Source of the DNA: Bacteroidota bacterium
Lineage (GTDB): Bacteria > Bacteroidota > Ignavibacteria > Ignavibacteriales > Melioribacteraceae
Assembly: GCA_021824635.1 (NCBI GenBank)
Contig: JAKAKD010000030.1
Span: 124,001 to 188,000, forward strand
Direction of reading: 5' to 3'
DNA: 64,000 nucleotides
Positions 1 through 64,000 of this stretch are shown one piece after another. The translations under genes and the position numbers were made by a program. How positions within the stretch are numbered: position 1 is the first letter of the stretch; each line of letters begins with the position of its first letter. Below the pieces are notes generated by a model. It did not search any database, had not been told where the DNA came from, and saw only the letters and a list, made by a program, of their open reading frames with translations.

Positions 1-380
1 CTGCTGTTCAGAGCAGCTGAGTTTTTGTTTTGAAGTGAGTTGTTCTTTGCAGCATTACTGCCTTCTTCAATATTATTGCTTAGAATTGATTGACTGTCTA
101 CATTTTGTGCCGGATTGAGCAATGGATTATTAATTTGTTGGGATGCAGGAAGAAAAACAAATAATAAAATAATTGCAGTAACAACAACGGCAGAAGGAGC
201 TAAAAATTTTATCCAGTTGAAACTTTGTTTTTCTTCTTCAATTTTTCCAAAATTCTTGTTCTTAATCCGCGTCATCAAGTTATATTCAAAATTTTCGGGT
301 GCATCAATCTTTGGAAGATTTTGAAGATCTTTGATCATCTTGGAATAATTGTTTTCGTTTTCATTGTAGATAGTTTTCAT
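1..380 (-). CDS. Membrane-anchored putative anti-sigma partner (partial)
   Basis: Open reading frame that runs off the left edge, so the C-terminus is missing (about 126 codons visible). It starts with ATG three bases after the stop of the ECF sigma gene, behind a weak AAAGAG ribosome site, so the two are almost certainly co-transcribed. The visible protein has a charged, hydrophilic N-terminal part of about 62 residues, one hydrophobic membrane segment (about residues 63-82), then a Ser/Asn/Gln-rich stretch. That layout, with a cytoplasmic N-terminus and one membrane segment directly behind an ECF sigma factor, is typical of an anti-sigma factor. I see no zinc-binding HxxxCxxC signature, so the role rests on position and topology only. 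Confidence 0.6.
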   Translation of the reverse strand, partial: MKTIYNENENNYSKMIKDLQNLPKIDAPENFEYNLMTRIKNKNFGKIEEEKQSFNWIKFLAPSAVVVTAIILLFVFLPASQQINNPLLNPAQNVDSQSILSNNIEEGSNAAKNNSLQNKNSAALNS

Positions 381-383
381 AGG

Positions 384-968
384 CTACTCTTTATAAATAT
401 GTTTTAAGAGTTTTTGTAATTGCGCGCGACCGCGATTAATCCTTGATTTAACAGTTCCAATTGCAAGTCCCGTAATTTCAGAAATTTCTTCATACGACAA
501 ATCTTGTATATCCCTTAATACCACAACTTCTCTATAAACCGGTTTTACTTTCAGTAATGCTTTTTGAATTATTTCATTTCTAATTTCACCATCTGCAATC
601 TTTTCCGGTGAGCGGAACATTTTATCTTCGATTTGCGGTGTTTTTTCATCATCGTTATTACTTATCGAAAAAATACTTCTTCTGCGTCTTCTTTTTAATT
701 CATTCTTAGCAAGATTTCCAGCAATTGTATAGATCCATGTAGAAAACTTAGCAAATGATCTGTAAGAATCTTTGTTTAGATAAAACTTAATCATCGTATC
801 TTGGACAATATCAGTACAAACGTCTCTATCACCAACAAATCTATAAACAAAATTCATCAACGGATCTTTGTAACGTCTAACCAAAATTTCATAAGCTTCA
901 AGAGTATTGCTGTCTTGAAAATCTTTAATAAGTTCTTCGTCTTTTAATTCAGTCAGCGACTTATTCAA
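384..968 (-). CDS. RNA polymerase ECF-type sigma factor
   Basis: 194-residue sigma-70 family protein of ECF length. Region 2 (about residues 25-95) has the usual core-binding and -10 recognition helices, including the DIVQDTMIKFY stretch and FSTWIYTIAGN. A variable basic/acidic linker follows, then region 4 (about 130-190) with the helix-turn-helix YEEISEITGLAIGTVKSRI. It would direct RNA polymerase to a specific stress or envelope regulon. The only reasonable start is a TTG at 966-968; no ATG fits and no Shine-Dalgarno sequence is visible. A TATAAT-like box lies about 7 bases upstream and a GAAAC element further up, which could mean autoregulation or a leaderless message. The next gene downstream looks like its membrane anti-sigma partner. 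Family certain; regulon unknown. Confidence 0.9.
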   Translation of the reverse strand: MNKSLTELKDEELIKDFQDSNTLEAYEILVRRYKDPLMNFVYRFVGDRDVCTDIVQDTMIKFYLNKDSYRSFAKFSTWIYTIAGNLAKNELKRRRRRSIFSISNNDDEKTPQIEDKMFRSPEKIADGEIRNEIIQKALLKVKPVYREVVVLRDIQDLSYEEISEITGLAIGTVKSRINRGRAQLQKLLKHIYKE

Positions 969-1052
969 TGAGTATTATACCCTATCTTAAAAGAAATGTT
1001 TCAAAATTTTCTGGTTAATTTTAGCCATATAAGAAAATAAAAGCAACCGGAC

Positions 1053-2090
1053 TTAAACTAAAAAATCGGAAGAAACCTCTTGTCCCAGCATTTCCGATAT
1101 CAAAGTAAGTAAAACTGTCTTTGGATCGGCGGAAGTTGTTTTTATTGCAATATCTGCATTTAGAAGAGCGCGGGAGGCATTTAGTAACCGTTCGTCATTC
1201 ATCATATAACTTGCCTTTTTACAATTTACATAATAGCCCCAGCTTACACCGGCAGATTTGGCGGCTTCATTATCGTTTATTCCCAATTTTACCAATTCCA
1301 ATATTTGTGCAACAGTTAAAACAAACTTTGAAAGCATATTGATAATAACGACCATCTCCATACCCGAGTCAAAAAGATTATAAGCCACTTCAACGGCTTT
1401 TGGTTTATTCCCTTTACCTACAGCATCCTGAAGATTAAAAATTGAGTATTCTTTTGTTGGAGAAGCAATTTTGATAATATCTTCATTCGTAACTTTCTCT
1501 TTGTCCGGCAGGTAATTAAGCAGCTTTTGAAGTTGAATCTCGAGCAAAGACTTATCTTCGCCGACTATATCAACTAAAAACTGTGCAATGTTATCCGGGA
1601 AATTAATTCCAAGTTTTTTTGCTTTCTTCACAAGCCAGTCAACAAGTTCCTCACCGGTTGCAACACGAGCCTCAAATAATGCATGTATGTTTAACAAATT
1701 AGAGTATGGCTCTTTAGAAGGGTCCGATATCTTTCCGGATTGTGTTACAACTAAAATTGAAAAGTCGGGAGGATTTTTAATGAATGCTGACAATTCTTTT
1801 TTATCGTTAAATTTTTCGAAGTTTTTTACAATAATTAATTTTCTACCGCCGCCGAACGGAAATGATAAAGCCAAATCTAAAATTTGAGATAAGCTTTGGC
1901 TCTTTTCCGCACTGATCACTTCTTTGTCAAAATCAGAAAGGACAAAAGGGGCAACTGCTTTTTCGATAGTTTCTAATGCAAGATCTAAAGTATATTGATC
2001 TTCGCCGCAAAGGAAATAGACAGGAAGAAATTTATCTTTCGAAAGAGATTTTGAAATTTCTGTTACAGATGGAATTTGAATTTTAGCCAT
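1053..2090 (-). CDS. holA: DNA polymerase III delta subunit
   Basis: 345 residues, the normal length for HolA. The N-terminal domain shows the degenerate P-loop area FLCGEDQY (residues 26-33) and the conserved PFGGGRKLIIVKNFEKF strand (78-94). The middle has the helical lid pattern (about 145-195) and the C-terminus is the collar domain. The delta subunit opens the beta clamp and, with tau/gamma and delta-prime, loads it onto primed DNA. It is the last gene of a long minus-strand series, 37 bases after the cyclophilin gene. ATG start at 2090. Sequence conservation in this family is low, but length and both motifs agree. Confidence 0.9.
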   Translation of the reverse strand: MAKIQIPSVTEISKSLSKDKFLPVYFLCGEDQYTLDLALETIEKAVAPFVLSDFDKEVISAEKSQSLSQILDLALSFPFGGGRKLIIVKNFEKFNDKKELSAFIKNPPDFSILVVTQSGKISDPSKEPYSNLLNIHALFEARVATGEELVDWLVKKAKKLGINFPDNIAQFLVDIVGEDKSLLEIQLQKLLNYLPDKEKVTNEDIIKIASPTKEYSIFNLQDAVGKGNKPKAVEVAYNLFDSGMEMVVIINMLSKFVLTVAQILELVKLGINDNEAAKSAGVSWGYYVNCKKASYMMNDERLLNASRALLNADIAIKTTSADPKTVLLTLISEMLGQEVSSDFLV

Positions 2091-2127
2091 AGATCATCAA
2101 TTAAGTCTGCAAAATTTGTTCAACAAC

Positions 2128-2745
2128 TCAGCTAGCACGTTTTTCAATAATTATTTTTTGAATTGTAACCGTCTCAACCGGTTTTCCATTACTATCAGTT
2201 TTTAACTTACCGATATCATAGACAACATTCATCCCGCCAATAACTTTACCAAAAATAGTGTGTCTTCCATCCAGCCACGGCGCACCGGCAGTTGTGATGA
2301 AAAATTGGCTTCCGTTTGTATTCGGTCCGGCATTAGCCATTGCCAGAACGCCTGCATCATCAAAGTGAAAACTTCTAACAATTTCATCGTCAAATTTTTT
2401 ACCGTAAATACTTTCGCCGCCTTCGCCGGTACCTGTTGGATCGCCGCCCTGAATCATAAAATCTCTTATAACCCGATGAAATGTTAATCCATTGTAATAA
2501 CCTTTTACCGAAAGAGTAACAAAATTTTCAACTGTCTTAGGTGTTTCTTTTGCATATAATTCTAGTTCAAAAGTACCTTTGTTTGTTTTAACAACAGCAA
2601 CTACCTTCTCTCTTCCTTGCAAATCCAGCAATTGAGCCACAGTTGCGCCGTCTTGAGATGACTGCAAAACTTTTGGTTTACATGATAGACAAAAAAACAT
2701 CATTGCAATTGCAAAAACTGTAATTATTATTTTTCTTTTATTCAT
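2128..2745 (-). CDS. Cyclophilin-type peptidyl-prolyl isomerase, probable lipoprotein
   Basis: 205 residues. The first 22 form a lipoprotein-type signal (basic MNKRK, hydrophobic core, then CLSC with Cys22 as the probable lipidated residue; the -3 position is Cys rather than Leu, so the lipobox is slightly unusual). The cyclophilin domain (about 48-200) carries the catalytic FHRVI (Arg91), IQGGDP, NGSQFFIT and the WLDGRHTIFGKV motif. It accelerates cis-trans proline isomerisation, presumably during folding of exported proteins in the periplasm. It lies 10 bases after uppP in an envelope-rich series (lolA, flippase, outer-membrane protein, uppP). A strong family call; which proteins it folds cannot be read from sequence. 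Confidence 0.93.
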   Translation of the reverse strand: MNKRKIIITVFAIAMMFFCLSCKPKVLQSSQDGATVAQLLDLQGREKVVAVVKTNKGTFELELYAKETPKTVENFVTLSVKGYYNGLTFHRVIRDFMIQGGDPTGTGEGGESIYGKKFDDEIVRSFHFDDAGVLAMANAGPNTNGSQFFITTAGAPWLDGRHTIFGKVIGGMNVVYDIGKLKTDSNGKPVETVTIQKIIIEKRAS

Positions 2746-2755
2746 TTCATAATCC

Positions 2756-3604
2756 TTATGGTAATATTATTCCTTTTCCAAGAAGAATTAAAATAATTAT
2801 ACCGGCAATAATTCTATATACAATGAAAACAAATGTCGAATTCTTTTTTAAATATTTAAGAAGCAATCCGATGGAAAGATAACCAACAACAGCAGACGCA
2901 ATAGTTGCAACAATCATATTGATCATTCCATCATGGTCAATATATTTTAGCGATTGATAGAATTCCAGCAATCCGCTTGCTGCAACAGCTGGAATGCTCA
3001 TTAAAAAGGAGAAGCGCGCCGCAGTCTCACGGTCAAATCCCAAAAATAAACCGGCTGTTATTGTTGTGCCCGATCGAGAAGAACCGGGTATAAGCGCGAA
3101 TGATTGTGCAAATCCGATGATTACTGCATCATACCACTTAAAATCTTTGGTCTTGCGTGTAAATCTGCCGGTCTTTTCTGCAACAGCAAGAATTATTGCC
3201 AGAACAATTAAACTTCCGGCAATGATATATAAATCTTTTGTAAGCACACCTTCAATAATATGTTTGAAACCAAGACCGATCACGGCAACCGGAAGAGTTG
3301 CAAAAACCAAGTACCAGCCCATTTTTGAATTCATTGTTTGTTCGTTAAATTTTTTACGGTCAAGAAGATTATCGTGTATAAAATCTTCAAGAATTAAAAG
3401 TAAGTCCTTCCAAAAATATAATACTACCGCAAGAAGAGTTCCGAGTTGAATAACGGCAATAAACGCTGTCCAGCGCTCCGGATTATCAGACGATATTAAG
3501 TTCATCAACTTACCGGCTACTGTTAAATGTCCGGTGCTGCTGATAGGTAGAAATTCTGTAATACCTTGTATGATTCCCAACAAAATTGCTTCAATAGTAT
3601 TCAA
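2756..3604 (-). CDS. uppP: Undecaprenyl-diphosphatase
   Basis: 282 residues, about eight hydrophobic segments, matching the BacA/UppP family in length. Both signatures are present: the N-terminal ITEFLPISSTGH (15-26) preceded by GIIQG, and the PGSSRSGTT loop at about 172-180 that forms the phosphatase site. The enzyme removes one phosphate from undecaprenyl pyrophosphate so that the lipid carrier can be reused for peptidoglycan and surface polysaccharide. It sits 9 bases behind a predicted outer-membrane protein and just ahead of the cyclophilin. ATG start at 3604. Confidence 0.96.
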   Translation of the reverse strand: MNTIEAILLGIIQGITEFLPISSTGHLTVAGKLMNLISSDNPERWTAFIAVIQLGTLLAVVLYFWKDLLLILEDFIHDNLLDRKKFNEQTMNSKMGWYLVFATLPVAVIGLGFKHIIEGVLTKDLYIIAGSLIVLAIILAVAEKTGRFTRKTKDFKWYDAVIIGFAQSFALIPGSSRSGTTITAGLFLGFDRETAARFSFLMSIPAVAASGLLEFYQSLKYIDHDGMINMIVATIASAVVGYLSIGLLLKYLKKNSTFVFIVYRIIAGIIILILLGKGIILP

Positions 3605-3613
3605 GACTAACCT

Positions 3614-4261
3614 CTAAAGAATAAATGTTACGCCTAAATAAATCCCAAAAGAGAAAGCGTTTAAATTTAGTTTTTCACCTGTCGCGTTATTGACAATAGA
3701 CGGTTTTTGTGGATTAGTAACGTCTCCTGTTACGTCATAACGTAAATTGGTTCCTATTAATGCATAAAAATTTTTGCTTAGCAGTGTGTTTCCTTCCGCT
3801 TTTAATATCAATCCATATCCGCTTGCCGAATAGTTGGTTGAAGTGTTTATTTTTTCCGAAAGTGAAACAAATCTAGGTCCAACACCGCCGCCAAATTTAA
3901 ATTGGTACCCTTCACCTGGAAGAATATAATAAGCAAGAACACTGGGTCTATGCATAATAAAAGCAATCTCATATGCTCCGCCAGAACTTAATGAAGCTGT
4001 GTAGGAATCAATCATTAAATCATATTCCAGACCGAGAGCAAATGAATTGGATAATTTATAATCAGCTTCACCCGAAAAACTAATGGAACTTTTGAACGAT
4101 GGAAGAATATTACCTCCCGAGGCAAAACCGGAGGAATTAACATAATCTCGAAATGACGGAGAAGATCTGAAATCGAGACCCATTGACAAACTTAAATCCC
4201 ACTGAGCCGAAATATTATTTACAGCTGAAATAAAAATTATGAGCAAAAATATTTTTTTCAT
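3614..4261 (-). CDS. Outer-membrane beta-barrel protein, unknown role
   Basis: 215 residues with a clear signal peptide (basic MKK, hydrophobic core, probable cleavage after the Ala of NISA, about residue 19). The rest alternates polar and hydrophobic residues in short strands rich in Gly, Tyr and Ser and ends in an aliphatic/aromatic strand, as in small 8- to 10-strand outer-membrane barrels. The ATG overlaps the stop of the upstream flippase-like gene by four bases (ATGA), so the two are translationally coupled. I cannot name a specific family or ligand; the call is structural. Confidence 0.7.
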   Translation of the reverse strand: MKKIFLLIIFISAVNNISAQWDLSLSMGLDFRSSPSFRDYVNSSGFASGGNILPSFKSSISFSGEADYKLSNSFALGLEYDLMIDSYTASLSSGGAYEIAFIMHRPSVLAYYILPGEGYQFKFGGGVGPRFVSLSEKINTSTNYSASGYGLILKAEGNTLLSKNFYALIGTNLRYDVTGDVTNPQKPSIVNNATGEKLNLNAFSFGIYLGVTFIL

Positions 4262-5328
4262 TTTTCTTCCGTATTGATACTAAATACTGAAAGGAACGAT
4301 TCTCTTTTTAAGCCTTTCTTTAAACGGCTTACATTTACAATATATATTATAATGAGCGTTGAAATCACAAAAAGCAGATACGAAATAAAGTGTGTTAACA
4401 ATGCATAAGCGGCACTTACTTCGTAACCGAAACTGAATAGCTGAGTGAGCACAAAAATTGAGATCAAATGATAAGGACCGGTTCCGCCCGGTGTCGGTAT
4501 CATTGCGCTAAAAGAACTAATAGTCATTACAATCCATGCCATTGCAAATGTAACTCTGCCCGTATATTCCATTCCAAAAATATAAAAGCCTACATAAGAA
4601 TTTAACGCGTAAAGAAGAAGAATTACCGCTGACCAGATAACCAACATTATAATATTTTTTGTTCCTTTGATGCTTGAAAGTCCGCTGATTAGAGTATTAA
4701 ATAGTCCTTCTAAACGGCTTTCAAGATTTTTATTAATTTTGGCTGCCAGTTTTAAAAATATATTTTTAAATAATTCTTGATAACGAACAAGCAAAAACAA
4801 AAATACCGTTGCTAAGAAAATTAAAATATATCCGATAATAAGAGAAGTCTTCAGCCAACTGACTTCATTATATAAATCTCCGGAGTAGAGACTTACGCTA
4901 ATTAATGCGGCTAATGCAAATGTTGCAATATCAATTATCCTCTCGACTACAATTGTTCCTATTGCCGACGTACGCGAAATATTTTCCCATCTGCCAAAGA
5001 ATAAACCTCTGTAAAGCTCTCCCAAACGAGGAATAACGCAACTCACTCCATATCCGACCATCACCGAGCCGAAAAGATGAAATGTAGATACATCTTTCTT
5101 AACAGACTTGATCATATAACGCCACCTGAGCGCGCGGGCAAGATGCGAAGCAAAAAAGACAATTACATAAAGAAAAATTGCCAATAAGGAAGATTGTGCA
5201 ATAAGTGAAAGTGATTTTTGAAGATCAATACCTTTAAAAGCAAAATAGAGAAACAGAATTGTAAGGATGACCGGGAAAAAATAACCTGCTACTTTTGCCA
5301 GTTGATTATTTGTTTTACCTGAGGTCAA
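4258..5328 (-). CDS. Flippase-like membrane protein (lysylphosphatidylglycerol synthase TM family)
   Basis: 356 residues with about eight hydrophobic helices. The pattern matches the UPF0104/MprF N-terminal flippase-like family: the LARALRWRYM motif after the second helix, GELYRGLFFGRW in the second third, and PTPGGTGPYH near residue 275. Members move or help synthesise lipids across the inner membrane, but substrates are mostly unknown and no aminoacyl transferase domain is attached here. It overlaps lolA upstream by 14 bases and the barrel protein downstream by 4 bases, so all three form a tight operon. A link to envelope lipid or lipoprotein traffic is an inference from that context. Confidence 0.82.
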   Translation of the reverse strand: MTSGKTNNQLAKVAGYFFPVILTILFLYFAFKGIDLQKSLSLIAQSSLLAIFLYVIVFFASHLARALRWRYMIKSVKKDVSTFHLFGSVMVGYGVSCVIPRLGELYRGLFFGRWENISRTSAIGTIVVERIIDIATFALAALISVSLYSGDLYNEVSWLKTSLIIGYILIFLATVFLFLLVRYQELFKNIFLKLAAKINKNLESRLEGLFNTLISGLSSIKGTKNIIMLVIWSAVILLLYALNSYVGFYIFGMEYTGRVTFAMAWIVMTISSFSAMIPTPGGTGPYHLISIFVLTQLFSFGYEVSAAYALLTHFISYLLFVISTLIIIYIVNVSRLKKGLKRESFLSVFSINTEEK

Positions 5329-5932
5329 TAATCTTTATTCCTTTGGGAGGATAATATGTAAATCGTGAATCCGGTAAATCTTGATTAATTTTTAAATCCG
5401 TAAACTGAAAAGCATAACGCATATCGCCGCGGTCAAGGACTTCTATTCTAGAAATCATTCCATCGTTTGTAATCCAGATCTTAACATACTTGAATTCCAT
5501 ATCTTGATCTTTAGGAGTAAGATCAATGCATATCTCTCCTTTAGTTGACTCTTCCGTTACAATTTTATTTTTACAGAGAGGCGGGTAATCGAACACAAAC
5601 CGTTCAAGCGAAAAAGATGTCGGGTCATCGCTAAGGTTACTTATCACTACTCTGTTAAACCGTTTATCGTTATTCCAGATTGTCTGTCCATCCGAAACAA
5701 TGAACTGATTTTTTAGATCTACAATAAATTTATTTTTTCTTTTGTATGAAAATTTACCGGCACTTTTTCCTTGGTCGTGACCCTGAGCGTCAAAATAATT
5801 TTGCGAAAAATTTGCCGTAAAATTGGTTATTGAATTGAACTTGTTCTGAACTTTTTTAATGTAATCGTTTGCAGACTGGGAATAAATTATTGATGAAACT
5901 AAACAAATGAATATGAAGATTTTCGTTTTCAT
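5315..5932 (-). CDS. lolA: Outer-membrane lipoprotein carrier protein LolA
   Basis: 205 residues. A Sec signal peptide (about 1-18, ending IIYSQS) precedes the LolA domain: an N-terminal helix with the ITNFTANFSQNYFD pattern typical of the family, a half-barrel containing GKFSYKRKNKFIVD and IVSDGQTIWNND, and a C-terminal strand ending PPKGIKIID. LolA ferries lipoproteins from the inner-membrane LolCDE complex through the periplasm to the outer membrane. It follows ftsK by a single base and overlaps the flippase-like gene, an arrangement (ftsK-lolA) seen in many Gram-negative bacteria. Confidence is high. Confidence 0.93.
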   Translation of the reverse strand: MKTKIFIFICLVSSIIYSQSANDYIKKVQNKFNSITNFTANFSQNYFDAQGHDQGKSAGKFSYKRKNKFIVDLKNQFIVSDGQTIWNNDKRFNRVVISNLSDDPTSFSLERFVFDYPPLCKNKIVTEESTKGEICIDLTPKDQDMEFKYVKIWITNDGMISRIEVLDRGDMRYAFQFTDLKINQDLPDSRFTYYPPKGIKIIDLR

Positions 5933-5933
5933 T

Positions 5934-8402
5934 TTATAATGATCTCAAAATAGTTTCGAGTTGTTCTTCACTATCAACAATAACCTCACGCGCTTTACTT
6001 CCTTCAGACGGACCAACAATTCCAGCTTGTTCAAGCTGATCAACAATTCTTGCGGCACGGGAATAACCCAACTTTAATCTTCTTTGCAGTAAAGATACGG
6101 AACCTTGTTGATGCCTTACAATAACACGTGCCGCCTCTTCAAACATCGGATCGAGATCGCTCATAAAATCGCCTTGAGCTTCTTTCCGTTTATCATAAAG
6201 AGAAGGAAGAAAATATCTTTTTGAAAAACCTTTCTGAACGTAAATGAAATTTGTAATCTTTTCAACTTCTTCCGTAGAGATAAATGCATTTTGAATACGA
6301 ATCGGTTTTGGCATTCCACCCGGTAAAAACAACATGTCGCCCATTCCAAGTAATTGCTCTGCACCGTTCATATCAAGAATAGTTCTGGAATCAATTTTGG
6401 TTGCAACCTGGTAAGCCATACGCGCGCTGAAATTTGCTTTAATAACGCCTGTGATAACATTAACTGACGGTCTTTGTGTAGCAAGTATTAGATGAATTCC
6501 AACAGCACGGGCAAGCTGAGCAAGACGCGCAATCGGTTCTTCAACTTCTTTACCGGATGTAATCATCAGATCCGCTAACTCGTCAATTACAACTACGATA
6601 TAAGGCATCTTATGATGCTTCATCTCGTCAGTATCTTTTGGACGTGATTTTGGATTCAAAACTTTTTTGTTATAATCTACAATGTTACGCACTCCCACCT
6701 TGGCAAGTTTATCGTAACGTTTTTCCATTTCATATTCTACTGCTTTCAAAGCAAGGAGAGCGTTGGATGGATTTGTAATTATCTCCTCTTCCAAATCCGG
6801 CGAGACGGCTAGAAAATGTTTGCTAAGTTTTTTATAGAAAGACAATTCAATTTTTTTCGGATCAATAATTACAAACTTTACATCCGATGGATGTTTTGCG
6901 TAAATCAAACTGTTCAAGATCATATTGATGCCGACACTTTTACCGGAACCGGTTGATCCGGCAATTAACATATGAGGCATTTTTGCCAAATCGGTAATAT
7001 AAACTTCGCCGGAAATTGTTTTACCAAGCGCTAACGGAAGTTCATCTTTCGACTCAGCTATTTTTTTTAATACAGAACTCGCTCTTACAATTGAAGCATG
7101 AGCATTAGGAATTTCAACACCAATTGCGCTCTTGCCCGGAATAGGCGCAATAATTCTAATTCCGCGCGCGGCAAGAGCTAACGCAATATCATGTTCAAGA
7201 CTTACAATGCGGCTGATCTTTACACCGGGAGCCGGTACAATTTCATAAAGCGTTACAACCGGACCGGGCGTTACAGTTATATCATCAATCTGAATATCGA
7301 AGAGAGCCAATTTATCTTTTAACAGAGCAGCATTCCGCTTTAATTCACTTTCATTAACTTTTATCTCTTCATCATCCGGAGGAGTAAGTAAACTAATTGT
7401 GGGCGGTTTGTATTCAATTTTTTCTTCCCACTGATCCGGCATTGTTGCTTCTGCCGCTTTATCAACAGCCGGAATTATATCATCATCTTCTTTGGGTTTG
7501 GCTTCCCCTTTTTTTGTTTTAGAGTCGGAAATTTTTTCAGTAACTGGCACCGGAGTTTTTTCCGCTTGGTCTTTTTTAACAATCGTTATTTTTGTTTTCG
7601 GCTCTACTACTTCTTCTTCGGCATCTTCTTCTTTTGCTTTGAATAATGATTTTAATTTACTGTCGCCGCGAAGGTTTTTTATTTTTTCAAGGTTGCTTTC
7701 AACATCTGTGTTAAGCGGAGCTACAATTTTTACATCTTCTTTCTCTTTATCGCGGAATAAATTCTTGATGAACTCAATTACCGAACTGAATTTAAAATCG
7801 AATGCAATAATTAGCGTAACAAGAATTGAAGCGCTTAAAAAGATTATGCTGCCAAGCCCGCCAAGTAATCTGCTGATTATTGTGCCGAAGAAAAATCCGA
7901 TTTTTCCGGAAAGTTCATGATAATCTACAAACAGAGCTATTTCCGGTGTGTATTGAAGCATTCCGAAAAAAGTTGAGAGTAAAATTCCCATTACAAGAAG
8001 GAAATTAGAAAAGTAGAGCGCCAGTTTATAATTCTTCTCTTTGCTTAAAACAGCATAGCCCCACAAAAACATTATTGCTGGAAAAATTATAGAGAAATAG
8101 CCGATTGTTGAACGGACAAAAAAGTAGGAAACGTAAGCGCCAAAAATTCCAAGCCAGTTATGAGTTGTTGCAGCTTTATTCATCAGCTCGGGACTGCCGT
8201 TAAAAACTCCGAACAAACCTAAAAAATTATATGGGAAATAGGATTCGTCATCACGTGAGTAAGAAAGAATGCTAAGAAAAATAAGAAGAGCAACAACTAC
8301 TAAAAAAATGGCTAGCAGTTTTTTTTTCTTTTCCGGAGAAACGACAAAAAAATTTTCTCCCGCAGAAGAAGAACTTTCTTTTGATTTATTTTTCTTCGGC
8401 AT
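5934..8402 (-). CDS. ftsK: DNA translocase FtsK/SpoIIIE
   Basis: 822 residues. The N-terminus has four membrane helices (about 28-200), then a charged, proline/lysine/glutamate-rich linker (about 220-350). The motor has Walker A AGSTGSGKS near residue 480 and Walker B VVVIDELADLM near 605. The C-terminal gamma winged helix (about 755-815) contains GSVSLLQRRLKLGYSRAARI and contacts the polar KOPS-type DNA sequences. FtsK pumps chromosome DNA through the closing septum and activates XerCD recombination. The gene is followed directly by lolA and preceded, 2 bases away, by comB. The linker is short compared with the E. coli protein but normal for this phylum. Confidence 0.97.
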   Translation of the reverse strand: MPKKNKSKESSSSAGENFFVVSPEKKKKLLAIFLVVVALLIFLSILSYSRDDESYFPYNFLGLFGVFNGSPELMNKAATTHNWLGIFGAYVSYFFVRSTIGYFSIIFPAIMFLWGYAVLSKEKNYKLALYFSNFLLVMGILLSTFFGMLQYTPEIALFVDYHELSGKIGFFFGTIISRLLGGLGSIIFLSASILVTLIIAFDFKFSSVIEFIKNLFRDKEKEDVKIVAPLNTDVESNLEKIKNLRGDSKLKSLFKAKEEDAEEEVVEPKTKITIVKKDQAEKTPVPVTEKISDSKTKKGEAKPKEDDDIIPAVDKAAEATMPDQWEEKIEYKPPTISLLTPPDDEEIKVNESELKRNAALLKDKLALFDIQIDDITVTPGPVVTLYEIVPAPGVKISRIVSLEHDIALALAARGIRIIAPIPGKSAIGVEIPNAHASIVRASSVLKKIAESKDELPLALGKTISGEVYITDLAKMPHMLIAGSTGSGKSVGINMILNSLIYAKHPSDVKFVIIDPKKIELSFYKKLSKHFLAVSPDLEEEIITNPSNALLALKAVEYEMEKRYDKLAKVGVRNIVDYNKKVLNPKSRPKDTDEMKHHKMPYIVVVIDELADLMITSGKEVEEPIARLAQLARAVGIHLILATQRPSVNVITGVIKANFSARMAYQVATKIDSRTILDMNGAEQLLGMGDMLFLPGGMPKPIRIQNAFISTEEVEKITNFIYVQKGFSKRYFLPSLYDKRKEAQGDFMSDLDPMFEEAARVIVRHQQGSVSLLQRRLKLGYSRAARIVDQLEQAGIVGPSEGSKAREVIVDSEEQLETILRSL

Positions 8403-8404
8403 TA

Positions 8405-9172
8405 TTAGGAAACTTTGGGTTCGTTAACAAGGTTATTTTGTGCCGTTAGAGTCTCTAACTTCTTAATTGCACCGGAAATATAATACGGAATCAATTCGGT
8501 AGTTCCAAATTGCGCACATTCCTTTATATCAGCCCCGAAACCATTCTCAATTAAGAGTTGTCCGTGTTCGGTTTCTTTCAACATTTTAGAAATATTTTTA
8601 CCAAAAGATTTATTCAAGACCAAACTCGCTCTTCCGGAATCGCTGATTTCAAGATCTGTGCTAACTTTATCCATCTCACTAATAAGTCTGCCTGCACATA
8701 CCGCATCTTCTAAGTTGAAATTTCCGTTGGTTCCGGAACAAATTATTTCCACATCCTTATTAAGATGCAAAAGATGATTGGCAACAGTTGGAAGATTATT
8801 AAAACTACAGATGAAAAGATTTTCGGAAAATTTAGCTTTAACAATCGTTTTAGAACCGTTGGTAGTATAAAGAATAATAGATTTGCCTGCAACAACATCC
8901 GGCGTATATTCCAATGGCGAGTTGCCGAGATTAAAACCCTCAACTTTTTTTGTATTACGCTCTCCGCTAAGAATTGTTTGTCCGCCGAAAGCGTTGCCAG
9001 AGACTTTCATAGCAAAATCAACTGTGCTAACTGGAATAACTTCCCGTGCCCCGTTTGTAAGTGCGGTAACAATAACAGTTGAAGCACGTAGAATATCTAT
9101 AACAACAGAAGTTTTTCCGCTGAAATAAAGATCGTCAAAATGCAGATTTGAATAATGGACGTTAATTTTCAT
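8405..9172 (-). CDS. comB: 2-phosphosulfolactate phosphatase family protein
   Basis: 255 residues matching the ComB family: VVIDILRASTVIVTALTNGA near the N-terminus, LSGERNTKKVEGFNLGNSP, LYTTNGSKTI, and CSGTNGNFNLEDAVCAGRL in the second half. In methanogens the enzyme hydrolyses 2-phosphosulfolactate in coenzyme M synthesis. No comA, comC or other coenzyme M gene is seen nearby, so in this bacterium the substrate may be a different sulfonate or phospho-acid. It lies between gcvT (23 bases) and ftsK (2 bases). Family assignment is firm; physiological role is open. Confidence 0.9.
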   Translation of the reverse strand: MKINVHYSNLHFDDLYFSGKTSVVIDILRASTVIVTALTNGAREVIPVSTVDFAMKVSGNAFGGQTILSGERNTKKVEGFNLGNSPLEYTPDVVAGKSIILYTTNGSKTIVKAKFSENLFICSFNNLPTVANHLLHLNKDVEIICSGTNGNFNLEDAVCAGRLISEMDKVSTDLEISDSGRASLVLNKSFGKNISKMLKETEHGQLLIENGFGADIKECAQFGTTELIPYYISGAIKKLETLTAQNNLVNEPKVS

Positions 9173-9195
9173 TTGAAGAATAAAACCTTTTTGGA

Positions 9196-10278
9196 TTAAT
9201 TTTTTACAAATGGAAGTTTAGTAACCACAGCCGGAATTTCTTTACCGCGAATTACAAAATTTATTTTATTTCCTTCTTTACAATATTGAGAGTCAACATA
9301 TCCGAGTGCAATTGCTTTGTCAAGAATTGGACTTACAGTTCCGCTAGTAATATGTCCCACAACTTTTCCATCAACAGACAAATCATAACCGTGGCGCGGA
9401 AATGCTTTCTCGTCTGAGACTAGTGGAATTAATTTTCTTTTCAACCCATCTTCTTTGGCTTTAAGCAGAACATCCTTAGCAATGAATTCGGATTTTTTCA
9501 ACTTCGTAATCCAGCCAAGTCCGGCTTCAAGTGTGTTTGTAGTCTGGTCAATATCATTTCCGTATAAGCAGAATCCCATTTCCAAACGCAAAGAATCGCG
9601 TGCACCAAGACCTACTGGTTGAATACCGAAATCTTTTCCGGCTTCGAATAAAGCATTCCAAACTTTTACGGCTTCGGCTTCTCCGCCTTTGAAATATAAT
9701 TCATAACCGAGTTCGCCCGTATAACCGGTACGCGAAACAATCATATCTATGCCGGCAATTTTTGCAAAGAAGAAATAATAATATTCCAGATCTAACTGCT
9801 TGTCGCAAATTTTTTCCACAACATTTTTTGAATTTGGACCTTGAACAGCAAGGAGAGAGTATTCATCACTTTCGTCAATGATATCAACGCCAAATTGATT
9901 ATTCTCTTTCATCCAGGCAAAGTCTTTGTCTTTGTTCGATGCATTAACTACAAGCATAAATTCTTTTTCGTTAATGCGGTAAACTAGAAGATCATCAACA
10001 ATTCCGCCGTCGGGATAAGACATGGCGGAATATTGAACTCTTCCGTTTATTAGAACAGAAGCATCGTTAACTGTAATATGTTGAACGAAATCCAACGCGC
10101 GGTCTCCGCGGATAAATATTTCTCCCATGTGGGAAACATCGAACACGCCAACCGATGTGCGCACAGCTTTGTGTTCTGCAATAATTGATGAGTATTGAAC
10201 CGGCATCTGGTATCCGGCAAAATCTACTATCTTAGCACCAAGCTTTTCATGTACAGAATAAAATTTTGTCTTTTTCAT
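9196..10278 (-). CDS. gcvT: Glycine cleavage system T protein (aminomethyltransferase)
   Basis: 360 residues counted from the ATG at 10278, which lies two bases after the transaldolase stop; an in-frame upstream ATG would overlap that gene and add nine atypical residues. Folate-binding signatures are present: HEKLGAKIVDFAGYQMPVQY, FDVSHMGEI, SYPDGGIVDDLLVYR, and SRTGYTGELGYELY. The C-terminal beta-barrel has GYDLSVDGKVVGHITSG. It transfers the aminomethyl carbon from lipoyl-H protein to tetrahydrofolate, releasing ammonia. The H and P subunits are not in the window, so they must be encoded elsewhere. Confidence 0.95.
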   Translation of the reverse strand: MKKTKFYSVHEKLGAKIVDFAGYQMPVQYSSIIAEHKAVRTSVGVFDVSHMGEIFIRGDRALDFVQHITVNDASVLINGRVQYSAMSYPDGGIVDDLLVYRINEKEFMLVVNASNKDKDFAWMKENNQFGVDIIDESDEYSLLAVQGPNSKNVVEKICDKQLDLEYYYFFFAKIAGIDMIVSRTGYTGELGYELYFKGGEAEAVKVWNALFEAGKDFGIQPVGLGARDSLRLEMGFCLYGNDIDQTTNTLEAGLGWITKLKKSEFIAKDVLLKAKEDGLKRKLIPLVSDEKAFPRHGYDLSVDGKVVGHITSGTVSPILDKAIALGYVDSQYCKEGNKINFVIRGKEIPAVVTKLPFVKN

Positions 10279-10280
10279 AT

Positions 10281-10928
10281 TTATTTTTGGTTTGATTTTT
10301 TCCAATCACTCAAGAATTTTTCTAATCCTATATCAGTGAGAGGATGTTTGAATAATTTTTCAATAACATCAAATGGCATTGTTGCAACATGAGCGCCCAT
10401 CAAAGCCGCATCAACAAGATGAAGCGGATGACGGATGCTTGCAACTAGCACCTGCGTTTTGAAATTGTAATTTTCGTATATCTGAACAATCTGCTGAACT
10501 AAAGCCATACCATCATGACTAATATCATCAAGTCTGCCGACGAAAGGACTTATATATGTTGCCCCGGCTTTGGCGGCTAGCAAAGCTTGAGACGGCGAGA
10601 AGCATAATGTAACGTTTGTATTAATTCCTTCATCGCTCAACGACTTTACCGCTTTAATTCCTTCTTTGATAAGAGGAACTTTAACAACAATATTTTTATG
10701 AATTTTGGCAAGTTCGTGAGCTTCTTTCATAATACCGTCGTAATCGGTGGAAACAACTTCTGCGCTGATAGGTCCATCAACAATTTTAATTATCTCATCG
10801 AGCAGTTCGCGGAAGTTTTTTCCTTCTTTAGCGACAAGAGAAGGATTTGTAGTAACGCCGTCGAGTAAACCATAAGAAGCGGCTTCTTTAATTTCTTTTA
10901 TGTTCGCTGTGTCAATAAAAAATTTCAT
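10281..10928 (-). CDS. Small-type transaldolase (TalC/MipB/Fsa family)
   Basis: 215 residues, the short single-domain transaldolase class. The Schiff-base lysine is Lys83 in VVKVP, Asp6 in FIDTAN is the usual acid, and [17 protein letters not shown] with SPFVGRLDD completes the barrel signature. At the position where fructose-6-phosphate aldolase has Gln59 this protein has Glu (ISAEV), as in true transaldolases, so pentose-phosphate transaldolase activity is the better guess. It is directly followed by gcvT. The rng terminator lies just upstream, so the gene probably starts a new transcript in the 92-base gap. Confidence 0.92.
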
Positions 10929-10978
10929 GTGAATGCCTTCATTATCTTGAAAAGAAAATTTCTCAACGGAAAAATAGT

Positions 10979-11022
10979 AAAAAACGAAAACATATTAATG
11001 TTGCTAATTAGGAATATGTTTT
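10979..11022 (-). terminator. Terminator of rng
   Basis: On the minus strand a 10-bp perfect stem (arms 11013-11022 and 10987-10996) with a 16-base loop is followed by a run of T residues. The upstream arm overlaps the rng stop codon. The AT-rich stem makes it moderate in strength. It separates dusB-rng from the transaldolase series. Confidence 0.6.
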
Positions 11023-12619
11023 ACACAAAATCAGCTGTTATATCATCACCGGTTTTAGTAGAGATGAAATAAAAATGTTGCGGGCTCATTTTTTCATCCT
11101 CAATAAGTTTTAGGCGAACAAAATATCTAAGCTGAATTTTAGACAACGGAGAAATGAAACCTTCTTTTAATTTCTCGCCTAGAGAAGGATGAACTTTCAA
11201 CGTTAGCGATGTTCCTTTGCCTTCAGCTTTGAAACGCTTTAGCCAATGGTCAATCTCATGCATCAAGTTTGATTTCTTTGTAAGATATCCAGTACCCATG
11301 CAATATGGACATGCTTCATTCATAGACTGCAAAATGTTTTCTCGAATACGCTCGCGTGTTATTTGCATCAAGCCAAATTCGGTCATTGGAAGAAGAGCAA
11401 TCTTGGCGCGGTCTTTCTTAAATTCTTTTTTCAATTCATCGTAAATTTTCTTCCGGTTCTTTTCATCTTCGAGGTCAATAAAATCAACAACAATTAATCC
11501 GCCAATATCTCGAAGGCGTAATTGACGGACGATTTCGCGCGAAGCTTCGAGATCGGTTTTAAGAGAATTCAATTCTTGTTCTTTCTTTGCTGCGTAACGT
11601 CCGCTGTTAACATCAATAACAACCATTGCTTCTGTATGTTCAATAACAATATGTCCGCCGCTCGGAAGAGGAACTTTTCTCCCCATCAATCCTTTTATCT
11701 GCTCGTCAATCTTAAATGCTTCGAAAATTGATTGATCTTCTTTGTATAATTCTATCCGGTCTATTAAAGCCGGTTGTATGAATTGAACGTAATTTCGAAT
11801 TTCTTTGAAAAGTTTTTTTGAATCAACGAACACTTTTGAAACATCCGGTGTAAATAGATCTCTAATTACACTGATGGTTGTACTCAAATCTTTGTAAAGA
11901 AGAAACGGCGGTTCCTGTTTCTTGGCATCTTCCTGCATATCTTCCCAAATCTTAACAAGATATTTCAGATCGCCGGAAAGTGATTCTTCACTTTGATCTT
12001 TTGCCGCAGTACGAATAATCAATCCGCAATTCGAGGGAAGAATTCCGCGCGCTATACGGCGTAATCTTTTCCGTTCTCTAAAATCATAAATCTTTTTTGA
12101 AACGCCTATTTTATCATCAAGCGGAAGAAGAACACAAAATCTGCCAGGAATTGAAATTGAAGAAGTACAACGAACTCCTTTATCCTTAACAGGTTCTTTG
12201 ATGATCTGAATTAAAATTTCTTCCCCTTTGTGGAGTTTTGTAATTTGGCGATGATCTTTCTGCTCAGGTTTTGGAGAAGGTTGTTTAGCTTCTGCCGGAG
12301 GTTGAACTTGAGCAGCATTTTCTTCTTTATCATCATCATCGCTGTCATCGGAATCGTTATCTTCATCAAGCATGCTTTGTAATGCTTCCGTACGCTCGCC
12401 AATATCGGAGAAGTGAAGAAACGCATCATGCTTCATGCCGATATCAATAAACACCGCACGAATACCAGGCATTACTCTGGCAACTTTACCGAGATAAACA
12501 TCGCCGACCATTCTACGCTTTTCCGGATGATCAACAAAGAAATCTACGAGATTTCCGTCTTCGGTTATCGCAACATGATTCTGCGATGTTGACGAATTAA
12601 TAATTATTTCTTTATTCAT
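11021..12619 (-). CDS. rng: Ribonuclease E/G family protein
   Basis: 532 residues, RNase G size, without the long RNase E scaffold tail. An N-terminal S1-type domain (about 35-165) is interrupted by an acidic then Pro/Glu-rich insertion (about 84-122, many consecutive Asp and Ser). The catalytic DNase I-like domain has VIDVNSG and IGGLIVVDFIDLED, whose aspartates bind the metal ion. The zinc-link CPYCMGTGY holds the dimer together. It cleaves single-stranded RNA, for example in 16S rRNA maturation and mRNA decay. It follows dusB by 18 bases and is probably co-transcribed. The insertion in the S1 loop is longer than usual for RNase G. Confidence 0.94.
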   Translation of the reverse strand: MNKEIIINSSTSQNHVAITEDGNLVDFFVDHPEKRRMVGDVYLGKVARVMPGIRAVFIDIGMKHDAFLHFSDIGERTEALQSMLDEDNDSDDSDDDDKEENAAQVQPPAEAKQPSPKPEQKDHRQITKLHKGEEILIQIIKEPVKDKGVRCTSSISIPGRFCVLLPLDDKIGVSKKIYDFRERKRLRRIARGILPSNCGLIIRTAAKDQSEESLSGDLKYLVKIWEDMQEDAKKQEPPFLLYKDLSTTISVIRDLFTPDVSKVFVDSKKLFKEIRNYVQFIQPALIDRIELYKEDQSIFEAFKIDEQIKGLMGRKVPLPSGGHIVIEHTEAMVVIDVNSGRYAAKKEQELNSLKTDLEASREIVRQLRLRDIGGLIVVDFIDLEDEKNRKKIYDELKKEFKKDRAKIALLPMTEFGLMQITRERIRENILQSMNEACPYCMGTGYLTKKSNLMHEIDHWLKRFKAEGKGTSLTLKVHPSLGEKLKEGFISPLSKIQLRYFVRLKLIEDEKMSPQHFYFISTKTGDDITADFV

Positions 12620-12637
12620 TTTAAAACCTTTTTGTTC

Positions 12638-13705
12638 TTATCCGGAAACATTAGCGTTTTCTTCTGCTAACCAGAAAAGAACTTTCCTTTGAAATTTTTT
12701 GTGAATTATCGCATGCTCATCAATATTTATTGGAGTATGCAAAATATTATCTGCGTGCTCTGTAATAAGCGTTCGCAGATCGGTCAAATTTTTAATTGAG
12801 AATACTCTGTCGAGTAAAAATTTTACTCCACTATGACTTTTGAAATACCAGATAGAATGTTTTTTTGCTTTATCGAGAGCAATGAACTCTCCGAATTCGT
12901 TTTCTAAATTATTTATATGCTGTAAGACAGTTTTGCTAACAACAGAAGAATCCGGTTCGCCAGGATCAATTCCGGTTTCCATCAATGCGTTAAATCTTGA
13001 GAAGATAAAAGGATTTCCGAGAGCACCGCGCGCTATCATTGCGGAATCGCATCCGGTTGAATCTATCATCTCCTTTATATCTCCGGGCGAAAACATTGAG
13101 CCATTGCCAACAACCGGAATGGTTACTGTTTCTTTAACTTTTTTCAGCCAGGTCCAGTCTGCATTTGTATCATATTTATCTGCGCGCGTTCTTGCATGAA
13201 CAAAAATCAGCGAGGCGCCGTTATCTTGAATTGCTTTTGCATTATCAAAAACATTGATGCGCGATCTGTCTTTTCCTAAACGGATTTTAACCGAAATTGG
13301 AACGCCGTTAGAACCATCAACCATTTTACGGACAAGTTTACCGATAGTTTTAGGATCATCAAGAAGAGAAGCGCCCATATTTTTAGAACAAACTTTTTCT
13401 ACCGGGCAGCCGCAATTCAGATCAATTAAATCCGGTTTATGTTTTGAAATTTCTTTAGCGGCTTCATAAAGAATTTCCGGATCGTTGCCTAGAACTTGCA
13501 CGCCGATTGGTTTTTCCGAGCGGTTAAATGAGAAATGACGGAGCGTTTCAAAATTATTTTTGATAACTCCTTCTGCGCTTACCATTTGTGTAAATGTAAT
13601 TCCCGCACCCATTTCTTTACAAATTTTACGAAAAGAAGAATCGGTTACCTCCGCCATCGGGGCTAAAAATAATTTATTGCCAATATCGAGGTTGCCGACT
13701 TTCAT
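12638..13705 (-). CDS. dusB: tRNA-dihydrouridine synthase
   Basis: 355-residue FMN-dependent TIM barrel. LFLAPMAEVTDSSFR at the N-terminus contacts the flavin; the catalytic cysteine is Cys100 in NCGCPVEKV; the GNGSMFSPGDI and MIARGALGNPF motifs bind the FMN phosphate. The C-terminal helical domain recognises tRNA. The enzyme reduces uridines in the D-loop. The DusB subgroup call rests on overall length and on the DUS-next-to-RNA-processing context; another Dus subgroup is possible. It starts the dusB-rng pair. Confidence 0.93.
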   Translation of the reverse strand: MKVGNLDIGNKLFLAPMAEVTDSSFRKICKEMGAGITFTQMVSAEGVIKNNFETLRHFSFNRSEKPIGVQVLGNDPEILYEAAKEISKHKPDLIDLNCGCPVEKVCSKNMGASLLDDPKTIGKLVRKMVDGSNGVPISVKIRLGKDRSRINVFDNAKAIQDNGASLIFVHARTRADKYDTNADWTWLKKVKETVTIPVVGNGSMFSPGDIKEMIDSTGCDSAMIARGALGNPFIFSRFNALMETGIDPGEPDSSVVSKTVLQHINNLENEFGEFIALDKAKKHSIWYFKSHSGVKFLLDRVFSIKNLTDLRTLITEHADNILHTPINIDEHAIIHKKFQRKVLFWLAEENANVSG

Positions 13706-13930
13706 TTAAAATTTCTACCAGTCCCTTCCAAAAAAACAATTTGCTATACTTAATTGTATGATGTTGTTTCAAAAAGTGTAAATGTCATTTCAACGTAGCC
13801 AGGAAATGAAAAATCCAATTTTAATCGCACTAACTTGCCAGCGGCATTCTGGTGCATTCCAAAAATTATTTTTGAGACAAACTCATAAAAATCCGGAAGG
13901 GTCATAAGACCCTTCCAACATAAGAATAAT
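13706..13930. repeat. Intergenic region with probable repeat remnant
   Basis: 225 bases between pnp and dusB. Apart from the pnp terminator it contains the phrase GTCATTTCAACGTAGC (about 13781-13796), which resembles a common dispersed intergenic repeat of this phylum. It translates into a low-complexity open frame running out of the pnp tail that has no gene-like start or codon pattern. I regard it as a non-coding repeat remnant. No second copy was found in this window, so the repeat nature is recall, not observation. Confidence 0.3.
13896..13917 (-). terminator. Terminator downstream of pnp
   Basis: Perfect 9-bp GC-containing stem (GGAAGGGTC with its complement) and a 4-base loop, 13 bases after the pnp stop on the minus strand, followed by a T-rich stretch (ATTTTTATG). 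It should end the rimP-to-pnp operon. Confidence 0.75.
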
Positions 13931-16039
13931 TTATTCTTTTTCCTCTGCTTCTTCTGCAGCAGGTGTTTCATTCATTAATGCTTTTCTTGAAAGAGATAAT
14001 TTTCCGCCTTCAATAGCAATCAACTTTACTTTTACAACTTCACCTTCTTTCAGAACATCTGTTACTTTAGCAATACGTTTTGTATCAATCTGCGAGATGT
14101 GAAGAAGTCCTTGTGTACCCGGGAAAATTTCCACAAAGGCGCCGAAGTCTGTTATCTTCATAATCTTGCCGGTATAATTTTTACCAACTTCCGGTTCGGA
14201 AACGAGAAGTTTTATATACTCTTTTGCCGCCTTGGCAAGAGCCGCATCTTGACCTGCAATGCTGACAGTTCCATCTTCCTCGATGTTAATATCAACAGAG
14301 AAATCTTTCTGCATTTTCTGAATTACTTTTCCGCCAGGTCCAATTACAGTTCCAATTTTATCGGTTGGAATTTTGGTTGTATAGATTCTTGGCGCATAAT
14401 TAGAAATGTTTGGACGTGCGGTTGATATTGCTTCGTTCATAATTTTCAGAATATGGAAACGACCTTCTTTTGCTTGAGCAAGAGCTTTCTCCATAATCTC
14501 GTAAGAGATTCCTTGAATCTTTATATCCATTTGCAAAGCGGTAATTCCAGCTTCAGAGCCGGCAACTTTGAAATCCATATCGCCGAGATGATCTTCGTTT
14601 CCGAGGATATCCGATAAAATTGCAAATTGATTTTCTTCTTTAACAAGTCCCATCGCGATTCCGGCAATAGTAGTTTTGATCGGAACGCCGCCGTCCATCA
14701 ATGAAAGTGAACCGGCACAAACTGTTGCCATTGAAGACGATCCGTTCGATTCAAGAATGTCAGAATTCAATCTTACGATGTAAGGAAATTTTTCCTCAGC
14801 GGGAATAATATTTTTAAGAGAACGTTCGGCAAGATTTCCGTGTCCCACTTCTCTTCTTCCAACTCCGGAAAATCTTCCGGTTTCGCCAACGCTGAACGGA
14901 GGAAAGTTGTAGTGAAGAAGGAACCGTTTTTTATACTCCGGCTGAAGTCCGTCAATAATTTGTTCGTCGCCTTTAGCGCCTAATGTTAAAGTTGTCAAGC
15001 TCTGTGTCTCGCCGCGTGTGAACAATGCGCTTCCGTGAACGCGTGGAAGCAAACCAAGTTCAACCGTAATCGGTCTGATCTGAGTTGTATTTCTTCCGTC
15101 AAGACGAAGTCCGTCTTCAAGAATTCTTTTGCGCATCAAATCTTTTTCCATATCATGAAGAATTTCTTTGATGGCAGTTTCCTGTTCCGGATATTTTTCA
15201 GTAAGAGCAGCAAGCACTTCATCCGTTAATGCATGGTTCTGTGCCGATCTTTCTTCTTTTGCTAAAACAGAAGAAACTATTGCTTTGAATTTATCATGAG
15301 CTAAAGCGGAGATATCATTGAACAAATTCTGGTCAACAACTTTTTCGGCAACAACCATTTTAGGTTTGCCGCAAAGTTCGCGTAATTCATTTTGAATCTG
15401 GACAATTTTTTTTATCTCTGCGTGAGCAAATTTTAGAGCGTCAAGCATAACTTGTTCGCTCAATTCTTTTGCTTCGCCTTCAACCATCATAATTGAACTT
15501 TCTGTTCCGGCAATAACTAGTTCAAGATCGCTCTCTTCGGTTTCTTTGAGAGTAGGATTAACAATGAATTCACCGTTGATTCTTCCAACGCGAACTTCGC
15601 CAACAGGTTCGAGAAAAGGAATATCTGAAATTGCGAGTGCAGCCGAAGCTCCGCAAGCGGCAATTACATCCGAATCGTTCTCGCTGTCATATGAATAAAC
15701 GAATGCGGCAACTTGAGTATCGTTTCTGTAATTATCGGAGAACAATGGGCGTATTGGTCTGTCAATTAAACGTGAACTTAGAACTTCTTTATCTGTAGGT
15801 TTGCCTTCGCGTTTGAAAAAGCCGCCGGGAATTTTACCAGCTGCAAATGCTTTCTCTCTATATTCAACACTGAGCGGAAAGAAATCCACATCGGGACGTA
15901 GGTCGCCGGCAACAGCAGTAACCAGAACCATTGTATCGCCGTAGCGAACCATTACGGCTCCGTTTGCTTGTTTGGCAAGTTTTCCAGTTTCAAAAATTAA
16001 TTTTTGTTTTCCTATTTGTACTTCTTTGGTATAAACCAT
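13931..16039 (-). CDS. pnp: Polyribonucleotide nucleotidyltransferase
   Basis: 702 residues with the full PNPase order: RNase PH domain 1 (about 10-145), alpha-helical linker, RNase PH domain 2 (about 315-540), KH domain with IGPGGKVIQKM, and S1 domain with GKIMKITDFGAFVEIFPG (about 620-690), then a Glu/Ala-rich tail. The enzyme degrades RNA phosphorolytically from the 3' end and is the core of RNA turnover. It follows rpsO by 12 bases, the conserved rpsO-pnp arrangement, and a terminator lies directly after it. ATG start at 16039. Confidence 0.97.
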   Translation of the reverse strand: MVYTKEVQIGKQKLIFETGKLAKQANGAVMVRYGDTMVLVTAVAGDLRPDVDFFPLSVEYREKAFAAGKIPGGFFKREGKPTDKEVLSSRLIDRPIRPLFSDNYRNDTQVAAFVYSYDSENDSDVIAACGASAALAISDIPFLEPVGEVRVGRINGEFIVNPTLKETEESDLELVIAGTESSIMMVEGEAKELSEQVMLDALKFAHAEIKKIVQIQNELRELCGKPKMVVAEKVVDQNLFNDISALAHDKFKAIVSSVLAKEERSAQNHALTDEVLAALTEKYPEQETAIKEILHDMEKDLMRKRILEDGLRLDGRNTTQIRPITVELGLLPRVHGSALFTRGETQSLTTLTLGAKGDEQIIDGLQPEYKKRFLLHYNFPPFSVGETGRFSGVGRREVGHGNLAERSLKNIIPAEEKFPYIVRLNSDILESNGSSSMATVCAGSLSLMDGGVPIKTTIAGIAMGLVKEENQFAILSDILGNEDHLGDMDFKVAGSEAGITALQMDIKIQGISYEIMEKALAQAKEGRFHILKIMNEAISTARPNISNYAPRIYTTKIPTDKIGTVIGPGGKVIQKMQKDFSVDINIEEDGTVSIAGQDAALAKAAKEYIKLLVSEPEVGKNYTGKIMKITDFGAFVEIFPGTQGLLHISQIDTKRIAKVTDVLKEGEVVKVKLIAIEGGKLSLSRKALMNETPAAEEAEEKE

Positions 16040-16051
16040 TTAGAAACTCCG

Positions 16052-16321
16052 TTACTTTCTTATGTTCAATTCTTTAATTATTGTACGATATCTTTCAATA
16101 TCTTTACTTGCAAGATAATCCAGCAATCTTCTTCTCTTTCCAACCATCTGCATCAATCCGCGTCTTGAAGCGTGATCTTTTTTATGCGCTTCGAAGTGAC
16201 CTGTAAGACGATTAATTTCTTCCGTTAACAATGCGATCTGGACTTCGGTTGTACCGCTGTCTTTTTCTCCTTTACCGAATTTTTTGATTACCGCAAGTTT
16301 TTCTTCTTTTGATAAAGCCAT
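16052..16321 (-). CDS. rpsO: 30S ribosomal protein S15
   Basis: 89 residues, the exact family length. The signature [18 protein letters not shown] (about residues 39-56) and RRRLLDYL identify S15, which binds 16S rRNA at a three-way junction early in 30S assembly. The ribosome site AAAGGAGCAGTAAA precedes ATG at 16321. The 78-base gap to ribF can fold into a two-level hairpin that may be an S15 autoregulatory site. pnp follows 12 bases downstream. Confidence 0.98.
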
Positions 16322-16352
16322 TTTACTGCTCCTTTATTTGTTTGTTCGATAT

Positions 16353-16393
16353 AACCCCAGAATTAATCCGCCAGAAGCGGGTAAACCGGAGTT
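16353..16393 (-). promoter_or_regulatory. Candidate rpsO leader structure
   Basis: Read on the minus strand, a 6-bp outer stem (arms 16388-16393 and 16353-16358, one G-U pair) encloses a 4-bp GC inner hairpin (arms 16377-16380 and 16368-16371). It ends about 30 bases before the rpsO start. S15 represses its own mRNA in several bacteria through unrelated leader folds, so this is a plausible but untested site. Confidence 0.3.
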
Positions 16394-16399
16394 TATTAA

Positions 16400-17329
16400 T
16401 TAGTTAATTTTTTCTTTCTGTGCTTCAAGCTTATCACTTTCAATCTGGTGAATAAGCATTTCCTTTGAATCAAATTTTTTCTCATCTCTTAATCTTTTCA
16501 GAAATTCGATCTTCATATCACTTCCGTAAATATCACGGTCGAAATTCAATAGATGAGCTTCGAGAACCAGTTCGTGTTTATTTTCGAATGTCGGTCTGTA
16601 TCCGAGATTCATAATTCCGATATGTTCTTCATCTTTCAAATAACATTTAACAACATAAACGCCATTCTTGGGGACTGATTTCCGCGGTTCATACAACTTA
16701 ATGTTTGCCGTTGGAAAACCAAGCGTTCTGCCACGTTGAGCACCGATTACGACTTTACCTGAGAAAGAATAATTTCTTCCCAAAAATAAATTGGCTTTCT
16801 CAATATTCCCTTCAGCCAGAGCATTTCTGATTTTTGTTGAACTGATAATTTCTCCGTTCAAACTTTCTGCCGAAACATCGGTAACATCAAAATTATTAAG
16901 TCTGCCAACTTGACTAAGAATGTTAACATCGCCCAAACGATCTTTACCGAATTTATGGTCGTGACCGATAACCATATGAGCGGCGCCGATTTTTTCGACA
17001 ATGAACCGTTTGATAAATTCATCCGAAGTCAGCTGCGAAAACTCTTTAGTAAAGTTTATCACCATCAAATTTTCAATTCCCGCTTTTTCAAGGACTTCTT
17101 TTTTTTCATCGAGCGAGGTTAAAAGTTTCATGTCAAAATCTTTTGAAAGAACAAAACGCGGATGCGGTTCGAATGTAACAACAAAACTGTTTCCGTTTTT
17201 TCCGGCTGCAGTTTTTTTTACTTCATTAAGAATTTTGATGTGTCCTCTATGCAACCCATCAAATGATCCAACGGTTACAACCGCGTTTTTTGCATCTATA
17301 TTTTCAGAAACTTCTGTATAAACTTTCAT
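16400..17329 (-). CDS. ribF: Bifunctional riboflavin kinase/FMN adenylyltransferase
   Basis: 309 residues. The N-terminal FAD synthetase nucleotidyltransferase domain has GSFDGLHRGHIKIL (about 22-35, the HxGH site) and the SSTKIRNALAEGN motif. The C-terminal riboflavin kinase domain (about 185-309) has GRTLGFPTANI and NGVYVVK. It turns riboflavin into FMN and then FAD. The gene sits between truB and rpsO, two bases after truB, the usual place in this translation operon. Confidence 0.96.
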   Translation of the reverse strand: MKVYTEVSENIDAKNAVVTVGSFDGLHRGHIKILNEVKKTAAGKNGNSFVVTFEPHPRFVLSKDFDMKLLTSLDEKKEVLEKAGIENLMVINFTKEFSQLTSDEFIKRFIVEKIGAAHMVIGHDHKFGKDRLGDVNILSQVGRLNNFDVTDVSAESLNGEIISSTKIRNALAEGNIEKANLFLGRNYSFSGKVVIGAQRGRTLGFPTANIKLYEPRKSVPKNGVYVVKCYLKDEEHIGIMNLGYRPTFENKHELVLEAHLLNFDRDIYGSDMKIEFLKRLRDEKKFDSKEMLIHQIESDKLEAQKEKIN

Positions 17330-17330
17330 T

Positions 17331-18056
17331 TCAATTCAATTGTGGAACAAGACAATAATTTTGTGCAAACTCTTTGAACTCATCTAGTGTAAATGCATCT
17401 TCCACTTTAAACTCACCAATTTGAGTTCTTCTCAATTCTTTTAAGTAAGCCCCGCATCCAAGTTTTTGTCCGAAGTCGTGCGCAATTACTCTTATATAAG
17501 TTCCTTTCGAACAGCTAATTTCAAAATGAATATCGGGTAAATTTATTTTTGTTATTTCAAATTTTGTAACAATAACTTCACGGGCTTCTCTTTCAACTTC
17601 TTTTCCTTTACGTGCAAATTTGTAAAGTGGCTGCCCGTTATGTTTTATTGCCGAAAACATCGGCGGCATTTGTAAAATATTTCCCACGAACAGATCGCGC
17701 GTTTTAAGAATTTGCTCTTCAGAAATATGTCCGTAACTTTTTTCTGAATCAAATTTACTCTCGCCATCAAATGACGACGTTGTTTTTCCCAGTGTAAATA
17801 TTCCGGTATAAGTTTTAGCCAAATCCTGAACTAGAGAAATTTCCTTTGTCTTTCTTCCGGTACAAACTATTACTAAACCGGTTGCGTTAGGATCCAAAGT
17901 TCCGGCATGCCCGACTTTTTTTACGCCCACTGTTTTTCTTACTTTGTAAACACAATCAAAAGAACTTTTTCTGAAAGCTTTATCAATCAGAATAATTTCA
18001 CCGGCTACAAAATCCGGGTCAATTTCAGTTATCGTGTTTTTCGCTATCGCTTTCAT
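17331..18056 (-). CDS. truB: tRNA pseudouridine(55) synthase
   Basis: 241 residues, short type without a PUA domain. The catalytic aspartate is Asp55 in KVGHAGTLDPNATG; ILIDKAFRKSSFDCV and the GTYIRVIAHDFGQ motif also match. It isomerises U55 in the T-loop of tRNAs. The ATG at 18056 overlaps the end of rbfA by 32 bases and gives about 20 residues before the usual start of the domain; no better start exists inside. The overlap suggests translational coupling. Confidence 0.95.
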   Translation of the reverse strand: MKAIAKNTITEIDPDFVAGEIILIDKAFRKSSFDCVYKVRKTVGVKKVGHAGTLDPNATGLVIVCTGRKTKEISLVQDLAKTYTGIFTLGKTTSSFDGESKFDSEKSYGHISEEQILKTRDLFVGNILQMPPMFSAIKHNGQPLYKFARKGKEVEREAREVIVTKFEITKINLPDIHFEISCSKGTYIRVIAHDFGQKLGCGAYLKELRRTQIGEFKVEDAFTLDEFKEFAQNYCLVPQLN

Positions 18057-18384
18057 GAATTTTCTTGAACAATCCTTCCATTTTTTCTACATAGTCCATT
18101 GTGTCATCTATGAAGAAATGGAGTTCCGGAACAAATCTTAGTTGAATTCTTCCGGCAAGTTCACTTCTAATCAAACCTTTAAGTTCGTTGATGCTCTCTA
18201 AAACTTTTTCTCTTTTCTCTTTATCAAAAACAGAGATATAGATTTTAGTATGTTTTAGATCAGGGCTAACTTTAACATTTGTCACAGTTATAAGACCCAT
18301 CTTTGGATCCTGCAGCTTGTGAAGAAAAATCAAACTTAGCTCTTCCTTAATAAGACTCGAAACTTTATCTAATCTATGAGACAT
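18025..18384 (-). CDS. rbfA: Ribosome-binding factor A
   Basis: 119 residues with the KH-type fold of RbfA: RLDKVSSLIKEELSLIFLHKLQDPK at the N-terminus, ITVTNVKVSPDLKHTKIYISVF, and RFVPELHFFIDDTMDYVEK. It assists late 16S rRNA maturation and cold adaptation. It starts two bases after infB ends and overlaps truB. Confidence 0.95.
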   Translation of the reverse strand: MSHRLDKVSSLIKEELSLIFLHKLQDPKMGLITVTNVKVSPDLKHTKIYISVFDKEKREKVLESINELKGLIRSELAGRIQLRFVPELHFFIDDTMDYVEKMEGLFKKIHESDSEKHDN

Positions 18385-18386
18385 TT

Positions 18387-21014
18387 CTACTCTAATTTCT
18401 TCTTTGTTTCAATCATTTTGAAAGCTTCTATAATATCGCCGGGTTTAATATCGTTAAAGTTGGCAATGCTTACGCCGCATTCAAATCCTTTTTCAACTTC
18501 GCGTACATCATCTTTAAATCTTCTCAGTGAACTGATTTCGCCTTCGTAAACCGCAATACCGTCTCTGAATAAACGGACTTTATTGCTTCTCATAATTTTT
18601 CCGTCTTGAACAGAACATCCGGCAATTGTACCGGCTTTAGGCACTTTGAAAATATCTTTGACTTGGAGCGTTGCAACCACTTCTTCGGAAACAACCGGAG
18701 AAAGCATTCCTTCAAGAGCGGATTTGATTTCGTTGATGGCATCGTAAATAATATTATAAAGACGAATATCAACTTTCTCAGATTCTGCAAGTTTACGCGC
18801 GTTTGTATTCGGTCTTACATGGAATCCGACTATAATTGCACCCGATGCAGCAGCAAGAAGAACATCGCCTTCAGAAATTGCACCGACGGCTTTATGAATT
18901 ACACGAACCGAAACTTCCTGGTTGGATAATTTCATCAATGAATCAGATAACGCTTCTATTGAACCGTCCACGTCACCTTTAACAATCACAGGCAATTCCT
19001 TAAATCCGCCGTGGCTGATTTGATTTGCAATTTCATCAAGAGTAATATGATGAACCTGGCGATGATCTTGTTCGCGTTTTATCTGCATACGTTTCAGACT
19101 TATATCACGGGCTTCGCGTTCAGATGCCGCAATGTGGAAAATATCTCCAGCTTGCGGTGCGGATTCAAATCCAAGTACAAGAACAGGAGTTGAAGGACCG
19201 GCTTCAAAAACTTTTTTACCGCGCTCATCAAACATTGCACGTACTCGTCCGTGTACAACTCCAGCTATAAACGGATCACCAATTCTCAAAGTTCCTTTTT
19301 GAACAAGAACTGTTGCGGTAACACCTTTGCCTTTATCAAGTTGTGATTCAATAATTGTTCCGCGCGCTAAACGGTCAGGATTAGCTTTCAAGTCCAGCAA
19401 TTCAGCTTCAAGAACTAATTTTTCTAGAAGGAGATCAACATTCTTTCCAAGTTTAGCAGAGATTTCAACACACTGATATTTTCCGCCCCATTCTTCAACC
19501 AGAATATTTCTTTCTGCAAGCTGCTGTTTAATTCTTTCAATATTTGAATTCGGTTTATCAATTTTATTGATTGCAATAATGATTGGGACATTGGCAGCAA
19601 GTGCATGATTGATTGCTTCAACCGTTTGAGGCATCACCGCATCATCGGCAGCAACAATTAAAACAACGATATCTGTAACACGTGCACCGCGTGCGCGCAT
19701 AGCTGTAAAAGCTTCGTGACCCGGTGTATCTAAAAATGTTACTTGCCTGCTCTCATCAATCATAACTTTATAAGCACCAATGTGCTGTGTAATTCCTCCG
19801 GCTTCTCCGGCAACAACGTTTGCGCGGCGTATATAATCCAGCAATGATGTTTTACCGTGATCTACGTGACCCATTATTGTTACAACCGGCGGTCGGAATT
19901 TAAGTGTCTCAACCGGATCCGGAATGTCGGCATCAACATCCGACTGATATTCTTCTTCAAGTTCTATTTCAAATCCAAAGTCATCGGCAATCAAGGTTAT
20001 GGTTTCAACATCAAGACGCTGATTGATAGAAACCATCAGACCTAAACCGATACATTTTTGAATTACATCACTCACAGAAACGCCCATTAAATTAGCTAGT
20101 TCGTTCACTGCGATAAATTCACTTACTTTTATTTTTGTTTTATCTAATTCTTTCTGTTGAAGAATTTGATTCTGAATTTCTTCTTTCTCTTTTCTCTTTT
20201 TCTTTCTTGCAGAAGCTCTTCCGCCGACTGAGGATTCATCAATACTAAGAAGAGTTCTCTTGATTGCATCTTCAACTTCGCGTTTATCAATTTCAAGACG
20301 TTTAATTTTTCTTTTTTTCTTAGCAACCGTAACTTCTTCCGGTGCTTGACCCGGCACAGTTGTTTTTTTCTTTGTCTTAAGAATTTTCTTTTTCTTTTTA
20401 TTTTTTTCTGCTTCTTCCTGAGCCAGTGTTAATGGTTGTGCAGGTTTTTGAGCAGCGGGTGCTTCTTTAGATTCAACTTTATCACGCCGTGGTTTGAGAT
20501 CTACCTTACCAACAATTGTTAAACCTTTTTTTCTTCCTTCGAGAGCAATTTCAGTTTCTGTTCTATAAGATTTTTTTACTTCCACGAGTTCTTCAACAGG
20601 AACAACGAGTTCTTCAACTACAGGTTCCGGTACTTCTTCAACAGGTTCTTCCGGCTGAATAGTTTCAACAACAGGCGGCTCAACCTGAACTTCTTCAACT
20701 TTTTCAATTTTCTGCTCAACAGGTTTTTCTTCTACAACCTTTGGTGCAGTTTCAACCGGAGCCTCTGGTTCATCGTGTTCGGTTCTTTTCTTCTGAAAAT
20801 CAGAAATTTTCTTATAATGTTTTTCTGCTTTTTCAATATCTTTTTTGAAGAATGATTTAATTTCCATAACCATTTCATCGGTCAATAAAGACATGTGCGA
20901 TTTTACATCGTAACCTTTCTTTTGTAAAAGTTCCACCAACGAATCGGTAGAAAGGTTATACTCCGCAGCAAATTTGTAGAGACGTAATTTTTTTTCTTTA
21001 GCAGTGTCCGGCAT
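18387..21014 (-). CDS. infB: Translation initiation factor IF-2
   Basis: 875 residues. An IF2N-type module (about 8-60) is followed by a long linker dominated by Glu, Val and Pro (about 78-150) and by Lys-rich blocks (about 200-280), then a second N-terminal module. The GTPase shows GHVDHGKT near 381, DTPGHEAF near 430 and NKID near 485. Domains II, III and IV (fMet-tRNA binding) follow to the end. IF-2 brings initiator tRNA to the 30S subunit and promotes subunit joining. The initiator tRNA gene itself is also in this window (27229-27301). Spacing is 28 bases after nusA and 2 before rbfA. Confidence 0.97.
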   Translation of the reverse strand: MPDTAKEKKLRLYKFAAEYNLSTDSLVELLQKKGYDVKSHMSLLTDEMVMEIKSFFKKDIEKAEKHYKKISDFQKKRTEHDEPEAPVETAPKVVEEKPVEQKIEKVEEVQVEPPVVETIQPEEPVEEVPEPVVEELVVPVEELVEVKKSYRTETEIALEGRKKGLTIVGKVDLKPRRDKVESKEAPAAQKPAQPLTLAQEEAEKNKKKKKILKTKKKTTVPGQAPEEVTVAKKKRKIKRLEIDKREVEDAIKRTLLSIDESSVGGRASARKKKRKEKEEIQNQILQQKELDKTKIKVSEFIAVNELANLMGVSVSDVIQKCIGLGLMVSINQRLDVETITLIADDFGFEIELEEEYQSDVDADIPDPVETLKFRPPVVTIMGHVDHGKTSLLDYIRRANVVAGEAGGITQHIGAYKVMIDESRQVTFLDTPGHEAFTAMRARGARVTDIVVLIVAADDAVMPQTVEAINHALAANVPIIIAINKIDKPNSNIERIKQQLAERNILVEEWGGKYQCVEISAKLGKNVDLLLEKLVLEAELLDLKANPDRLARGTIIESQLDKGKGVTATVLVQKGTLRIGDPFIAGVVHGRVRAMFDERGKKVFEAGPSTPVLVLGFESAPQAGDIFHIAASEREARDISLKRMQIKREQDHRQVHHITLDEIANQISHGGFKELPVIVKGDVDGSIEALSDSLMKLSNQEVSVRVIHKAVGAISEGDVLLAAASGAIIVGFHVRPNTNARKLAESEKVDIRLYNIIYDAINEIKSALEGMLSPVVSEEVVATLQVKDIFKVPKAGTIAGCSVQDGKIMRSNKVRLFRDGIAVYEGEISSLRRFKDDVREVEKGFECGVSIANFNDIKPGDIIEAFKMIETKKKLE

Positions 21015-21042
21015 TGTATGATTATCCGTTTAAGTGTTCTGT

Positions 21043-22290
21043 TTATTCTTCTTCTTCAAATTGATTTTCAAGAATTTCAATTATCTGTTTAGCTTTCTCT
21101 TCATCAAGCCCTTCAATTTCTTTGAGCTTATCAATTCCGGCGGCAAGAACTTCCAATGCTGTATCCAACCGGTTATTGATCAGCAAGTCAACCATCTCTG
21201 TGCCTAATTCTTCTCTGAGTTCAATCAACTCAATATCTTCGTCATATTCTTCGAATGGTTTTTCTAATCTTATTACTTCTATTTCGTAACCCGATAGTTT
21301 AATTGCAAGACGAATGTTAACGCCGTTTCGTCCTACTATTAACGATACTTGATCACTATCGGCAGTTACAACACATTTCTTAGCATCTTCATCAACTTCG
21401 ATCTGTTTTAATTTAGCCGGGGCAATACATCTTTGAATGAAAACGACCGGATCTTCTGAATAGTTTATGACATCAATATTCTCATTGTTCAACTCGCGTA
21501 CGATTGCATGAATGCGAACGCCCTTCATACCAACGCAAGCGCCTACGGCATCAATACGCGGATCGCTCGATTCAACAGCAATTTTGGCTCTTTCACCGGG
21601 TTCGCGTGCAATACCTTTTATTTCAATTACGCCGTCGTAAATTTCCGGAATTTCGATTTCAAACAATCTTCTTAAGAAAAGATTATCCGCACGCGAAACT
21701 AAAACGACCGGTCCGTTCGGAGTTTTTTTAACATCTTTAACAACAGCGCGAACAGTATCGCCTTTTCTATATTTTTCTCTTGGAATTTGTTCGTGGCGAG
21801 GTAAAAGTAATTCGTTCTTGTTATGATTAACCAAAACATCATTTCTTCTTACCTGATAAATATCTCCTACCACAATCTCACCCAGCATCTCAACATATTC
21901 GTTATAAACTATATCTTTCTCAATCTCTCTAATTTTTTGATTCAAACTTTGGCGCGCAAGATTTATTAATCTTCTTCCAAATTCTTGCAATTCTATTTTT
22001 TGAACGAAATCTTCGCCTACTTCAAGTCCGTCTTCATTTCCTTTTTCATTCAATTCATCAATACTAATTTCAGTAGCCGGATCATTTACGGTATCAACAA
22101 CAGACCGTTCAAGAAATATTTCTATATCTCCCTTATCCATGTTAACAACAACATCATATTTGGCTTCTAAACCAAATTTCTTTTTTACCATAATCCCAAA
22201 GATTTCTTCTATGATACCTGCAAGAACGTCTTTATCTAGACTTTTCTCGCGGACCATTTGAGCAAAGGATTCTACTATTTCGGTGTTCAT
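21043..22290 (-). CDS. nusA: Transcription termination/antitermination factor NusA
   Basis: 415 residues: N-terminal RNA polymerase-binding domain (about 1-130), S1 domain (about 135-200), two KH domains (about 205-345; GACVGMKGVRIHAIVRELNNE and IVGRNGVNIRLAIKLSGY), and a short C-terminal helix-hairpin-helix region (about 365-410). It lacks the two full acidic repeats of the E. coli protein, as usual outside Gammaproteobacteria. NusA controls pausing, termination and rRNA antitermination. It follows rimP by 17 bases. A terminator-like hairpin upstream of rimP could be a target for feedback by NusA. Confidence 0.96.
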   Translation of the reverse strand: MNTEIVESFAQMVREKSLDKDVLAGIIEEIFGIMVKKKFGLEAKYDVVVNMDKGDIEIFLERSVVDTVNDPATEISIDELNEKGNEDGLEVGEDFVQKIELQEFGRRLINLARQSLNQKIREIEKDIVYNEYVEMLGEIVVGDIYQVRRNDVLVNHNKNELLLPRHEQIPREKYRKGDTVRAVVKDVKKTPNGPVVLVSRADNLFLRRLFEIEIPEIYDGVIEIKGIAREPGERAKIAVESSDPRIDAVGACVGMKGVRIHAIVRELNNENIDVINYSEDPVVFIQRCIAPAKLKQIEVDEDAKKCVVTADSDQVSLIVGRNGVNIRLAIKLSGYEIEVIRLEKPFEEYDEDIELIELREELGTEMVDLLINNRLDTALEVLAAGIDKLKEIEGLDEEKAKQIIEILENQFEEEE

Positions 22291-22307
22291 TTATTACTCC
22301 TCTGTGA

Positions 22308-22751
22308 TCAAAAACTAATTAAAACTTTTGCTTTGGTAATGCTGTTAAAATTTATTTTGTATTCCGCATCTTTGATTGCGAAGAAAAGATTTTCTCCTTC
22401 GATGCGAAGAAGTTTAGCAGTTAATTTTTTCTCTCCGTCTTCGGTATACTCAATTTCAAATTTCCGGTTGATATGCTTATAGTACTGAATCAAAAATTTG
22501 AGCGGACGTTCTGCGCCGGGAGAAGAAACATCCAGCCGGTAATTCGATTCAACTAAATTTTCCGAATCAATTGCTTCAGTAAGATCTCTGCTGACATTTG
22601 CGCAATCAACGGCGGTAATTCCTTTTTCGCCATCAATAAAAACCTCAATGATTCGCAGATGATTGTCGCCGCGGAGGATCAGATCAACCAGTATGAAGCC
22701 GTGAGCTTTTACAATTTCTTCGATTCTGTTATTAATTTGCTGCTTTTCCAT
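22308..22751 (-). CDS. rimP: Ribosome maturation factor RimP
   Basis: 147 residues. The conserved RimP core is visible: IIEVFIDGEKGITAVDCANVSR (about 50-71) and YRLDVSSPGAERPL, followed by the Sm-like C-terminal domain. It is needed for 30S maturation. This is the first gene of the rimP-nusA-infB-rbfA-truB-ribF-rpsO-pnp operon. Its ATG is only about ten bases after a hairpin with a T-tract and I see no strong Shine-Dalgarno sequence, so leader structure may also affect its translation. Confidence 0.92.
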   Translation of the reverse strand: MEKQQINNRIEEIVKAHGFILVDLILRGDNHLRIIEVFIDGEKGITAVDCANVSRDLTEAIDSENLVESNYRLDVSSPGAERPLKFLIQYYKHINRKFEIEYTEDGEKKLTAKLLRIEGENLFFAIKDAEYKINFNSITKAKVLISF

Positions 22752-22761
22752 ATTCTATAAA

Positions 22762-22784
22762 TAAAAATCGCCCTCTAGGGGCGA
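22762..22784 (-). terminator. Terminator-like hairpin in the rimP leader
   Basis: On the minus strand a perfect 6-bp stem TCGCCC/GGGCGA with a 5-base loop is followed directly by TTTTTATTT. It lies after the hemW stop and only about ten bases before rimP. It can end hemW transcripts, but because the likely rimP promoter is upstream of it, it can also act as an attenuator for the nusA operon. Confidence 0.65.
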
Positions 22785-22795
22785 AATGGACGGCA

Positions 22796-22827
22796 CAAAG
22801 GTAGGAAGAATAGCCCGAAGAAGCAAA
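22796..22827 (-). promoter_or_regulatory. Bacteroidota-type promoter for the rimP-nusA operon
   Basis: On the minus strand TTTG (22827-22824) is separated by 20 bases from TACCTTTG (22803-22796), a full match to the TTTG/TAnnTTTG promoter pattern of Bacteroidota. A start around 22790 would place the hairpin at 22784-22768 inside the leader. The phylum's promoter rule is established; the use of this copy is inferred. Confidence 0.55.
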
Positions 22828-22853
22828 CTATAATAGCTTACAAAAAACAGCTT

Positions 22854-24008
22854 CTAGCTTTCTAATTTCGCAAGAATTTCATCGCAAATTGCATAACCTT
22901 TGGGTGTAAAAGCCAGCAAATTGTTTTTGGATATGAGAAAACTTTCATTTTTCAGCTGGTTCAAAAAATTTTTGTTCTTTTCAAACCAGTTTCCACCGAA
23001 AAGATTTTTCAGTTCAACTAGATCAAGACCCTTGCTGCGAAGTGCCAACATCACATATTCTTCCAACATTTCATTTTGTGTTAACAGTTCTTCTCCAATA
23101 ACCGCGTGCCCGTTTTTTTCAATTGCTCTGTTGTATAAATTAAGAGCGGAATAATTCCACCATCGTTTACCGCCTGCCTTGCCGGTAAGCAGGTTTACAA
23201 ATGAATGAGCCGAAGTGCCGAAACTGAGATAATCTTTATATCTCCAATATGCATTGTTATGAACGCACTCTTTGTCGTCACGCGCAAAGTTTGAAACTTC
23301 GTATTGGTCATAACCGTGTTGAGTTAAAAAGTTGATGGTGAATTCGTACAAGTCGGCATCGTAATCCTCACTCTGCATTTTTACTTTGCCGTCAAGAACC
23401 ATTTTATTCAAAATTGTACCACGTTCAAGAATTAGACTGTATGCAGAAATATGTTTAACCGGCAGCTTGGCGGCTTGTTCCAGATTTGAGCGCCAGATTT
23501 CTTTTGTCTGCTTTGGTAAATTGAAAATAAGATCAATGCTGATGTTATCAAATCCGGAATACGCGGCATCTTGAACAGTTTTAATTGCCGTTTTTGAATC
23601 GTGAATGCGTGTGAGGAATTTTAATTCATCTTCATCAAAAGATTGAATGCCGATACTGATTCTATTGATTCCAATCTCTCTAAACTTTCTCAACTTTTCT
23701 TTGCTTACTGTTCCGGGATTTGTTTCGAGTGTAATTTCAGCGTCATCAACAAGATGAAAATTCTTTTTTAGATGCCGAATTATTTCCGAGATGTATTCCG
23801 GTTCCATAAAAGATGGAGTTCCGCCGCCGAAGAAGAGCGAAATAATTTTTCTATCTTCGGAATATTTCTCCGAAAAAAAATCAATCTCTTTTTTCAGTGC
23901 AATCAAATAAGAAGAAACATTTTCGTACGAGACGATCGAATAGAAATCGCAGTAAATGCATTTGTGGTCGCAGAAAGGAATGTGAATATAGATCGCTGTT
24001 TCTTTCAA
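22854..24008 (-). CDS. hemW: Radical SAM family heme chaperone HemW
   Basis: 384 residues. The radical SAM cysteines are Cys13, Cys17 and Cys20 in PFCDHKCIYC, in the HemN-like spacing CxxxCxxC. FFGGGTPSFM, ETNPGT and the IGIQSFDEDELKFLTR motif follow, with a HemN C-terminal domain at the end. By length and the short N-terminus it belongs with HemW, which handles heme, rather than with true coproporphyrinogen dehydrogenase HemN. It is followed by a terminator-like hairpin and the rimP operon. Confidence 0.92.
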   Translation of the reverse strand: MKETAIYIHIPFCDHKCIYCDFYSIVSYENVSSYLIALKKEIDFFSEKYSEDRKIISLFFGGGTPSFMEPEYISEIIRHLKKNFHLVDDAEITLETNPGTVSKEKLRKFREIGINRISIGIQSFDEDELKFLTRIHDSKTAIKTVQDAAYSGFDNISIDLIFNLPKQTKEIWRSNLEQAAKLPVKHISAYSLILERGTILNKMVLDGKVKMQSEDYDADLYEFTINFLTQHGYDQYEVSNFARDDKECVHNNAYWRYKDYLSFGTSAHSFVNLLTGKAGGKRWWNYSALNLYNRAIEKNGHAVIGEELLTQNEMLEEYVMLALRSKGLDLVELKNLFGGNWFEKNKNFLNQLKNESFLISKNNLLAFTPKGYAICDEILAKLES

Positions 24009-24041
24009 TGGAACTCTTTACAATTAGGTCTATGCAAAGAT

Positions 24042-24073
24042 AAAAAAGAAAAGGGGCTTGTTCAGCCCCTTCA
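24042..24073 (-). terminator. Terminator after the DUF6588-like gene
   Basis: Perfect 8-bp stem AAGGGGCT/AGCCCCTT (arms 24066-24073 and 24053-24060) with a 5-base loop, followed on the minus strand by TTCTTTTTT. It separates this gene from hemW. Confidence 0.8.
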
Positions 24074-24096
24074 ATGAAGAATAAATCTTTATAAGT

Positions 24097-25164
24097 CTAG
24101 AAACCGAATGAAATACCGGCGCTTGCGGTTTTAGTTTTTGCCATTTTATAATCAGCATTGATGTTAACAATTCCAAGATGAATATTTAGGCCAACCACAG
24201 CACTGCTTTTATTCTCACCTTCCATTTCCATACTTATGTGAGCTTTAACAGGAACTCCATTCAATGTTTGATTTGATAAATAATCATAGCTTACAGTTGT
24301 CTTGGAAGTTTCTGTAGTCAAGCCTACATAAGGAGTAACTGAAATTATAAATCCAAATGTCTTGCTTGCATAAATACCCATTTGCGTTGCTTTACTTTCA
24401 AAAATATCACCGACTGTAAGTTTTTGAGTAAAAAATCCAACTGTTAAATCAAGCGGTAAAGGATTTGGAAACCAAACACCCGGATTATGAATTATGCCGG
24501 CTCCAAAATATTTGAATTTACCCATATCCTTAATATCAATATCGGGTAAATACCTGATTGCAACATTTGTTCCGAATACTGTACCAACTGTTAACTGTGC
24601 GGCAGCGGTTGGAAATGCAGGAATCCCATCTAAGAATCCTTGAACTTGAGTAACATCAATAATTTTTGAATTGACTGTGTACGATTGGCCTGATGCAGTA
24701 ATTGTTTGCCCCGGAAAAGTAATTTTCAAAAAATCACTTTTTTTACCGATGATAGTTGGTCCGCTAAAGTTCACATCAAATGCTCTATTCTGCATCGCTG
24801 CTAAAATTGCATTGTATTGAGGTGTTCCATCAGCATACCCAGAGCCATTAAGAATTGCATCAATTTGACTATTGTCAAAATAGAATTGTCCGCTTGTTGA
24901 AAAATTCTTTGCGTCATCCGCAAAGAAAGAACCCATTGCAACAATTTTCAAATCAAGATGAAATCCCAATTTAGTCTGAGATGGAAATTGCGAAACCCAT
25001 CCAGAATTTAGATTTGAGCCGAATGCAGAGATAACCGGTTTTACATAAGCCGAACCAACAGTAGATGAAAGTTTGGAAAGTGTCTCATCTAAACTTTGCG
25101 CCTTAAACGATGAAGAAAAAACTAAACCGAGAATTAAAATTAATGATAGTAGCCTTTTACTCAT
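24097..25164 (-). CDS. DUF6588-like outer-membrane protein
   Basis: 355 residues with a signal peptide (about 1-22, ending SSFKAQS). The mature part opens with YVKPVISAFGSNLNSGW, then a central region with repeated Gly/Ser/Thr-rich strands, and ends in amphipathic strands closing with GISFGF, a typical barrel terminus. From memory this resembles DUF6588, outer-membrane proteins of unknown function common in this group. The ribosome site GGAGG sits 6 bases before ATG. It is monocistronic, with a terminator after it. Confidence 0.65.
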   Translation of the reverse strand: MSKRLLSLILILGLVFSSSFKAQSLDETLSKLSSTVGSAYVKPVISAFGSNLNSGWVSQFPSQTKLGFHLDLKIVAMGSFFADDAKNFSTSGQFYFDNSQIDAILNGSGYADGTPQYNAILAAMQNRAFDVNFSGPTIIGKKSDFLKITFPGQTITASGQSYTVNSKIIDVTQVQGFLDGIPAFPTAAAQLTVGTVFGTNVAIRYLPDIDIKDMGKFKYFGAGIIHNPGVWFPNPLPLDLTVGFFTQKLTVGDIFESKATQMGIYASKTFGFIISVTPYVGLTTETSKTTVSYDYLSNQTLNGVPVKAHISMEMEGENKSSAVVGLNIHLGIVNINADYKMAKTKTASAGISFGF

Positions 25165-25270
25165 TACGTCCTCCAGATTTGTTGTTTTATCCTAGTTGGA
25201 ATTTAATGAACAAAATATTTAACGCAAAGAGAATATTGAATGAAAAGTTGATCTGTGTCTGAAAACAACT

Positions 25271-26983
25271 TTATTTTTTAGCCAGACCCATCAATTCTCT
25301 GGCTCCGTTCAGAGCGGATTCGGTTATTTTTTCTCCGCTCATCAATTTAGCAACTTCTTTTATCCGGTCATCATCCTTCAATTTGCTGATGGAACTTACT
25401 ACCCGGTCACCGGATTTTTTCTTTTCTACCGCAAAATGATAATCCGATAGCCCGGCAATTTGAGGAAGATGAGTAATTGCAACTATCTGATGAAACGACG
25501 CAAGCGATTTTAGAACTTGTCCAACCTTTTGCGCAATTCTTCCGCTCACACCGGTATCAATTTCGTCAAAGATTAAAATTGGAAGACGGTCCGACTTTGC
25601 AAGGATTGATTTTAGCGCAAGCATAATGCGAGATATTTCTCCGCCGGATGCAACTTTAACTAACGGTTTAGGATCTTCGCCGACATTTGTAGAGACAAAG
25701 AATTCAACTTCATCGTAACCGCAACTATTGAATTTATACTTTTTGCCGTCTACCGAAATAAAATTATCATCGTTTCCATCTGCGGCTTGATTTGTAATTT
25801 TTGCTTCGAAGATAGAATCCGATATACCAAGGGACTTAAGCGCTTCTTCAATTTCCTTTTTAATTTTTTTAGAAATTGATTTCCTTTCCTGTGAAAGTTT
25901 TTTTGCAATTACACCGCACTCTTTCCGCGCTTCATTTATTAGTTTATCTAATTCAGAAATCTTTGCGCTAAAATTTTCAGCAAGTTCATATTCTTTGCCT
26001 ATCTTTTCACGGTGTTCTATAACTGAGTTTACCGAACCTCCATATTTTTTCTTCAAGAGATTAATAGCGCCTATCCGCAGTCGGGCTACTTCAAGACGTT
26101 CCGGTTCAATATCTATTCTCTCTTTATAACTTCGCAAGAAGGAAGAAATTTCATTCAAGATTGCAAATGCGGATTCACATTCGCCGAGTTTCTCTAAAAA
26201 TGATTTATCAATCCGCGCAAGTTCTGCTAGTTTATTTTTTGTTTCACCAAGACGATCTTGAATAGAATTTTCAGCATCATACAAATTTTCATAAATTTCG
26301 TTCGCAGCAGTGAGTAATTTTTCAGAATTCTCAAGAATCTTCAATTCGTCTTCTAACTTTTCTTCTTCGCCGGATTGAGGATTAACTTCATCAATCTCTT
26401 TGATTTGAAATTCGTAAAGCTCTTTTTTCTCGCGCAGTAAATTTTCTTTATCGCGCAGTTCACGGAATTCTTTTAAAAATGAATTTAATTTTTGATGAGC
26501 GGCTCTAAATTTTTCCAAATCACTTTCCAGATTAGAAAAATCATCAAGCATTTCTATGTGAGTTTCCGTGCGCAGTAAAGATTGGTGTTCATGCTGACCA
26601 TGCAGGTCAACCAGTAAATCACCGATTTCTTTAATAAGGTTAAGTGTTACAGGAGTATCGTTCAGAAAACATCTGTTGGTTCCTTTTAAAGATATTTCGC
26701 GCCGGACAATTAAGTCGTCATTATTTTCAAGATCATTCGCCGCGAGTAATTCTCTTACTTTTTTATTTCCCTTTACATCAAAGATTCCTTCAACAACGGA
26801 TTTCTCCGTGTCTTTGCGGACGACTTCGGTTGACGCGCGTTCTCCAAGAAGCAATCCCATTGCATCAATTAAAATTGATTTACCTGCACCAGTTTCTCCG
26901 GTGATGATATTCAGACCTTTGCCAAATTCAACTTGGATATTCTCTATGAGAGCGTAATCTTTAATGAAAAGCGATTTGAGCAT
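25271..26983 (-). CDS. recN: DNA repair protein RecN
   Basis: 570 residues, SMC-like. The P-loop is GETGAGKS (29-36); a long antiparallel coiled coil fills about 160-360; the C-terminal half has the ABC signature KVASGGEISRIMLALKS and Walker B LIFDEIDTGVSG. RecN tethers DNA ends during double-strand break repair. No LexA-type operator is recognisable in the upstream gap. It appears to be a single-gene unit. Confidence 0.96.
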   Translation of the reverse strand: MLKSLFIKDYALIENIQVEFGKGLNIITGETGAGKSILIDAMGLLLGERASTEVVRKDTEKSVVEGIFDVKGNKKVRELLAANDLENNDDLIVRREISLKGTNRCFLNDTPVTLNLIKEIGDLLVDLHGQHEHQSLLRTETHIEMLDDFSNLESDLEKFRAAHQKLNSFLKEFRELRDKENLLREKKELYEFQIKEIDEVNPQSGEEEKLEDELKILENSEKLLTAANEIYENLYDAENSIQDRLGETKNKLAELARIDKSFLEKLGECESAFAILNEISSFLRSYKERIDIEPERLEVARLRIGAINLLKKKYGGSVNSVIEHREKIGKEYELAENFSAKISELDKLINEARKECGVIAKKLSQERKSISKKIKKEIEEALKSLGISDSIFEAKITNQAADGNDDNFISVDGKKYKFNSCGYDEVEFFVSTNVGEDPKPLVKVASGGEISRIMLALKSILAKSDRLPILIFDEIDTGVSGRIAQKVGQVLKSLASFHQIVAITHLPQIAGLSDYHFAVEKKKSGDRVVSSISKLKDDDRIKEVAKLMSGEKITESALNGARELMGLAKK

Positions 26984-27228
26984 ATTGTTTTGATTTATTT
27001 CGATGCGAATATTGCGAATACGGTCTTAACTATCAAGTCGGCAACTTTCTATAATTGCTATTGCTTCTAGTAATTACAGATTAATAGATGGATTAAGTAA
27101 TAAACATCTTCACCGATTCACAATTATATAATTTGACTAGTGGTCTATTCTTTTCATATATTCGCTCACCAAATTTTATTGCTCTTTGTAACTGAATAGA
27201 AAATAACGCGAAAAAATAGAGATTATAT
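26984..27228. other. Intergenic region between recN and the tRNA
   Basis: 245 bases, AT-rich, holding the divergent upstream regions of recN (minus) and the initiator tRNA (plus). I see no open frame of note, no repeat and no promoter matching the TAnnTTTG rule perfectly; CTCTTTG at about 27183-27189 is the closest plus-strand element ahead of the tRNA. Confidence 0.4.
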
Positions 27229-27301
<73 letters not shown>

Positions 27302-27311
27302 CAAGCAAGTA

Positions 27312-27343
27312 AAAAAACCTTACATGCAAATGTGGGGTTTTTT
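27312..27343 (+). terminator. Terminator of the initiator tRNA gene
   Basis: 14-bp stem (arms 27312-27325 and 27330-27343, two G-U pairs) with a 4-base GCAA loop, ending in six T, ten bases after the tRNA. The A-tract on the other side means it could also stop transcripts of the minus-strand pilin-like genes. Confidence 0.85.
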
Positions 27344-27571
27344 GTTTTAAAATATTGACAAAAAAAAATTTATCTTTCTATCTATCGGGATACTAACCCC
27401 GCTATCAGCAATCCTTATTGCAAAAAGTTTTGATTTTGCACTGCGGAATGATTTTGAAATATCTCTTTGTTCAAACCATTTTTGTTCATTAACCTCAAAT
27501 GTTAAATATTTCTCAACATTTTAAGCATTGATTTCTAGTTAGAGAGAGTGTGAGGAATCCAGAGAAATTAA

Positions 27572-28693
27572 TTATTCGTAGTAAGAGACAGACTCAGGCC
27601 TTGAATTTGTTGCTGTCGGCCAAAATTGATTTGTGAGAGCTGAATTTGCAGGTCTGTAACGAATTGTTGGATTACCGGAAAGTTGAATATTTCTTTTTGC
27701 TGTCATTGAACCTACGAGAGTGAAATTTCCATGCGCTTCAATATCGCCCTGCGCATACATCTGGCCTGCAAGATTAATATTTCCGTTCGCCTGAATGTTT
27801 CCACCGGAATAGAAACCAAGATTACTTCCATTTGGATCTACTGTATTCACAGATACGCTGCCGTTAAAAGTAATATTTCCTGTAACAATAAATATACCGT
27901 ATCCACTTGTTGAACCACGAAAATTTAGATCACCATTTACATAGTAGATTGCAGGATTACTTTTTGTTCCAAGCGTCGTTGAACCACTAATAGTAAGATT
28001 TCCATTTGTTATGCTGGTTGCAATGCCTATATAATCATTCGGGTTAAAGACCGGCAGTGTAATTGGAGGAATTTTAGCATTCACAGGATCTGAATTGGGG
28101 TTAACATTTGGAACAAAATTATTGTGACTCGACTCAAACTCATCTGAATATGTTCCAAAACCTCTAACATCATAAGCATTTCCGGAAGTATGCAAATCGC
28201 GATTTGAATGAATATTGGCATTCCAATGGGGATTATTATCATCTCGGATATCTATATTTCCTTGTAATTGCAAATCATTGCCCGAGGCCATTGCATACTG
28301 AAGAAATGGAGGAACTGATGAAGCGATTGCTAATTGTATAACCGATCGAATTGTTACAGTTTGATAATTTAATAACCCAGTACTTGTAATCAGTCTCATT
28401 CCGTTCAAACTCATATTTGGACCACCTGGATATTTGCTGGTGGTATTTGAGACTGAAACAGTCAAAGTACCATTTGCAATTTGTAAAGCATTCACACCAG
28501 TCCATGTTGTATCTAGATTCAGTTTAGAAATTGCGAATTCAATCCCAGCCGCAGCAATTTCTCCTGCTTGTGTTTTCTCAAATTTTTCAATAGTAGTGTT
28601 AACTAAACGTGAATTGCTATAGTTAATATTCAAAGTAGCAACTGTGAATAAACCTCCCATTCCTATTACCAGAAACAATAGCATTTTACCCAT
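27572..28693 (-). CDS. PilX-like surface protein with repetitive beta region
   Basis: 373 residues. One N-terminal membrane helix (about 3-22, FLVIGMGGLFTVATLN) is followed by a helical, Glu-containing stretch similar to the shaft of pilin-like proteins (about 28-60). From about 130 on, short strands repeat the theme GN(I/L)x(L/F)xGx, for example GDLNFRGS, GNITFNGS, GNINLAGQ and GNFTLVGS, as in polymer-forming beta-helix domains (DUF7305-type in PilX-like proteins, by recall). There is no GFTLIE prepilin cleavage motif. It is the last of three consecutive genes with an N-terminal hook, so it may be the tip or a large minor component of a pseudopilus. Function inferred. Confidence 0.5.
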   Translation of the reverse strand: MGKMLLFLVIGMGGLFTVATLNINYSNSRLVNTTIEKFEKTQAGEIAAAGIEFAISKLNLDTTWTGVNALQIANGTLTVSVSNTTSKYPGGPNMSLNGMRLITSTGLLNYQTVTIRSVIQLAIASSVPPFLQYAMASGNDLQLQGNIDIRDDNNPHWNANIHSNRDLHTSGNAYDVRGFGTYSDEFESSHNNFVPNVNPNSDPVNAKIPPITLPVFNPNDYIGIATSITNGNLTISGSTTLGTKSNPAIYYVNGDLNFRGSTSGYGIFIVTGNITFNGSVSVNTVDPNGSNLGFYSGGNIQANGNINLAGQMYAQGDIEAHGNFTLVGSMTAKRNIQLSGNPTIRYRPANSALTNQFWPTATNSRPESVSYYE

Positions 28694-28710
28694 AAATAAT
28701 CTATCACTTT

Positions 28711-29241
28711 TTATTTATTATGAATGAAATATCTTCTTTTATAATAAGAGCCAAAATTACTGGTAGTATCACTTCTAAACGAATTGTTGTCTATAACGAT
28801 TTGCATTTCTATGCTTTTAATACTGGATGCGTTAAAAGTGTTGTTATTCAATGAATCGAATCCCTGTAATAAAAAATTACTTATTACTATTTGTGACTCT
28901 CGTACAGAGCTATTAGTAGTTCTTCTAACTAAATATTGTCTGCCATTGGTCACACGCGTAAAATATTTAACACTATCAATGGAACCATTATTATCGAGGT
29001 CAGCCAAAAAAGAAATTGAAGAATTGTTAATAGAAGAGATCTTGGGATTTGTGCTTACCCTGTAACCGATTTTATTAAAATCATAATCCAATACATCAGC
29101 CATATTTGTCATACTCGACTCAGTAAATTCATTTATAATTTGTGAACGATTAGCATCCTGCATACGAAAATGAATAAATAGCAGCGCAAGAAGTACAATC
29201 CCTCCCACAATAAATGATCCGGACAGATTTATGTTTCCCAT
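28711..29241 (-). CDS. Pseudopilin-like membrane-anchored protein
   Basis: 176 residues. A single N-terminal hydrophobic helix (about 9-26) continues into a polar amphipathic helix, then a small beta-rich domain with FLADLDNNGSIDSVKYFT, reminiscent of GspJ-type minor pseudopilins. Directly downstream of a similar gene (9 bases) and upstream of the PilX-like gene (17 bases). No prepilin peptidase site is visible, so attachment may be by an uncleaved anchor. I do not recognise a specific family. Confidence 0.5.
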   Translation of the reverse strand: MGNINLSGSFIVGGIVLLALLFIHFRMQDANRSQIINEFTESSMTNMADVLDYDFNKIGYRVSTNPKISSINNSSISFLADLDNNGSIDSVKYFTRVTNGRQYLVRRTTNSSVRESQIVISNFLLQGFDSLNNNTFNASSIKSIEMQIVIDNNSFRSDTTSNFGSYYKRRYFIHNK

Positions 29242-29250
29242 AATAATTAC

Positions 29251-29733
29251 TCAGTAACTTGAATAATAATATAATTTAAGAGTATCAGGCAGATATATTG
29301 AATAAGTTTTCACTTCTATTCTTTTCATACGAGTTCTCGATGATACTAATACATCCGGCTGAGTTGGATTTACATAGCCAACATTTACCAATACCGAAAC
29401 ATTCCCTAATCTGGGAGTAGAAACTACAGTATTATAATTTTTATAGTCATCAACATCGTCAAATGAATTTGCGGTTTCTCCTTGTTCATGACCTAAAGAA
29501 TCCGGTGCTGTGAAATCATTACTATCAGTAACAGCAGTATGGACTGTTGATTCGTCGTAAGATTTAGATCTAATAATATCTATTGTTTGTTGAGCAACGC
29601 TAGTTGTTGTTGTAATGGCTTGAGCTTGAAGTGAATTATCCGTAGATGATAGTATTGTTCTATTTACGTTTAGGACTAATATGGCAAGAAGTATAGATGC
29701 GCCTAAAACTAAAAACATTTGACTATTGTCCAT
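29251..29733 (-). CDS. Pseudopilin-like membrane-anchored protein
   Basis: 160 residues, first of the three-gene set. The N-terminal hydrophobic helix (about 5-27, FLVLGASILLAILVLN) is followed by a Thr/Ser-rich helix and a small domain that ends in a conserved-looking MKRIEVKTYSIYLPDTLKLYYY strand. The layout resembles GspI-like minor pseudopilins but lacks GFTLIE. Starts at an ATG (29733) with AGGA directly before it. No assembly ATPase or prepilin peptidase gene is in the window, so any machine would be encoded elsewhere. Confidence 0.5.
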   Translation of the reverse strand: MDNSQMFLVLGASILLAILVLNVNRTILSSTDNSLQAQAITTTTSVAQQTIDIIRSKSYDESTVHTAVTDSNDFTAPDSLGHEQGETANSFDDVDDYKNYNTVVSTPRLGNVSVLVNVGYVNPTQPDVLVSSRTRMKRIEVKTYSIYLPDTLKLYYYSSY

Positions 29734-30107
29734 TCCTATGCTGCCTTATTATTTTATCCGCAACCGACAAAAAATCGCACACTTTGAATAACTTCAAAAT
29801 CGTAGATTTTATTCACGAATGCAGGAGAACGGAAGAATATCTGTCGTCAAGGTAATAATTTTCAACAAATCTCACTAATAATATCGAACAATAATTTAGA
29901 TTGTTTAGTTTTATACTCTCTTTTTTTATTGTTTCAGATCACAGCTCTGATTACAGCATTATATTAATAACTGGGGAGTGATATAAAATGGGATTAAGAG
30001 TTCATGTCAATTATCTCATTTTTGTCATTAACGAGACATTGTGTGATTGTGTTCGGGCTTTATGCTATACAATTAAATCTGCCCCCAAAATGCTTTAGCC
30101 TGGAATA
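29734..30107. other. Gene-poor gap between pseudopilin-like genes and SET gene
   Basis: 374 bases, AT-rich. It contains the upstream region of the pilin-like genes and, on the plus strand, a short open frame with a good ribosome site (listed separately). I see no tRNA, no obvious hairpin with T-tract and no repeat shared with other parts of the window. Confidence 0.4.
29988..30098 (+). CDS. Possible 36-residue small protein
   Basis: ATG with a GGGGAG ribosome site 10 bases upstream opens a frame of 36 codons ending at TAG. The product would begin MGLRVHVNYLIFVINE, contain three cysteines (LCDCVRALC) and end basic. It is the only plus-strand reading unit in a gap between two minus-strand genes. 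The ribosome site is the main argument; the length is well within chance. Confidence 0.22.
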   Translation: MGLRVHVNYLIFVINETLCDCVRALCYTIKSAPKML

Positions 30108-30518
30108 TTATATTGCTTTTTTATCCCTACATACTTCACAATTACAATGCTCATAAATTTCTTCATAGTCGTAATCAATTGTTAATTCTTCTCCGGCTTT
30201 TATATCCCGTTCAGCAACAAGGAAAAGAGAAGATTCATCGCGATCGTCCACGTAACAGTTCGGAGTACAATAATGATTAAGATTCTTGATTACTTCAGTA
30301 TTAAAAGTATCTATGTAATTATCACCATTACAAAAAATGTAAACATTTCCTTCTTCATCCTCTCTGCGAATACATTCTGCCTCATCTATCACTTCACCTT
30401 CGATAATACAAATTATATGATCGGCGGGAATATTAATCTTAGTCAAGATTCCTCTTCCATGAAGTGAAGATTCACTTACTTCTAATTCTTTTTCAAAATA
30501 TGGTCTTTTATTATGCAT
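30108..30518 (-). CDS. Small SET-domain protein-lysine methyltransferase-like protein
   Basis: 136 residues, almost only a SET domain. HGRGI (20-24) is the usual start motif, LNHYCTPNC (80-88) the S-adenosylmethionine-binding NH motif, and GEELTIDYDY (109-118) the catalytic tyrosine segment. A post-SET cysteine cluster HCNCEVC (124-130) could, with Cys84 or Cys88, bind zinc. Such proteins methylate lysines; short bacterial ones are sparsely studied and their targets unknown. It stands alone, 134 bases upstream of the end of the propeller-protein gene. All SET motifs look intact. Confidence 0.88.
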   Translation of the reverse strand: MHNKRPYFEKELEVSESSLHGRGILTKINIPADHIICIIEGEVIDEAECIRREDEEGNVYIFCNGDNYIDTFNTEVIKNLNHYCTPNCYVDDRDESSLFLVAERDIKAGEELTIDYDYEEIYEHCNCEVCRDKKAI

Positions 30519-30651
30519 AAGTGTTTGCCGTTAAATAATTGCGGGCAAATGTAGTGATTTTTAACGAGATAGTTTTGAAGTACTGTTCCCGCTTTCTTTT
30601 TGTTACATATACTCTTTACTCTTTGCAACAAAATAGATTAATCTACAACTT

Positions 30652-33600
30652 CTAATTCTCGAATAAGGAAATCTTTACATCCTCAACTGATTTTCGGAAT
30701 TCAGTCCAATTTTTCTGGAAAAAATTATTTATTCTATCCATAACAGTTTTGTACGCAGAGTCAAACATCATCAAACTAACCTTTTCAGATTCACCGGGTT
30801 TATCCCAATAGCCGGTTACAGCACCGTAAGCTCTGCGTAATTTTACACTGAGTTTATTTTCATCATTGACAAGACCTTGACCTCTTGACGAAGTGATCAA
30901 TTCATTCAAAACTTTTACAGAATCTTTAATTGATTTGCTCAGTTTCTTAAGTTCCATAAAACTTTTATCAGTTTTGTCTTTCATTTTCTCATCAATCACA
31001 GCAATTGTTTTATCAGCGGCATTTAACCGTTCGGTAATTTTGGTAACCGCCTCAATTTTAGGAACGAGTTCTTTATACATGTTATCTCGCTCGGTTAGGT
31101 TTTCAAGTTTAATATTTAACCGGGGATCTGAAAAAACTTTCACATTAGCGGAATCTGCTGTCTTCTGGTATGTGATCTTTATTTTATATTCACCAGGTAA
31201 TACACTTGGACCGGCAGGTTCTTCATTTTCTGTTAGTCGGGAAGTGTCCATGAAACCACGGCCGCCGCCAGGCATACGCACTCCTTTTCTTTCGAATTGC
31301 CAGAATACTCTGTTAAAACCTTTTTCAAATTTTGGAGAAATAGTTCTAACTAATTTATTGCTGTTATCAAAAATTTCTAATTTTATTTTGTCGCCTCCTT
31401 TGGATGTATCTTGTAAAACATAAAAGGTTATCATAGCACCACTTTGAAGATTTTCTCCTCTAAATTCGGCAGAACCCGGAAAGCCGATTCCGGGAGCGGA
31501 CTTAAGTACATATTGATAAGCATCAGGCACACTGAAAAGTTTTACTTTCCTATCAAGAAGTGCAGTTCCTTCTTTTGCTAATTCACGTAATGGAGTTATA
31601 TCATCAAGCACCCAGATAGATCTTCCAAACGTAGCAATCACTAAATCATTTTCTCTTGGATTAATTGCGAAATCATAAGTGGAAACTGTTGGATAACCAT
31701 CGGTCCATTTAGTCCAGGTTTTACCGGCATCAATACTAATATAAAAACCGAATTCGGTTCCGAGGAAGTAAAGGTTTTTTTGCACCGGATCTTGAATGAA
31801 AGTAAGTGCATAACCGGTAACATCGCTTTCTTTAACTACCGGATTCCATGTTTTTCCCAAATCAGCTGTTTGATAGACATACGGTTTCCAATCATCTCTT
31901 CTATAATTATTTATTACCACAAATGCTTCTTCTGCTTTATAAGATGAAGCGCGGATTTGTGGTACCCAAGAACCCTCCGGAACACCTTTAATATTTTTTG
32001 CAACATTCTCCCAAGTTTTTCCACCGTCATTTGTAACCTGAACATTTCCATCATCAGTCCCGACCCAAATAATACCTTCTTTAACCGGACTTGGTGCAAT
32101 TGCAATTATAGTTGTAAAATTTTCTGCGTTTGTTGCATCTATGGTGAGACCGCCGCTCTCGTTGGCTTTTTGTTTTGCAGGATCGTTTGTTGTTAAGTCA
32201 GGAGAGATGATTTCCCAGCTATCACCTTTGTTTATACTTTTGTGTAAATACTGAGAGCCATAATAGAGAACTGATTTGTTAATTGGATCCAGAGAAAATC
32301 CAGCATTCCAATTGAAGCGAAGTTTTTTCCCTTGAGGATGAACCGGCTGAATTCCTTTTCTATCGCCGCTAATAATATCAAAGCGCATCAAATTTCCGCC
32401 TTGAGACATGCTGTAAACAAAACGGGGATCTAACTGATCTGCGGCAGCATCAAAACCATCGCCGCTTCCAATTCTTTCCCAGTAACTATTTCTAATCTCG
32501 TCCCTGCTTAAAACTCTACTTGGTCCCCGCCAGGAACCATTATCCTGCAAACCGCCGTATATGTTGTAGGGTGTTTCCATATCAACGTTCACATGATAAA
32601 ATTGTCCTAACGGTAAGTTGCCGATAAACCTCCACGACTTTCCTCTATCAAGAGAAATTGCAAGTCCCCCGTCATTTCCATCTATTAGATATTTACCATC
32701 TTTAGGATTGATCCACCATGCATGATGATCGGGGTGAATATCGCGGGTAATTAACGGTTTAAAAGTTTTTCCACCATCCTCGCTCATCGTAACCGAAGAG
32801 AATAAATTATAAATTCTATTTTCGTTTTCGGGATCTACATAAATTTCATGATAATAGAATGGGCGATTGCTAACGTTTTCATCGGTTACCATTTGCCATT
32901 TGAAGCCGCCATCATCGGAGCGGTACAATGCATTTTTCTTTGCTTCAACAAGTGCATAAATAATTTTTGTATTGCTGCGTGCAATTGCTAAACCGATTCT
33001 TCCAAGATCACCTTTTGGTAATCCATCTTTATCTGTTTTTTTCTGCCATGTTTCTCCGCCGTCAAAAGTTATAAACAATCCGGATCCCTGTCCGCCTGAT
33101 TTGAAGAACCACGGCCAGCGTCTGAACTCCCACATAGCCGCAATTAATTTGTTAGGATTGGATGGATCAATAATTAAATCTGCAATTCCGGTTTTGCTAT
33201 CAACGAATAAAACCTTGCGCCATGTTTTTCCGCCATCTGTTGTTTTGAAAACTCCACGCTCAGTGCTTTCGCCCCAGGCTGTACCTTGAGCTCCTACATA
33301 AACTGTGTTTGAATTTGTTGGATCAATAATAATGCGGTAAATGTTGCGTGTTTTTTCCAAACCAAGACATTTCCATGTTTTTCCGCCGTCAATACTTTTG
33401 TAAACTCCGTTACCGCTTGTTTGACTGTTACGCGGATTACCTTCGCCGGTTCCGACCCAAATTATATCCGGCACATTTTGATCTATTGCAAGTGCACCGA
33501 TTGATGCCGCAGGCTGTTCATCAAATATTGGTTCCCATGTCACACCTCCGCTTGTTGATCTCCATAAACCTCCGCTCGCCGATCCAACGTAAATCAAATC

Positions 33601-33780
33601 CGGGTCTTTTTGAACAACATCAATTGCAGTTACTCTTCCGCTCATTCCGGCAGGACCAATACTCCGCATCTTCATTCCTTCGAATAATTCCATATCGAGT
33701 TTTTGCGGGAAGATGTTCAGTGCAGAAAATAAAAGGATGGTAATAATTAAAAATCTTTTTGAAAAAGAATTGCTCTCCAT
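30652..33780 (-). CDS. Secreted VPS10/BNR-repeat beta-propeller protein
   Basis: 1042 residues from the ATG at 33780, chosen because GGAGA lies 8 bases upstream and a clean signal peptide follows (about 1-24, ending NIFPQ); an earlier in-frame ATG at 33828 adds 16 atypical residues. The body (about 30-720) is two sortilin/VPS10-like propellers with many Asp-box turns such as STSGGVTWEP, SIDGGKTWKC, TTDGGKTWR, FDGGETWQK, TNDGGKTWEN and SIDAGKTWTKW. The C-terminal part (about 740-1040) has beta-sandwich strands then helices. Annotated in related genomes as 'glycosyl hydrolase', although catalytic residues are not evident; binding or surface roles are as likely. Confidence 0.85.
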   Translation of the reverse strand: MESNSFSKRFLIITILLFSALNIFPQKLDMELFEGMKMRSIGPAGMSGRVTAIDVVQKDPDLIYVGSASGGLWRSTSGGVTWEPIFDEQPAASIGALAIDQNVPDIIWVGTGEGNPRNSQTSGNGVYKSIDGGKTWKCLGLEKTRNIYRIIIDPTNSNTVYVGAQGTAWGESTERGVFKTTDGGKTWRKVLFVDSKTGIADLIIDPSNPNKLIAAMWEFRRWPWFFKSGGQGSGLFITFDGGETWQKKTDKDGLPKGDLGRIGLAIARSNTKIIYALVEAKKNALYRSDDGGFKWQMVTDENVSNRPFYYHEIYVDPENENRIYNLFSSVTMSEDGGKTFKPLITRDIHPDHHAWWINPKDGKYLIDGNDGGLAISLDRGKSWRFIGNLPLGQFYHVNVDMETPYNIYGGLQDNGSWRGPSRVLSRDEIRNSYWERIGSGDGFDAAADQLDPRFVYSMSQGGNLMRFDIISGDRKGIQPVHPQGKKLRFNWNAGFSLDPINKSVLYYGSQYLHKSINKGDSWEIISPDLTTNDPAKQKANESGGLTIDATNAENFTTIIAIAPSPVKEGIIWVGTDDGNVQVTNDGGKTWENVAKNIKGVPEGSWVPQIRASSYKAEEAFVVINNYRRDDWKPYVYQTADLGKTWNPVVKESDVTGYALTFIQDPVQKNLYFLGTEFGFYISIDAGKTWTKWTDGYPTVSTYDFAINPRENDLVIATFGRSIWVLDDITPLRELAKEGTALLDRKVKLFSVPDAYQYVLKSAPGIGFPGSAEFRGENLQSGAMITFYVLQDTSKGGDKIKLEIFDNSNKLVRTISPKFEKGFNRVFWQFERKGVRMPGGGRGFMDTSRLTENEEPAGPSVLPGEYKIKITYQKTADSANVKVFSDPRLNIKLENLTERDNMYKELVPKIEAVTKITERLNAADKTIAVIDEKMKDKTDKSFMELKKLSKSIKDSVKVLNELITSSRGQGLVNDENKLSVKLRRAYGAVTGYWDKPGESEKVSLMMFDSAYKTVMDRINNFFQKNWTEFRKSVEDVKISLFEN

Positions 33781-33979
33781 AAAAGTCTCCGTTGATGTTA
33801 TAAGAGGTTTTTTAATTAGGCAAAACATTAAGTCTTTGGATGTTTGATTGCATAATAAAGAAGAAGTGAATCTTTTGCCATAAGAATTTTATTTTCATAA
33901 ATCAAGGATGCCCCATATTCCCGAAGCAATTTCCTCTGTTGAAGAGTGGAATGGGTCGTCAATACTTTTTAGATACGCC

Positions 33980-34627
33980 TCATTCATACTTTTTCAAAAT
34001 TTTACCAAATCTGCTCAGCTTAGAGTACAACTGCCCTGCTGTTACAAGTCCGAATGTATCAATCTCTACCCCGGTAGATTGTATTGCTTCGGCTGCCCAT
34101 GTGTTACAAGTCCTCATAAAAAAATAATAATGAACTGACTTAAAAAATATTATTGGTTTTTCTTTATCTCTTAATGAAATGATAACTTTCTTATAATCAT
34201 CATACTTAAATGATTGATTGATAAAATCAGCCATTCTCAAAAACCTCTCTTTAGTTAGAACAAACTGTATGGCAAATTCTCTCCATTCAATTACTCTTTC
34301 AATCGGAAATTTATACCCATCAATCCTTATCACTGTTGGGGTGGGGACTAAAATCGCATTTACAGCAAGACATATATTGAACCCCGGTGATTGATAAAAT
34401 TCAGCATCACCCCAGCCAATATCTACATATTTGAAACCATCAAAGTATGATAATACCGGTAATATCTTTTTAGTAAAATCGTTTACAGGAATCATTAATC
34501 CTGTGTGCCAATTTACTTTTACTAAATAAATGTTAATAGAATCTCGCTCAGAGACCTGTGCAAATTTTACAGAATAGAAAAAAATGAACACACAAATCAT
34601 TTCTACTAATAAGAATTTCCTTCTCAT
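33980..34627 (-). CDS. DUF2459/TIGR02117-type secreted or periplasmic protein
   Basis: 215 residues with an N-terminal hydrophobic segment (about 5-23, signal or anchor). NWHTGLMIP (about 36-44) and KYVDIGWGDAEFYQSPGF (about 66-83) are hallmarks of the DUF2459 family; TCNTWAAEAIQSTGV near the C-terminus has a Cys-Asn-Thr-Trp motif that, with the early His, recalls an NlpC/P60-like papain-fold arrangement. The function of the family is unknown. The gene is separated from neighbours on both sides. Confidence 0.75.
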   Translation of the reverse strand: MRRKFLLVEMICVFIFFYSVKFAQVSERDSINIYLVKVNWHTGLMIPVNDFTKKILPVLSYFDGFKYVDIGWGDAEFYQSPGFNICLAVNAILVPTPTVIRIDGYKFPIERVIEWREFAIQFVLTKERFLRMADFINQSFKYDDYKKVIISLRDKEKPIIFFKSVHYYFFMRTCNTWAAEAIQSTGVEIDTFGLVTAGQLYSKLSRFGKILKKYE

Positions 34628-34922
34628 ACCGCGATCATAATGTTGAATAAAATATCCTTGTGATAATTTAATGTAAAATCGTTAACAAATCATTAGTGGC
34701 AAATGGACATTAAAGATGAAAAATGTTTTTTGCTTGGAGATACAACACAAACATTTCTTTTTAGATCAATATCATTTACATAGTTTTAACACCCGCATAT
34801 ATGTGTCGTTTTTAAAATTTTAAGCAACCTTTTATTTGTACCCCCGTCTTAATTCGTGAAAGCGAAAAACAAACCATTTTTGAGTCGCAAAAAAACCATA
34901 AACAAAAGCAAGTGAGGAAAAG
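34628..34922. other. Divergent intergenic region
   Basis: 295 bases separating the minus-strand DUF2459 gene from the plus-strand HEAT-repeat gene. It contains long A/T runs and the Shine-Dalgarno region of the latter. No promoter fits the TAnnTTTG rule convincingly, and no RNA gene or repeat is visible. Confidence 0.4.
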
Positions 34923-35369
34923 ATGAAAACAAGAATGTTCTTCGGATTCCTGATTCTCTCCACATTGCTATTCACAGCATACACTTTTGCAGAAGTGAAT
35001 AAGACGGCGCCTAAGGCGAATACATATGAAGCAATCGAACTCAACAGATTGATTGGGCTGGCATCTGATAACGAAGGATTAAGAGTCAGCTGCGCGTTTA
35101 ATCTTGGTGAAATGAAATCTACAAAAGCAGTCATTCCGCTTATGGCATTATTAAGGGAAGGCAAAACATGCGAAGAGCGAATTATCGCGGCTTTATCTTT
35201 AGTTAAGATTGGCGATCCACAAGGCGTTTACATGGTAAGCCGCTTAGCAAAATTTCATGATTGCGATAGAACCCGCCGCATGTGCGAAAAATTTTATAAC
35301 GGCTATCTTTATCAAAAATATTTAGATGAACACCCTGATAAAGCAACTGACATTGCATTAGCAAAGTGA
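34923..35369 (+). CDS. Small secreted HEAT-repeat-like protein
   Basis: 148 residues. Signal peptide about 1-23 (MKTR, hydrophobic core, TFA). The mature part has two helix pairs of HEAT type: NEGLRVSCAFNLGEMKSTKAVIPLMALL and CEERIIAALSLVKIGDPQGV. Four cysteines (SCAF, KTCEE, HDCD, RMCEK) could form two disulfides, in keeping with a periplasmic location. GAGGA stands 6 bases before ATG. The downstream hairpin is a shared terminator. No specific function can be assigned. Confidence 0.75.
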   Translation: MKTRMFFGFLILSTLLFTAYTFAEVNKTAPKANTYEAIELNRLIGLASDNEGLRVSCAFNLGEMKSTKAVIPLMALLREGKTCEERIIAALSLVKIGDPQGVYMVSRLAKFHDCDRTRRMCEKFYNGYLYQKYLDEHPDKATDIALAK

Positions 35370-35391
35370 TAAAGTAATTGAGAAGAAAGAA

Positions 35392-35420
35392 AAGTCCGCC
35401 CGGATTTTCCGGACGGACTT
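35392..35420. terminator. Bidirectional terminator
   Basis: 12-bp GC-rich stem with one mismatch (arms 35392-35403 and 35409-35420) and a 5-base loop, between two convergent genes. T-rich on the plus side (CTTTTAC) and A-rich on the other. Confidence 0.75.
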
Positions 35421-35471
35421 CTTTTACATCAACACTAATTATCTAATAAGTTTTCGTAACAAATTTTTAAG

Positions 35472-36848
35472 CTAATCAATATCAAAATTTATCTGATTGC
35501 CGACTTCAGCAGAGTAGAGTTTCACTTGATTGAACTTATGAAGTATGTTGTAACCAAGCCAATTTTGAGATTGGTGCTCGCCGTGAATTAAAACCACCCG
35601 TGTGGGTTTTGTACGTTCAATAATTGTAAGCAATTCTTCACGCTTTGAATGAGAAGGGAAATAAAATCTTTCAACATGACAGTTGATTTTTTGCGGTGGA
35701 TTAAATTCAGTCAGCTGAACAACATCTCCTCTCTTTGAATTCATAATTTTGTATCCGGGTGTTTCAGAATCCATATAGCCAACTCCAAAAATTCCAAACG
35801 ATTCTTGCCTGAGCCAATAATCCAGAAGCCGGTATGAGGTTGTTCCTTCGAGCATCATTCCGCTTGACGCCAGGACAATGCCGGGGTTTTTCTTAAAATA
35901 ATTATAGTCTTCAATTTCGAATAAATTGTTTTGTGGAATGTCACGAAGTTCAAGCTCAATATTTTTTCTTCTTACCAGATACCGGTTACGATCATATAAT
36001 GATGAAATTTCCTTCCCAATTCCGCCTGTGTAAATATTTGTTTCAGTCAGCATTCCTTTTTTCATCAACAGATAAATTGATGCCAGCAACTCTTGTGTTT
36101 TACCTAAAGCAAAAACCGGAATTAGAATAGATCCGCCATTCCGTAAAATTTGGTTCGCATCCTTAGTAAATCTTTTCTGCTCGCTCTGCCACGTGCCGAG
36201 TTTGGCGGAATCCGTTCCGGCGTAAGTAGATTCTAAAATTAAGGTATCAACTTTTTTTACCTTCGATAAATCGGCGCCGGTCATTATTGTTTGATCCGAG
36301 AGATTGATATCTCCCGTATAAAGAATTTTTTGTTCATTGTGCTCAATTAAAATGGCGGCAGCGCCAAGAATATGCCCCGCATCATAAAACGTTATATTAA
36401 TTGGCAAAGAAGAGATATGCCTTAATCCTTTCAACGGAAAAACTTCTTCATATTCCACAGTTCGAATACTCCTAACCAGAAGATCAATTTCATCATGCGT
36501 ATATATTCTAAGTCCGCTCTCTTCACTTTGACTGTTGACTAATATGTTTGCGGCATTGTGAAGCGTGAGTTCTGCAATTTCTTTTGTCTGCGAAGTGGAA
36601 AAAATTATTACGTGAGGAATGTGTTGAATTAAAAAAGGAAGCGACCCGATATGGTCTTGATGAGCATGGCTGATAAAAGCAAAATCGAGAGGCAAATCTT
36701 TCAATAGTTCAAATTTAGGAAGTGAGTCTAAACCTTTTTTGCGCGGATGTATTCCGCAGTCGAGAAGAATGCCAGTTCCGGCAATGTTTAGATAAAAACA
36801 ACTTGCACCGATATCATCGGCGCCGCCAAGCGGTAAAAATTTTATCAT
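35472..36848 (-). CDS. Metallo-beta-lactamase/beta-CASP ribonuclease-like protein
   Basis: 458 residues. The metallo-beta-lactamase part has the zinc motif HAHQDH (61-66), DCGIHP before it, YDAGHILGAA and ILYTGDI. The beta-CASP insert occupies about 215-390, with LILESTYAG, GGSILIPVFALGKTQEL and VLASSGMM. The RNA-metabolising C-terminal motif VVLIHGEHQ (motif C) follows. These are the features of Ysh1/YSH1-type RNA nucleases (CPSF73 relatives). It probably processes or degrades RNA in the cytoplasm. It faces the HEAT gene tail to tail. Confidence 0.88.
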   Translation of the reverse strand: MIKFLPLGGADDIGASCFYLNIAGTGILLDCGIHPRKKGLDSLPKFELLKDLPLDFAFISHAHQDHIGSLPFLIQHIPHVIIFSTSQTKEIAELTLHNAANILVNSQSEESGLRIYTHDEIDLLVRSIRTVEYEEVFPLKGLRHISSLPINITFYDAGHILGAAAILIEHNEQKILYTGDINLSDQTIMTGADLSKVKKVDTLILESTYAGTDSAKLGTWQSEQKRFTKDANQILRNGGSILIPVFALGKTQELLASIYLLMKKGMLTETNIYTGGIGKEISSLYDRNRYLVRRKNIELELRDIPQNNLFEIEDYNYFKKNPGIVLASSGMMLEGTTSYRLLDYWLRQESFGIFGVGYMDSETPGYKIMNSKRGDVVQLTEFNPPQKINCHVERFYFPSHSKREELLTIIERTKPTRVVLIHGEHQSQNWLGYNILHKFNQVKLYSAEVGNQINFDID

Positions 36849-36998
36849 GTAGTCTATTTGTAATACTCGTATTCGTAAGCATAGTGAAGAACTACGTTTT
36901 CATTTATCTGAAAACGAAAATATTTTTTTTAAAGAAGGCATTACTTAACTACATAATTTTCTGTTAACGAATATTTTTTCAATCACAACAAATAGTTT

Positions 36999-37919
36999 TT
37001 ATTTATCGGTCTTAAATAAATGTCTTTCTCGAAAGAGCTGACCAATTTCTGCGCCGACAATGAATAAACAAGCAGAATAGAAAACCCATAATAGTATTGC
37101 AAGAATTATTACAAATGCGCCATAAAGCGGGTTGCTGCCCAAAGTTGTATTGATATAATATCTGAAGATATTACGCGCAATTTCCCAAAGTAGTGTAGCC
37201 CAGAACGCACTTACATAAGCAACTTTTTTACCAAGCTGTTCATATGGAATTAAATAATAAAGCAGAAAGAACATTCCAAACATTAGCCCTAGCGATAATG
37301 CATATAAACCTACGGTCCAAAGAGGACTGGCAGTTAAATGCTGTATTGAAGGATAATATTTTGTTAACTCATAAAATAATTTTACCGCCGGGTACATAAA
37401 AGTTGTAAGTGAAATCAAGAAGACAAGTAAGATTACCATCAGAATATCGCGGAACAATCCGTAAAGATATCCTTTCAAAATTTTTACATGATAGATCTGA
37501 TTAAGAATTGTTCTTATGCTGCTGAAGATCCATGTTGATGTAAAAAGCAAACCAATAACACCTATGAATCCCGCAAGCGTTTTATATTGTATTACTTCCG
37601 GCAATCTCGAGATAATCAATCGTTTTACATAATTCGCATAAGAAGGATAAGGAATAGTTTGATCTATAAGATTATTTAATTGAGTCTCTATAACCGATTG
37701 ATCGAATATATTTCCCAAAAGCGAAAACATAAAAAGAATAAAAGGAATCAGTCCGAGGAAAAGTGAAAATGAGATTCCCGCACCTGCAAAGAAAAGATTA
37801 TTCTCGTCCATACGTTTAAAAAGACCGAGAAAATAATAACGTAAGAATTCAATTATTTTTCTGTAAGTGGTTAATGAAATTACAGAACTAATCTTTTTTA
37901 GAATTTTAATGCGCAACAT
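36999..37919 (-). CDS. YihY/BrkB family membrane protein
   Basis: 306 residues with six predicted membrane segments and the family hallmark motifs [17 protein letters not shown] (about 44-60), [18 protein letters not shown] (about 129-146) and [20 protein letters not shown] near the end. Formerly annotated as RNase BN, the family is a membrane protein of uncertain function, perhaps a transporter or virulence-associated factor. The start overlaps the purL stop by 14 bases, suggesting coupled translation, which does not by itself imply a purine link. Confidence 0.88.
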
Positions 37920-40134
37920 TCATTCTCTTTGGAATTGCAGTGTAATACAAATCAAATAGAAGTTGAAATGGATAGTCATACTGGTCGTTTACGTTTAAAC
38001 TCTTGCCGCCCGTTTCACCAATAAGAACAAATGGAGTAAAACTTTTTGACGCGGCTTCTTCGAACTTTTCTTGATTATCCGGATTTACAGAAATGATAAC
38101 ACGGGATTGAGATTCGGAGAAGAATGAAAAATCTTCCCGCGTTTTAACCGGTAAATGAACGTGTGCGCCTATCGGTTTTTCTTGATTGATAATGCAGCAC
38201 TCGGCAAGTGCACACATTACGCCGCCGTCTGAAATATCATGCGCAGAATTCACCAAACCATTTTCAATGAGATATAAAAGAAGTTTATGTAAATCTTTTT
38301 CGGTTTGAAGATCAATCTTAGGAATTTCTCCGGTAACTAAATTATGAATCACTTTCATATACTCGCTTCCGCCAACTTCTTCGTAATCTTCGCCAAGCAG
38401 ATAGATTAAATCGCCGTCATTTTTAAATTGTGCGGTTGTTATATTTTCAAGTTTTTCAATCAATCCGACCATTCCTATAACGGGAGTTGGATAAACGGAA
38501 GTGTCGGGGCTTTCATTATAGAAACTTACGTTTCCGCCGGTAACAGGTGTTTTAAAAAATTTACATGCTTCTCCCATTCCTTCAATTGCTTTCTTAAATG
38601 TCCAATACATTTCTGGTTTGTACGGATTACCAAAATTTAGACAGTTTGTAATAGCAAGAGGAACAGCACCGCTGCAGACTACATTACGTGCAGATTCTGC
38701 AACGGCAATCTTTGTTCCTTCTTTAGGATTTAGATACACAAATCTTCCGTTGCAATCAGTCTTTGCTGCAAGCGCTTTGTTTGTATCTTTAATAAGAATT
38801 ACTGCTGAATCTGAACCAGGACCAACAACAGTATTTGTGCGCACCATTGAATCGTACTGTTGGTACACCCATTGCTTTGATGCTATGTTCGGTGATGAAA
38901 ATATTTTTTCGAATGCTTCGGAAACATTATCAGGCTCAGGCAAACTTTTCAAATTAAATTTACGTGTCTCTTCAAGGTATTTTGGCTCTTCAGTATCACG
39001 TATATAAACAGGCGCATTGCCTCCAAGGACCAATTCAACGGGCGAGATTTCAACTTTCTTTTCACCATCGTAATTAATAACCACTTTTTCTTTATCTGTT
39101 ACTTCACCAATTGTTTCACAATGTAAATCCCACTTCAAGAATATTTCTTTAATTTTTTCTTCGCATCCTTTTTTTGCTACGACTAACATTCTTTCCTGGC
39201 TTTCGGAAAGCATTATTTCATAAGCGCTCATACCTTCTTCGCGAAGCGGAACTTTGTTTAAGTCAATGATCATTCCCGATTCGCCTTTGGCACTCATTTC
39301 CGAAGTTGAACAAGAAATACCGGCGGCACCCATATCCTGAATTCCAATCACCAAATCTTGTTTAATAATTTCTAAAGTTGCTTCAAGCAAAAGTTTTTCT
39401 GTGAATGGGTCTCCAACCTGAACCGAAGGTCGTTTTGCTTCAGACTTTTCAGAAATTTCTTCAGATGCAAAAGTTGCACCGTGTATTCCATCTCTGCCTG
39501 TTGATGAACCCACGATCATTACAGGATTGCCCTTTCCTTTTGCTGTGGCTGAAACAACATATTTTGTATCTACAATTCCAATTGCCATCGCATTTACAAG
39601 CGGATTTCCTTTGTATGATTCATCAAAATAAATTTCACCTCCTACAGTTGGCACACCGAAACAATTTCCATAATCGCCAATGCCTTTTACCACTCCTTCG
39701 AATAAATACCTTGTGCGGGGATCTGAGAGAGGACCAAACCTAAGTGAATTTAAACATGCAATCGGGCGTGCGCCCATTGTAAAGATATCCCTTAAAATTC
39801 CGCCGACTCCCGTTGCTGCCCCCTGATAAGGTTCAACAGCAGATGGGTGGTTATGGCTTTCAATTTTGAATGCTACCGCAAGTCCGTCGCCTATATCTAC
39901 AAGTCCTGCATTTTCTTCTCCGGCGCTAACTAATAATCTGCCGCCGCTTCTTGGCAAAGTCTTGAGAAGGGCAATTGAATTTTTATAACTGCAATGCTCG
40001 CTCCACATCACCGAAAAAATCCCAAGTTCAGTGAATGTCGGAGTTCTTCCGAGTCGTTCACAAATCCAACCGTATTCTTCTTCAGTTAATCCGTGTTCTC
40101 GTGCTAAACTTAAATTTACTACCGGCTCTTTCAT
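37906..40134 (-). CDS. purL: Phosphoribosylformylglycinamidine synthase, large subunit (short type)
   Basis: 742 residues, the small PurL form that works with separate PurQ and PurS. Motifs: [11 protein letters not shown] (about 44-54), [27 protein letters not shown] (about 92-118), and [10 protein letters not shown]. The second half repeats the fold with [24 protein letters not shown] and [14 protein letters not shown]. It uses ATP and glutamine-derived ammonia to make FGAM in purine synthesis. purQ and purS are not in the window. ATG start at 40134. Confidence 0.97.
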
Positions 40135-40342
40135 TCTCTTATTAAAATATTGTCAATTTGTGCAGGCAATATAATAATTTTTCTATTGTCGTTTGACTAT
40201 GAATAATTGAAAGGCATCATTACTTAATTTCGCAATGAATCAATCTTTTATTCATAAGGAACTCGAAATTCTGCTTTAAAGAACAATAATGTTATAATTG
40301 ACTCAGTAGCCAAACATTTCTATTTTAAAGCCGTCTTAAAGA

Positions 40343-42802
40343 TTGGCGAAAACTAAAAAACAGGCGCTTGCAATGAAAAATTCTATTCAGAATCATAAGT
40401 ATTGGCTTGCTGCCGCAACAATTATTTTTGTTTTGATTATTGTTCTCTATCCCTTCAGTGTTTTTAATACCATGAAAATGGATGTAACCCGTTCCGAAGC
40501 AATAGCGATAGCACAGAAATATTTGCAGAAAGAGCATTTTGATCTGAAAGGTTTTAGCAGTGAAGCGTTTTTAGACAACTCTCCAATCGAAAACAGATAC
40601 TTATTAAAAAAATTAGGCAACAAAGAATTCAAAGAATATATTAAAAATCAAAAGAGAGCCACATTAAGCTGGGTTGTAATGTTTCATCAGGATTTGCCAA
40701 AGCAAATTGCGCAGACAACTTATTATGTTGATGTTTCAAGCGAAGGTGAAATTTTTGGATTCAACCGGGAGATTCCCGATACAGCCAGCAGCAAATCAAT
40801 TTCTAAAAATGAAGCCGCTGAATTAATTGATAATTATATTAAACAAAATCTTGGTGTTGAATTTCAAGGATTCAATTTAGTCGAATCGAAAGAAGATACT
40901 TACCGCAACAGAAGCGATTATTCTTTTAGATGGGAAAAGCCGGAATCAAGATTAAACGCTAAGCTTGTAATTTTAGCCAATGTTCAGGGAAACAAAGTTG
41001 GCAAGTTCTCATATTATTTTGAAGTTCCTCAGGTTGAACGCGGTTACTTTACTTCCGCAGAAGCAATTTATGGAACTGTTTCCGCAATCTTCGTAATTGT
41101 ACTTATCTTAATTGCTTTTTATCTGTTTCTAAAGAAATATCACCAGGGTGAAATTTGGGTAAGTGTCGGCAGAAATATTTTCATTTTGTTTTTTACAATT
41201 TCATTAATAGATATAATAAACACATGGCCTGGAATAGGGCAAGGTTCCCAGCTTGGGAATCTCTCTTTTACATATATGAAAATTATTATTCTGCTCATCA
41301 ACGGTTTAGTAATTTATTTTTTCCTTTCGTTATTGGTATTTGCCAGTTGGACTGTAGGCGAATCATATGCGAGAAGTTTGTGGCCGGAGAAATTAAAAGG
41401 CGCAGACGCATTTATTAAAGGGCACTTTTTCTCTCTCGATTCCGGCGCTTCTTTAATGAAAGGTTTTGTTATCGGCTCTGCTATTTCTCTAAGTGTCTTG
41501 GTTGGAGGCGTTCTGTTAAACACTCCTAACAGCCCGGCATTTATTAGTCCCACCGGTTTTCAGGAAATCTTTCATGGCTGGTTGCCTGCAGTAAATACTT
41601 TGTTTGGCGGAGTTTCCACTTCAATAATTTCTTCTGTTGTTATCACGTTTTTCACAGTTAACATTTCCTACCATCGGTGGAAAAAGAAATGGGTTTCAAT
41701 TTTATTAACCGGGTTGGTTACTCTTTTAGGATTTTCGATTTCTTCAACACCGCCGTCACTTAATAATTTTGAATTAAACTTGGTTTCATATTTTATCTTC
41801 GGTTGTTTTCTCGCTTATCTCTATTTCCAATTTGATTTGATGGTAATCGGAAGCGCAATGTTCTTTTATGCAATTATTCCAAAAGGATTTACTCTTCTTG
41901 CTACAAATAATCCTTTCTATTCATGGAATTTTGCTTTTATTATACCAGCCGTCTTGTCGGCACCAATAATTTATTTAATTAGCAGAGTCTGTAAAGAGGA
42001 ATTTGTGATGGAGAATTACGGATTGCCTTCACATATTCAAAGAATTTCCGAACGGGAGCGATTAAAAAAAGAATTGGAGATCGCCGCTAAAGTTCAGCTT
42101 AGCTTACTTCCAAAAGAAGAGCCAAAAATTCCCGGTTACGAAATTTCTGCAATTAGCATTCCCGCAATAGAAGCCGGCGGAGATTATTTTGATTTTGTAA
42201 AATTGAGCGGCGATAAATTGGGAATTGCAATCGGTGATGTCTCAGGCAAAGGTGTAGGCGCCGCAATATATATGACATTGACAAAAGGAATTTTACAGGC
42301 GCATGCCGAAGAAGATGTTTCGCCCAAAAATGTTTTGGGTAAAGTAAACCGCCTTCTCTATAAGACTATAGAGAAGAATACTTTTGTAAGTATGTTCTAT
42401 GCCATTCTTGATACACACAAGCATTCAATTCTTTACTCACGCGCAGGGCATAATCCCGGAATTCTGTGCAGTCAAGAAAGCTGCGGCACAAAACTTCTTC
42501 TAAGTAAAGGAATGGCACTTGGTTTGGAAGAAGGTCACATATTTATTTCAACTCTTAATGAGGAAGAAATTTCGATTAGGCAAGGTGATGTCTTTGTTCT
42601 TTACACAGATGGTTTTACAGAGGCAATGAATGAACGGCATGAAGAGTATAGCGAAGAAAGATTGGTTAAACTGATTGAAAACAATAGAAATTTGGGTGCG
42701 CATGAATTACTTAACTTGATTCTGAAAGAAGTTAAGAAATTTGTTGATAATTTCCCCCAGCATGATGATATGACTATTCTTGTAATGAAGCGGTTGATCT
42801 AA
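40343..42802 (+). CDS. Membrane-bound SpoIIE-type serine phosphatase
   Basis: 819 residues if begun at TTG 40343; an ATG at 40373 (residue 11) is an equally good start and neither has a strong ribosome site. Topology: one membrane helix (about 22-42), a 180-residue extracytoplasmic region, then a block of eight or more helices (about 230-545). The C-terminal PP2C-like SpoIIE domain (about 575-819) has the metal-binding GGDYFDF, AIGDVSGKG, LYTDGFTEAMN and HDDMTILV motifs. Such phosphatases usually act on anti-anti-sigma (STAS) proteins in partner-switching pathways. No STAS or HPK partner lies nearby. A terminator hairpin overlaps the end of the gene. Confidence 0.85.
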   Translation: MAKTKKQALAMKNSIQNHKYWLAAATIIFVLIIVLYPFSVFNTMKMDVTRSEAIAIAQKYLQKEHFDLKGFSSEAFLDNSPIENRYLLKKLGNKEFKEYIKNQKRATLSWVVMFHQDLPKQIAQTTYYVDVSSEGEIFGFNREIPDTASSKSISKNEAAELIDNYIKQNLGVEFQGFNLVESKEDTYRNRSDYSFRWEKPESRLNAKLVILANVQGNKVGKFSYYFEVPQVERGYFTSAEAIYGTVSAIFVIVLILIAFYLFLKKYHQGEIWVSVGRNIFILFFTISLIDIINTWPGIGQGSQLGNLSFTYMKIIILLINGLVIYFFLSLLVFASWTVGESYARSLWPEKLKGADAFIKGHFFSLDSGASLMKGFVIGSAISLSVLVGGVLLNTPNSPAFISPTGFQEIFHGWLPAVNTLFGGVSTSIISSVVITFFTVNISYHRWKKKWVSILLTGLVTLLGFSISSTPPSLNNFELNLVSYFIFGCFLAYLYFQFDLMVIGSAMFFYAIIPKGFTLLATNNPFYSWNFAFIIPAVLSAPIIYLISRVCKEEFVMENYGLPSHIQRISERERLKKELEIAAKVQLSLLPKEEPKIPGYEISAISIPAIEAGGDYFDFVKLSGDKLGIAIGDVSGKGVGAAIYMTLTKGILQAHAEEDVSPKNVLGKVNRLLYKTIEKNTFVSMFYAILDTHKHSILYSRAGHNPGILCSQESCGTKLLLSKGMALGLEEGHIFISTLNEEEISIRQGDVFVLYTDGFTEAMNERHEEYSEERLVKLIENNRNLGAHELLNLILKEVKKFVDNFPQHDDMTILVMKRLI

Positions 42803-42830
42803 TTATTCCATTCCTCAACCGCTTTATTTT
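42788..42830 (+). terminator. Terminator of the SpoIIE-type phosphatase gene
   Basis: 10-bp perfect stem (arms 42788-42797 and 42815-42824) with a 17-base loop followed by TATTTT. The upstream arm lies inside the last codons of the gene. Confidence 0.6.
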
Positions 42831-43001
42831 CTATCTCCTTCCTATAAATAAAATTGTTTTTGAATCATAGACTGTAATTCTCACACTGAAAAGTCCAATA
42901 TCTTTAGAATATTGAAAATATTTTTAAAGAAAATTTTCTCATTCCGTAACTTTTGTTTTTAGAAGTTCGTCTAAACTTCAGACCAATTACAGGATAACTA
43001 C

Positions 43002-45176
43002 ATGAAAAAATATTTTACTCTCTTACTATTTATTCCAATTATTCTTCTTGCTCAAGAGAAAGAAAAAATATTGGTGCTAAAAAAAATTAACACTCCTATT
43101 AAAGTTGACGGAATTATTGATGAAGCTTGGAGTAAAGCCGATTCGGCAACAAATTTTTTCCAATTTTCACCTTTTTACGGCAAGCCGCCTACCAAAAAAA
43201 GTTATGCTAAGGTTCTTACAACGGAGACTTCCCTTTTTTGCCTAATTGTATGTTACGATGACAAACAAAACATACAGCAGAACACCGGTAAACAAGATGA
43301 TATGGGAGGCGACGTTTGTTCTATTATGCTTGATACATTCGGCGATAAACAATCTGCATATAAATTTGCCGTGAACGCTGCAGGCACACGAGCCGATTGC
43401 CGCCTGCTTGATGATGCGCGCAACCGCGATTACAGCTGGGACGGAATTTGGTTTTCCGATTCGAAAATTTACGACTGGGGTTATGTAATTGAAATTGAGA
43501 TTCCTTATAAGTCAATTCAGTATGATGCGAAACTTACTTCTTGGGGATTGGATTTTGACCGTTGGCGTCCTCTGAACAGCGAAGATCTTTACTGGTGTGA
43601 GTACACACAAAACGAAGGGCAGCGTATTTCAAAATTCGGTAAACTACAATTCGAAGAGTTCAAACCATCAATCAAAGGATTGAATCTTGAGTTTTATCCG
43701 ACAGTCTTTGGCAAAGTTGATTACATCGGCAACAATAAATATAAAGTTGATCCGAAAGCCGGCATAGATATTTTTTACAACCCGTCACCTCAGCTAACTG
43801 TTCAAGCAACAGCATATCCGGACTTCGCACAGATAGAAGCTGATCCATACGAATTTAATATCTCCCGTTATGAAGTTTTCTTTTCCGAACACAGACCGTT
43901 CTTTGTACAAGGAAGAGAAATTTTTATGCCCGCAGGAGCCGATAGAAATTCTGGCTTCTATAATCCATTGGAATTATTCTATTCAAGAAGAATCGGTAAA
44001 AAACTTCCCGATGGATCTGAAGTGCCGATCACGTTTGGTGCAAAAGCGTTTGGTAGACTCAATGATTGGGAATACGGCGGATTTGTAGCTCGTACCGAAG
44101 AAAAAGATTTTACTAATTACGACGGTTCGAAAACAACAGAACCAACTTCAATTTTCTTTTCGGGCAGAATGAAAAAAAAGATATTGGATAACTCTTCTCT
44201 CGGAATTTTATTTGTAGGTAAACAAACAACAGATAATTCTTATGGGGTAATTGACATTGACGGAGCGTTTAGAGGACCTGACTGGCAAGTAGCTTACCAG
44301 GCAGCACGCTCAGTAAAAAATTCAGATGGAGATTTCGCAGTATCGGCTGGTTTTAGAAAAATAGGTACTACCTGGGTAAATTTATTCCGTGGAAGATATA
44401 TAGGATCCAATTTCGATATTGATCAGATTGGATTTGTCCCTTGGCGAGGTACTGCTGAACTTGTTACTTTGACCGGACCGGTTTGGTATCCAAAAGATGG
44501 TGCAATTTCTCAGATATTAATTTTTACAGGTCCTTATTTCAATTATGAAAAAGCTGATGCATATACTGATTGGGCATACGTTTTTGGTATGGATATGTCA
44601 TTTAGAAATAATATGGGTTATGAAGTTGAAATTGATCTTGGCAAATCCAAAGATTTAAATGTTGAATATGATTTTCAGTCGTACCGCCTGAGCGGCTGGA
44701 TCAATCAAGCAAAATGGAATGCAAATATTTACGGCGGTTATCAAAAAACTTACAATTTCAGCAGAAATTATCTTGCGGGATTTGGAAATCTCGGCGCTTC
44801 ATTTAACTGGAAAATATTTGATATTCTTGAGATCGGTTCTTCATATTATATGGGAATTGAAGGAAATCCAAGAGGGAACATCGAAGAGATTTCTTACAAC
44901 GCGCGCCCCTATTTTTCTTTAACTCCAATTAACGATTTGAACATTAGAACATACGTTGATAACACATGGCGAAAATCCGGAGACGGCATTGATAGAGTTT
45001 TTGTGGGACTTTTATTTGCCTATCAATTTTCTCCAAAGAGCTGGCTCTATTTTGCCCTTAATGAAGTTGATGAGCGGGATTATAAATACGATTCAAGCAA
45101 TAGATTGCTGGGAAGTAATATGATGTTAACCGATCGGGTTTCAGTTTTCAAATTGAAATATCTTTATTATTTCTAG
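43002..45176 (+). CDS. DUF5916 outer-membrane protein with CBM9-like N-terminus
   Basis: 724 residues. Signal peptide about 1-18 (ending LLAQE). Residues about 25-210 form a family-9 carbohydrate-binding-like sandwich (INTPIKVDGIIDEAWSKAD, YDWGYVIEIEIPYKSI, WGLDFDRWRP). The rest is the DUF5916 barrel: AYPDFAQIEADPYEFNISRYE, FFSEHRPFFVQGREIF, FYSRRIGK and many amphipathic strands, ending LKYLYYF. The architecture is widespread in Bacteroidota; the role is unknown, possibly uptake or binding of glycans or peptides. It ends before a strong bidirectional terminator. Confidence 0.85.
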   Translation: MKKYFTLLLFIPIILLAQEKEKILVLKKINTPIKVDGIIDEAWSKADSATNFFQFSPFYGKPPTKKSYAKVLTTETSLFCLIVCYDDKQNIQQNTGKQDDMGGDVCSIMLDTFGDKQSAYKFAVNAAGTRADCRLLDDARNRDYSWDGIWFSDSKIYDWGYVIEIEIPYKSIQYDAKLTSWGLDFDRWRPLNSEDLYWCEYTQNEGQRISKFGKLQFEEFKPSIKGLNLEFYPTVFGKVDYIGNNKYKVDPKAGIDIFYNPSPQLTVQATAYPDFAQIEADPYEFNISRYEVFFSEHRPFFVQGREIFMPAGADRNSGFYNPLELFYSRRIGKKLPDGSEVPITFGAKAFGRLNDWEYGGFVARTEEKDFTNYDGSKTTEPTSIFFSGRMKKKILDNSSLGILFVGKQTTDNSYGVIDIDGAFRGPDWQVAYQAARSVKNSDGDFAVSAGFRKIGTTWVNLFRGRYIGSNFDIDQIGFVPWRGTAELVTLTGPVWYPKDGAISQILIFTGPYFNYEKADAYTDWAYVFGMDMSFRNNMGYEVEIDLGKSKDLNVEYDFQSYRLSGWINQAKWNANIYGGYQKTYNFSRNYLAGFGNLGASFNWKIFDILEIGSSYYMGIEGNPRGNIEEISYNARPYFSLTPINDLNIRTYVDNTWRKSGDGIDRVFVGLLFAYQFSPKSWLYFALNEVDERDYKYDSSNRLLGSNMMLTDRVSVFKLKYLYYF

Positions 45177-45200
45177 AATTAATAAAAGTTGTTTAAAAAC

Positions 45201-45232
45201 AAAAAGCTCCGGTTGATTTGCCGGAGCTTTTT
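45201..45232. terminator. Bidirectional terminator
   Basis: 12-bp stem (arms 45201-45212 and 45221-45232), 8-base loop, with T and A tracts on either side. It serves both the DUF5916 gene (plus) and the LTxxQ lipoprotein gene (minus), which converge here. Confidence 0.9.
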
Positions 45233-45249
45233 TTGTTAACGAAAATTCT

Positions 45250-45954
45250 TTATGAGCAAGGATCCGGAATTTTTGAAATTCTGTTGTTCCATTTAACAAG
45301 TTGATCCGGTGTTAATATTTTTGCAATCTCAGCAAACAGATTTGCTTTCTCATCGCACATTTCCTTTTTTATCTCAACAGACTTAGGATTATTTTTGATC
45401 TCATCTCGCGTTGTTTGATTTAATGCTTTTATTTTAACCGAAGCCTGTGCTCTTGTAAGTGTACCTGCTTTTACCGAATCAGCAATCGCTTTACGGTCGG
45501 CATTTGCTTTTGCAATTATATCCGCATTAGCGTCTTTAAATTGCTGAACGAGAGGTTTGATTGTCGCATGGTATTGAGCCATCTGATCTTTGATTTGATT
45601 CCTTTGAGCATCGGTTAAATTCAATCCTCTGAAAAAAAGTCCAAGATGTTTTCCCATATCAAAATGCATCAGCCATGGATTTCTATTCATCATTGAATTT
45701 CCGGGAGAAAATGAATTCATAGAATTCATAAAACTGTAATTAGCCAATGTAGTATTGAATGTCATATTGCTATCTAAAGTCGCATCCTCAACTCCATTTT
45801 GAACATAGTTATAATCAATCACTGCAAATTGAGGAGAATCGAAGTTTAATTGATTAGGCGCATTAACATCGGCTTTATCACTGCATGCACTGAAGTAAAA
45901 AAGCGGAAAAGATAATATTACCGCAACGACGAGGAATGATTTGAATTTTTGCAT
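45250..45954 (-). CDS. LTxxQ-type (Spy/CpxP-like) lipoprotein
   Basis: 234 residues. Lipoprotein signal with Cys24 in FSACS. A disordered Asn/Met/Ser-rich stretch (about 30-100) precedes an all-helical domain (about 105-230) with two LTxxQ-type repeats, NLTDAQRNQIKDQ and ILTPDQLVKWNNR, as in Spy and CpxP, periplasmic chaperones or metal and stress sensors. A long Lys/Ala-rich helix (about 130-200) sits between them. An outer-membrane-anchored version is common in this phylum. Function inferred from family only. Confidence 0.78.
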   Translation of the reverse strand: MQKFKSFLVVAVILSFPLFYFSACSDKADVNAPNQLNFDSPQFAVIDYNYVQNGVEDATLDSNMTFNTTLANYSFMNSMNSFSPGNSMMNRNPWLMHFDMGKHLGLFFRGLNLTDAQRNQIKDQMAQYHATIKPLVQQFKDANADIIAKANADRKAIADSVKAGTLTRAQASVKIKALNQTTRDEIKNNPKSVEIKKEMCDEKANLFAEIAKILTPDQLVKWNNRISKIPDPCS

Positions 45955-46125
45955 GTTTTATTCCCTTTGTTGATTAATATTCAGAATACAGACAAGTATT
46001 TTCAAAGTCAGGTTTAATCCAATCAAGTATTTTTTGATACTTTCTTGAAAGTAAACTAATTTGTCATCGCTACTGTTAGTAAATTATCAATATTCTTTTT
46101 ATAAAGTAAATGAAAAAGGAAGATT

Positions 46126-46920
46126 ATGAATCAATCAATTAACGGTGTGTCTGTAAACACATTCGGTAATAGTAAAAATCAATCCATTATTTTCGTTCAT
46201 GGAGTTCCATACGATCATTCAATGTGGGAAGACCAAATTGAATTTTTGAAAGATGAATATTTCTGTGTTGCTTACGATGTACGCGGTCTAGGAGAAAGTG
46301 TTGTTGGCGACGGACAATATACAATGGAAGCGTACGTTGATGATCTGTTCTCCATTATTAAAAAATTGAAATTGAGCAAGCCAATATTATGCGGACTCTC
46401 GATGGGCGGTTACATTTCTTTGCGGGCGGTTGAAAGAGATCAATTTATATTTGGCGGATTAATTTTATGTGATACAAAATCCGAAGCCGATGATGACGCA
46501 GCCAGACTTAAGCGAGCCGCCGGCATAAATCAGATCAATTCCGGTGAATTTAAAAATTTCATTGATGCGTTTGTTACAAATTGTTTTGCACCGGAAACAC
46601 CGAAAGAAGACGAGGAGATGTTTCTCGCTACTTTGCTCAAAGCTAATAAGCACAATCCAATAGGCGTTAAAGGCGCAATGATTGCTATCATGAGCAGAAC
46701 CGATACTACAGCATCTTTGCCAAAAATTAAATTACCGACCTTAGTTTTATGCGGATCATTTGATGCTCTAACGCCACCAGTTGTAATGCGTCATCTTGCA
46801 GAAAGAATTCCAGGATCAGAGTTTGCGATAATACCGCGCGCGGGACATATGACGCCGTTGGAAAATCCGGATAGTGTAAATGATTTGATATTAGGTTTCT
46901 TGAAAAGGAAATTTCAATGA
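46126..46920 (+). CDS. Alpha/beta-fold hydrolase
   Basis: 264 residues. Oxyanion-hole motif HGVPYDHSMW near residue 26; nucleophile Ser in CGLSMGGY (about residue 92); acid Asp in CGSFDALTP (about 212); catalytic His in RAGHMTPLENP (about 241). This fits the 3-oxoadipate enol-lactonase/esterase-like branch, but substrate cannot be read from the sequence. AAGGAAG precedes ATG. The gene ends at the REP hairpin of the RAYT locus. Confidence 0.9.
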   Translation: MNQSINGVSVNTFGNSKNQSIIFVHGVPYDHSMWEDQIEFLKDEYFCVAYDVRGLGESVVGDGQYTMEAYVDDLFSIIKKLKLSKPILCGLSMGGYISLRAVERDQFIFGGLILCDTKSEADDDAARLKRAAGINQINSGEFKNFIDAFVTNCFAPETPKEDEEMFLATLLKANKHNPIGVKGAMIAIMSRTDTTASLPKIKLPTLVLCGSFDALTPPVVMRHLAERIPGSEFAIIPRAGHMTPLENPDSVNDLILGFLKRKFQ

Positions 46921-46928
46921 TGTATAAC

Positions 46929-46953
46929 GTAGGGACAACTCGTGAGTTGTCCC
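46929..46953 (+). repeat. REP-like palindrome upstream of the RAYT gene
   Basis: GTAG followed by a perfect 10-bp palindrome (arms 46932-46941 and 46944-46953). The GTAG tetranucleotide at the foot of a hairpin is the mark of REP sequences recognised by RAYT transposases. It lies between the hydrolase stop and the RAYT start. Confidence 0.75.
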
Positions 46954-46979
46954 ATATTTTTTTTGTTTTGACATATTAT

Positions 46980-47504
46980 ATGTTAGAAAGAAAAAGTAAT
47001 CGCTTACCAGGATTTGATTATTCAACAAGCCATTATTACTTCATAACCATTTGTGTCAACCGGCTGTTACCAAAGTTAGGAGAAGTTCTCAAGGGTAAAA
47101 TGGTATTGAATAATTACGGAAACATTGTTGAGGAAAAATTGCTTGACCTGCCCTTAAAATACTTTTATGTGGAATTAGATGAATTTATAATTATGCCAAA
47201 TCATGTTCATGCAATAATGATTATTGATAGAACAAATGTTTCGACCAATTCAGATAATAGGACAAGTCTCGACTTGTCCCTACAGCCAAAAATAAAATTT
47301 TCATCAGAATTGGTGGGTGTTTTTAAGACAACATCATCGAAAGCAATTCATGAATCCGGTTTGATGGATTTCAAATGGCAGCGATCGTTCTATGATCGTA
47401 TCGTTCGTAACGAAAAAGAATTATATAACATTAGAAAGTACATTCAGCAGAATCCTTTGAAATGGGATATTGAAAAATCTGATGTGGAAAATCTTGATCT
47501 ATAA
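46980..47504 (+). CDS. REP-associated tyrosine transposase (RAYT)
   Basis: 174 residues from ATG 46980; an in-frame start at 46917 would translate the REP hairpin and is unlikely. Typical Y1/IS200-like layout: RLPGFDYSTSHYYFITICVN at the N-terminus, the HUH motif MPNHVHAIM in the middle, and the tyrosine helix with YDRIVRNEKELYNIRKYI and NPLKWDI near the end. RAYTs nick and join single-stranded REP DNA and spread REP elements. The reading frame is intact. Residues about 95-104 are encoded by a REP-like palindrome in opposite orientation. Confidence 0.9.
   Translation: MLERKSNRLPGFDYSTSHYYFITICVNRLLPKLGEVLKGKMVLNNYGNIVEEKLLDLPLKYFYVELDEFIIMPNHVHAIMIIDRTNVSTNSDNRTSLDLSLQPKIKFSSELVGVFKTTSSKAIHESGLMDFKWQRSFYDRIVRNEKELYNIRKYIQQNPLKWDIEKSDVENLDL
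47257..47283 (-). repeat. REP-like palindrome inside the RAYT gene
   Basis: Read on the minus strand: GTAG, then a 9-bp palindrome (arms 47271-47279 and 47260-47268) closely related to the upstream REP, sharing GTAGGGACAA. It is in frame and encodes the RTSLDLSLQ stretch. Confidence 0.65.
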
Positions 47505-47525
47505 AAATCTTTTTGAACAAAAAAT

Positions 47526-47550
47526 GTAGGGACAACTCGTGATCTATCCC
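47526..47550 (+). repeat. Degenerate REP-like palindrome downstream of the RAYT gene
   Basis: GTAGGGACAACTCGTGA is identical to the upstream REP for its first 17 bases; the second arm has decayed, leaving 7 of 10 pairs. With the upstream copy it brackets the RAYT gene in direct orientation. Confidence 0.65.
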
Positions 47551-47558
47551 ATTAATTA

Positions 47559-48200
47559 TCATTTCTTCTTTTCATTGATAATACTCTCAATACTTTTAAA
47601 GTTAGGATTGGCTTTATACTTAGGAGGGTTTTTCACTACATCTTTTTCTGTGCCTTTAAGTAGAGACTGATCTGAAACTAGTTTCTTTGATCCTTCTTTT
47701 ATAACGCTGTCAATATTTTTAAAGTTGGGATTGTTCTTTGCCGAAGAGCTGTCATGCTTTGCAATCGTCTGTTCAATTTTTTTAATGCCTTGATCTATGG
47801 TTGTTACTTTACCTAAATCTAATGATAGGAGAGAATCAAAATATCCCATTGCCCCGATTGCAAATCCTAATGTTATCAAACTTGAGCAGAAGACCGGCAA
47901 AAAATATCCTGTAAGCCAACGAACGATTAGTCCATAATGTTTTCTTTCCATGGATTGTAATTTTTTTGCGGTAACAAAAATTGTAGCCGAAAGAACCCAG
48001 CTGATTACTACTCCAAGAAATAAAATTACAAGGAAGAAAATTTTAGATTTTACAACCACCGCGCCGGCAATTATAATCGCAAAGAAGATGAGGAAAAAAC
48101 TAATTCTTTGATTTAATAAATTTTCTGTGAACGCACGCTCTTCGTTAAAATCACGGTTTGAGGAAGAATCATCTTTTGAGTTTTGACCGAATGATTTCAT
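47559..48200 (-). CDS. Membrane protein with duplicated NPNFK motif, unknown
   Basis: 213 residues. Polar N-terminus, three hydrophobic helices (about 33-50, 53-75 and 95-118), then a 95-residue hydrophilic tail. The tail contains two related segments, NPNFKNIDSVIKEGSKK and NPNFKSIESIINEKKK, plus a lysine-rich ending, which look like a small internal duplication. I do not recognise the family. It is 18 bases behind the NUDIX gene and likely belongs to the hldD operon. Confidence 0.65.
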   Translation of the reverse strand: MKSFGQNSKDDSSSNRDFNEERAFTENLLNQRISFFLIFFAIIIAGAVVVKSKIFFLVILFLGVVISWVLSATIFVTAKKLQSMERKHYGLIVRWLTGYFLPVFCSSLITLGFAIGAMGYFDSLLSLDLGKVTTIDQGIKKIEQTIAKHDSSSAKNNPNFKNIDSVIKEGSKKLVSDQSLLKGTEKDVVKNPPKYKANPNFKSIESIINEKKK

Positions 48201-48218
48201 TTTATTCCTCGTAAATGA

Positions 48219-48677
48219 TTAATAGAATTCAACCGAATGAGAGATATATTTTCCGTTTTCATAAACAAACTTTGCGCTGAAAAATTTTTCTTGAAATAAC
48301 CACGGAATAAAAAATTTATCGCCCTCCCATAAATTTAATTCCATGAGTTTCTCGTTGGGAATCCATTCGAGTTTTCCTTCGTTGGAATCAATCAACTCTC
48401 CTTTAAATTTCCGTGCAGTAAAAAGAAAAACATACCAATCTTTTTTCCCATCGAACATTGGGAACGTAATGAATCCGTGAAGCATAGGATTTATCATCAA
48501 AAGACCGCTCTCCTCTTTCACTTCTCGGATGGCGCATTCTTCCGGTGTTTCACCGGCTTCAAATTTTCCGCCCAGTCCGTTCCATTTCCCTTCGTGAAAA
48601 TCATTTTTTTTCTTGATGCGGTGAAGCATCAAAGTTCTTTTTCCATCCATCAGATAACAAAGAGTAGCAAGCTGCAT
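48219..48677 (-). CDS. NUDIX hydrolase (MutT/8-oxo-dGTP-diphosphatase-like)
   Basis: 152 residues. The NUDIX box GX5EX7REUXEEXGU is complete (GGKFEAGETPEECAIRE, then VKEESGLL, about 36-60). LMLHRIKKKNDFHEGKWNGLGGK and the VFLFTARKFKGEL strand match the MTH1/MutT branch that hydrolyses oxidised purine nucleotides. Substrate is predicted, not shown. Start 2 bases after the four-helix-bundle gene stop, so it is part of the same operon. Confidence 0.9.
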   Translation of the reverse strand: MQLATLCYLMDGKRTLMLHRIKKKNDFHEGKWNGLGGKFEAGETPEECAIREVKEESGLLMINPMLHGFITFPMFDGKKDWYVFLFTARKFKGELIDSNEGKLEWIPNEKLMELNLWEGDKFFIPWLFQEKFFSAKFVYENGKYISHSVEFY

Positions 48678-48679
48678 AT

Positions 48680-49042
48680 TTATTTCGATTGATTAATTGA
48701 TGAGGCGAGAATAGAAGAAATATCGTCAAGTTCGTCTAAAAACCATTTTACTTTTTCCGCTTTGGCGCGTTTGCTGTCTCGTACAAGCGCTAGCCAGAGT
48801 TTACTTTCGTTTGCGTATTTAAGTGAAGCAATAGTATAACTTGTTAATTCTCTTTTCGTTGAGACCGCCGAAGCTTCTATATAATTGCTAATAACGCTTG
48901 TTCCGCTGCCGAAAAGTTCATCAGCAATTCTTTGCGAAACATGATCTTTAGGAAGCGAGTCAACAAACTCTATTAGCTTAAGTGTGAAAAAATAGATTCG
49001 CTTTCTAAATTCGCCTCTCGATTTCGTAGTTTCAAGCTGCAT
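48680..49042 (-). CDS. Four-helix-bundle (S23/IVS-type) protein
   Basis: 120 residues, all-helical: RKRIYFFTLKLIEFVDSLPKD, then VSQRIADELFGSGTSVISNYIEASAVSTKRELTSYTIASLKYANESKLWLALVRDS. This is the pattern of the four-helix bundle proteins first described in 23S rRNA intervening sequences, also found as free genes and as Avd in retroelements. It fits tightly between hldD (4 bases) and the NUDIX gene (2 bases), unlike the second copy at 60039-60401, so it may be an established operon gene. Its function is unknown. Confidence 0.85.
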   Translation of the reverse strand: MQLETTKSRGEFRKRIYFFTLKLIEFVDSLPKDHVSQRIADELFGSGTSVISNYIEASAVSTKRELTSYTIASLKYANESKLWLALVRDSKRAKAEKVKWFLDELDDISSILASSINQSK

Positions 49043-49046
49043 TAGT

Positions 49047-50030
49047 TTACTCTCTGCTCATTCCGAAATAAATTTCTTTTAAGAGATAATTTTTTACGTA
49101 ATCCATAACACCTTCGCGGACGTTCATAATGTGTTTATCATAGCCGGCTGTTCTTATTTTTTTCAAATTCGCTTCTGTAAAGTATTGATATTTACCTCTT
49201 ATTACTTCCGGCATATCAACGAACTCTATATTCACGGGCTTTCCAACAGCATCAAACAACGCGGTAACCAATTCAACCCAGCTTTGCGCTTGACCTGTTC
49301 CAACATTATAAATTCCATTCTTATCTGTATGCTCAAGAAAATGCAACGTCATATCAACTGCATCTTTCACATAAACAAAATCGCGCCGCTGTTCCCCATC
49401 TTTAAATTCCGGTTTATATGATTTGAACAGTTGCACTTTCCCTGTATCGCGGACTTGCTCGAATGCTTTGTGAACAACGCTTCTCATTTCTTCTTTGTGA
49501 TATTCATTCGGACCATAGACATTGAAATATTTCAGACCGACGACTTTATCTATCAATCCGTTCCGTTTAATCCATATATCAAAAAGATGTTTTGAATAGC
49601 CATACATATTTAGAGGACGGAGTATATCCAGCTTAGACTCATCATCATTATAACCGTTGGAGCCATCGCCGTAAGTTGCAGCAGATGATGCATAAATAAA
49701 TCTAACTCCATTTTCCAGACAAAACTTTGCAAGTTCTTGCGAATAGTGAACGTTGTTATCCATCAAAAAATCCGCATCCTTTTCGGTTGTAGATGAACAA
49801 GCTCCGAGATGTATTACTGCGGTAACTTTAAAAGGAAATTTGCGCTGTAAAACTAAACCCATAAAATCATCTTTGTGAAAAAAATCCGCGAACTTTAGTC
49901 CGTTTAGGTTTTTCCACTTCTCTTCTTTGCCTAATTCATCAACAACAATAATTTTATCCTTACCCATTTGGTTTAATTTCCAGACAAGAGCACTGCCGAT
50001 AAATCCCGCGCCACCGGTAACAACTATCAT
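49047..50030 (-). CDS. hldD: ADP-glyceromanno-heptose 6-epimerase
   Basis: 327 residues, short-chain dehydrogenase fold. NADP-binding GGAGFIGS (6-13), Ser/Tyr/Lys catalysis with YASSAATYGDGSNGY and YGYSK near residue 142, and KYFNVYGPNEYHKEEMRS typical of HldD. It makes ADP-L-glycero-D-manno-heptose for the lipopolysaccharide inner core, which indicates an outer membrane with heptose-containing LPS. It is the first gene of the small operon with the four-helix-bundle, NUDIX and membrane protein genes. Confidence 0.95.
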   Translation of the reverse strand: MIVVTGGAGFIGSALVWKLNQMGKDKIIVVDELGKEEKWKNLNGLKFADFFHKDDFMGLVLQRKFPFKVTAVIHLGACSSTTEKDADFLMDNNVHYSQELAKFCLENGVRFIYASSAATYGDGSNGYNDDESKLDILRPLNMYGYSKHLFDIWIKRNGLIDKVVGLKYFNVYGPNEYHKEEMRSVVHKAFEQVRDTGKVQLFKSYKPEFKDGEQRRDFVYVKDAVDMTLHFLEHTDKNGIYNVGTGQAQSWVELVTALFDAVGKPVNIEFVDMPEVIRGKYQYFTEANLKKIRTAGYDKHIMNVREGVMDYVKNYLLKEIYFGMSRE

Positions 50031-50182
50031 TATCTTCTCATTTATTTATTATATTTGAATGAAAATATATAACTAATAAAAATGAAATAAAATAGAACCC
50101 CGACCTTGCTGATCTGTTTCGTTTATGATCTTCCCAATAGAACAATTATAATCAAGTTCCGGGTTACTGAAAGAATCCTAAT

Positions 50183-53100
50183 ATGAATAATTTTGAATTA
50201 CTTACAAAAATTTTATCAGAAAGAATTTTACTCCTCGACGGTTCAATGGGAGTTTTTATTCAACGCTACAAATTTACCGAAGAGGAATTCAGAGGCGAAA
50301 GATTTAAAGATCATCCAACCGATCTTAAAGGGAATAACGATATTTTAGTTTTGACCAAACCGGATGTCATCAAAGGAATTCATTTATCATATCTGGAAGC
50401 CGGTTCGGATATTATTGAGACAAACACTTTTAACGGTACAGCTATTTCGCAAGCAGATTATCAGACCGAGCATTTGGTTTATGAAATAAATTTTGAAGCC
50501 GCTCGAATTGCCAAAGAAGTAGTTGACGAGTTCGTAATGAAAAATCCGGAGAAGCAGCGTTTTGTTGCCGGATCGCTGGGACCAACAAACAAAACTTTAT
50601 CACTCTCACCCGATGTGAATGATCCCGGTTACCGTTCAATTACATTTAATCAAATGGCTTCTGCATTTAAGGAACAGGCGCGCGGATTGATTGACGGCGG
50701 AGCTGATATTTTATTAGTCGAAACAATGATTGATACGTTAAATGCAAAAGCTGCGTTATATGGAATTATGGAACTCTGCGATGAAACAGAAAATCAAATT
50801 CCTATTATGATATCCGGTTCAATCATTGATTTGAGCGGTAGAACTTTATCAGGTCAAAACACAGAAGCATTTTGGAATTCGATCTCTCACACAAAAAATT
50901 TATTAAGCGTTGGATTGAATTGCTCACTCGGTCCGAAACAGATGCGCGCATTTATCCAAGAACTATCGCAGAAGGCAAACGTGTTTGTAAGTTTGTATCC
51001 AAATGCCGGATTGCCTAATGAGTTCGGCGGTTACGATGAATCGCCGGAAACAATGGCGAAGGTTTTAGAAGAATATGCCCGCGATGGATTTTTTAATATC
51101 GTTGGCGGTTGCTGCGGAACAACTCCCGATCATATAAAAAGATTTGCAGAGATCACAAAAAAATATCCGCCAAGAAAAATTCCGGAAATAAAAAAATATT
51201 TGAGATTGAGCGGACTCGAACCGCTAACATTCCGCCCTGATATGAATTTTGTAAATATCGGCGAACGCACAAATGTTACCGGATCCCGCAAGTTCGCACG
51301 ACTCATCAAAGAAAATAAATTTGAAGAAGCATTATCTGTTGCTAAAGAACAAGTTGAAAACGGCGCTCAAGTTTTAGACATAAATATGGATGAAGGTTTG
51401 ATCAACAGCGAAGAAGCGATGACGAAATTTTTACAATTGCTTTCTGTTGAACCCGATATTGCGAAAGTTCCGATTATGCTTGATTCATCGAAATGGAGCG
51501 TGATTGAAGCAGGATTAAAATGTCTGCAGGGAAAAGGAATTGTTAATTCAATTTCAATGAAAGAGGGAGAGGAAATTTTTAAAGAACACGCGCGTAAAGT
51601 TTTGCGTTACGGCGCGGCAGTAATTGTTATGGCTTTTGATGAACAGGGACAGGCAGACACATTCGAACGAAAAACAAAAATTTGTGAACGTGCTTATAAA
51701 ATATTAACTAAAGAAGTCGGCTTCCCGCCTGAAGATATAATTTTCGACCCGAATATTTTCGCGATTGCAACGGGAATTGAAGAACATAATCAATATGCAA
51801 TTAATTACATCGAAGCTGTAAAATGGATTAAGAAAAATCTTCCGTTTGCAAAAGTAAGCGGAGGTGTAAGTAATATCTCATTCGCGTTCCGGGGGAATGA
51901 TAAAGTCAGGGAAGCGATGCACTCCGCATTTCTCTATCATGCCATAGAAGCCGGGATGGATATGGGAATTGTTAATGCCGGACAACTTGCTGTATATGAA
52001 GATATTCCGAAAGATCTGCTGGAACATGTTGAAGATGTTTTACTTAACCGCCGGTCCGATGCGACTGAAAGGTTAGTTGAGTTCGCCAATACTTTATCGC
52101 AAGAAACAAGAGGCGAAAAGATAGAAGATGAATGGCGGAGTGGAACGGTGGAAGAAAGATTGAAGCATGCTCTCATCAAGGGAGTAGTTGAATTTATTGA
52201 TCAGGATATTGAAGAAGCCCGGCAAAAATATTCTCAGCCGTTAGAGGTTATTGAAGGACCGCTGATGAGTGCAATGAATATAGTCGGTGATCTATTCGGC
52301 TCCGGAAAAATGTTTTTACCTCAGGTGGTAAAGAGCGCACGCGTTATGAAGAAGGCAGTTGCCTATCTCATTCCGTTCATCGAAGCTGAAAAAGAAAAGA
52401 GCGGCGATACAACCGCCAAAGGGAAAATTTTATTGGCTACTGTGAAAGGCGATGTTCATGATATCGGGAAAAATATTGTTGGTGTTGTGCTCGGCTGTAA
52501 TAATTATGATGTAATTGATCTTGGTGTGATGGTGCCATCGGATAAAATTCTTTCAACCGCGGTGGATAAGAATGTTGATGTTATTGGTTTAAGCGGACTT
52601 ATCACTCCATCGCTTGATGAGATGGTTCATATTGCCAGAGAGATGGAGCGAATGAAAATTGATTTACCTCTTCTCATAGGTGGTGCTACAACTTCGCGTC
52701 TTCATACAGCCGTAAAAATAGCGCCGGAATTCAGCGGTGTTACAATTCATGTGCTGGATGCTTCAAAAAGTGTCGGTGTTGTAAGTAATCTTCTAAGTAA
52801 GGAATCAAAAGAAAATTTTGCGAACGGGATTAAAAAAGAATACACCAAACTGAAGTTAGATCACTCGAACAGACAAACTGCAAAAGAATTTTTATCTATT
52901 GAACAAGCTCGTGCAAATAAATTGAAAATAGATTTCTCAAATTATTCGGTCAAAGCACCGGAAAAATTTGAGCCCACTGTCCTGCAGGATTATTCGCTTG
53001 AAGAGATCAGAAAATTTATTGACTGGACTCCATTCTTTACAACTTGGGAATTGAAAGGACACTATCCGAAAATTTTTGAGAACAAAGAATATGGCAGTGA

Positions 53101-53875
53101 AGCAAAAAAGATTTTCAATGATGCAAATAAACTGTTAGACAAAATAATTTCGGAGAAACTATTAACTGCAAATGGAGTCTTTCGTATAGTGCCTGCTAAT
53201 TCGTCTGATGATGATATTGAAATCTATTCCGATGAATCAAGAAAGGGAATTCTTGCTCTTCTGCATACGATTCGCCAACAGACAATTAAATCTGCCGGAA
53301 TTCCAAATGCTGCGCTTGCAGATTTTATAGCGCCTAAAGAGAGCGGGATTAAAGATTATATCGGAATGTTCGCAGTAACAACGGGTATAGGAATTGAAAA
53401 AATCGTTTCGCAATTTGAAAAAGATAACGACGATTACAATTCAATAATGACAAAAGCAGTAGCAGACCGTCTTGCCGAAGCATTTACTGAACTGCTTCAT
53501 CAAAAAATTAGAAAAGAATATTGGGGATATGCGAATGGTGAAAACTTTTCCAATGAAGATTTGATTGCTGAAAAATATATTGGAATAAGACCGGCACCCG
53601 GCTATCCGGCTCAGCCGGATCATACGGAAAAATTAACTATCTGGAAATTGCTGGACGCTGAGAAGAATACATCAATTTCTCTAACAGAAAGTTTGGCTAT
53701 GTACCCTGCGGCATCTGTATGCGGATTGTACTTCGCACATCCCGAATCGAAATATTTCACTGTCGGCAAAATCGGCAAAGATCAAATTGATGATTACCGC
53801 AAACGCAAAGGTATCAGTTTGAAAGAAGCTGAAAGATGGCTTAGACCAATTTTGAATTATGATGAAAGCGAATAA
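50183..53875 (+). CDS. metH: Cobalamin-dependent methionine synthase
   Basis: 1230 residues with the full MetH order: homocysteine domain (about 1-330; zinc cysteines in GLNCS near 246 and GGCCGT near 308), pterin domain (about 345-620), cobalamin cap and B12-binding domain with the DVHDIG motif near 757, and SAM-activation domain (about 900-1230; [12 protein letters not shown]). It transfers methyl groups from methyltetrahydrofolate to homocysteine. The 120-base upstream region contains a possible TATATTTG -7 element at 50050 but no B12-riboswitch signature that I recognise. The last 35 codons occur again, degenerate, at 55600-55713. Confidence 0.97.
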
Positions 53876-54049
53876 TTATTTGTTTATTACAGTTCGCTGC
53901 ATAGCACAGCTTTTCACAAAAATTATTTTCAATTTCATTATGTGAAAGATAACGGCAGTGAATTCTCGGCTAAATTTTTCTTGACATTTAAGATCTCCGT
54001 AGTTAGCTTCTTTTGTGTAAAATAAATAACCCATTAAAAAGGAGAATCA

Positions 54050-55468
54050 ATGAATAAGGTTTTGGTTACAAAGCAAAAATTCTTGTCTTGGTTATTACTA
54101 TTCCTCTTTACTATTATTCTTGTCAATGGGTGTCAATCTTCCGATGATCCATTGCAATCTTCGAACACATCGGAAAGAGAAGGATTAACATTGTGGAAAT
54201 CCGCTGCGCAGGGTCTTGGTAACGAATTTGTACCTGGAGAAGTTGTAATAAAATTCACTTCGGGAACTTTAAGCACTCGGCGTGAAGTAGTACTTAATAG
54301 GATCAGCGCAAAAGTAACAGAGAAAATTCTTACACGCGCTATGCTTGCCCGTGGGGATAATGAAGGAATCAATTTAGTATCCACCACTTTCCCGGTACGG
54401 GAAGCCGTACAATTATTGCGCGGATTGCCGAACGTTGAATACGCAGAACCAAATTATATTTATAATCATTTTGCAACATCGAATGATCCTTATTACACTA
54501 ACGGATCTCTGTGGGGAATGTATGGCGATGCTACGACACCTGCTAATCAATACGGAAGTCAAGCCGGTGAAGCATGGGCTGCCGGCAATACCGGTTCCAA
54601 TACGGTTATCGTTGGAGTTATTGATGAAGGAATAATGAAAACACATGAAGATCTTTCAGCAAACATTTGGGTTAACCCGTTCGATCCTGTTGATGGTGTT
54701 GACAATGATGGGAACGGCTACATTGATGATACAAATGGATGGGATTTTGACGGTAACAATAATACTATTTATGATGGATCACAGGACGACCACGGTACGC
54801 ACGTAGCCGGAACAATAGGCGCTGTTGGCGGTAACGGTAAAGGTGTTACCGGTGTTAATTGGAATGTTAAAATGATATCGGCAAAATTCCTCGGTCGTAA
54901 TGGAGGGACTCTTGCTAATGCAGTTAAAGCGGTTGACTATATTACAGATCTTAAAACCCGTCATGCAATGAATATTGTTGCAACAAATAATTCGTGGGGT
55001 GGCGGTGGATTTTCTCAGGCGCTGCAAGATGCAGTTGAGAGAGCAAATGCCGCAGGAATTCTTTTCATTGCCGCAGCAGGAAATGAAACCAATAATAACG
55101 ATGTTACACTAAGCTATCCGTCAAGTTATCCAAACGATAATATAATTGCTGTTGCTTCAATAACATCTACAGGTGAATTATCCAGTTTTTCAAATTACGG
55201 TGCAACAACAGTTGATCTTGGCGCACCCGGCTCAAGTATTTATTCAACTCTTCCTGACAGGACCGGCAAAAAATCAACATACGGTTCATACAGCGGAACA
55301 TCTATGGCAACACCTCACGTTACCGGGGGTGCAGCTCTCTACGCTGCTTCCCATCCAGGCTCTTCTGCATCTGTTATTAAAAATGCAATTCTCTCCAGCA
55401 CCATTCCTACTAGTTCTTTATCCGGTAAATGTGTAACTGGCGGACGATTAAACGTTAGCGGATTTTAA
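54050..55468 (+). CDS. S8 family serine peptidase (subtilisin-like) lipoprotein
   Basis: 472 residues. Lipoprotein signal with Cys at VNGC (about residue 28), so it is probably outer-membrane anchored. A propeptide-like domain (about 60-140) contains FVPGEVVIKF and NVEYAEPNYIYN. The catalytic domain has Asp in GVIDEGI (about 192; D-E-G rather than the more common D-[ST]-G), His in DDHGTHVAG (about 248), oxyanion Asn in NNSWGGG (about 312), and Ser in GTSMATPH (about 419). A calcium-type loop DGVDNDGNGYIDD precedes His. It degrades extracellular or periplasmic proteins. A terminator follows. Confidence 0.93.
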   Translation: MNKVLVTKQKFLSWLLLFLFTIILVNGCQSSDDPLQSSNTSEREGLTLWKSAAQGLGNEFVPGEVVIKFTSGTLSTRREVVLNRISAKVTEKILTRAMLARGDNEGINLVSTTFPVREAVQLLRGLPNVEYAEPNYIYNHFATSNDPYYTNGSLWGMYGDATTPANQYGSQAGEAWAAGNTGSNTVIVGVIDEGIMKTHEDLSANIWVNPFDPVDGVDNDGNGYIDDTNGWDFDGNNNTIYDGSQDDHGTHVAGTIGAVGGNGKGVTGVNWNVKMISAKFLGRNGGTLANAVKAVDYITDLKTRHAMNIVATNNSWGGGGFSQALQDAVERANAAGILFIAAAGNETNNNDVTLSYPSSYPNDNIIAVASITSTGELSSFSNYGATTVDLGAPGSSIYSTLPDRTGKKSTYGSYSGTSMATPHVTGGAALYAASHPGSSASVIKNAILSSTIPTSSLSGKCVTGGRLNVSGF

Positions 55469-55513
55469 TAATAAGCAATTAAGCTGATTGATAAATCATA
55501 TTAAATAACCATG

Positions 55514-55542
55514 AAAGCCCATGTGAAAACTTGGGCTTTTTT
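55514..55542 (+). terminator. Terminator of the S8 peptidase gene
   Basis: 8-bp stem AAAGCCCA/TGGGCTTT (arms 55514-55521 and 55532-55539) with a 10-base loop and a final T-tract, 45 bases after the stop. Confidence 0.75.
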
Positions 55543-55545
55543 ATT

Positions 55546-55621
55546 GTGCGTCAGGTATGTTCAGCAACAATAGGGTGAAAGCCCCGAACACACTTAGGAA
55601 TGGGAAATAATAGCAAAGAGC
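55546..55621 (+). mobile_element. Possible 5' remnant of a group II intron
   Basis: Begins GTGCG, the canonical group II intron 5' end, and within the next 70 bases has AATAGGGTGAAAGCCCC and GAACACACTTAGGAATGGG, phrases I associate with domain I of bacterial group II introns. The match stops abruptly at the sequence similar to the metH tail. No reverse transcriptase or domain V is present, so at most this is a truncated scar. The identification is by recall. Confidence 0.4.
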
Positions 55622-55713
55622 AAGTTGATGATTACCGCAAACGTAAAGATACCAGCATGAGCGAAGCCGAGAAATGGCTTTGCCCAGTTTTGAATTATGA
55701 CGAAGGTGAATAG
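55600..55713 (+). pseudogene. Fragment of the metH C-terminus
   Basis: Translates from an ATG (without ribosome site) to 37 residues; from about residue 8 they align with the last 30 or so residues of MetH (QVDDYRKRKDTSMSEAEKWL against [20 protein letters not shown], and both ending NYDE-GE/SE). Nucleotide identity is also evident. The rest of the domain is missing, so this is a residual duplicated or transferred metH end and not a functional gene. It is fused on its left to the intron-like sequence. Confidence 0.8.
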
Positions 55714-55815
55714 CAATTTCCCTTTCAGTGTTCAGTAAAAGTTTAATTGTGAAAGAACTATAAAGTTAGTTAATTTTAGTCATGATGTACTAATTAATTA
55801 AAAAACGAGGTAATA

Positions 55816-56019
55816 ATGAGCAGCAAAGAAATAATTCAGAATGCATTGAAGCTGTCTCCTCAAGAAAAATTATTGATTGTTGACATCATTCTACAAAGTC
55901 TTGATGAACCCGATAAAAACCTTGAGACTATATGGGCTGAAGAGTCAGCAAAAAGATTGAAAGCGTTTCGCGAGGGGAAGATAAAAGGCATTCCTTACGA
56001 TGAATTGGACTTTGTATGA
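55816..56019 (+). CDS. Type II antitoxin, addiction-module component family
   Basis: 67 residues. The helix ALKLSPQEKLLIVDIILQSL (about 10-29) and the WAEESAKRLKAFREGKIKGI segment are the signature of the TIGR02574/RHH-less 'addiction module component' antitoxins paired with RelE/ParE toxins. GAGGT stands 6 bases before ATG. The stop overlaps the toxin start by four bases (ATGA), the usual coupling in toxin-antitoxin pairs. Confidence 0.9.
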   Translation: MSSKEIIQNALKLSPQEKLLIVDIILQSLDEPDKNLETIWAEESAKRLKAFREGKIKGIPYDELDFV

Positions 56020-56309
56020 AAATTATCTTTGCGGAAATTGCCGTTAAAGAATTATTGCAAGCAAGATCTTTTTATGAAGTTGAAGTAGCAGGATTGGGCG
56101 AAAAATTTTCGAATGAAATAAAAAATGCCTTAAAAAGAATTTCAAACTTTCCAACTGCCTGTCCCATCCTAAAGAATGAAATCAGAAAATGTGTTGTTAG
56201 AAAATTTCCGTATAATTTACTCTACTCGATTGAACAAGATTTTATTTTAATCATGGCAGTGGCACATCACCATAGAAAACCGTTTTACTGGTTAGACGAA
56301 AGCGAATAA
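56016..56309 (+). CDS. RelE/ParE family toxin
   Basis: 97 residues. The motif ELLQARSFYEVEVAGLGEKF (about 13-32) starts the fold; IKNALKRISNFP and RKCVVRKFPYNLLYSIEQDFILIMAVAHHHRKPFYW form the C-terminal sheet with the basic/aromatic residues typical of the family. It would inhibit translation (RelE-type) or gyrase (ParE-type); the sequence does not decide. Partner gene upstream overlaps it. Reading frame intact, so the module may be active. Confidence 0.9.
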   Translation: MKIIFAEIAVKELLQARSFYEVEVAGLGEKFSNEIKNALKRISNFPTACPILKNEIRKCVVRKFPYNLLYSIEQDFILIMAVAHHHRKPFYWLDESE

Positions 56310-56310
56310 T

Positions 56311-56796
56311 ATGGGAACTCAATACCGTCCAGGCGCAATAGGCGCATTAATGGATGAATACGAAAGAGTTGCACTCGAGTTAAAGAATTTGTTAATCACA
56401 ATTACTCAAGAAGAGTTTACAAAAATTCGAGACCCATTTACAAAAGATGAAAACTGCCGATCAATTCAATCGGTGATGAAACATGTTACTGCTGCAGCTT
56501 ACAGATACGCAGATCAAGTTTGTATGTTTCTTAAGAAACCTATAGTTAATCACGATTATCATATCTATAATGTTGTTCATGCAATTGATGAGTTGGAAAA
56601 AGTTATTCAATACACAGCAGAGACCGTGACAGGTTATTTTCAGATGACCCGCGAAGAAATTCTTGCGACCCGCACAGAAACAAGATGGGGTTTGTATGAC
56701 ATCGAAATGATGTTTGAACATGCGATAGTTCATATCCTACGGCACAGGAGACAAATAGAAAAGTTTTTGCGGTCAGACAGAGAAGCGCTCAGATAA
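56311..56796 (+). CDS. DinB-like metalloenzyme superfamily protein
   Basis: 161 residues forming a four-helix bundle. His in SVMKHVT (about 57) and EHAIVHILRHRRQIEKF (about 134-150) give the three-histidine metal site of the DinB/YfiT-like superfamily. Members include thiol transferases and proteins of unknown role. It starts one base after the toxin stop, so it may be co-transcribed with the toxin-antitoxin pair, though a functional link is not implied. Confidence 0.75.
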   Translation: MGTQYRPGAIGALMDEYERVALELKNLLITITQEEFTKIRDPFTKDENCRSIQSVMKHVTAAAYRYADQVCMFLKKPIVNHDYHIYNVVHAIDELEKVIQYTAETVTGYFQMTREEILATRTETRWGLYDIEMMFEHAIVHILRHRRQIEKFLRSDREALR

Positions 56797-56921
56797 AAAA
56801 TAATCCTCTTTTAACAATTTTTAACTTAGAATGATTTCCTTATTGCATAAATTGAACTTGCAGAGAAGCAGGAATCTTCTCTTATACATTTAATAAATTT
56901 CAATACTATGAGGAGTACAAG

Positions 56922-58484
56922 ATGAATCGTAAGCTACTTACAATGCTTTTAATCTTTCTCACACTCACTTTAGCTGTATCGGCACAAGAAAAAATTGATT
57001 ACCAAATGATACAGAGAATACGTCAAGAAGGACTTCAGAATTCCAAAGTGATGGAATTAATGAGTTATCTCTGTGATATATACGGACCGCGCCTTGCGGC
57101 TTCACAACAATTCCGCGATGCAGGCAAATGGGCAGTTGGTAAGCTTACAGAGTTTGGTTTGGAAAAAGCTGCAATGGAATCTTGGGGAACTCTGGGTCGC
57201 GGCTGGGAATTAAAAAAGTTTTATGCAGCAATGACATCACCTCAGTATATGCCTCTTATTGCCTATCCTAAAGCATGGACTCCAGGACTTGAAGGAATAC
57301 TAAAAGGTAATGTTGTTCTGATGGATATAAAAACCGAAGCAGATCTTGACGCTTTCAAAGGTAAATTAAAAGGAGCTATCGTTCTTTCAAGAGGCGAACA
57401 GCCTGTTGCTCTTGCAATGGAAGCAGATGGGAAAAGATATTCTGATGGAGACTTAAAAAATATACAATTGGCTCAGGATGGAGGCGGAAGAAATTTTGAT
57501 CCTGCACAAAGAGAAGCAATGCGCCTTCAAAGAGAGATGCAGACTAAAATAGCAAAGTTCTTGAAAGATGAAGGCGCCGCTGTTGTTCTCGAACCATCAA
57601 GAGGAACAGATGGAACTGTTTTTGTACAAGGCGGCGGATCATACCGTAAAAATTCCGAGATGCCTTTGCCTTCAGTTGTTGTTTCTGTTGAACAATACAA
57701 TAGAATGGTTCGCATCGCGCAAAAAAATGTTCCAGTTACAATGGAAATGGAAATTCAAGCAAATTTTGTAGATACCGATTCACTTGGTTATAATATAATT
57801 GCAGAAATTCCGGGCACAGACAAAAAATTAAAAGACGAAGTAGTAATGCTGGGCGGACATTTTGATACATGGCACGCAGGTACTGGCGGAACAGATAATT
57901 CTGCCGGAACTGCTGTTGCTTTAGAAGCAGTAAGAATCTTAAAAGCTCTTAACATTAAACCGAGAAGAACAATACGTATAGCTTTGTGGGATGCCGAAGA
58001 AGAAGGATTAATCGGTTCACGCGGTTACGTAAAAAATCATTTCTTCGATGCCGAGAAAAAAGAGATCAAGCCTGAATACAATAAACTTGCTGCTTACTTT
58101 AACTATGATAACGGTTCAGGAAAAATTCGCGGAATTTATGCACAAGGAAATATCTCTATTGTACCGATTTTTGAAGAATGGCTGAAACCTTTCAACGATC
58201 TAGGTGCAGCAACCGTTACATTAAGAAATACTGGAAGCACCGACCATGCGTCTTTTGATGCGGCTGGTCTGCCAGGTTTTCAATTCATACAGGATCCGCT
58301 TGAATATATGGCAAGAACACATCATTCGAACATGGACGTTTATGACCATGCAAGCAAAGCGGATTTAACTCAGTCGGCAACAATTATGGCGGCATTTGTT
58401 TATAACGCCGCTATGCGCGACGAAAAATTGCCAAGAAAATATTTTGATCCGAACGCTGTTCAACAACGCAGACCACGGTTTTAA
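56922..58484 (+). CDS. Secreted M28 family metallopeptidase
   Basis: 520 residues with a signal peptide (about 1-21, ending VSAQE). A PA-type insert (about 120-260) precedes the di-zinc peptidase core: GGHFDTWHAG (about 312), GTDNSAGTAVAL (Asp near 324), DAEEEGLIGSRGY (Glu pair near 355) and GSTDHASFDAAG (His near 440). The arrangement resembles carboxypeptidase Q/aminopeptidase-type enzymes. It probably removes residues from peptides in the periplasm or outside the cell, complementing the S8 and CocE-type enzymes in the same stretch. GAGGAG precedes ATG. Confidence 0.92.
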   Translation: MNRKLLTMLLIFLTLTLAVSAQEKIDYQMIQRIRQEGLQNSKVMELMSYLCDIYGPRLAASQQFRDAGKWAVGKLTEFGLEKAAMESWGTLGRGWELKKFYAAMTSPQYMPLIAYPKAWTPGLEGILKGNVVLMDIKTEADLDAFKGKLKGAIVLSRGEQPVALAMEADGKRYSDGDLKNIQLAQDGGGRNFDPAQREAMRLQREMQTKIAKFLKDEGAAVVLEPSRGTDGTVFVQGGGSYRKNSEMPLPSVVVSVEQYNRMVRIAQKNVPVTMEMEIQANFVDTDSLGYNIIAEIPGTDKKLKDEVVMLGGHFDTWHAGTGGTDNSAGTAVALEAVRILKALNIKPRRTIRIALWDAEEEGLIGSRGYVKNHFFDAEKKEIKPEYNKLAAYFNYDNGSGKIRGIYAQGNISIVPIFEEWLKPFNDLGAATVTLRNTGSTDHASFDAAGLPGFQFIQDPLEYMARTHHSNMDVYDHASKADLTQSATIMAAFVYNAAMRDEKLPRKYFDPNAVQQRRPRF

Positions 58485-58562
58485 TTATCTATTTCTTCGT
58501 TATCTTAGCAGGTAGTTTTATTTTATTATTCTATCCGCAAAGAAAACGGAGTTGATATACGG

Positions 58563-60002
58563 ATGAGTTATCAGAACGGACTAAAAAATCTTTTTGAAAA
58601 CTGGTCGGGAGAGAAAATTTTAACTTTCTCTCCTCTTCCGGAATCCGGATCACCAAGAAAATATTTCAGAATTACCGGAGCGTTCAAAACCGCAATTGGA
58701 GTATTCAACACAAATAAGCAAGAGAACAAATCATTTATCTATCTCTCCAAACATTTTCTAAAAAACAGTTTAAATGTTCCTAAAATCTATAGAAGCGATC
58801 TACCTAATAACATTTATTTGATAGAAGATCTGGGCAACCAAACTATTTTTTCTTTTCTTGAAGAGAATAAGAATAAGAATAAAAATAAATTTAACGATGA
58901 GTTAGAAATTGTTTATAAGAAAACCATCGAACAACTTCCGCGTTTTCAAATTACAGCAGCAAAAAAATTAGATTACTCAAAATGTTATCCTGTTCCTAAA
59001 TTTGATAAGCAATCCATGTTGTGGGATTTGAATTATTTCAAATACTACTTTCTCAGACTTGCCGGAATCTCTTTCGATGAGCAGAAACTGGAAAACGATT
59101 TTAACACGCTAGCCGATTTTCTTCTTCAGGCTGACTGCAATTATTTTATGTACCGCGATTTCAATCCGCGTAATATTATGTTAAAAAATGGCGAGCCGTA
59201 TTTCATTGATTATCAAGGCGGACGCAAAGGCGCACTTCAGTATGATATAGCTTCGTTTTTATTCAGTTCTAAAGCTGACCTTTCATTTTCACTGAAAGAA
59301 GAGTTCCTCGAATATTACATCGCCAAGGCAAAAGGAATAAAACCATTTAACAGAAAGGAATTTCTGAAATATTACGATGGTTATGTCTTGATCCGGCTGC
59401 TTCAGATGTTTGGCGCTTATGGTTACCGCGGCAATTTTGAAGGCAAAGCTTATTTTTTGAAAAGCATTCCGTACGCAGTAAAAAATCTTGAATGGCTTTT
59501 AAAATATCACCGCCCGAAAATTAATACTTACGAATTATTTAATTCTCTTCGGCAAATAGTTAATTCGAGCGAACTAAAAAAATTCGATTGGAATTTTTCT
59601 GTTGACGGCAAATTAACTGTGAGGGTAAATAGCTTTTCATACCGCAAGAAAATTCCGGCGGATCTTTCCGGCAACGGCGGCGGATTTGTATTTGACTGCC
59701 GCGCAATTCCAAATCCCGGAAGAATTGATAAATACAAACCATTGAACGGCAAAGATAAACCGGTTCAAAATTTTCTTGATGATCAGCCGGAAGCACAAAC
59801 TTTCTTAAAAGGAACATACGATCTGGTTGATAAAAGTGTTGAGAATTATATAAATCGTAAATGGACAGATTTGATGGTAAGCTACGGATGCACCGGCGGT
59901 CAACACCGCTCAGTTTATTGTGCGGAAAAGCTGGCGGAACATCTTGCTTCAAAGTATAAGATTGGTATAAAACTAATTCATACAAATCTGGGAAAGAAGT
60001 AA
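58563..60002 (+). CDS. AmgK-like sugar kinase fused to RapZ C-terminal domain
   Basis: 479 residues in two parts. Residues about 1-330 are an aminoglycoside-phosphotransferase-type kinase: nucleotide loop GSPRKYFRI, catalytic YRDFNPRNIM (about 197-206, Tyr where others have His) and FIDYQGGRKGALQYDIASFL. This is the COG3178 branch that includes AmgK, the anomeric MurNAc/GlcNAc kinase. Residues about 350-479 match the C-terminal half of RapZ (FDCRAIPNPG, GCTGGQHRSVYCAEKLAEHL) without the N-terminal P-loop ATPase. In E. coli that half binds glucosamine-6-phosphate and RNA. Downstream lies a MurU-like nucleotidyltransferase. Hence a role in peptidoglycan sugar salvage is likely. Confidence 0.85.
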   Translation: MSYQNGLKNLFENWSGEKILTFSPLPESGSPRKYFRITGAFKTAIGVFNTNKQENKSFIYLSKHFLKNSLNVPKIYRSDLPNNIYLIEDLGNQTIFSFLEENKNKNKNKFNDELEIVYKKTIEQLPRFQITAAKKLDYSKCYPVPKFDKQSMLWDLNYFKYYFLRLAGISFDEQKLENDFNTLADFLLQADCNYFMYRDFNPRNIMLKNGEPYFIDYQGGRKGALQYDIASFLFSSKADLSFSLKEEFLEYYIAKAKGIKPFNRKEFLKYYDGYVLIRLLQMFGAYGYRGNFEGKAYFLKSIPYAVKNLEWLLKYHRPKINTYELFNSLRQIVNSSELKKFDWNFSVDGKLTVRVNSFSYRKKIPADLSGNGGGFVFDCRAIPNPGRIDKYKPLNGKDKPVQNFLDDQPEAQTFLKGTYDLVDKSVENYINRKWTDLMVSYGCTGGQHRSVYCAEKLAEHLASKYKIGIKLIHTNLGKK

Positions 60003-60026
60003 CTTAGTTACTAAGTGCCTAAGAGA
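60002..60026 (+). repeat. Left CTNAG octamer repeats beside the four-helix-bundle gene
   Basis: Three successive 8-base units centred on CTTAG, CTAAG and CTAAG, starting in the stop codon of the kinase gene. The first two form a short palindrome (60002-60016). The segment 60007-60023 is complementary to 60420-60436 at 13 of 17 positions. Confidence 0.65.
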
Positions 60027-60038
60027 GGGAATGACCTT

Positions 60039-60401
60039 TTGGCAAAAACATTTCGTGAATTAATAGTCTGGCAAAAATCGATTACATTGGTAACTCATAT
60101 TTATGAGGTAACTTCAAATTTTCCCAAAGAAGAGATTTATGGTATTACCAGTCAATTGAGAAGAGCTGCAATATCAATCCCTAGTAATATCGCTGAAGGT
60201 TTCGGGAGAAATTCAAAAAAAGAGTTTGTAAGATTTCTAAGAATTACATTCGGCTCCATTTTTGAGTTGCAGACTCAGCTAGAAATTTCAAACAATCTAA
60301 AATTTCTATCATTGAATGATTTTAATAAAATTTATGATTCTACTCGTGAAATTGAGGCGATGCTTGCTTCGCTAATCAAAAAAATTAACTCAAAATCATA
60401 A
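60039..60401 (+). CDS. Four-helix-bundle (S23/IVS-type) protein, cassette-like
   Basis: 120 residues from TTG at 60039, chosen because GAGAGGGA precedes it and the family normally begins just before TFRELIVWQKS; an upstream GTG at 60015 would translate the repeat. Signature residues RELIVWQKSITLV, GITSQLRRAAISIPSNIAEGFGRNSKKEFVRFLRI and an E-rich last helix identify it. It is the classic subtype found in 23S rRNA intervening sequences. Its gene separates the kinase/RapZ fusion from the nucleotidyltransferase and is flanked on each side by octameric CTNAG repeats whose outer ends are complementary. Function of the protein is unknown. Confidence 0.9.
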   Translation: MAKTFRELIVWQKSITLVTHIYEVTSNFPKEEIYGITSQLRRAAISIPSNIAEGFGRNSKKEFVRFLRITFGSIFELQTQLEISNNLKFLSLNDFNKIYDSTREIEAMLASLIKKINSKS

Positions 60402-60402
60402 T

Positions 60403-60436
60403 GCTAAGTTACTCAGAAACTTAGGAACTCAGGTAC
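60403..60436 (+). repeat. Right CTNAG octamer repeats beside the four-helix-bundle gene
   Basis: Four successive 8-base units with CTAAG, CTCAG, CTTAG and CTCAG cores. CTAAGTT (60404-60410) pairs with AACTTAG (60418-60424). The last 17 bases are the inverted partner of the left repeat. Confidence 0.65.
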
Positions 60437-60441
60437 TTTTC

Positions 60442-61170
60442 ATGAGAGCATTAATACTAGCCGCCGGACTCGGTACACGTTTACAACCGATAACAAACTT
60501 AAAACCGAAAGCGCTTGTCGAAATAAATGGAATTACACTTCTTGAATTTACAATCAGACGGTTAATCAAATCCGGGTTCGATCATATCATCATAAATGTT
60601 CACCACTTTGCAGATCAGATAATAAATTTTCTTAATGAGAAAAATAACTTCGGAATTGAGATTGAAATTTCGGATGAGCGGGATTTACTTCTTGATACCG
60701 GCGGCGGATTTAAAAAAGCAAGCTGGTTTTTTGATGACGGGAAACCATTTCTCATTCATAATGTTGATATTCTTTCCGACTTTGATATTACTCAGTTACA
60801 CGATTTTCATCTCAATTCAAATTCTATTGCTACTCTTGCCGTTCAAGAAAGAAAATCATCCCGCTATTTTTTGTTTGACGAAGATAAATATTTGTGCGGC
60901 TGGGAGAATGTGAAGACAAACAAACGCAAAATAGCCCGGCAGCCCAAGGGGAAATTGGCTCAACTTGCATTTAGCGGAATTCATATAGCTAATCCTTCGA
61001 TTTTCAAACTCATGCCGCCAGAAAAAGTTTTTTCTATAGTTGATTTCTACTTATCAATCGCATCTCAAAATCGAATATCTTATTTTGATCATAGCAATTC
61101 ACTTTTCATAGATTTGGGTAAAACAGAAAATTTAACCGAAGCAGAAAAAATCTTTAATAAAAATTTCTAA
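60442..61170 (+). CDS. MurU-like sugar-1-phosphate nucleotidyltransferase
   Basis: 242 residues. Nucleotide-binding signature MRALILAAGLGTRLQPIT and LKPKALVEINGITLLEF at the N-terminus, LLDTGGGFKKA and HNVDILSDFD for the sugar phosphate and metal site. Length and the GTRLQPIT/KPKAL motifs fit the MurU/RmlA-like nucleotidyltransferases. Next to an AmgK-like kinase it probably makes UDP-MurNAc (or another NDP-sugar) from sugar-1-phosphate, bypassing de novo synthesis. The ATG lies only five bases after the repeat, without a clear ribosome site. Confidence 0.85.
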   Translation: MRALILAAGLGTRLQPITNLKPKALVEINGITLLEFTIRRLIKSGFDHIIINVHHFADQIINFLNEKNNFGIEIEISDERDLLLDTGGGFKKASWFFDDGKPFLIHNVDILSDFDITQLHDFHLNSNSIATLAVQERKSSRYFLFDEDKYLCGWENVKTNKRKIARQPKGKLAQLAFSGIHIANPSIFKLMPPEKVFSIVDFYLSIASQNRISYFDHSNSLFIDLGKTENLTEAEKIFNKNF

Positions 61171-61184
61171 TGAAGGAAGCGACC

Positions 61185-63053
61185 ATGAAGAAAATAGCAT
61201 TGATTTTCGTTCTTCTATTGACAATAAATTCTCTTGCGGCAGCGCAAGGTGTAGATTGGATAAAAGAGCATTACACAAAAAAAGATTACCGCATTAAAAT
61301 GAGAGACGGAGTTACGCTCTTCACTTCTGTTTACTCACCAAAAGACACTGCAAAAGTTTATCCTATACTCATTGTGCGCACTCCTTATACCGTTGCGCCT
61401 TATGGTGAAGACAAATATCCGCAGAATCTTGGACCGAACGATACATTTGCAAAAGAGGGTTACATTTTTGTGTTCCAGGATGTGCGTGGACAATTTTTAA
61501 GCGAAGGCAAATACGATAATATGCGCGCCTATATTCCAAACAAAAAGAGCAGTAAAGATATTGATGAATCGAGTGACACTTATGATACAATTGATTGGCT
61601 TGTCAAAAACTTAAAACACAATAACGGCAATGTAGGCATCTGGGGAATTTCCTATCCCGGATTTTACGCGGCGATGTCGTTGATTGATTCTCATCCTGCA
61701 TTAAAAGCTGTTTCGCCGCAAGCACCAATTTCAAATTGGTTTATTGGCGACGATATGCATCACAACGGAGCGTTAACACTTTCGATGTCATTCAACTTTT
61801 TTAAGGGATTTGACCAGCAGCGTGATTCATTAACAACACAATGGAAACCGGGACCAAAATATGATTCGCCTGATATGTACAATTTTTTCCTTAAACTCGG
61901 TCCATTACCAAATGCCAACAAAAAATATTTTGAAGGCAAACTCCCATTCTGGAATGCAATGCTTCAACATGGAAATTATGATTCGTTCTGGCAGTCGAGA
62001 AATAATCTTCCATATTTTACAAAAGTTAAACCGGCGGTATTAATTGTCGGCGGCTGGTACGATTCCGAAGATCTTTACGGACCTCTTCACATCTATTCAT
62101 CAATAGAAGAAAAAAACCCTAGCAATAAAACTCATATTGTAATGGGACCATGGAGCCACGGCGGCTGGGCTCGAAGCGACGGATCTATATTTGGAGATTT
62201 TACGTTCGGCGAAAACACAAGCGATTATTATAATAAAAATTTGCTCACACCCTTTTTCGATTATTACTTAAAAGGAACCGGCACATCGAATTTGCCCGAA
62301 GCGGTAACTTTCAGAACCGGTTCTAATGTTTGGGTAAATTATGATGAATGGCCTCCAAAGAACGTTGAGACAAAATCTCTCTACTTAGCTCCAAATAAAA
62401 AATTGGAATGGAATAAACTCACGTTGAAGAAAAATTTATTTGATGAATATTTGAGTGATCCGAATAAACCGGTTCCGTACACATCAAAATTTTATGATTC
62501 ACAGCAAATGTATAATAGAACTTACATGGATGAAGATCAGCGTTTCGCTTCTTCGCGACCAGATGTTCTTGTATACGAAACTAGCCCTCTTGATAATGAC
62601 GTAACAGTTAGCGGACCGATTGCTGCAGCTCTTTTTGTCTCGACTACCGGCACTGATGCAGATTGGGTTGTAAAAGTTATTGATGTTTATCCGGACGGAG
62701 AAAAAAATCCCGAAAAGAATCCAAATGGAATTGAGATGGGCGGATATGAAAGATTAATCCGGTTCGAAATGTTCCGCGGTAAATTCCGCAATAGTTACGA
62801 AAAGCCGCAACCATTTGTTCCGAATAAAGTAACCGAAGTAAAAATTAATCTGAACGATATTGATCACACTTTTTTGAAAGGTCACAAAATTATGGTTCAA
62901 GTTCAGAGCAGCTTCTTCCCTTTCTTCGACCGTAATCCGCAAAAGTTTGTTGATATCTATAATGCAAAGGAAGGAGATTTTCAGAAAGCATTTAACCGAG
63001 TTTATTTTTCTGAGAACTATCCTTCATCAATAAAATTTAATGTTCTCAAATAA
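61185..63053 (+). CDS. CocE/NonD family hydrolase (S15-like), secreted
   Basis: 622 residues from ATG 61185 (GAAGGAAG upstream; an in-frame ATG at 61170 overlaps the previous stop). Signal peptide about 1-20. The alpha/beta hydrolase core has Ser in GIWGISYPGFYA (about 155), Asp in GGWYDSED (about 290) and His in MGPWSHGGW (about 323). A jelly-roll C-terminal domain (about 400-620) contains VSGPIAAALFVSTTGTDADW. Homologues include X-Pro dipeptidyl peptidases, acyl hydrolases and glutaryl-7-ACA acylases; the substrate is open, but a peptidase or ester hydrolase role is likely. Confidence 0.9.
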   Translation: MKKIALIFVLLLTINSLAAAQGVDWIKEHYTKKDYRIKMRDGVTLFTSVYSPKDTAKVYPILIVRTPYTVAPYGEDKYPQNLGPNDTFAKEGYIFVFQDVRGQFLSEGKYDNMRAYIPNKKSSKDIDESSDTYDTIDWLVKNLKHNNGNVGIWGISYPGFYAAMSLIDSHPALKAVSPQAPISNWFIGDDMHHNGALTLSMSFNFFKGFDQQRDSLTTQWKPGPKYDSPDMYNFFLKLGPLPNANKKYFEGKLPFWNAMLQHGNYDSFWQSRNNLPYFTKVKPAVLIVGGWYDSEDLYGPLHIYSSIEEKNPSNKTHIVMGPWSHGGWARSDGSIFGDFTFGENTSDYYNKNLLTPFFDYYLKGTGTSNLPEAVTFRTGSNVWVNYDEWPPKNVETKSLYLAPNKKLEWNKLTLKKNLFDEYLSDPNKPVPYTSKFYDSQQMYNRTYMDEDQRFASSRPDVLVYETSPLDNDVTVSGPIAAALFVSTTGTDADWVVKVIDVYPDGEKNPEKNPNGIEMGGYERLIRFEMFRGKFRNSYEKPQPFVPNKVTEVKINLNDIDHTFLKGHKIMVQVQSSFFPFFDRNPQKFVDIYNAKEGDFQKAFNRVYFSENYPSSIKFNVLK

Positions 63054-63095
63054 TTTTTTGACTATGTTGCAGTTAAAATAATCAGTGGGTTAATC

Positions 63096-63614
63096 ATGAA
63101 AAAGCTATTTATAATTATAATTGTGTTTATTGTTGGAATCACTTCACTCAAAGCACAGAGCATTGCAATTGGTCCGCAAGTTGGCTTTATTAAATCTGCA
63201 GATGCAGATAAATCTACAATTATGCCCGGTGTAGCCATTCGCCTCAATCTTCTTGGATTCGGCATTGAGGGTGCAATGTATTACAAGTCGGAAGAATTTC
63301 AGAATGGAGCAATTAAAACAAAAAGCTACCCAATCAATCTTACAGCGATGTTAAGTGTTCTACCAATAGTTCATGCTGAAGCCGGAATCGGGTGGTATAA
63401 TACTCAAATTGATTTTACTCATTTGAACAGCACTTATAATTCAATTAGTGACGAAACAAAGACTAAACCCGGTTACCATTTCGGTGCGGGCGTAGAATTG
63501 CCATTAGGAAATTTACTTTTGACCGGAGATATTCGTTATGTTTTTCTTGATCTATCTAATAGTTTTAAAAGCAATTTTTCTGTAATTATGGTTGGAGCGA
63601 TGTTCAAATTATAA
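63096..63614 (+). CDS. Small outer-membrane beta-barrel protein
   Basis: 172 residues. Signal peptide about 1-20 (MKKLFIIIIVFIVGITSLKA). Alternating strands such as IAIGPQVGFIK, VAIRLNLLGFGIEGAMYY, AEAGIGWYN, FGAGVELPLGNLLLTGDIRYVF and the terminal FSVIMVGAMFKL indicate an 8-stranded OmpA/OmpX-like barrel. No specific function is recognisable. It stands 42 bases after the CocE-type gene. Confidence 0.75.
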   Translation: MKKLFIIIIVFIVGITSLKAQSIAIGPQVGFIKSADADKSTIMPGVAIRLNLLGFGIEGAMYYKSEEFQNGAIKTKSYPINLTAMLSVLPIVHAEAGIGWYNTQIDFTHLNSTYNSISDETKTKPGYHFGAGVELPLGNLLLTGDIRYVFLDLSNSFKSNFSVIMVGAMFKL

Positions 63615-63654
63615 ATCACATTCATTTTTTGTTACACCTAAACTCAGAGGAAAT

Positions 63655-64000
63655 ATGATTTTCGATCAGCTAAAGAACGCCCACTTATACTTTTCGCTTG
63701 GCGAAAGAATAACAAAAGCCCTTCAGTATTTGTCCCAAACAGATTTTACGAATGTTGAACCCGGCACATACGAAATTGACGGTGAAAATATTTTTGCCAT
63801 AGTTCAAGAATACAATTCAAAACCGTCAAGCTCTGCTAAATGGGAAGCTCACAAAAAGTATATTGATATTCAGTATATGGTTTCCGGAAAGGAAAAAATG
63901 GGCTTTACGGATTCTAGAAAAGTAATTGTATTAAAAGAATACCACCCGAACAACGATATTACTTTGTATAAAGGTGAAGGAAATTTTCTAATTGCCGAAG
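63655..64000 (+). CDS. YhcH/YjgK/YiaL family protein (partial)
   Basis: 115 codons before the right edge cut it; a full member has about 150. MIFDQLKNAHLYFSLGERI at the start, WEAHKKYIDIQYMVSGKEKMGF in the middle and LYKGEGNFLIAEG at the visible end are family motifs, including conserved His and Glu of the cupin-like metal site. Members (for example NanQ) act in sialic-acid or sugar metabolism as mutarotase-like enzymes. GAGGAAAT precedes ATG. Which sugar is involved cannot be said. Confidence 0.9.
   Translation, partial: MIFDQLKNAHLYFSLGERITKALQYLSQTDFTNVEPGTYEIDGENIFAIVQEYNSKPSSSAKWEAHKKYIDIQYMVSGKEKMGFTDSRKVIVLKEYHPNNDITLYKGEGNFLIAE

Follow-up and report, generated by a model that had tools for sequence, protein, structure and literature searches.

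We know of no established function for IVP (S23) proteins, nor of a described origin for several families of 7–8 base bacterial repeats. An S23/IVP open reading frame is carried by the rRNA intervening sequence (IVS) of Coxiella, which the published account gives as 428 nt long and calls selfish, and an IVP homologue, XCC0516 (PDB 2gsc), is described there as a homopentamer (PMC4990558). Short tandem units are also described in filamentous cyanobacteria, where the STRR heptamers, 7-bp units capable of forming hairpins, occur for instance between hupS and hupL and are given as of unknown function (PMC2670836). In the relevant parts of the papers on Geobacter (PMC2700814), Beggiatoaceae (PMC4679880) and Nostoc (PMC2670836), regulatory or transcript-stability roles are proposed for such arrays.

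The locus studied here lies in a stretch of 64,000 nucleotides of Bacteroidota DNA, analysed as a whole and called the window below. An IVP gene is enclosed by two arrays of CTNAG octamers and stands between two protein-coding genes. The features are:

58563..60002, + strand, upstream host gene, AmgK-like kinase fused to a RapZ C-terminal domain; its stop codon abuts the left arm
59998..60441, + strand, whole cassette, from the kinase stop codon to the ATG of the MurU-like gene
60003..60023, + strand, left arm, three CTNAG octamers (CTTAGTTA CTAAGTGC CTAAG)
60039..60401, + strand, four-helix-bundle gene, 23S_rRNA_IVP, PF05635 / TIGR02436, by profile matches
60404..60432, + strand, right arm, four CTNAG octamers (CTAAGTTA CTCAGAAA CTTAGGAA CTCAG)
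60442..61170, + strand, downstream host gene, MurU-like nucleotidyltransferase, by profile matches
48680..49051, - strand, vertically inherited PF05635 homologue without arms (E 3.6e-9), used as an internal control

The cassette is not in an rRNA gene, and no rRNA family match is found in the 64-kb window. The octamers start at 60003, 60011 and 60019 on the left and at 60404, 60412, 60420 and 60428 on the right, so that the three and four units reported around an S23/IVS-type gene in the initial annotation are present, and the gene belongs to PF05635. Its product matches PF05635 with E 1.2e-40 (138.4 bits against a cut-off of 33.8), TIGR02436 with E 2e-39 and PDB 2gsc with E 1.8e-22. Translation likely starts at TTG 60039; GTG 60015 is also open. 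The pattern CTNAGNNNCTNAGNNNCTNAG has 3 matches in the 64-kb window, all at the cassette, against 0.00 in 100 shuffles. A count by hand confirmed that the outer ends pair at 13 of 17 bases, as had been reported (60003–60019 against the complement of 60416–60432). Taken alone this pairing is unremarkable: if translation began at GTG 60015, which lies within the arm, the inverted flanks would score 12, rank 4 (tied) among the 66 window ORFs of at least 100 aa. For a start near 60042 they score 13 or more and so exceed the 95th percentile of control windows (12). Another ORF, 12840–13196, scores 14; it has no Pfam match and was taken as chance. An Rfam family was dropped as an identity, since none is found in 11 hairpin loci and the window holds only a tRNA match. 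At 55816–56309 the window also has two small ORFs that we take to resemble a RelB/RelE-type toxin-antitoxin pair. The fusion of an AmgK-like kinase with RapZ_C has matches in 25 of 57 family genomes, a few of them without the C-terminal part; with the MurU-like gene it possibly forms a pair for the recycling of amino sugars that has its own RapZ domain.

Comparison of orthologous junctions demonstrates that the unit is present in some relatives and missing from others. In a search for empty sites, the kinase–MurU junction is closed or within ~21 bases in 17 of 19 readable family relatives, which agrees with the earlier view of one operon split by a cassette. The two remaining junctions hold a short gene-free CTNAG array (L029, genome G046) and a different octamer hairpin (L028, G031). 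The gene is present at this locus in G000, G061 and G058. In G064, whose flanks are 82–83% identical, only two CTNAG units are left, and the alignment with the window breaks at ~59996 and ~60420 with 10 bases between; no repeat was recognised in G062 at this locus. Related genes with CTNAG units next to them occur at other loci, L053 in G036:C9 and L067 in G063. At the L021 locus the gene is found in G000, G063 and G050, the site is cleanly empty in G064 and G057, and G001 has a decayed copy. Similarly, at the L075 locus G064 has the gene, and in G036 that position is taken by a hairpin of the same word without the gene; the site is empty in G050, G063 and G059 and occupied by other inserts in G000, G001, G057 and G061. 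Three relatives (L313, L314 and L315) have at this junction a gene that presumably resembles one for an ORF6N/KilA-N protein, in place of the hairpins or IVP cassette of other genomes. Thus three loci have empty, solo-array or hairpin-only sites among the sequences aligned.

The initial annotation had suggested a mobile cassette. This is supported in part, in that gene and arms appear and disappear as one, as seen from G064, the family junctions and other loci; the part tied to CTNAG is not, this being only one of many words. We infer that the cassette is mobile from presence and absence between species, no transposition event having been seen. Most copies within the genus look vertically inherited by flank comparison and tree. 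Inspection of the sequenced junctions by eye revealed no target-site duplication, the boundaries being blurred by the repeats, and no transposase or other mobility enzyme was identified, PF05635 being the sole cassette gene.

The source genome (3.06 Mb) has 16 PF05635 matches, one of them a fragment below the cut-off. All 12 congeneric genomes together gave 112 matches, from which 103 places were kept; 4 matches (mostly fragments), L026 and places with short or duplicate flanks were left out. Most of the other copies are flanked by degenerate tandem 7–8mers of their own, the left arm complementary to the right. The arms were scored in 130-base flanks with stiffer gap costs against same-locus controls (578 control pairs), a version that replaced, after the data had been seen, a test with 250-base flanks and a cross-pair null. 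Excluding the vertical group, inverted arms exceed the 95th percentile in 74 of 92 genus copies and the 99th in 70, orthologous copies in these counts not being independent observations, and 18 copies fail. The control pairs pass in 16 and 4 of 578 cases at the two levels. Against a harsher null, built from flanks of other copies, which share words, fewer pass: 55 of 103 at the 95th percentile and 31 at the 99th. The base identity of genus arms against controls is raised at lag 7 (0.405 vs 0.259), lag 8 (0.320 vs 0.259) and lag 14 (0.377 vs 0.268); a lag of 7 is the strongest repeat period across the class, and the unit of the window is 8 bp. The sequences compared thus show an architecture of one small gene inside two inverted arrays of a few degenerate 7–8 base words. 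One locus, L120 (G064:C2:266700-271200), has four full or partial PF05635 matches inside 4.5 kb.

Arms are not a trait of any small dispersed gene, as ParE toxin genes of the same genomes bear them in 1 of 23 loci tested (7 of 30 were skipped for length) and the vertically inherited PF05635 homologues in 0 of 11. The latter comprise the homologue at 48680–49051 (L025) and 10 orthologues, which share orthologous flanks and form a single clade with support 100/100. Their location is conserved in 11 of 12 congeneric genomes; none was found in the remaining one, G059, which is 66% complete. This group was named after the first arm test had shown it armless, and was later backed by flank orthology and the tree. 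Its identity at lag 7 is also raised (0.341), because the flanks share ancestry. The armless homologue looks domesticated.

CTNAG is not one fixed repeat family, as other copies bear other words. Among non-orthologous loci with at least 60% protein identity (15 pairs), the mean word score is 15.3 and 11 of 15 pairs reach 13 or more, whereas pairs below 50% identity average 6.4–6.7, a contrast equalled in 0 of 5000 permutations. The 60% line was drawn after a correlation over the whole identity range had been run, which found none between word and protein similarity (Spearman 0.009; Mantel 800 of 2000). The host genome does not set the words: below 50% identity, pairs within a genome score 6.46 and pairs between genomes 6.59. 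For orthologous pairs of less than 75% identity at a single locus, the match between the two arms within an element is closer than that between arms of different elements in 27 of 31 cases. The tree, with few columns and many forks unresolved, groups rows mostly by locus (7 of 8 locE rows 99/94; locC 99/91). It does not favor independent insertion as the cause of differing words at one locus for most rows; this cause is kept for L123. The clade of the window gene (support 90/92) takes in L053 and L067 from other loci. These comparisons demonstrate that different gene clades bear different words and that both arms differ together between orthologous copies.

The architecture reaches far beyond the genus. 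A contig scan with a narrow alignment confirmed at least 582 relatives, of which the best 80 were kept; these 80 come from Bacteroidota, KSB1, Nitrospirae, SAR324, Planctomycetes, Acidobacteria, Desulfobacteria, Clostridia, candidate phyla and others. Among 78 of them (L235 and L244 being too short for the test), arms exceed the 95th percentile in 61 and the 99th in 53 (440 controls), and 17 fail. On plasmids a PF05635 protein occurs in 31 records, mostly cyanobacterial. In 14 hand-chosen records, all cyanobacterial, heptamer arms score at least 15 in 8 loci, two of which are an identical unit on two plasmids, against at most 12 in 28 controls; the arm words include TAGGGAG and ACAGGGA. The other six fail, among them L268, whose long arrays are direct rather than inverted. 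In two different cyanobacteria (L265 and L268) the PF05635 gene lies between cas6 and cas4, the words being different, and a type I-D cas1d is annotated on the L265 plasmid.

A second gene family has arms of the same kind. Of 28 family genomes, 23 have GxxExxY (PF13366, PDDEXK_3) genes. Among the 28 loci tested out of 30 (L362 and L364 were left out), arms exceed the 95th percentile in 21 and the 99th in 19 (163 controls). Their words are, for instance, CACAGAGA, ACACGGAT and GCAAAG, and the arms of one gene (L339, in G020) are of the CTTAG type. Compared by eye, the words of IVP and GxxExxY genes are mostly different; some IVP words (CACAAAGG in L180 and L194) resemble GxxExxY words.

Arrays also occur without a gene. 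The initial annotation had named repeats widespread without the gene as evidence against its cassette, and CTNAG arrays do occur gene-free. The pattern CTNAGNNNCTNAGNNNCTNAG has 10 overlapping matches at four places in the whole source genome (0 for the reversed control pattern), three of these places being on contigs without any PF05635 match, and a CTNAG triple is found in 12 of 54 family genomes. Among 23 CTNAG sites hand-picked from the family list, with gene content judged by a crude motif test, one has a GxxExxY gene, none has the IVP motif and 22 are without a recognised gene. A fold of -32 kcal/mol or lower is predicted in 11 of these 22, a count without shuffled control, and the rest are weaker or single arms. 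Since the same-word hairpin at the L075 locus occupies exactly the gene site of a relative, the gene-free CTNAG arrays may be read as mini-elements. A second word, as an AATTGNG triple, has 39 overlapping matches spread over 10 of the 12 genomes of the genus, whereas its reversed pattern has 0; in the 20 loci viewed they lie mostly on one strand, and most of these loci are single arrays, not hairpins.

The elements lie in the sense orientation between co-directional genes. For the IVP gene and co-directional neighbors, the sense to antisense ratio is 75:0 among the 92 genus copies and 63:2 among the best 80 relatives, ORF calls being crude in both; for GxxExxY genes it is 27:1 (28 loci). Read inward, the arms are G-rich in 57 of 61 and 57 of 68 cases in two sets. 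Arm mismatches show no wobble bias, with 64 wobble-type against 97 non-wobble transitions (opposite direction, p 0.011) in one count and 89 against 74 in the other, and the RNA fold of the window unit barely beats shuffles (z -1.65; 8 of 100 shuffles are as good). Selection for RNA pairing through G-U wobble thus gave no signal and has no support from either measure; since the mismatches are not biased to wobble, RNA pairing need not be what keeps the arms alike.

On balance it is probable that the cassette is an IVS-like selfish element of a widespread class that sits inside operons, with a protein that acts on its own arms. The IVP protein would bind the word arrays of its own unit, either folded as a hairpin or single-stranded, and would assist host enzymes in copying that unit into further gene junctions. 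Copies that consist of the hairpin alone would be non-autonomous derivatives. Slippage within arms, combined with template switching between complementary arms, could make both arms drift together, so that lineages would end with private words. The sense transcript of the operon may supply the protein without a promoter of its own, and RNase III may cleave the stem, by analogy with rRNA IVSs. Alternatively, the arrays could be made by the host, as slippage or foldback products or as protein-bound arrays that regulate adjacent genes, with the IVP gene a passenger or regulator that tends to lie inside. Arrays do outnumber CTNAG-armed genes (12 of 54 family genomes; 22 of 23 picked sites without a recognised gene), AATTGNG triples are present in 10 of 12 genus genomes and lie mostly on one strand in the 20 loci viewed, and such a view accords with the roles proposed in parts of the Geobacter, Beggiatoaceae and Nostoc papers. 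Nevertheless, word sharing tracks the gene clade and not the genome, the vertical homologues and ParE genes lack arms, and gene and arms are missing together at empty sites; we consider a host origin unlikely.

The extreme sense bias (75:0, 63:2 and 27:1) would also be expected if the unit were copied as a sense RNA, an IVS-like hairpin, and reverse-transcribed into transcribed junctions. PF05635 is related to Avd, a partner of reverse transcriptase according to the part of the literature consulted (bAvd E 8.8e-7, below cut-off; PMC10053308). However, neither of the two flanking genes, which are the genes considered here, is a reverse transcriptase, the mismatches have no wobble bias, and a need for read-through expression could by itself yield the sense bias, which makes this route quite improbable. 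Movement at the DNA level, as MITE-like elements that a nuclease, of the host or of the GxxExxY type, mobilizes in trans while IVP is mere cargo, would account for hairpin-only copies, for the like arms of GxxExxY genes (21 of 28) and for the resemblance of CACAAAGG in L180 and L194 to GxxExxY words. We hold it very improbable, as most IVP and GxxExxY words differ by eye and IVP word sharing tracks the IVP clade. If arms and gene form one selfish element, as we favor, the function of IVP and the origin of the repeats become testable by the same experiments. It is unusual for the word of an inverted array to differ on both sides together around an orthologous gene, and such an array would make a model for the concerted evolution of recognition sequences.

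With the Coxiella IVS the cassette shares, as far as that account describes it, the PF05635 protein, complementary ends around the gene and the size (428 nt against ~444 here). It differs in lying between protein genes and in arms made of tandem degenerate words that vary by copy (PMC4990558). The related four-helix bundle is also seen in the Avd protein of DGRs, in the portion of the source that covers it (PMC10053308). In the window the match to NCBIfam DivGenRetAVD is 24.4 bits against a cut-off of 80, and the bAvd match is the one given above; the flanking genes encode a kinase-RapZ_C and a MurU-like protein, not reverse transcriptases. RAYTs are defined by a Y1 tyrosine transposase. The cassette gene is PF05635 with no Y1 transposase, its arms are tandem arrays, and their word differs between gene clades as well as within a locus. 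The likeness to REP/REPIN and RAYT, as these are described in the sections concerned, is that of dispersed hairpin repeats with and without a cognate gene (PMC8266576, PMC3116915).

Among short repeats, STRRs resemble the heptamer arms of IVP genes on cyanobacterial plasmids, compared by description only; the passage on them has no enclosed gene, and the window unit is an octamer from another bacterium (PMC2670836). The octamer and heptamer pairs of Geobacter metallireducens (PMC2700814) and the GGGAATC pairs of Xanthomonas (PMC4692102) are likewise described as short degenerate tandem intergenic words in inverted pairs, and the TAACTGA repeats (PMC4679880) as short degenerate tandem words between genes. 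The Xanthomonas pairs are, in that description, convergent, as are the inward G-rich arms here (PMC4692102). All three were compared by description only, and where their authors discuss them, unlike here, the subject is regulation or G-quadruplexes. The terms 'S23' and 'four helix' are absent from the main texts of PMC4692102 and PMC4679880, and we found no open-access paper that connects such arrays to IVP or GxxExxY genes. We hold tentatively, as somewhat short of an even chance, that at least two unrelated small gene families, PF05635 and the PD-(D/E)XK-like GxxExxY family, form one cassette class, in which the word array serves as recognition sequence and is rewritten on both arms together, each lineage coming to have a private word. 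Gene-free remnants of this class would then give rise to the orphan STRR, TAACTGA, GGGAATC and Geobacter repeats of diverse bacteria, a unification that we offer as a proposal. Our study suggests that such cassettes are selfish DNA of a kind that has drawn little attention, from which several repeat families that lack an explanation may derive.
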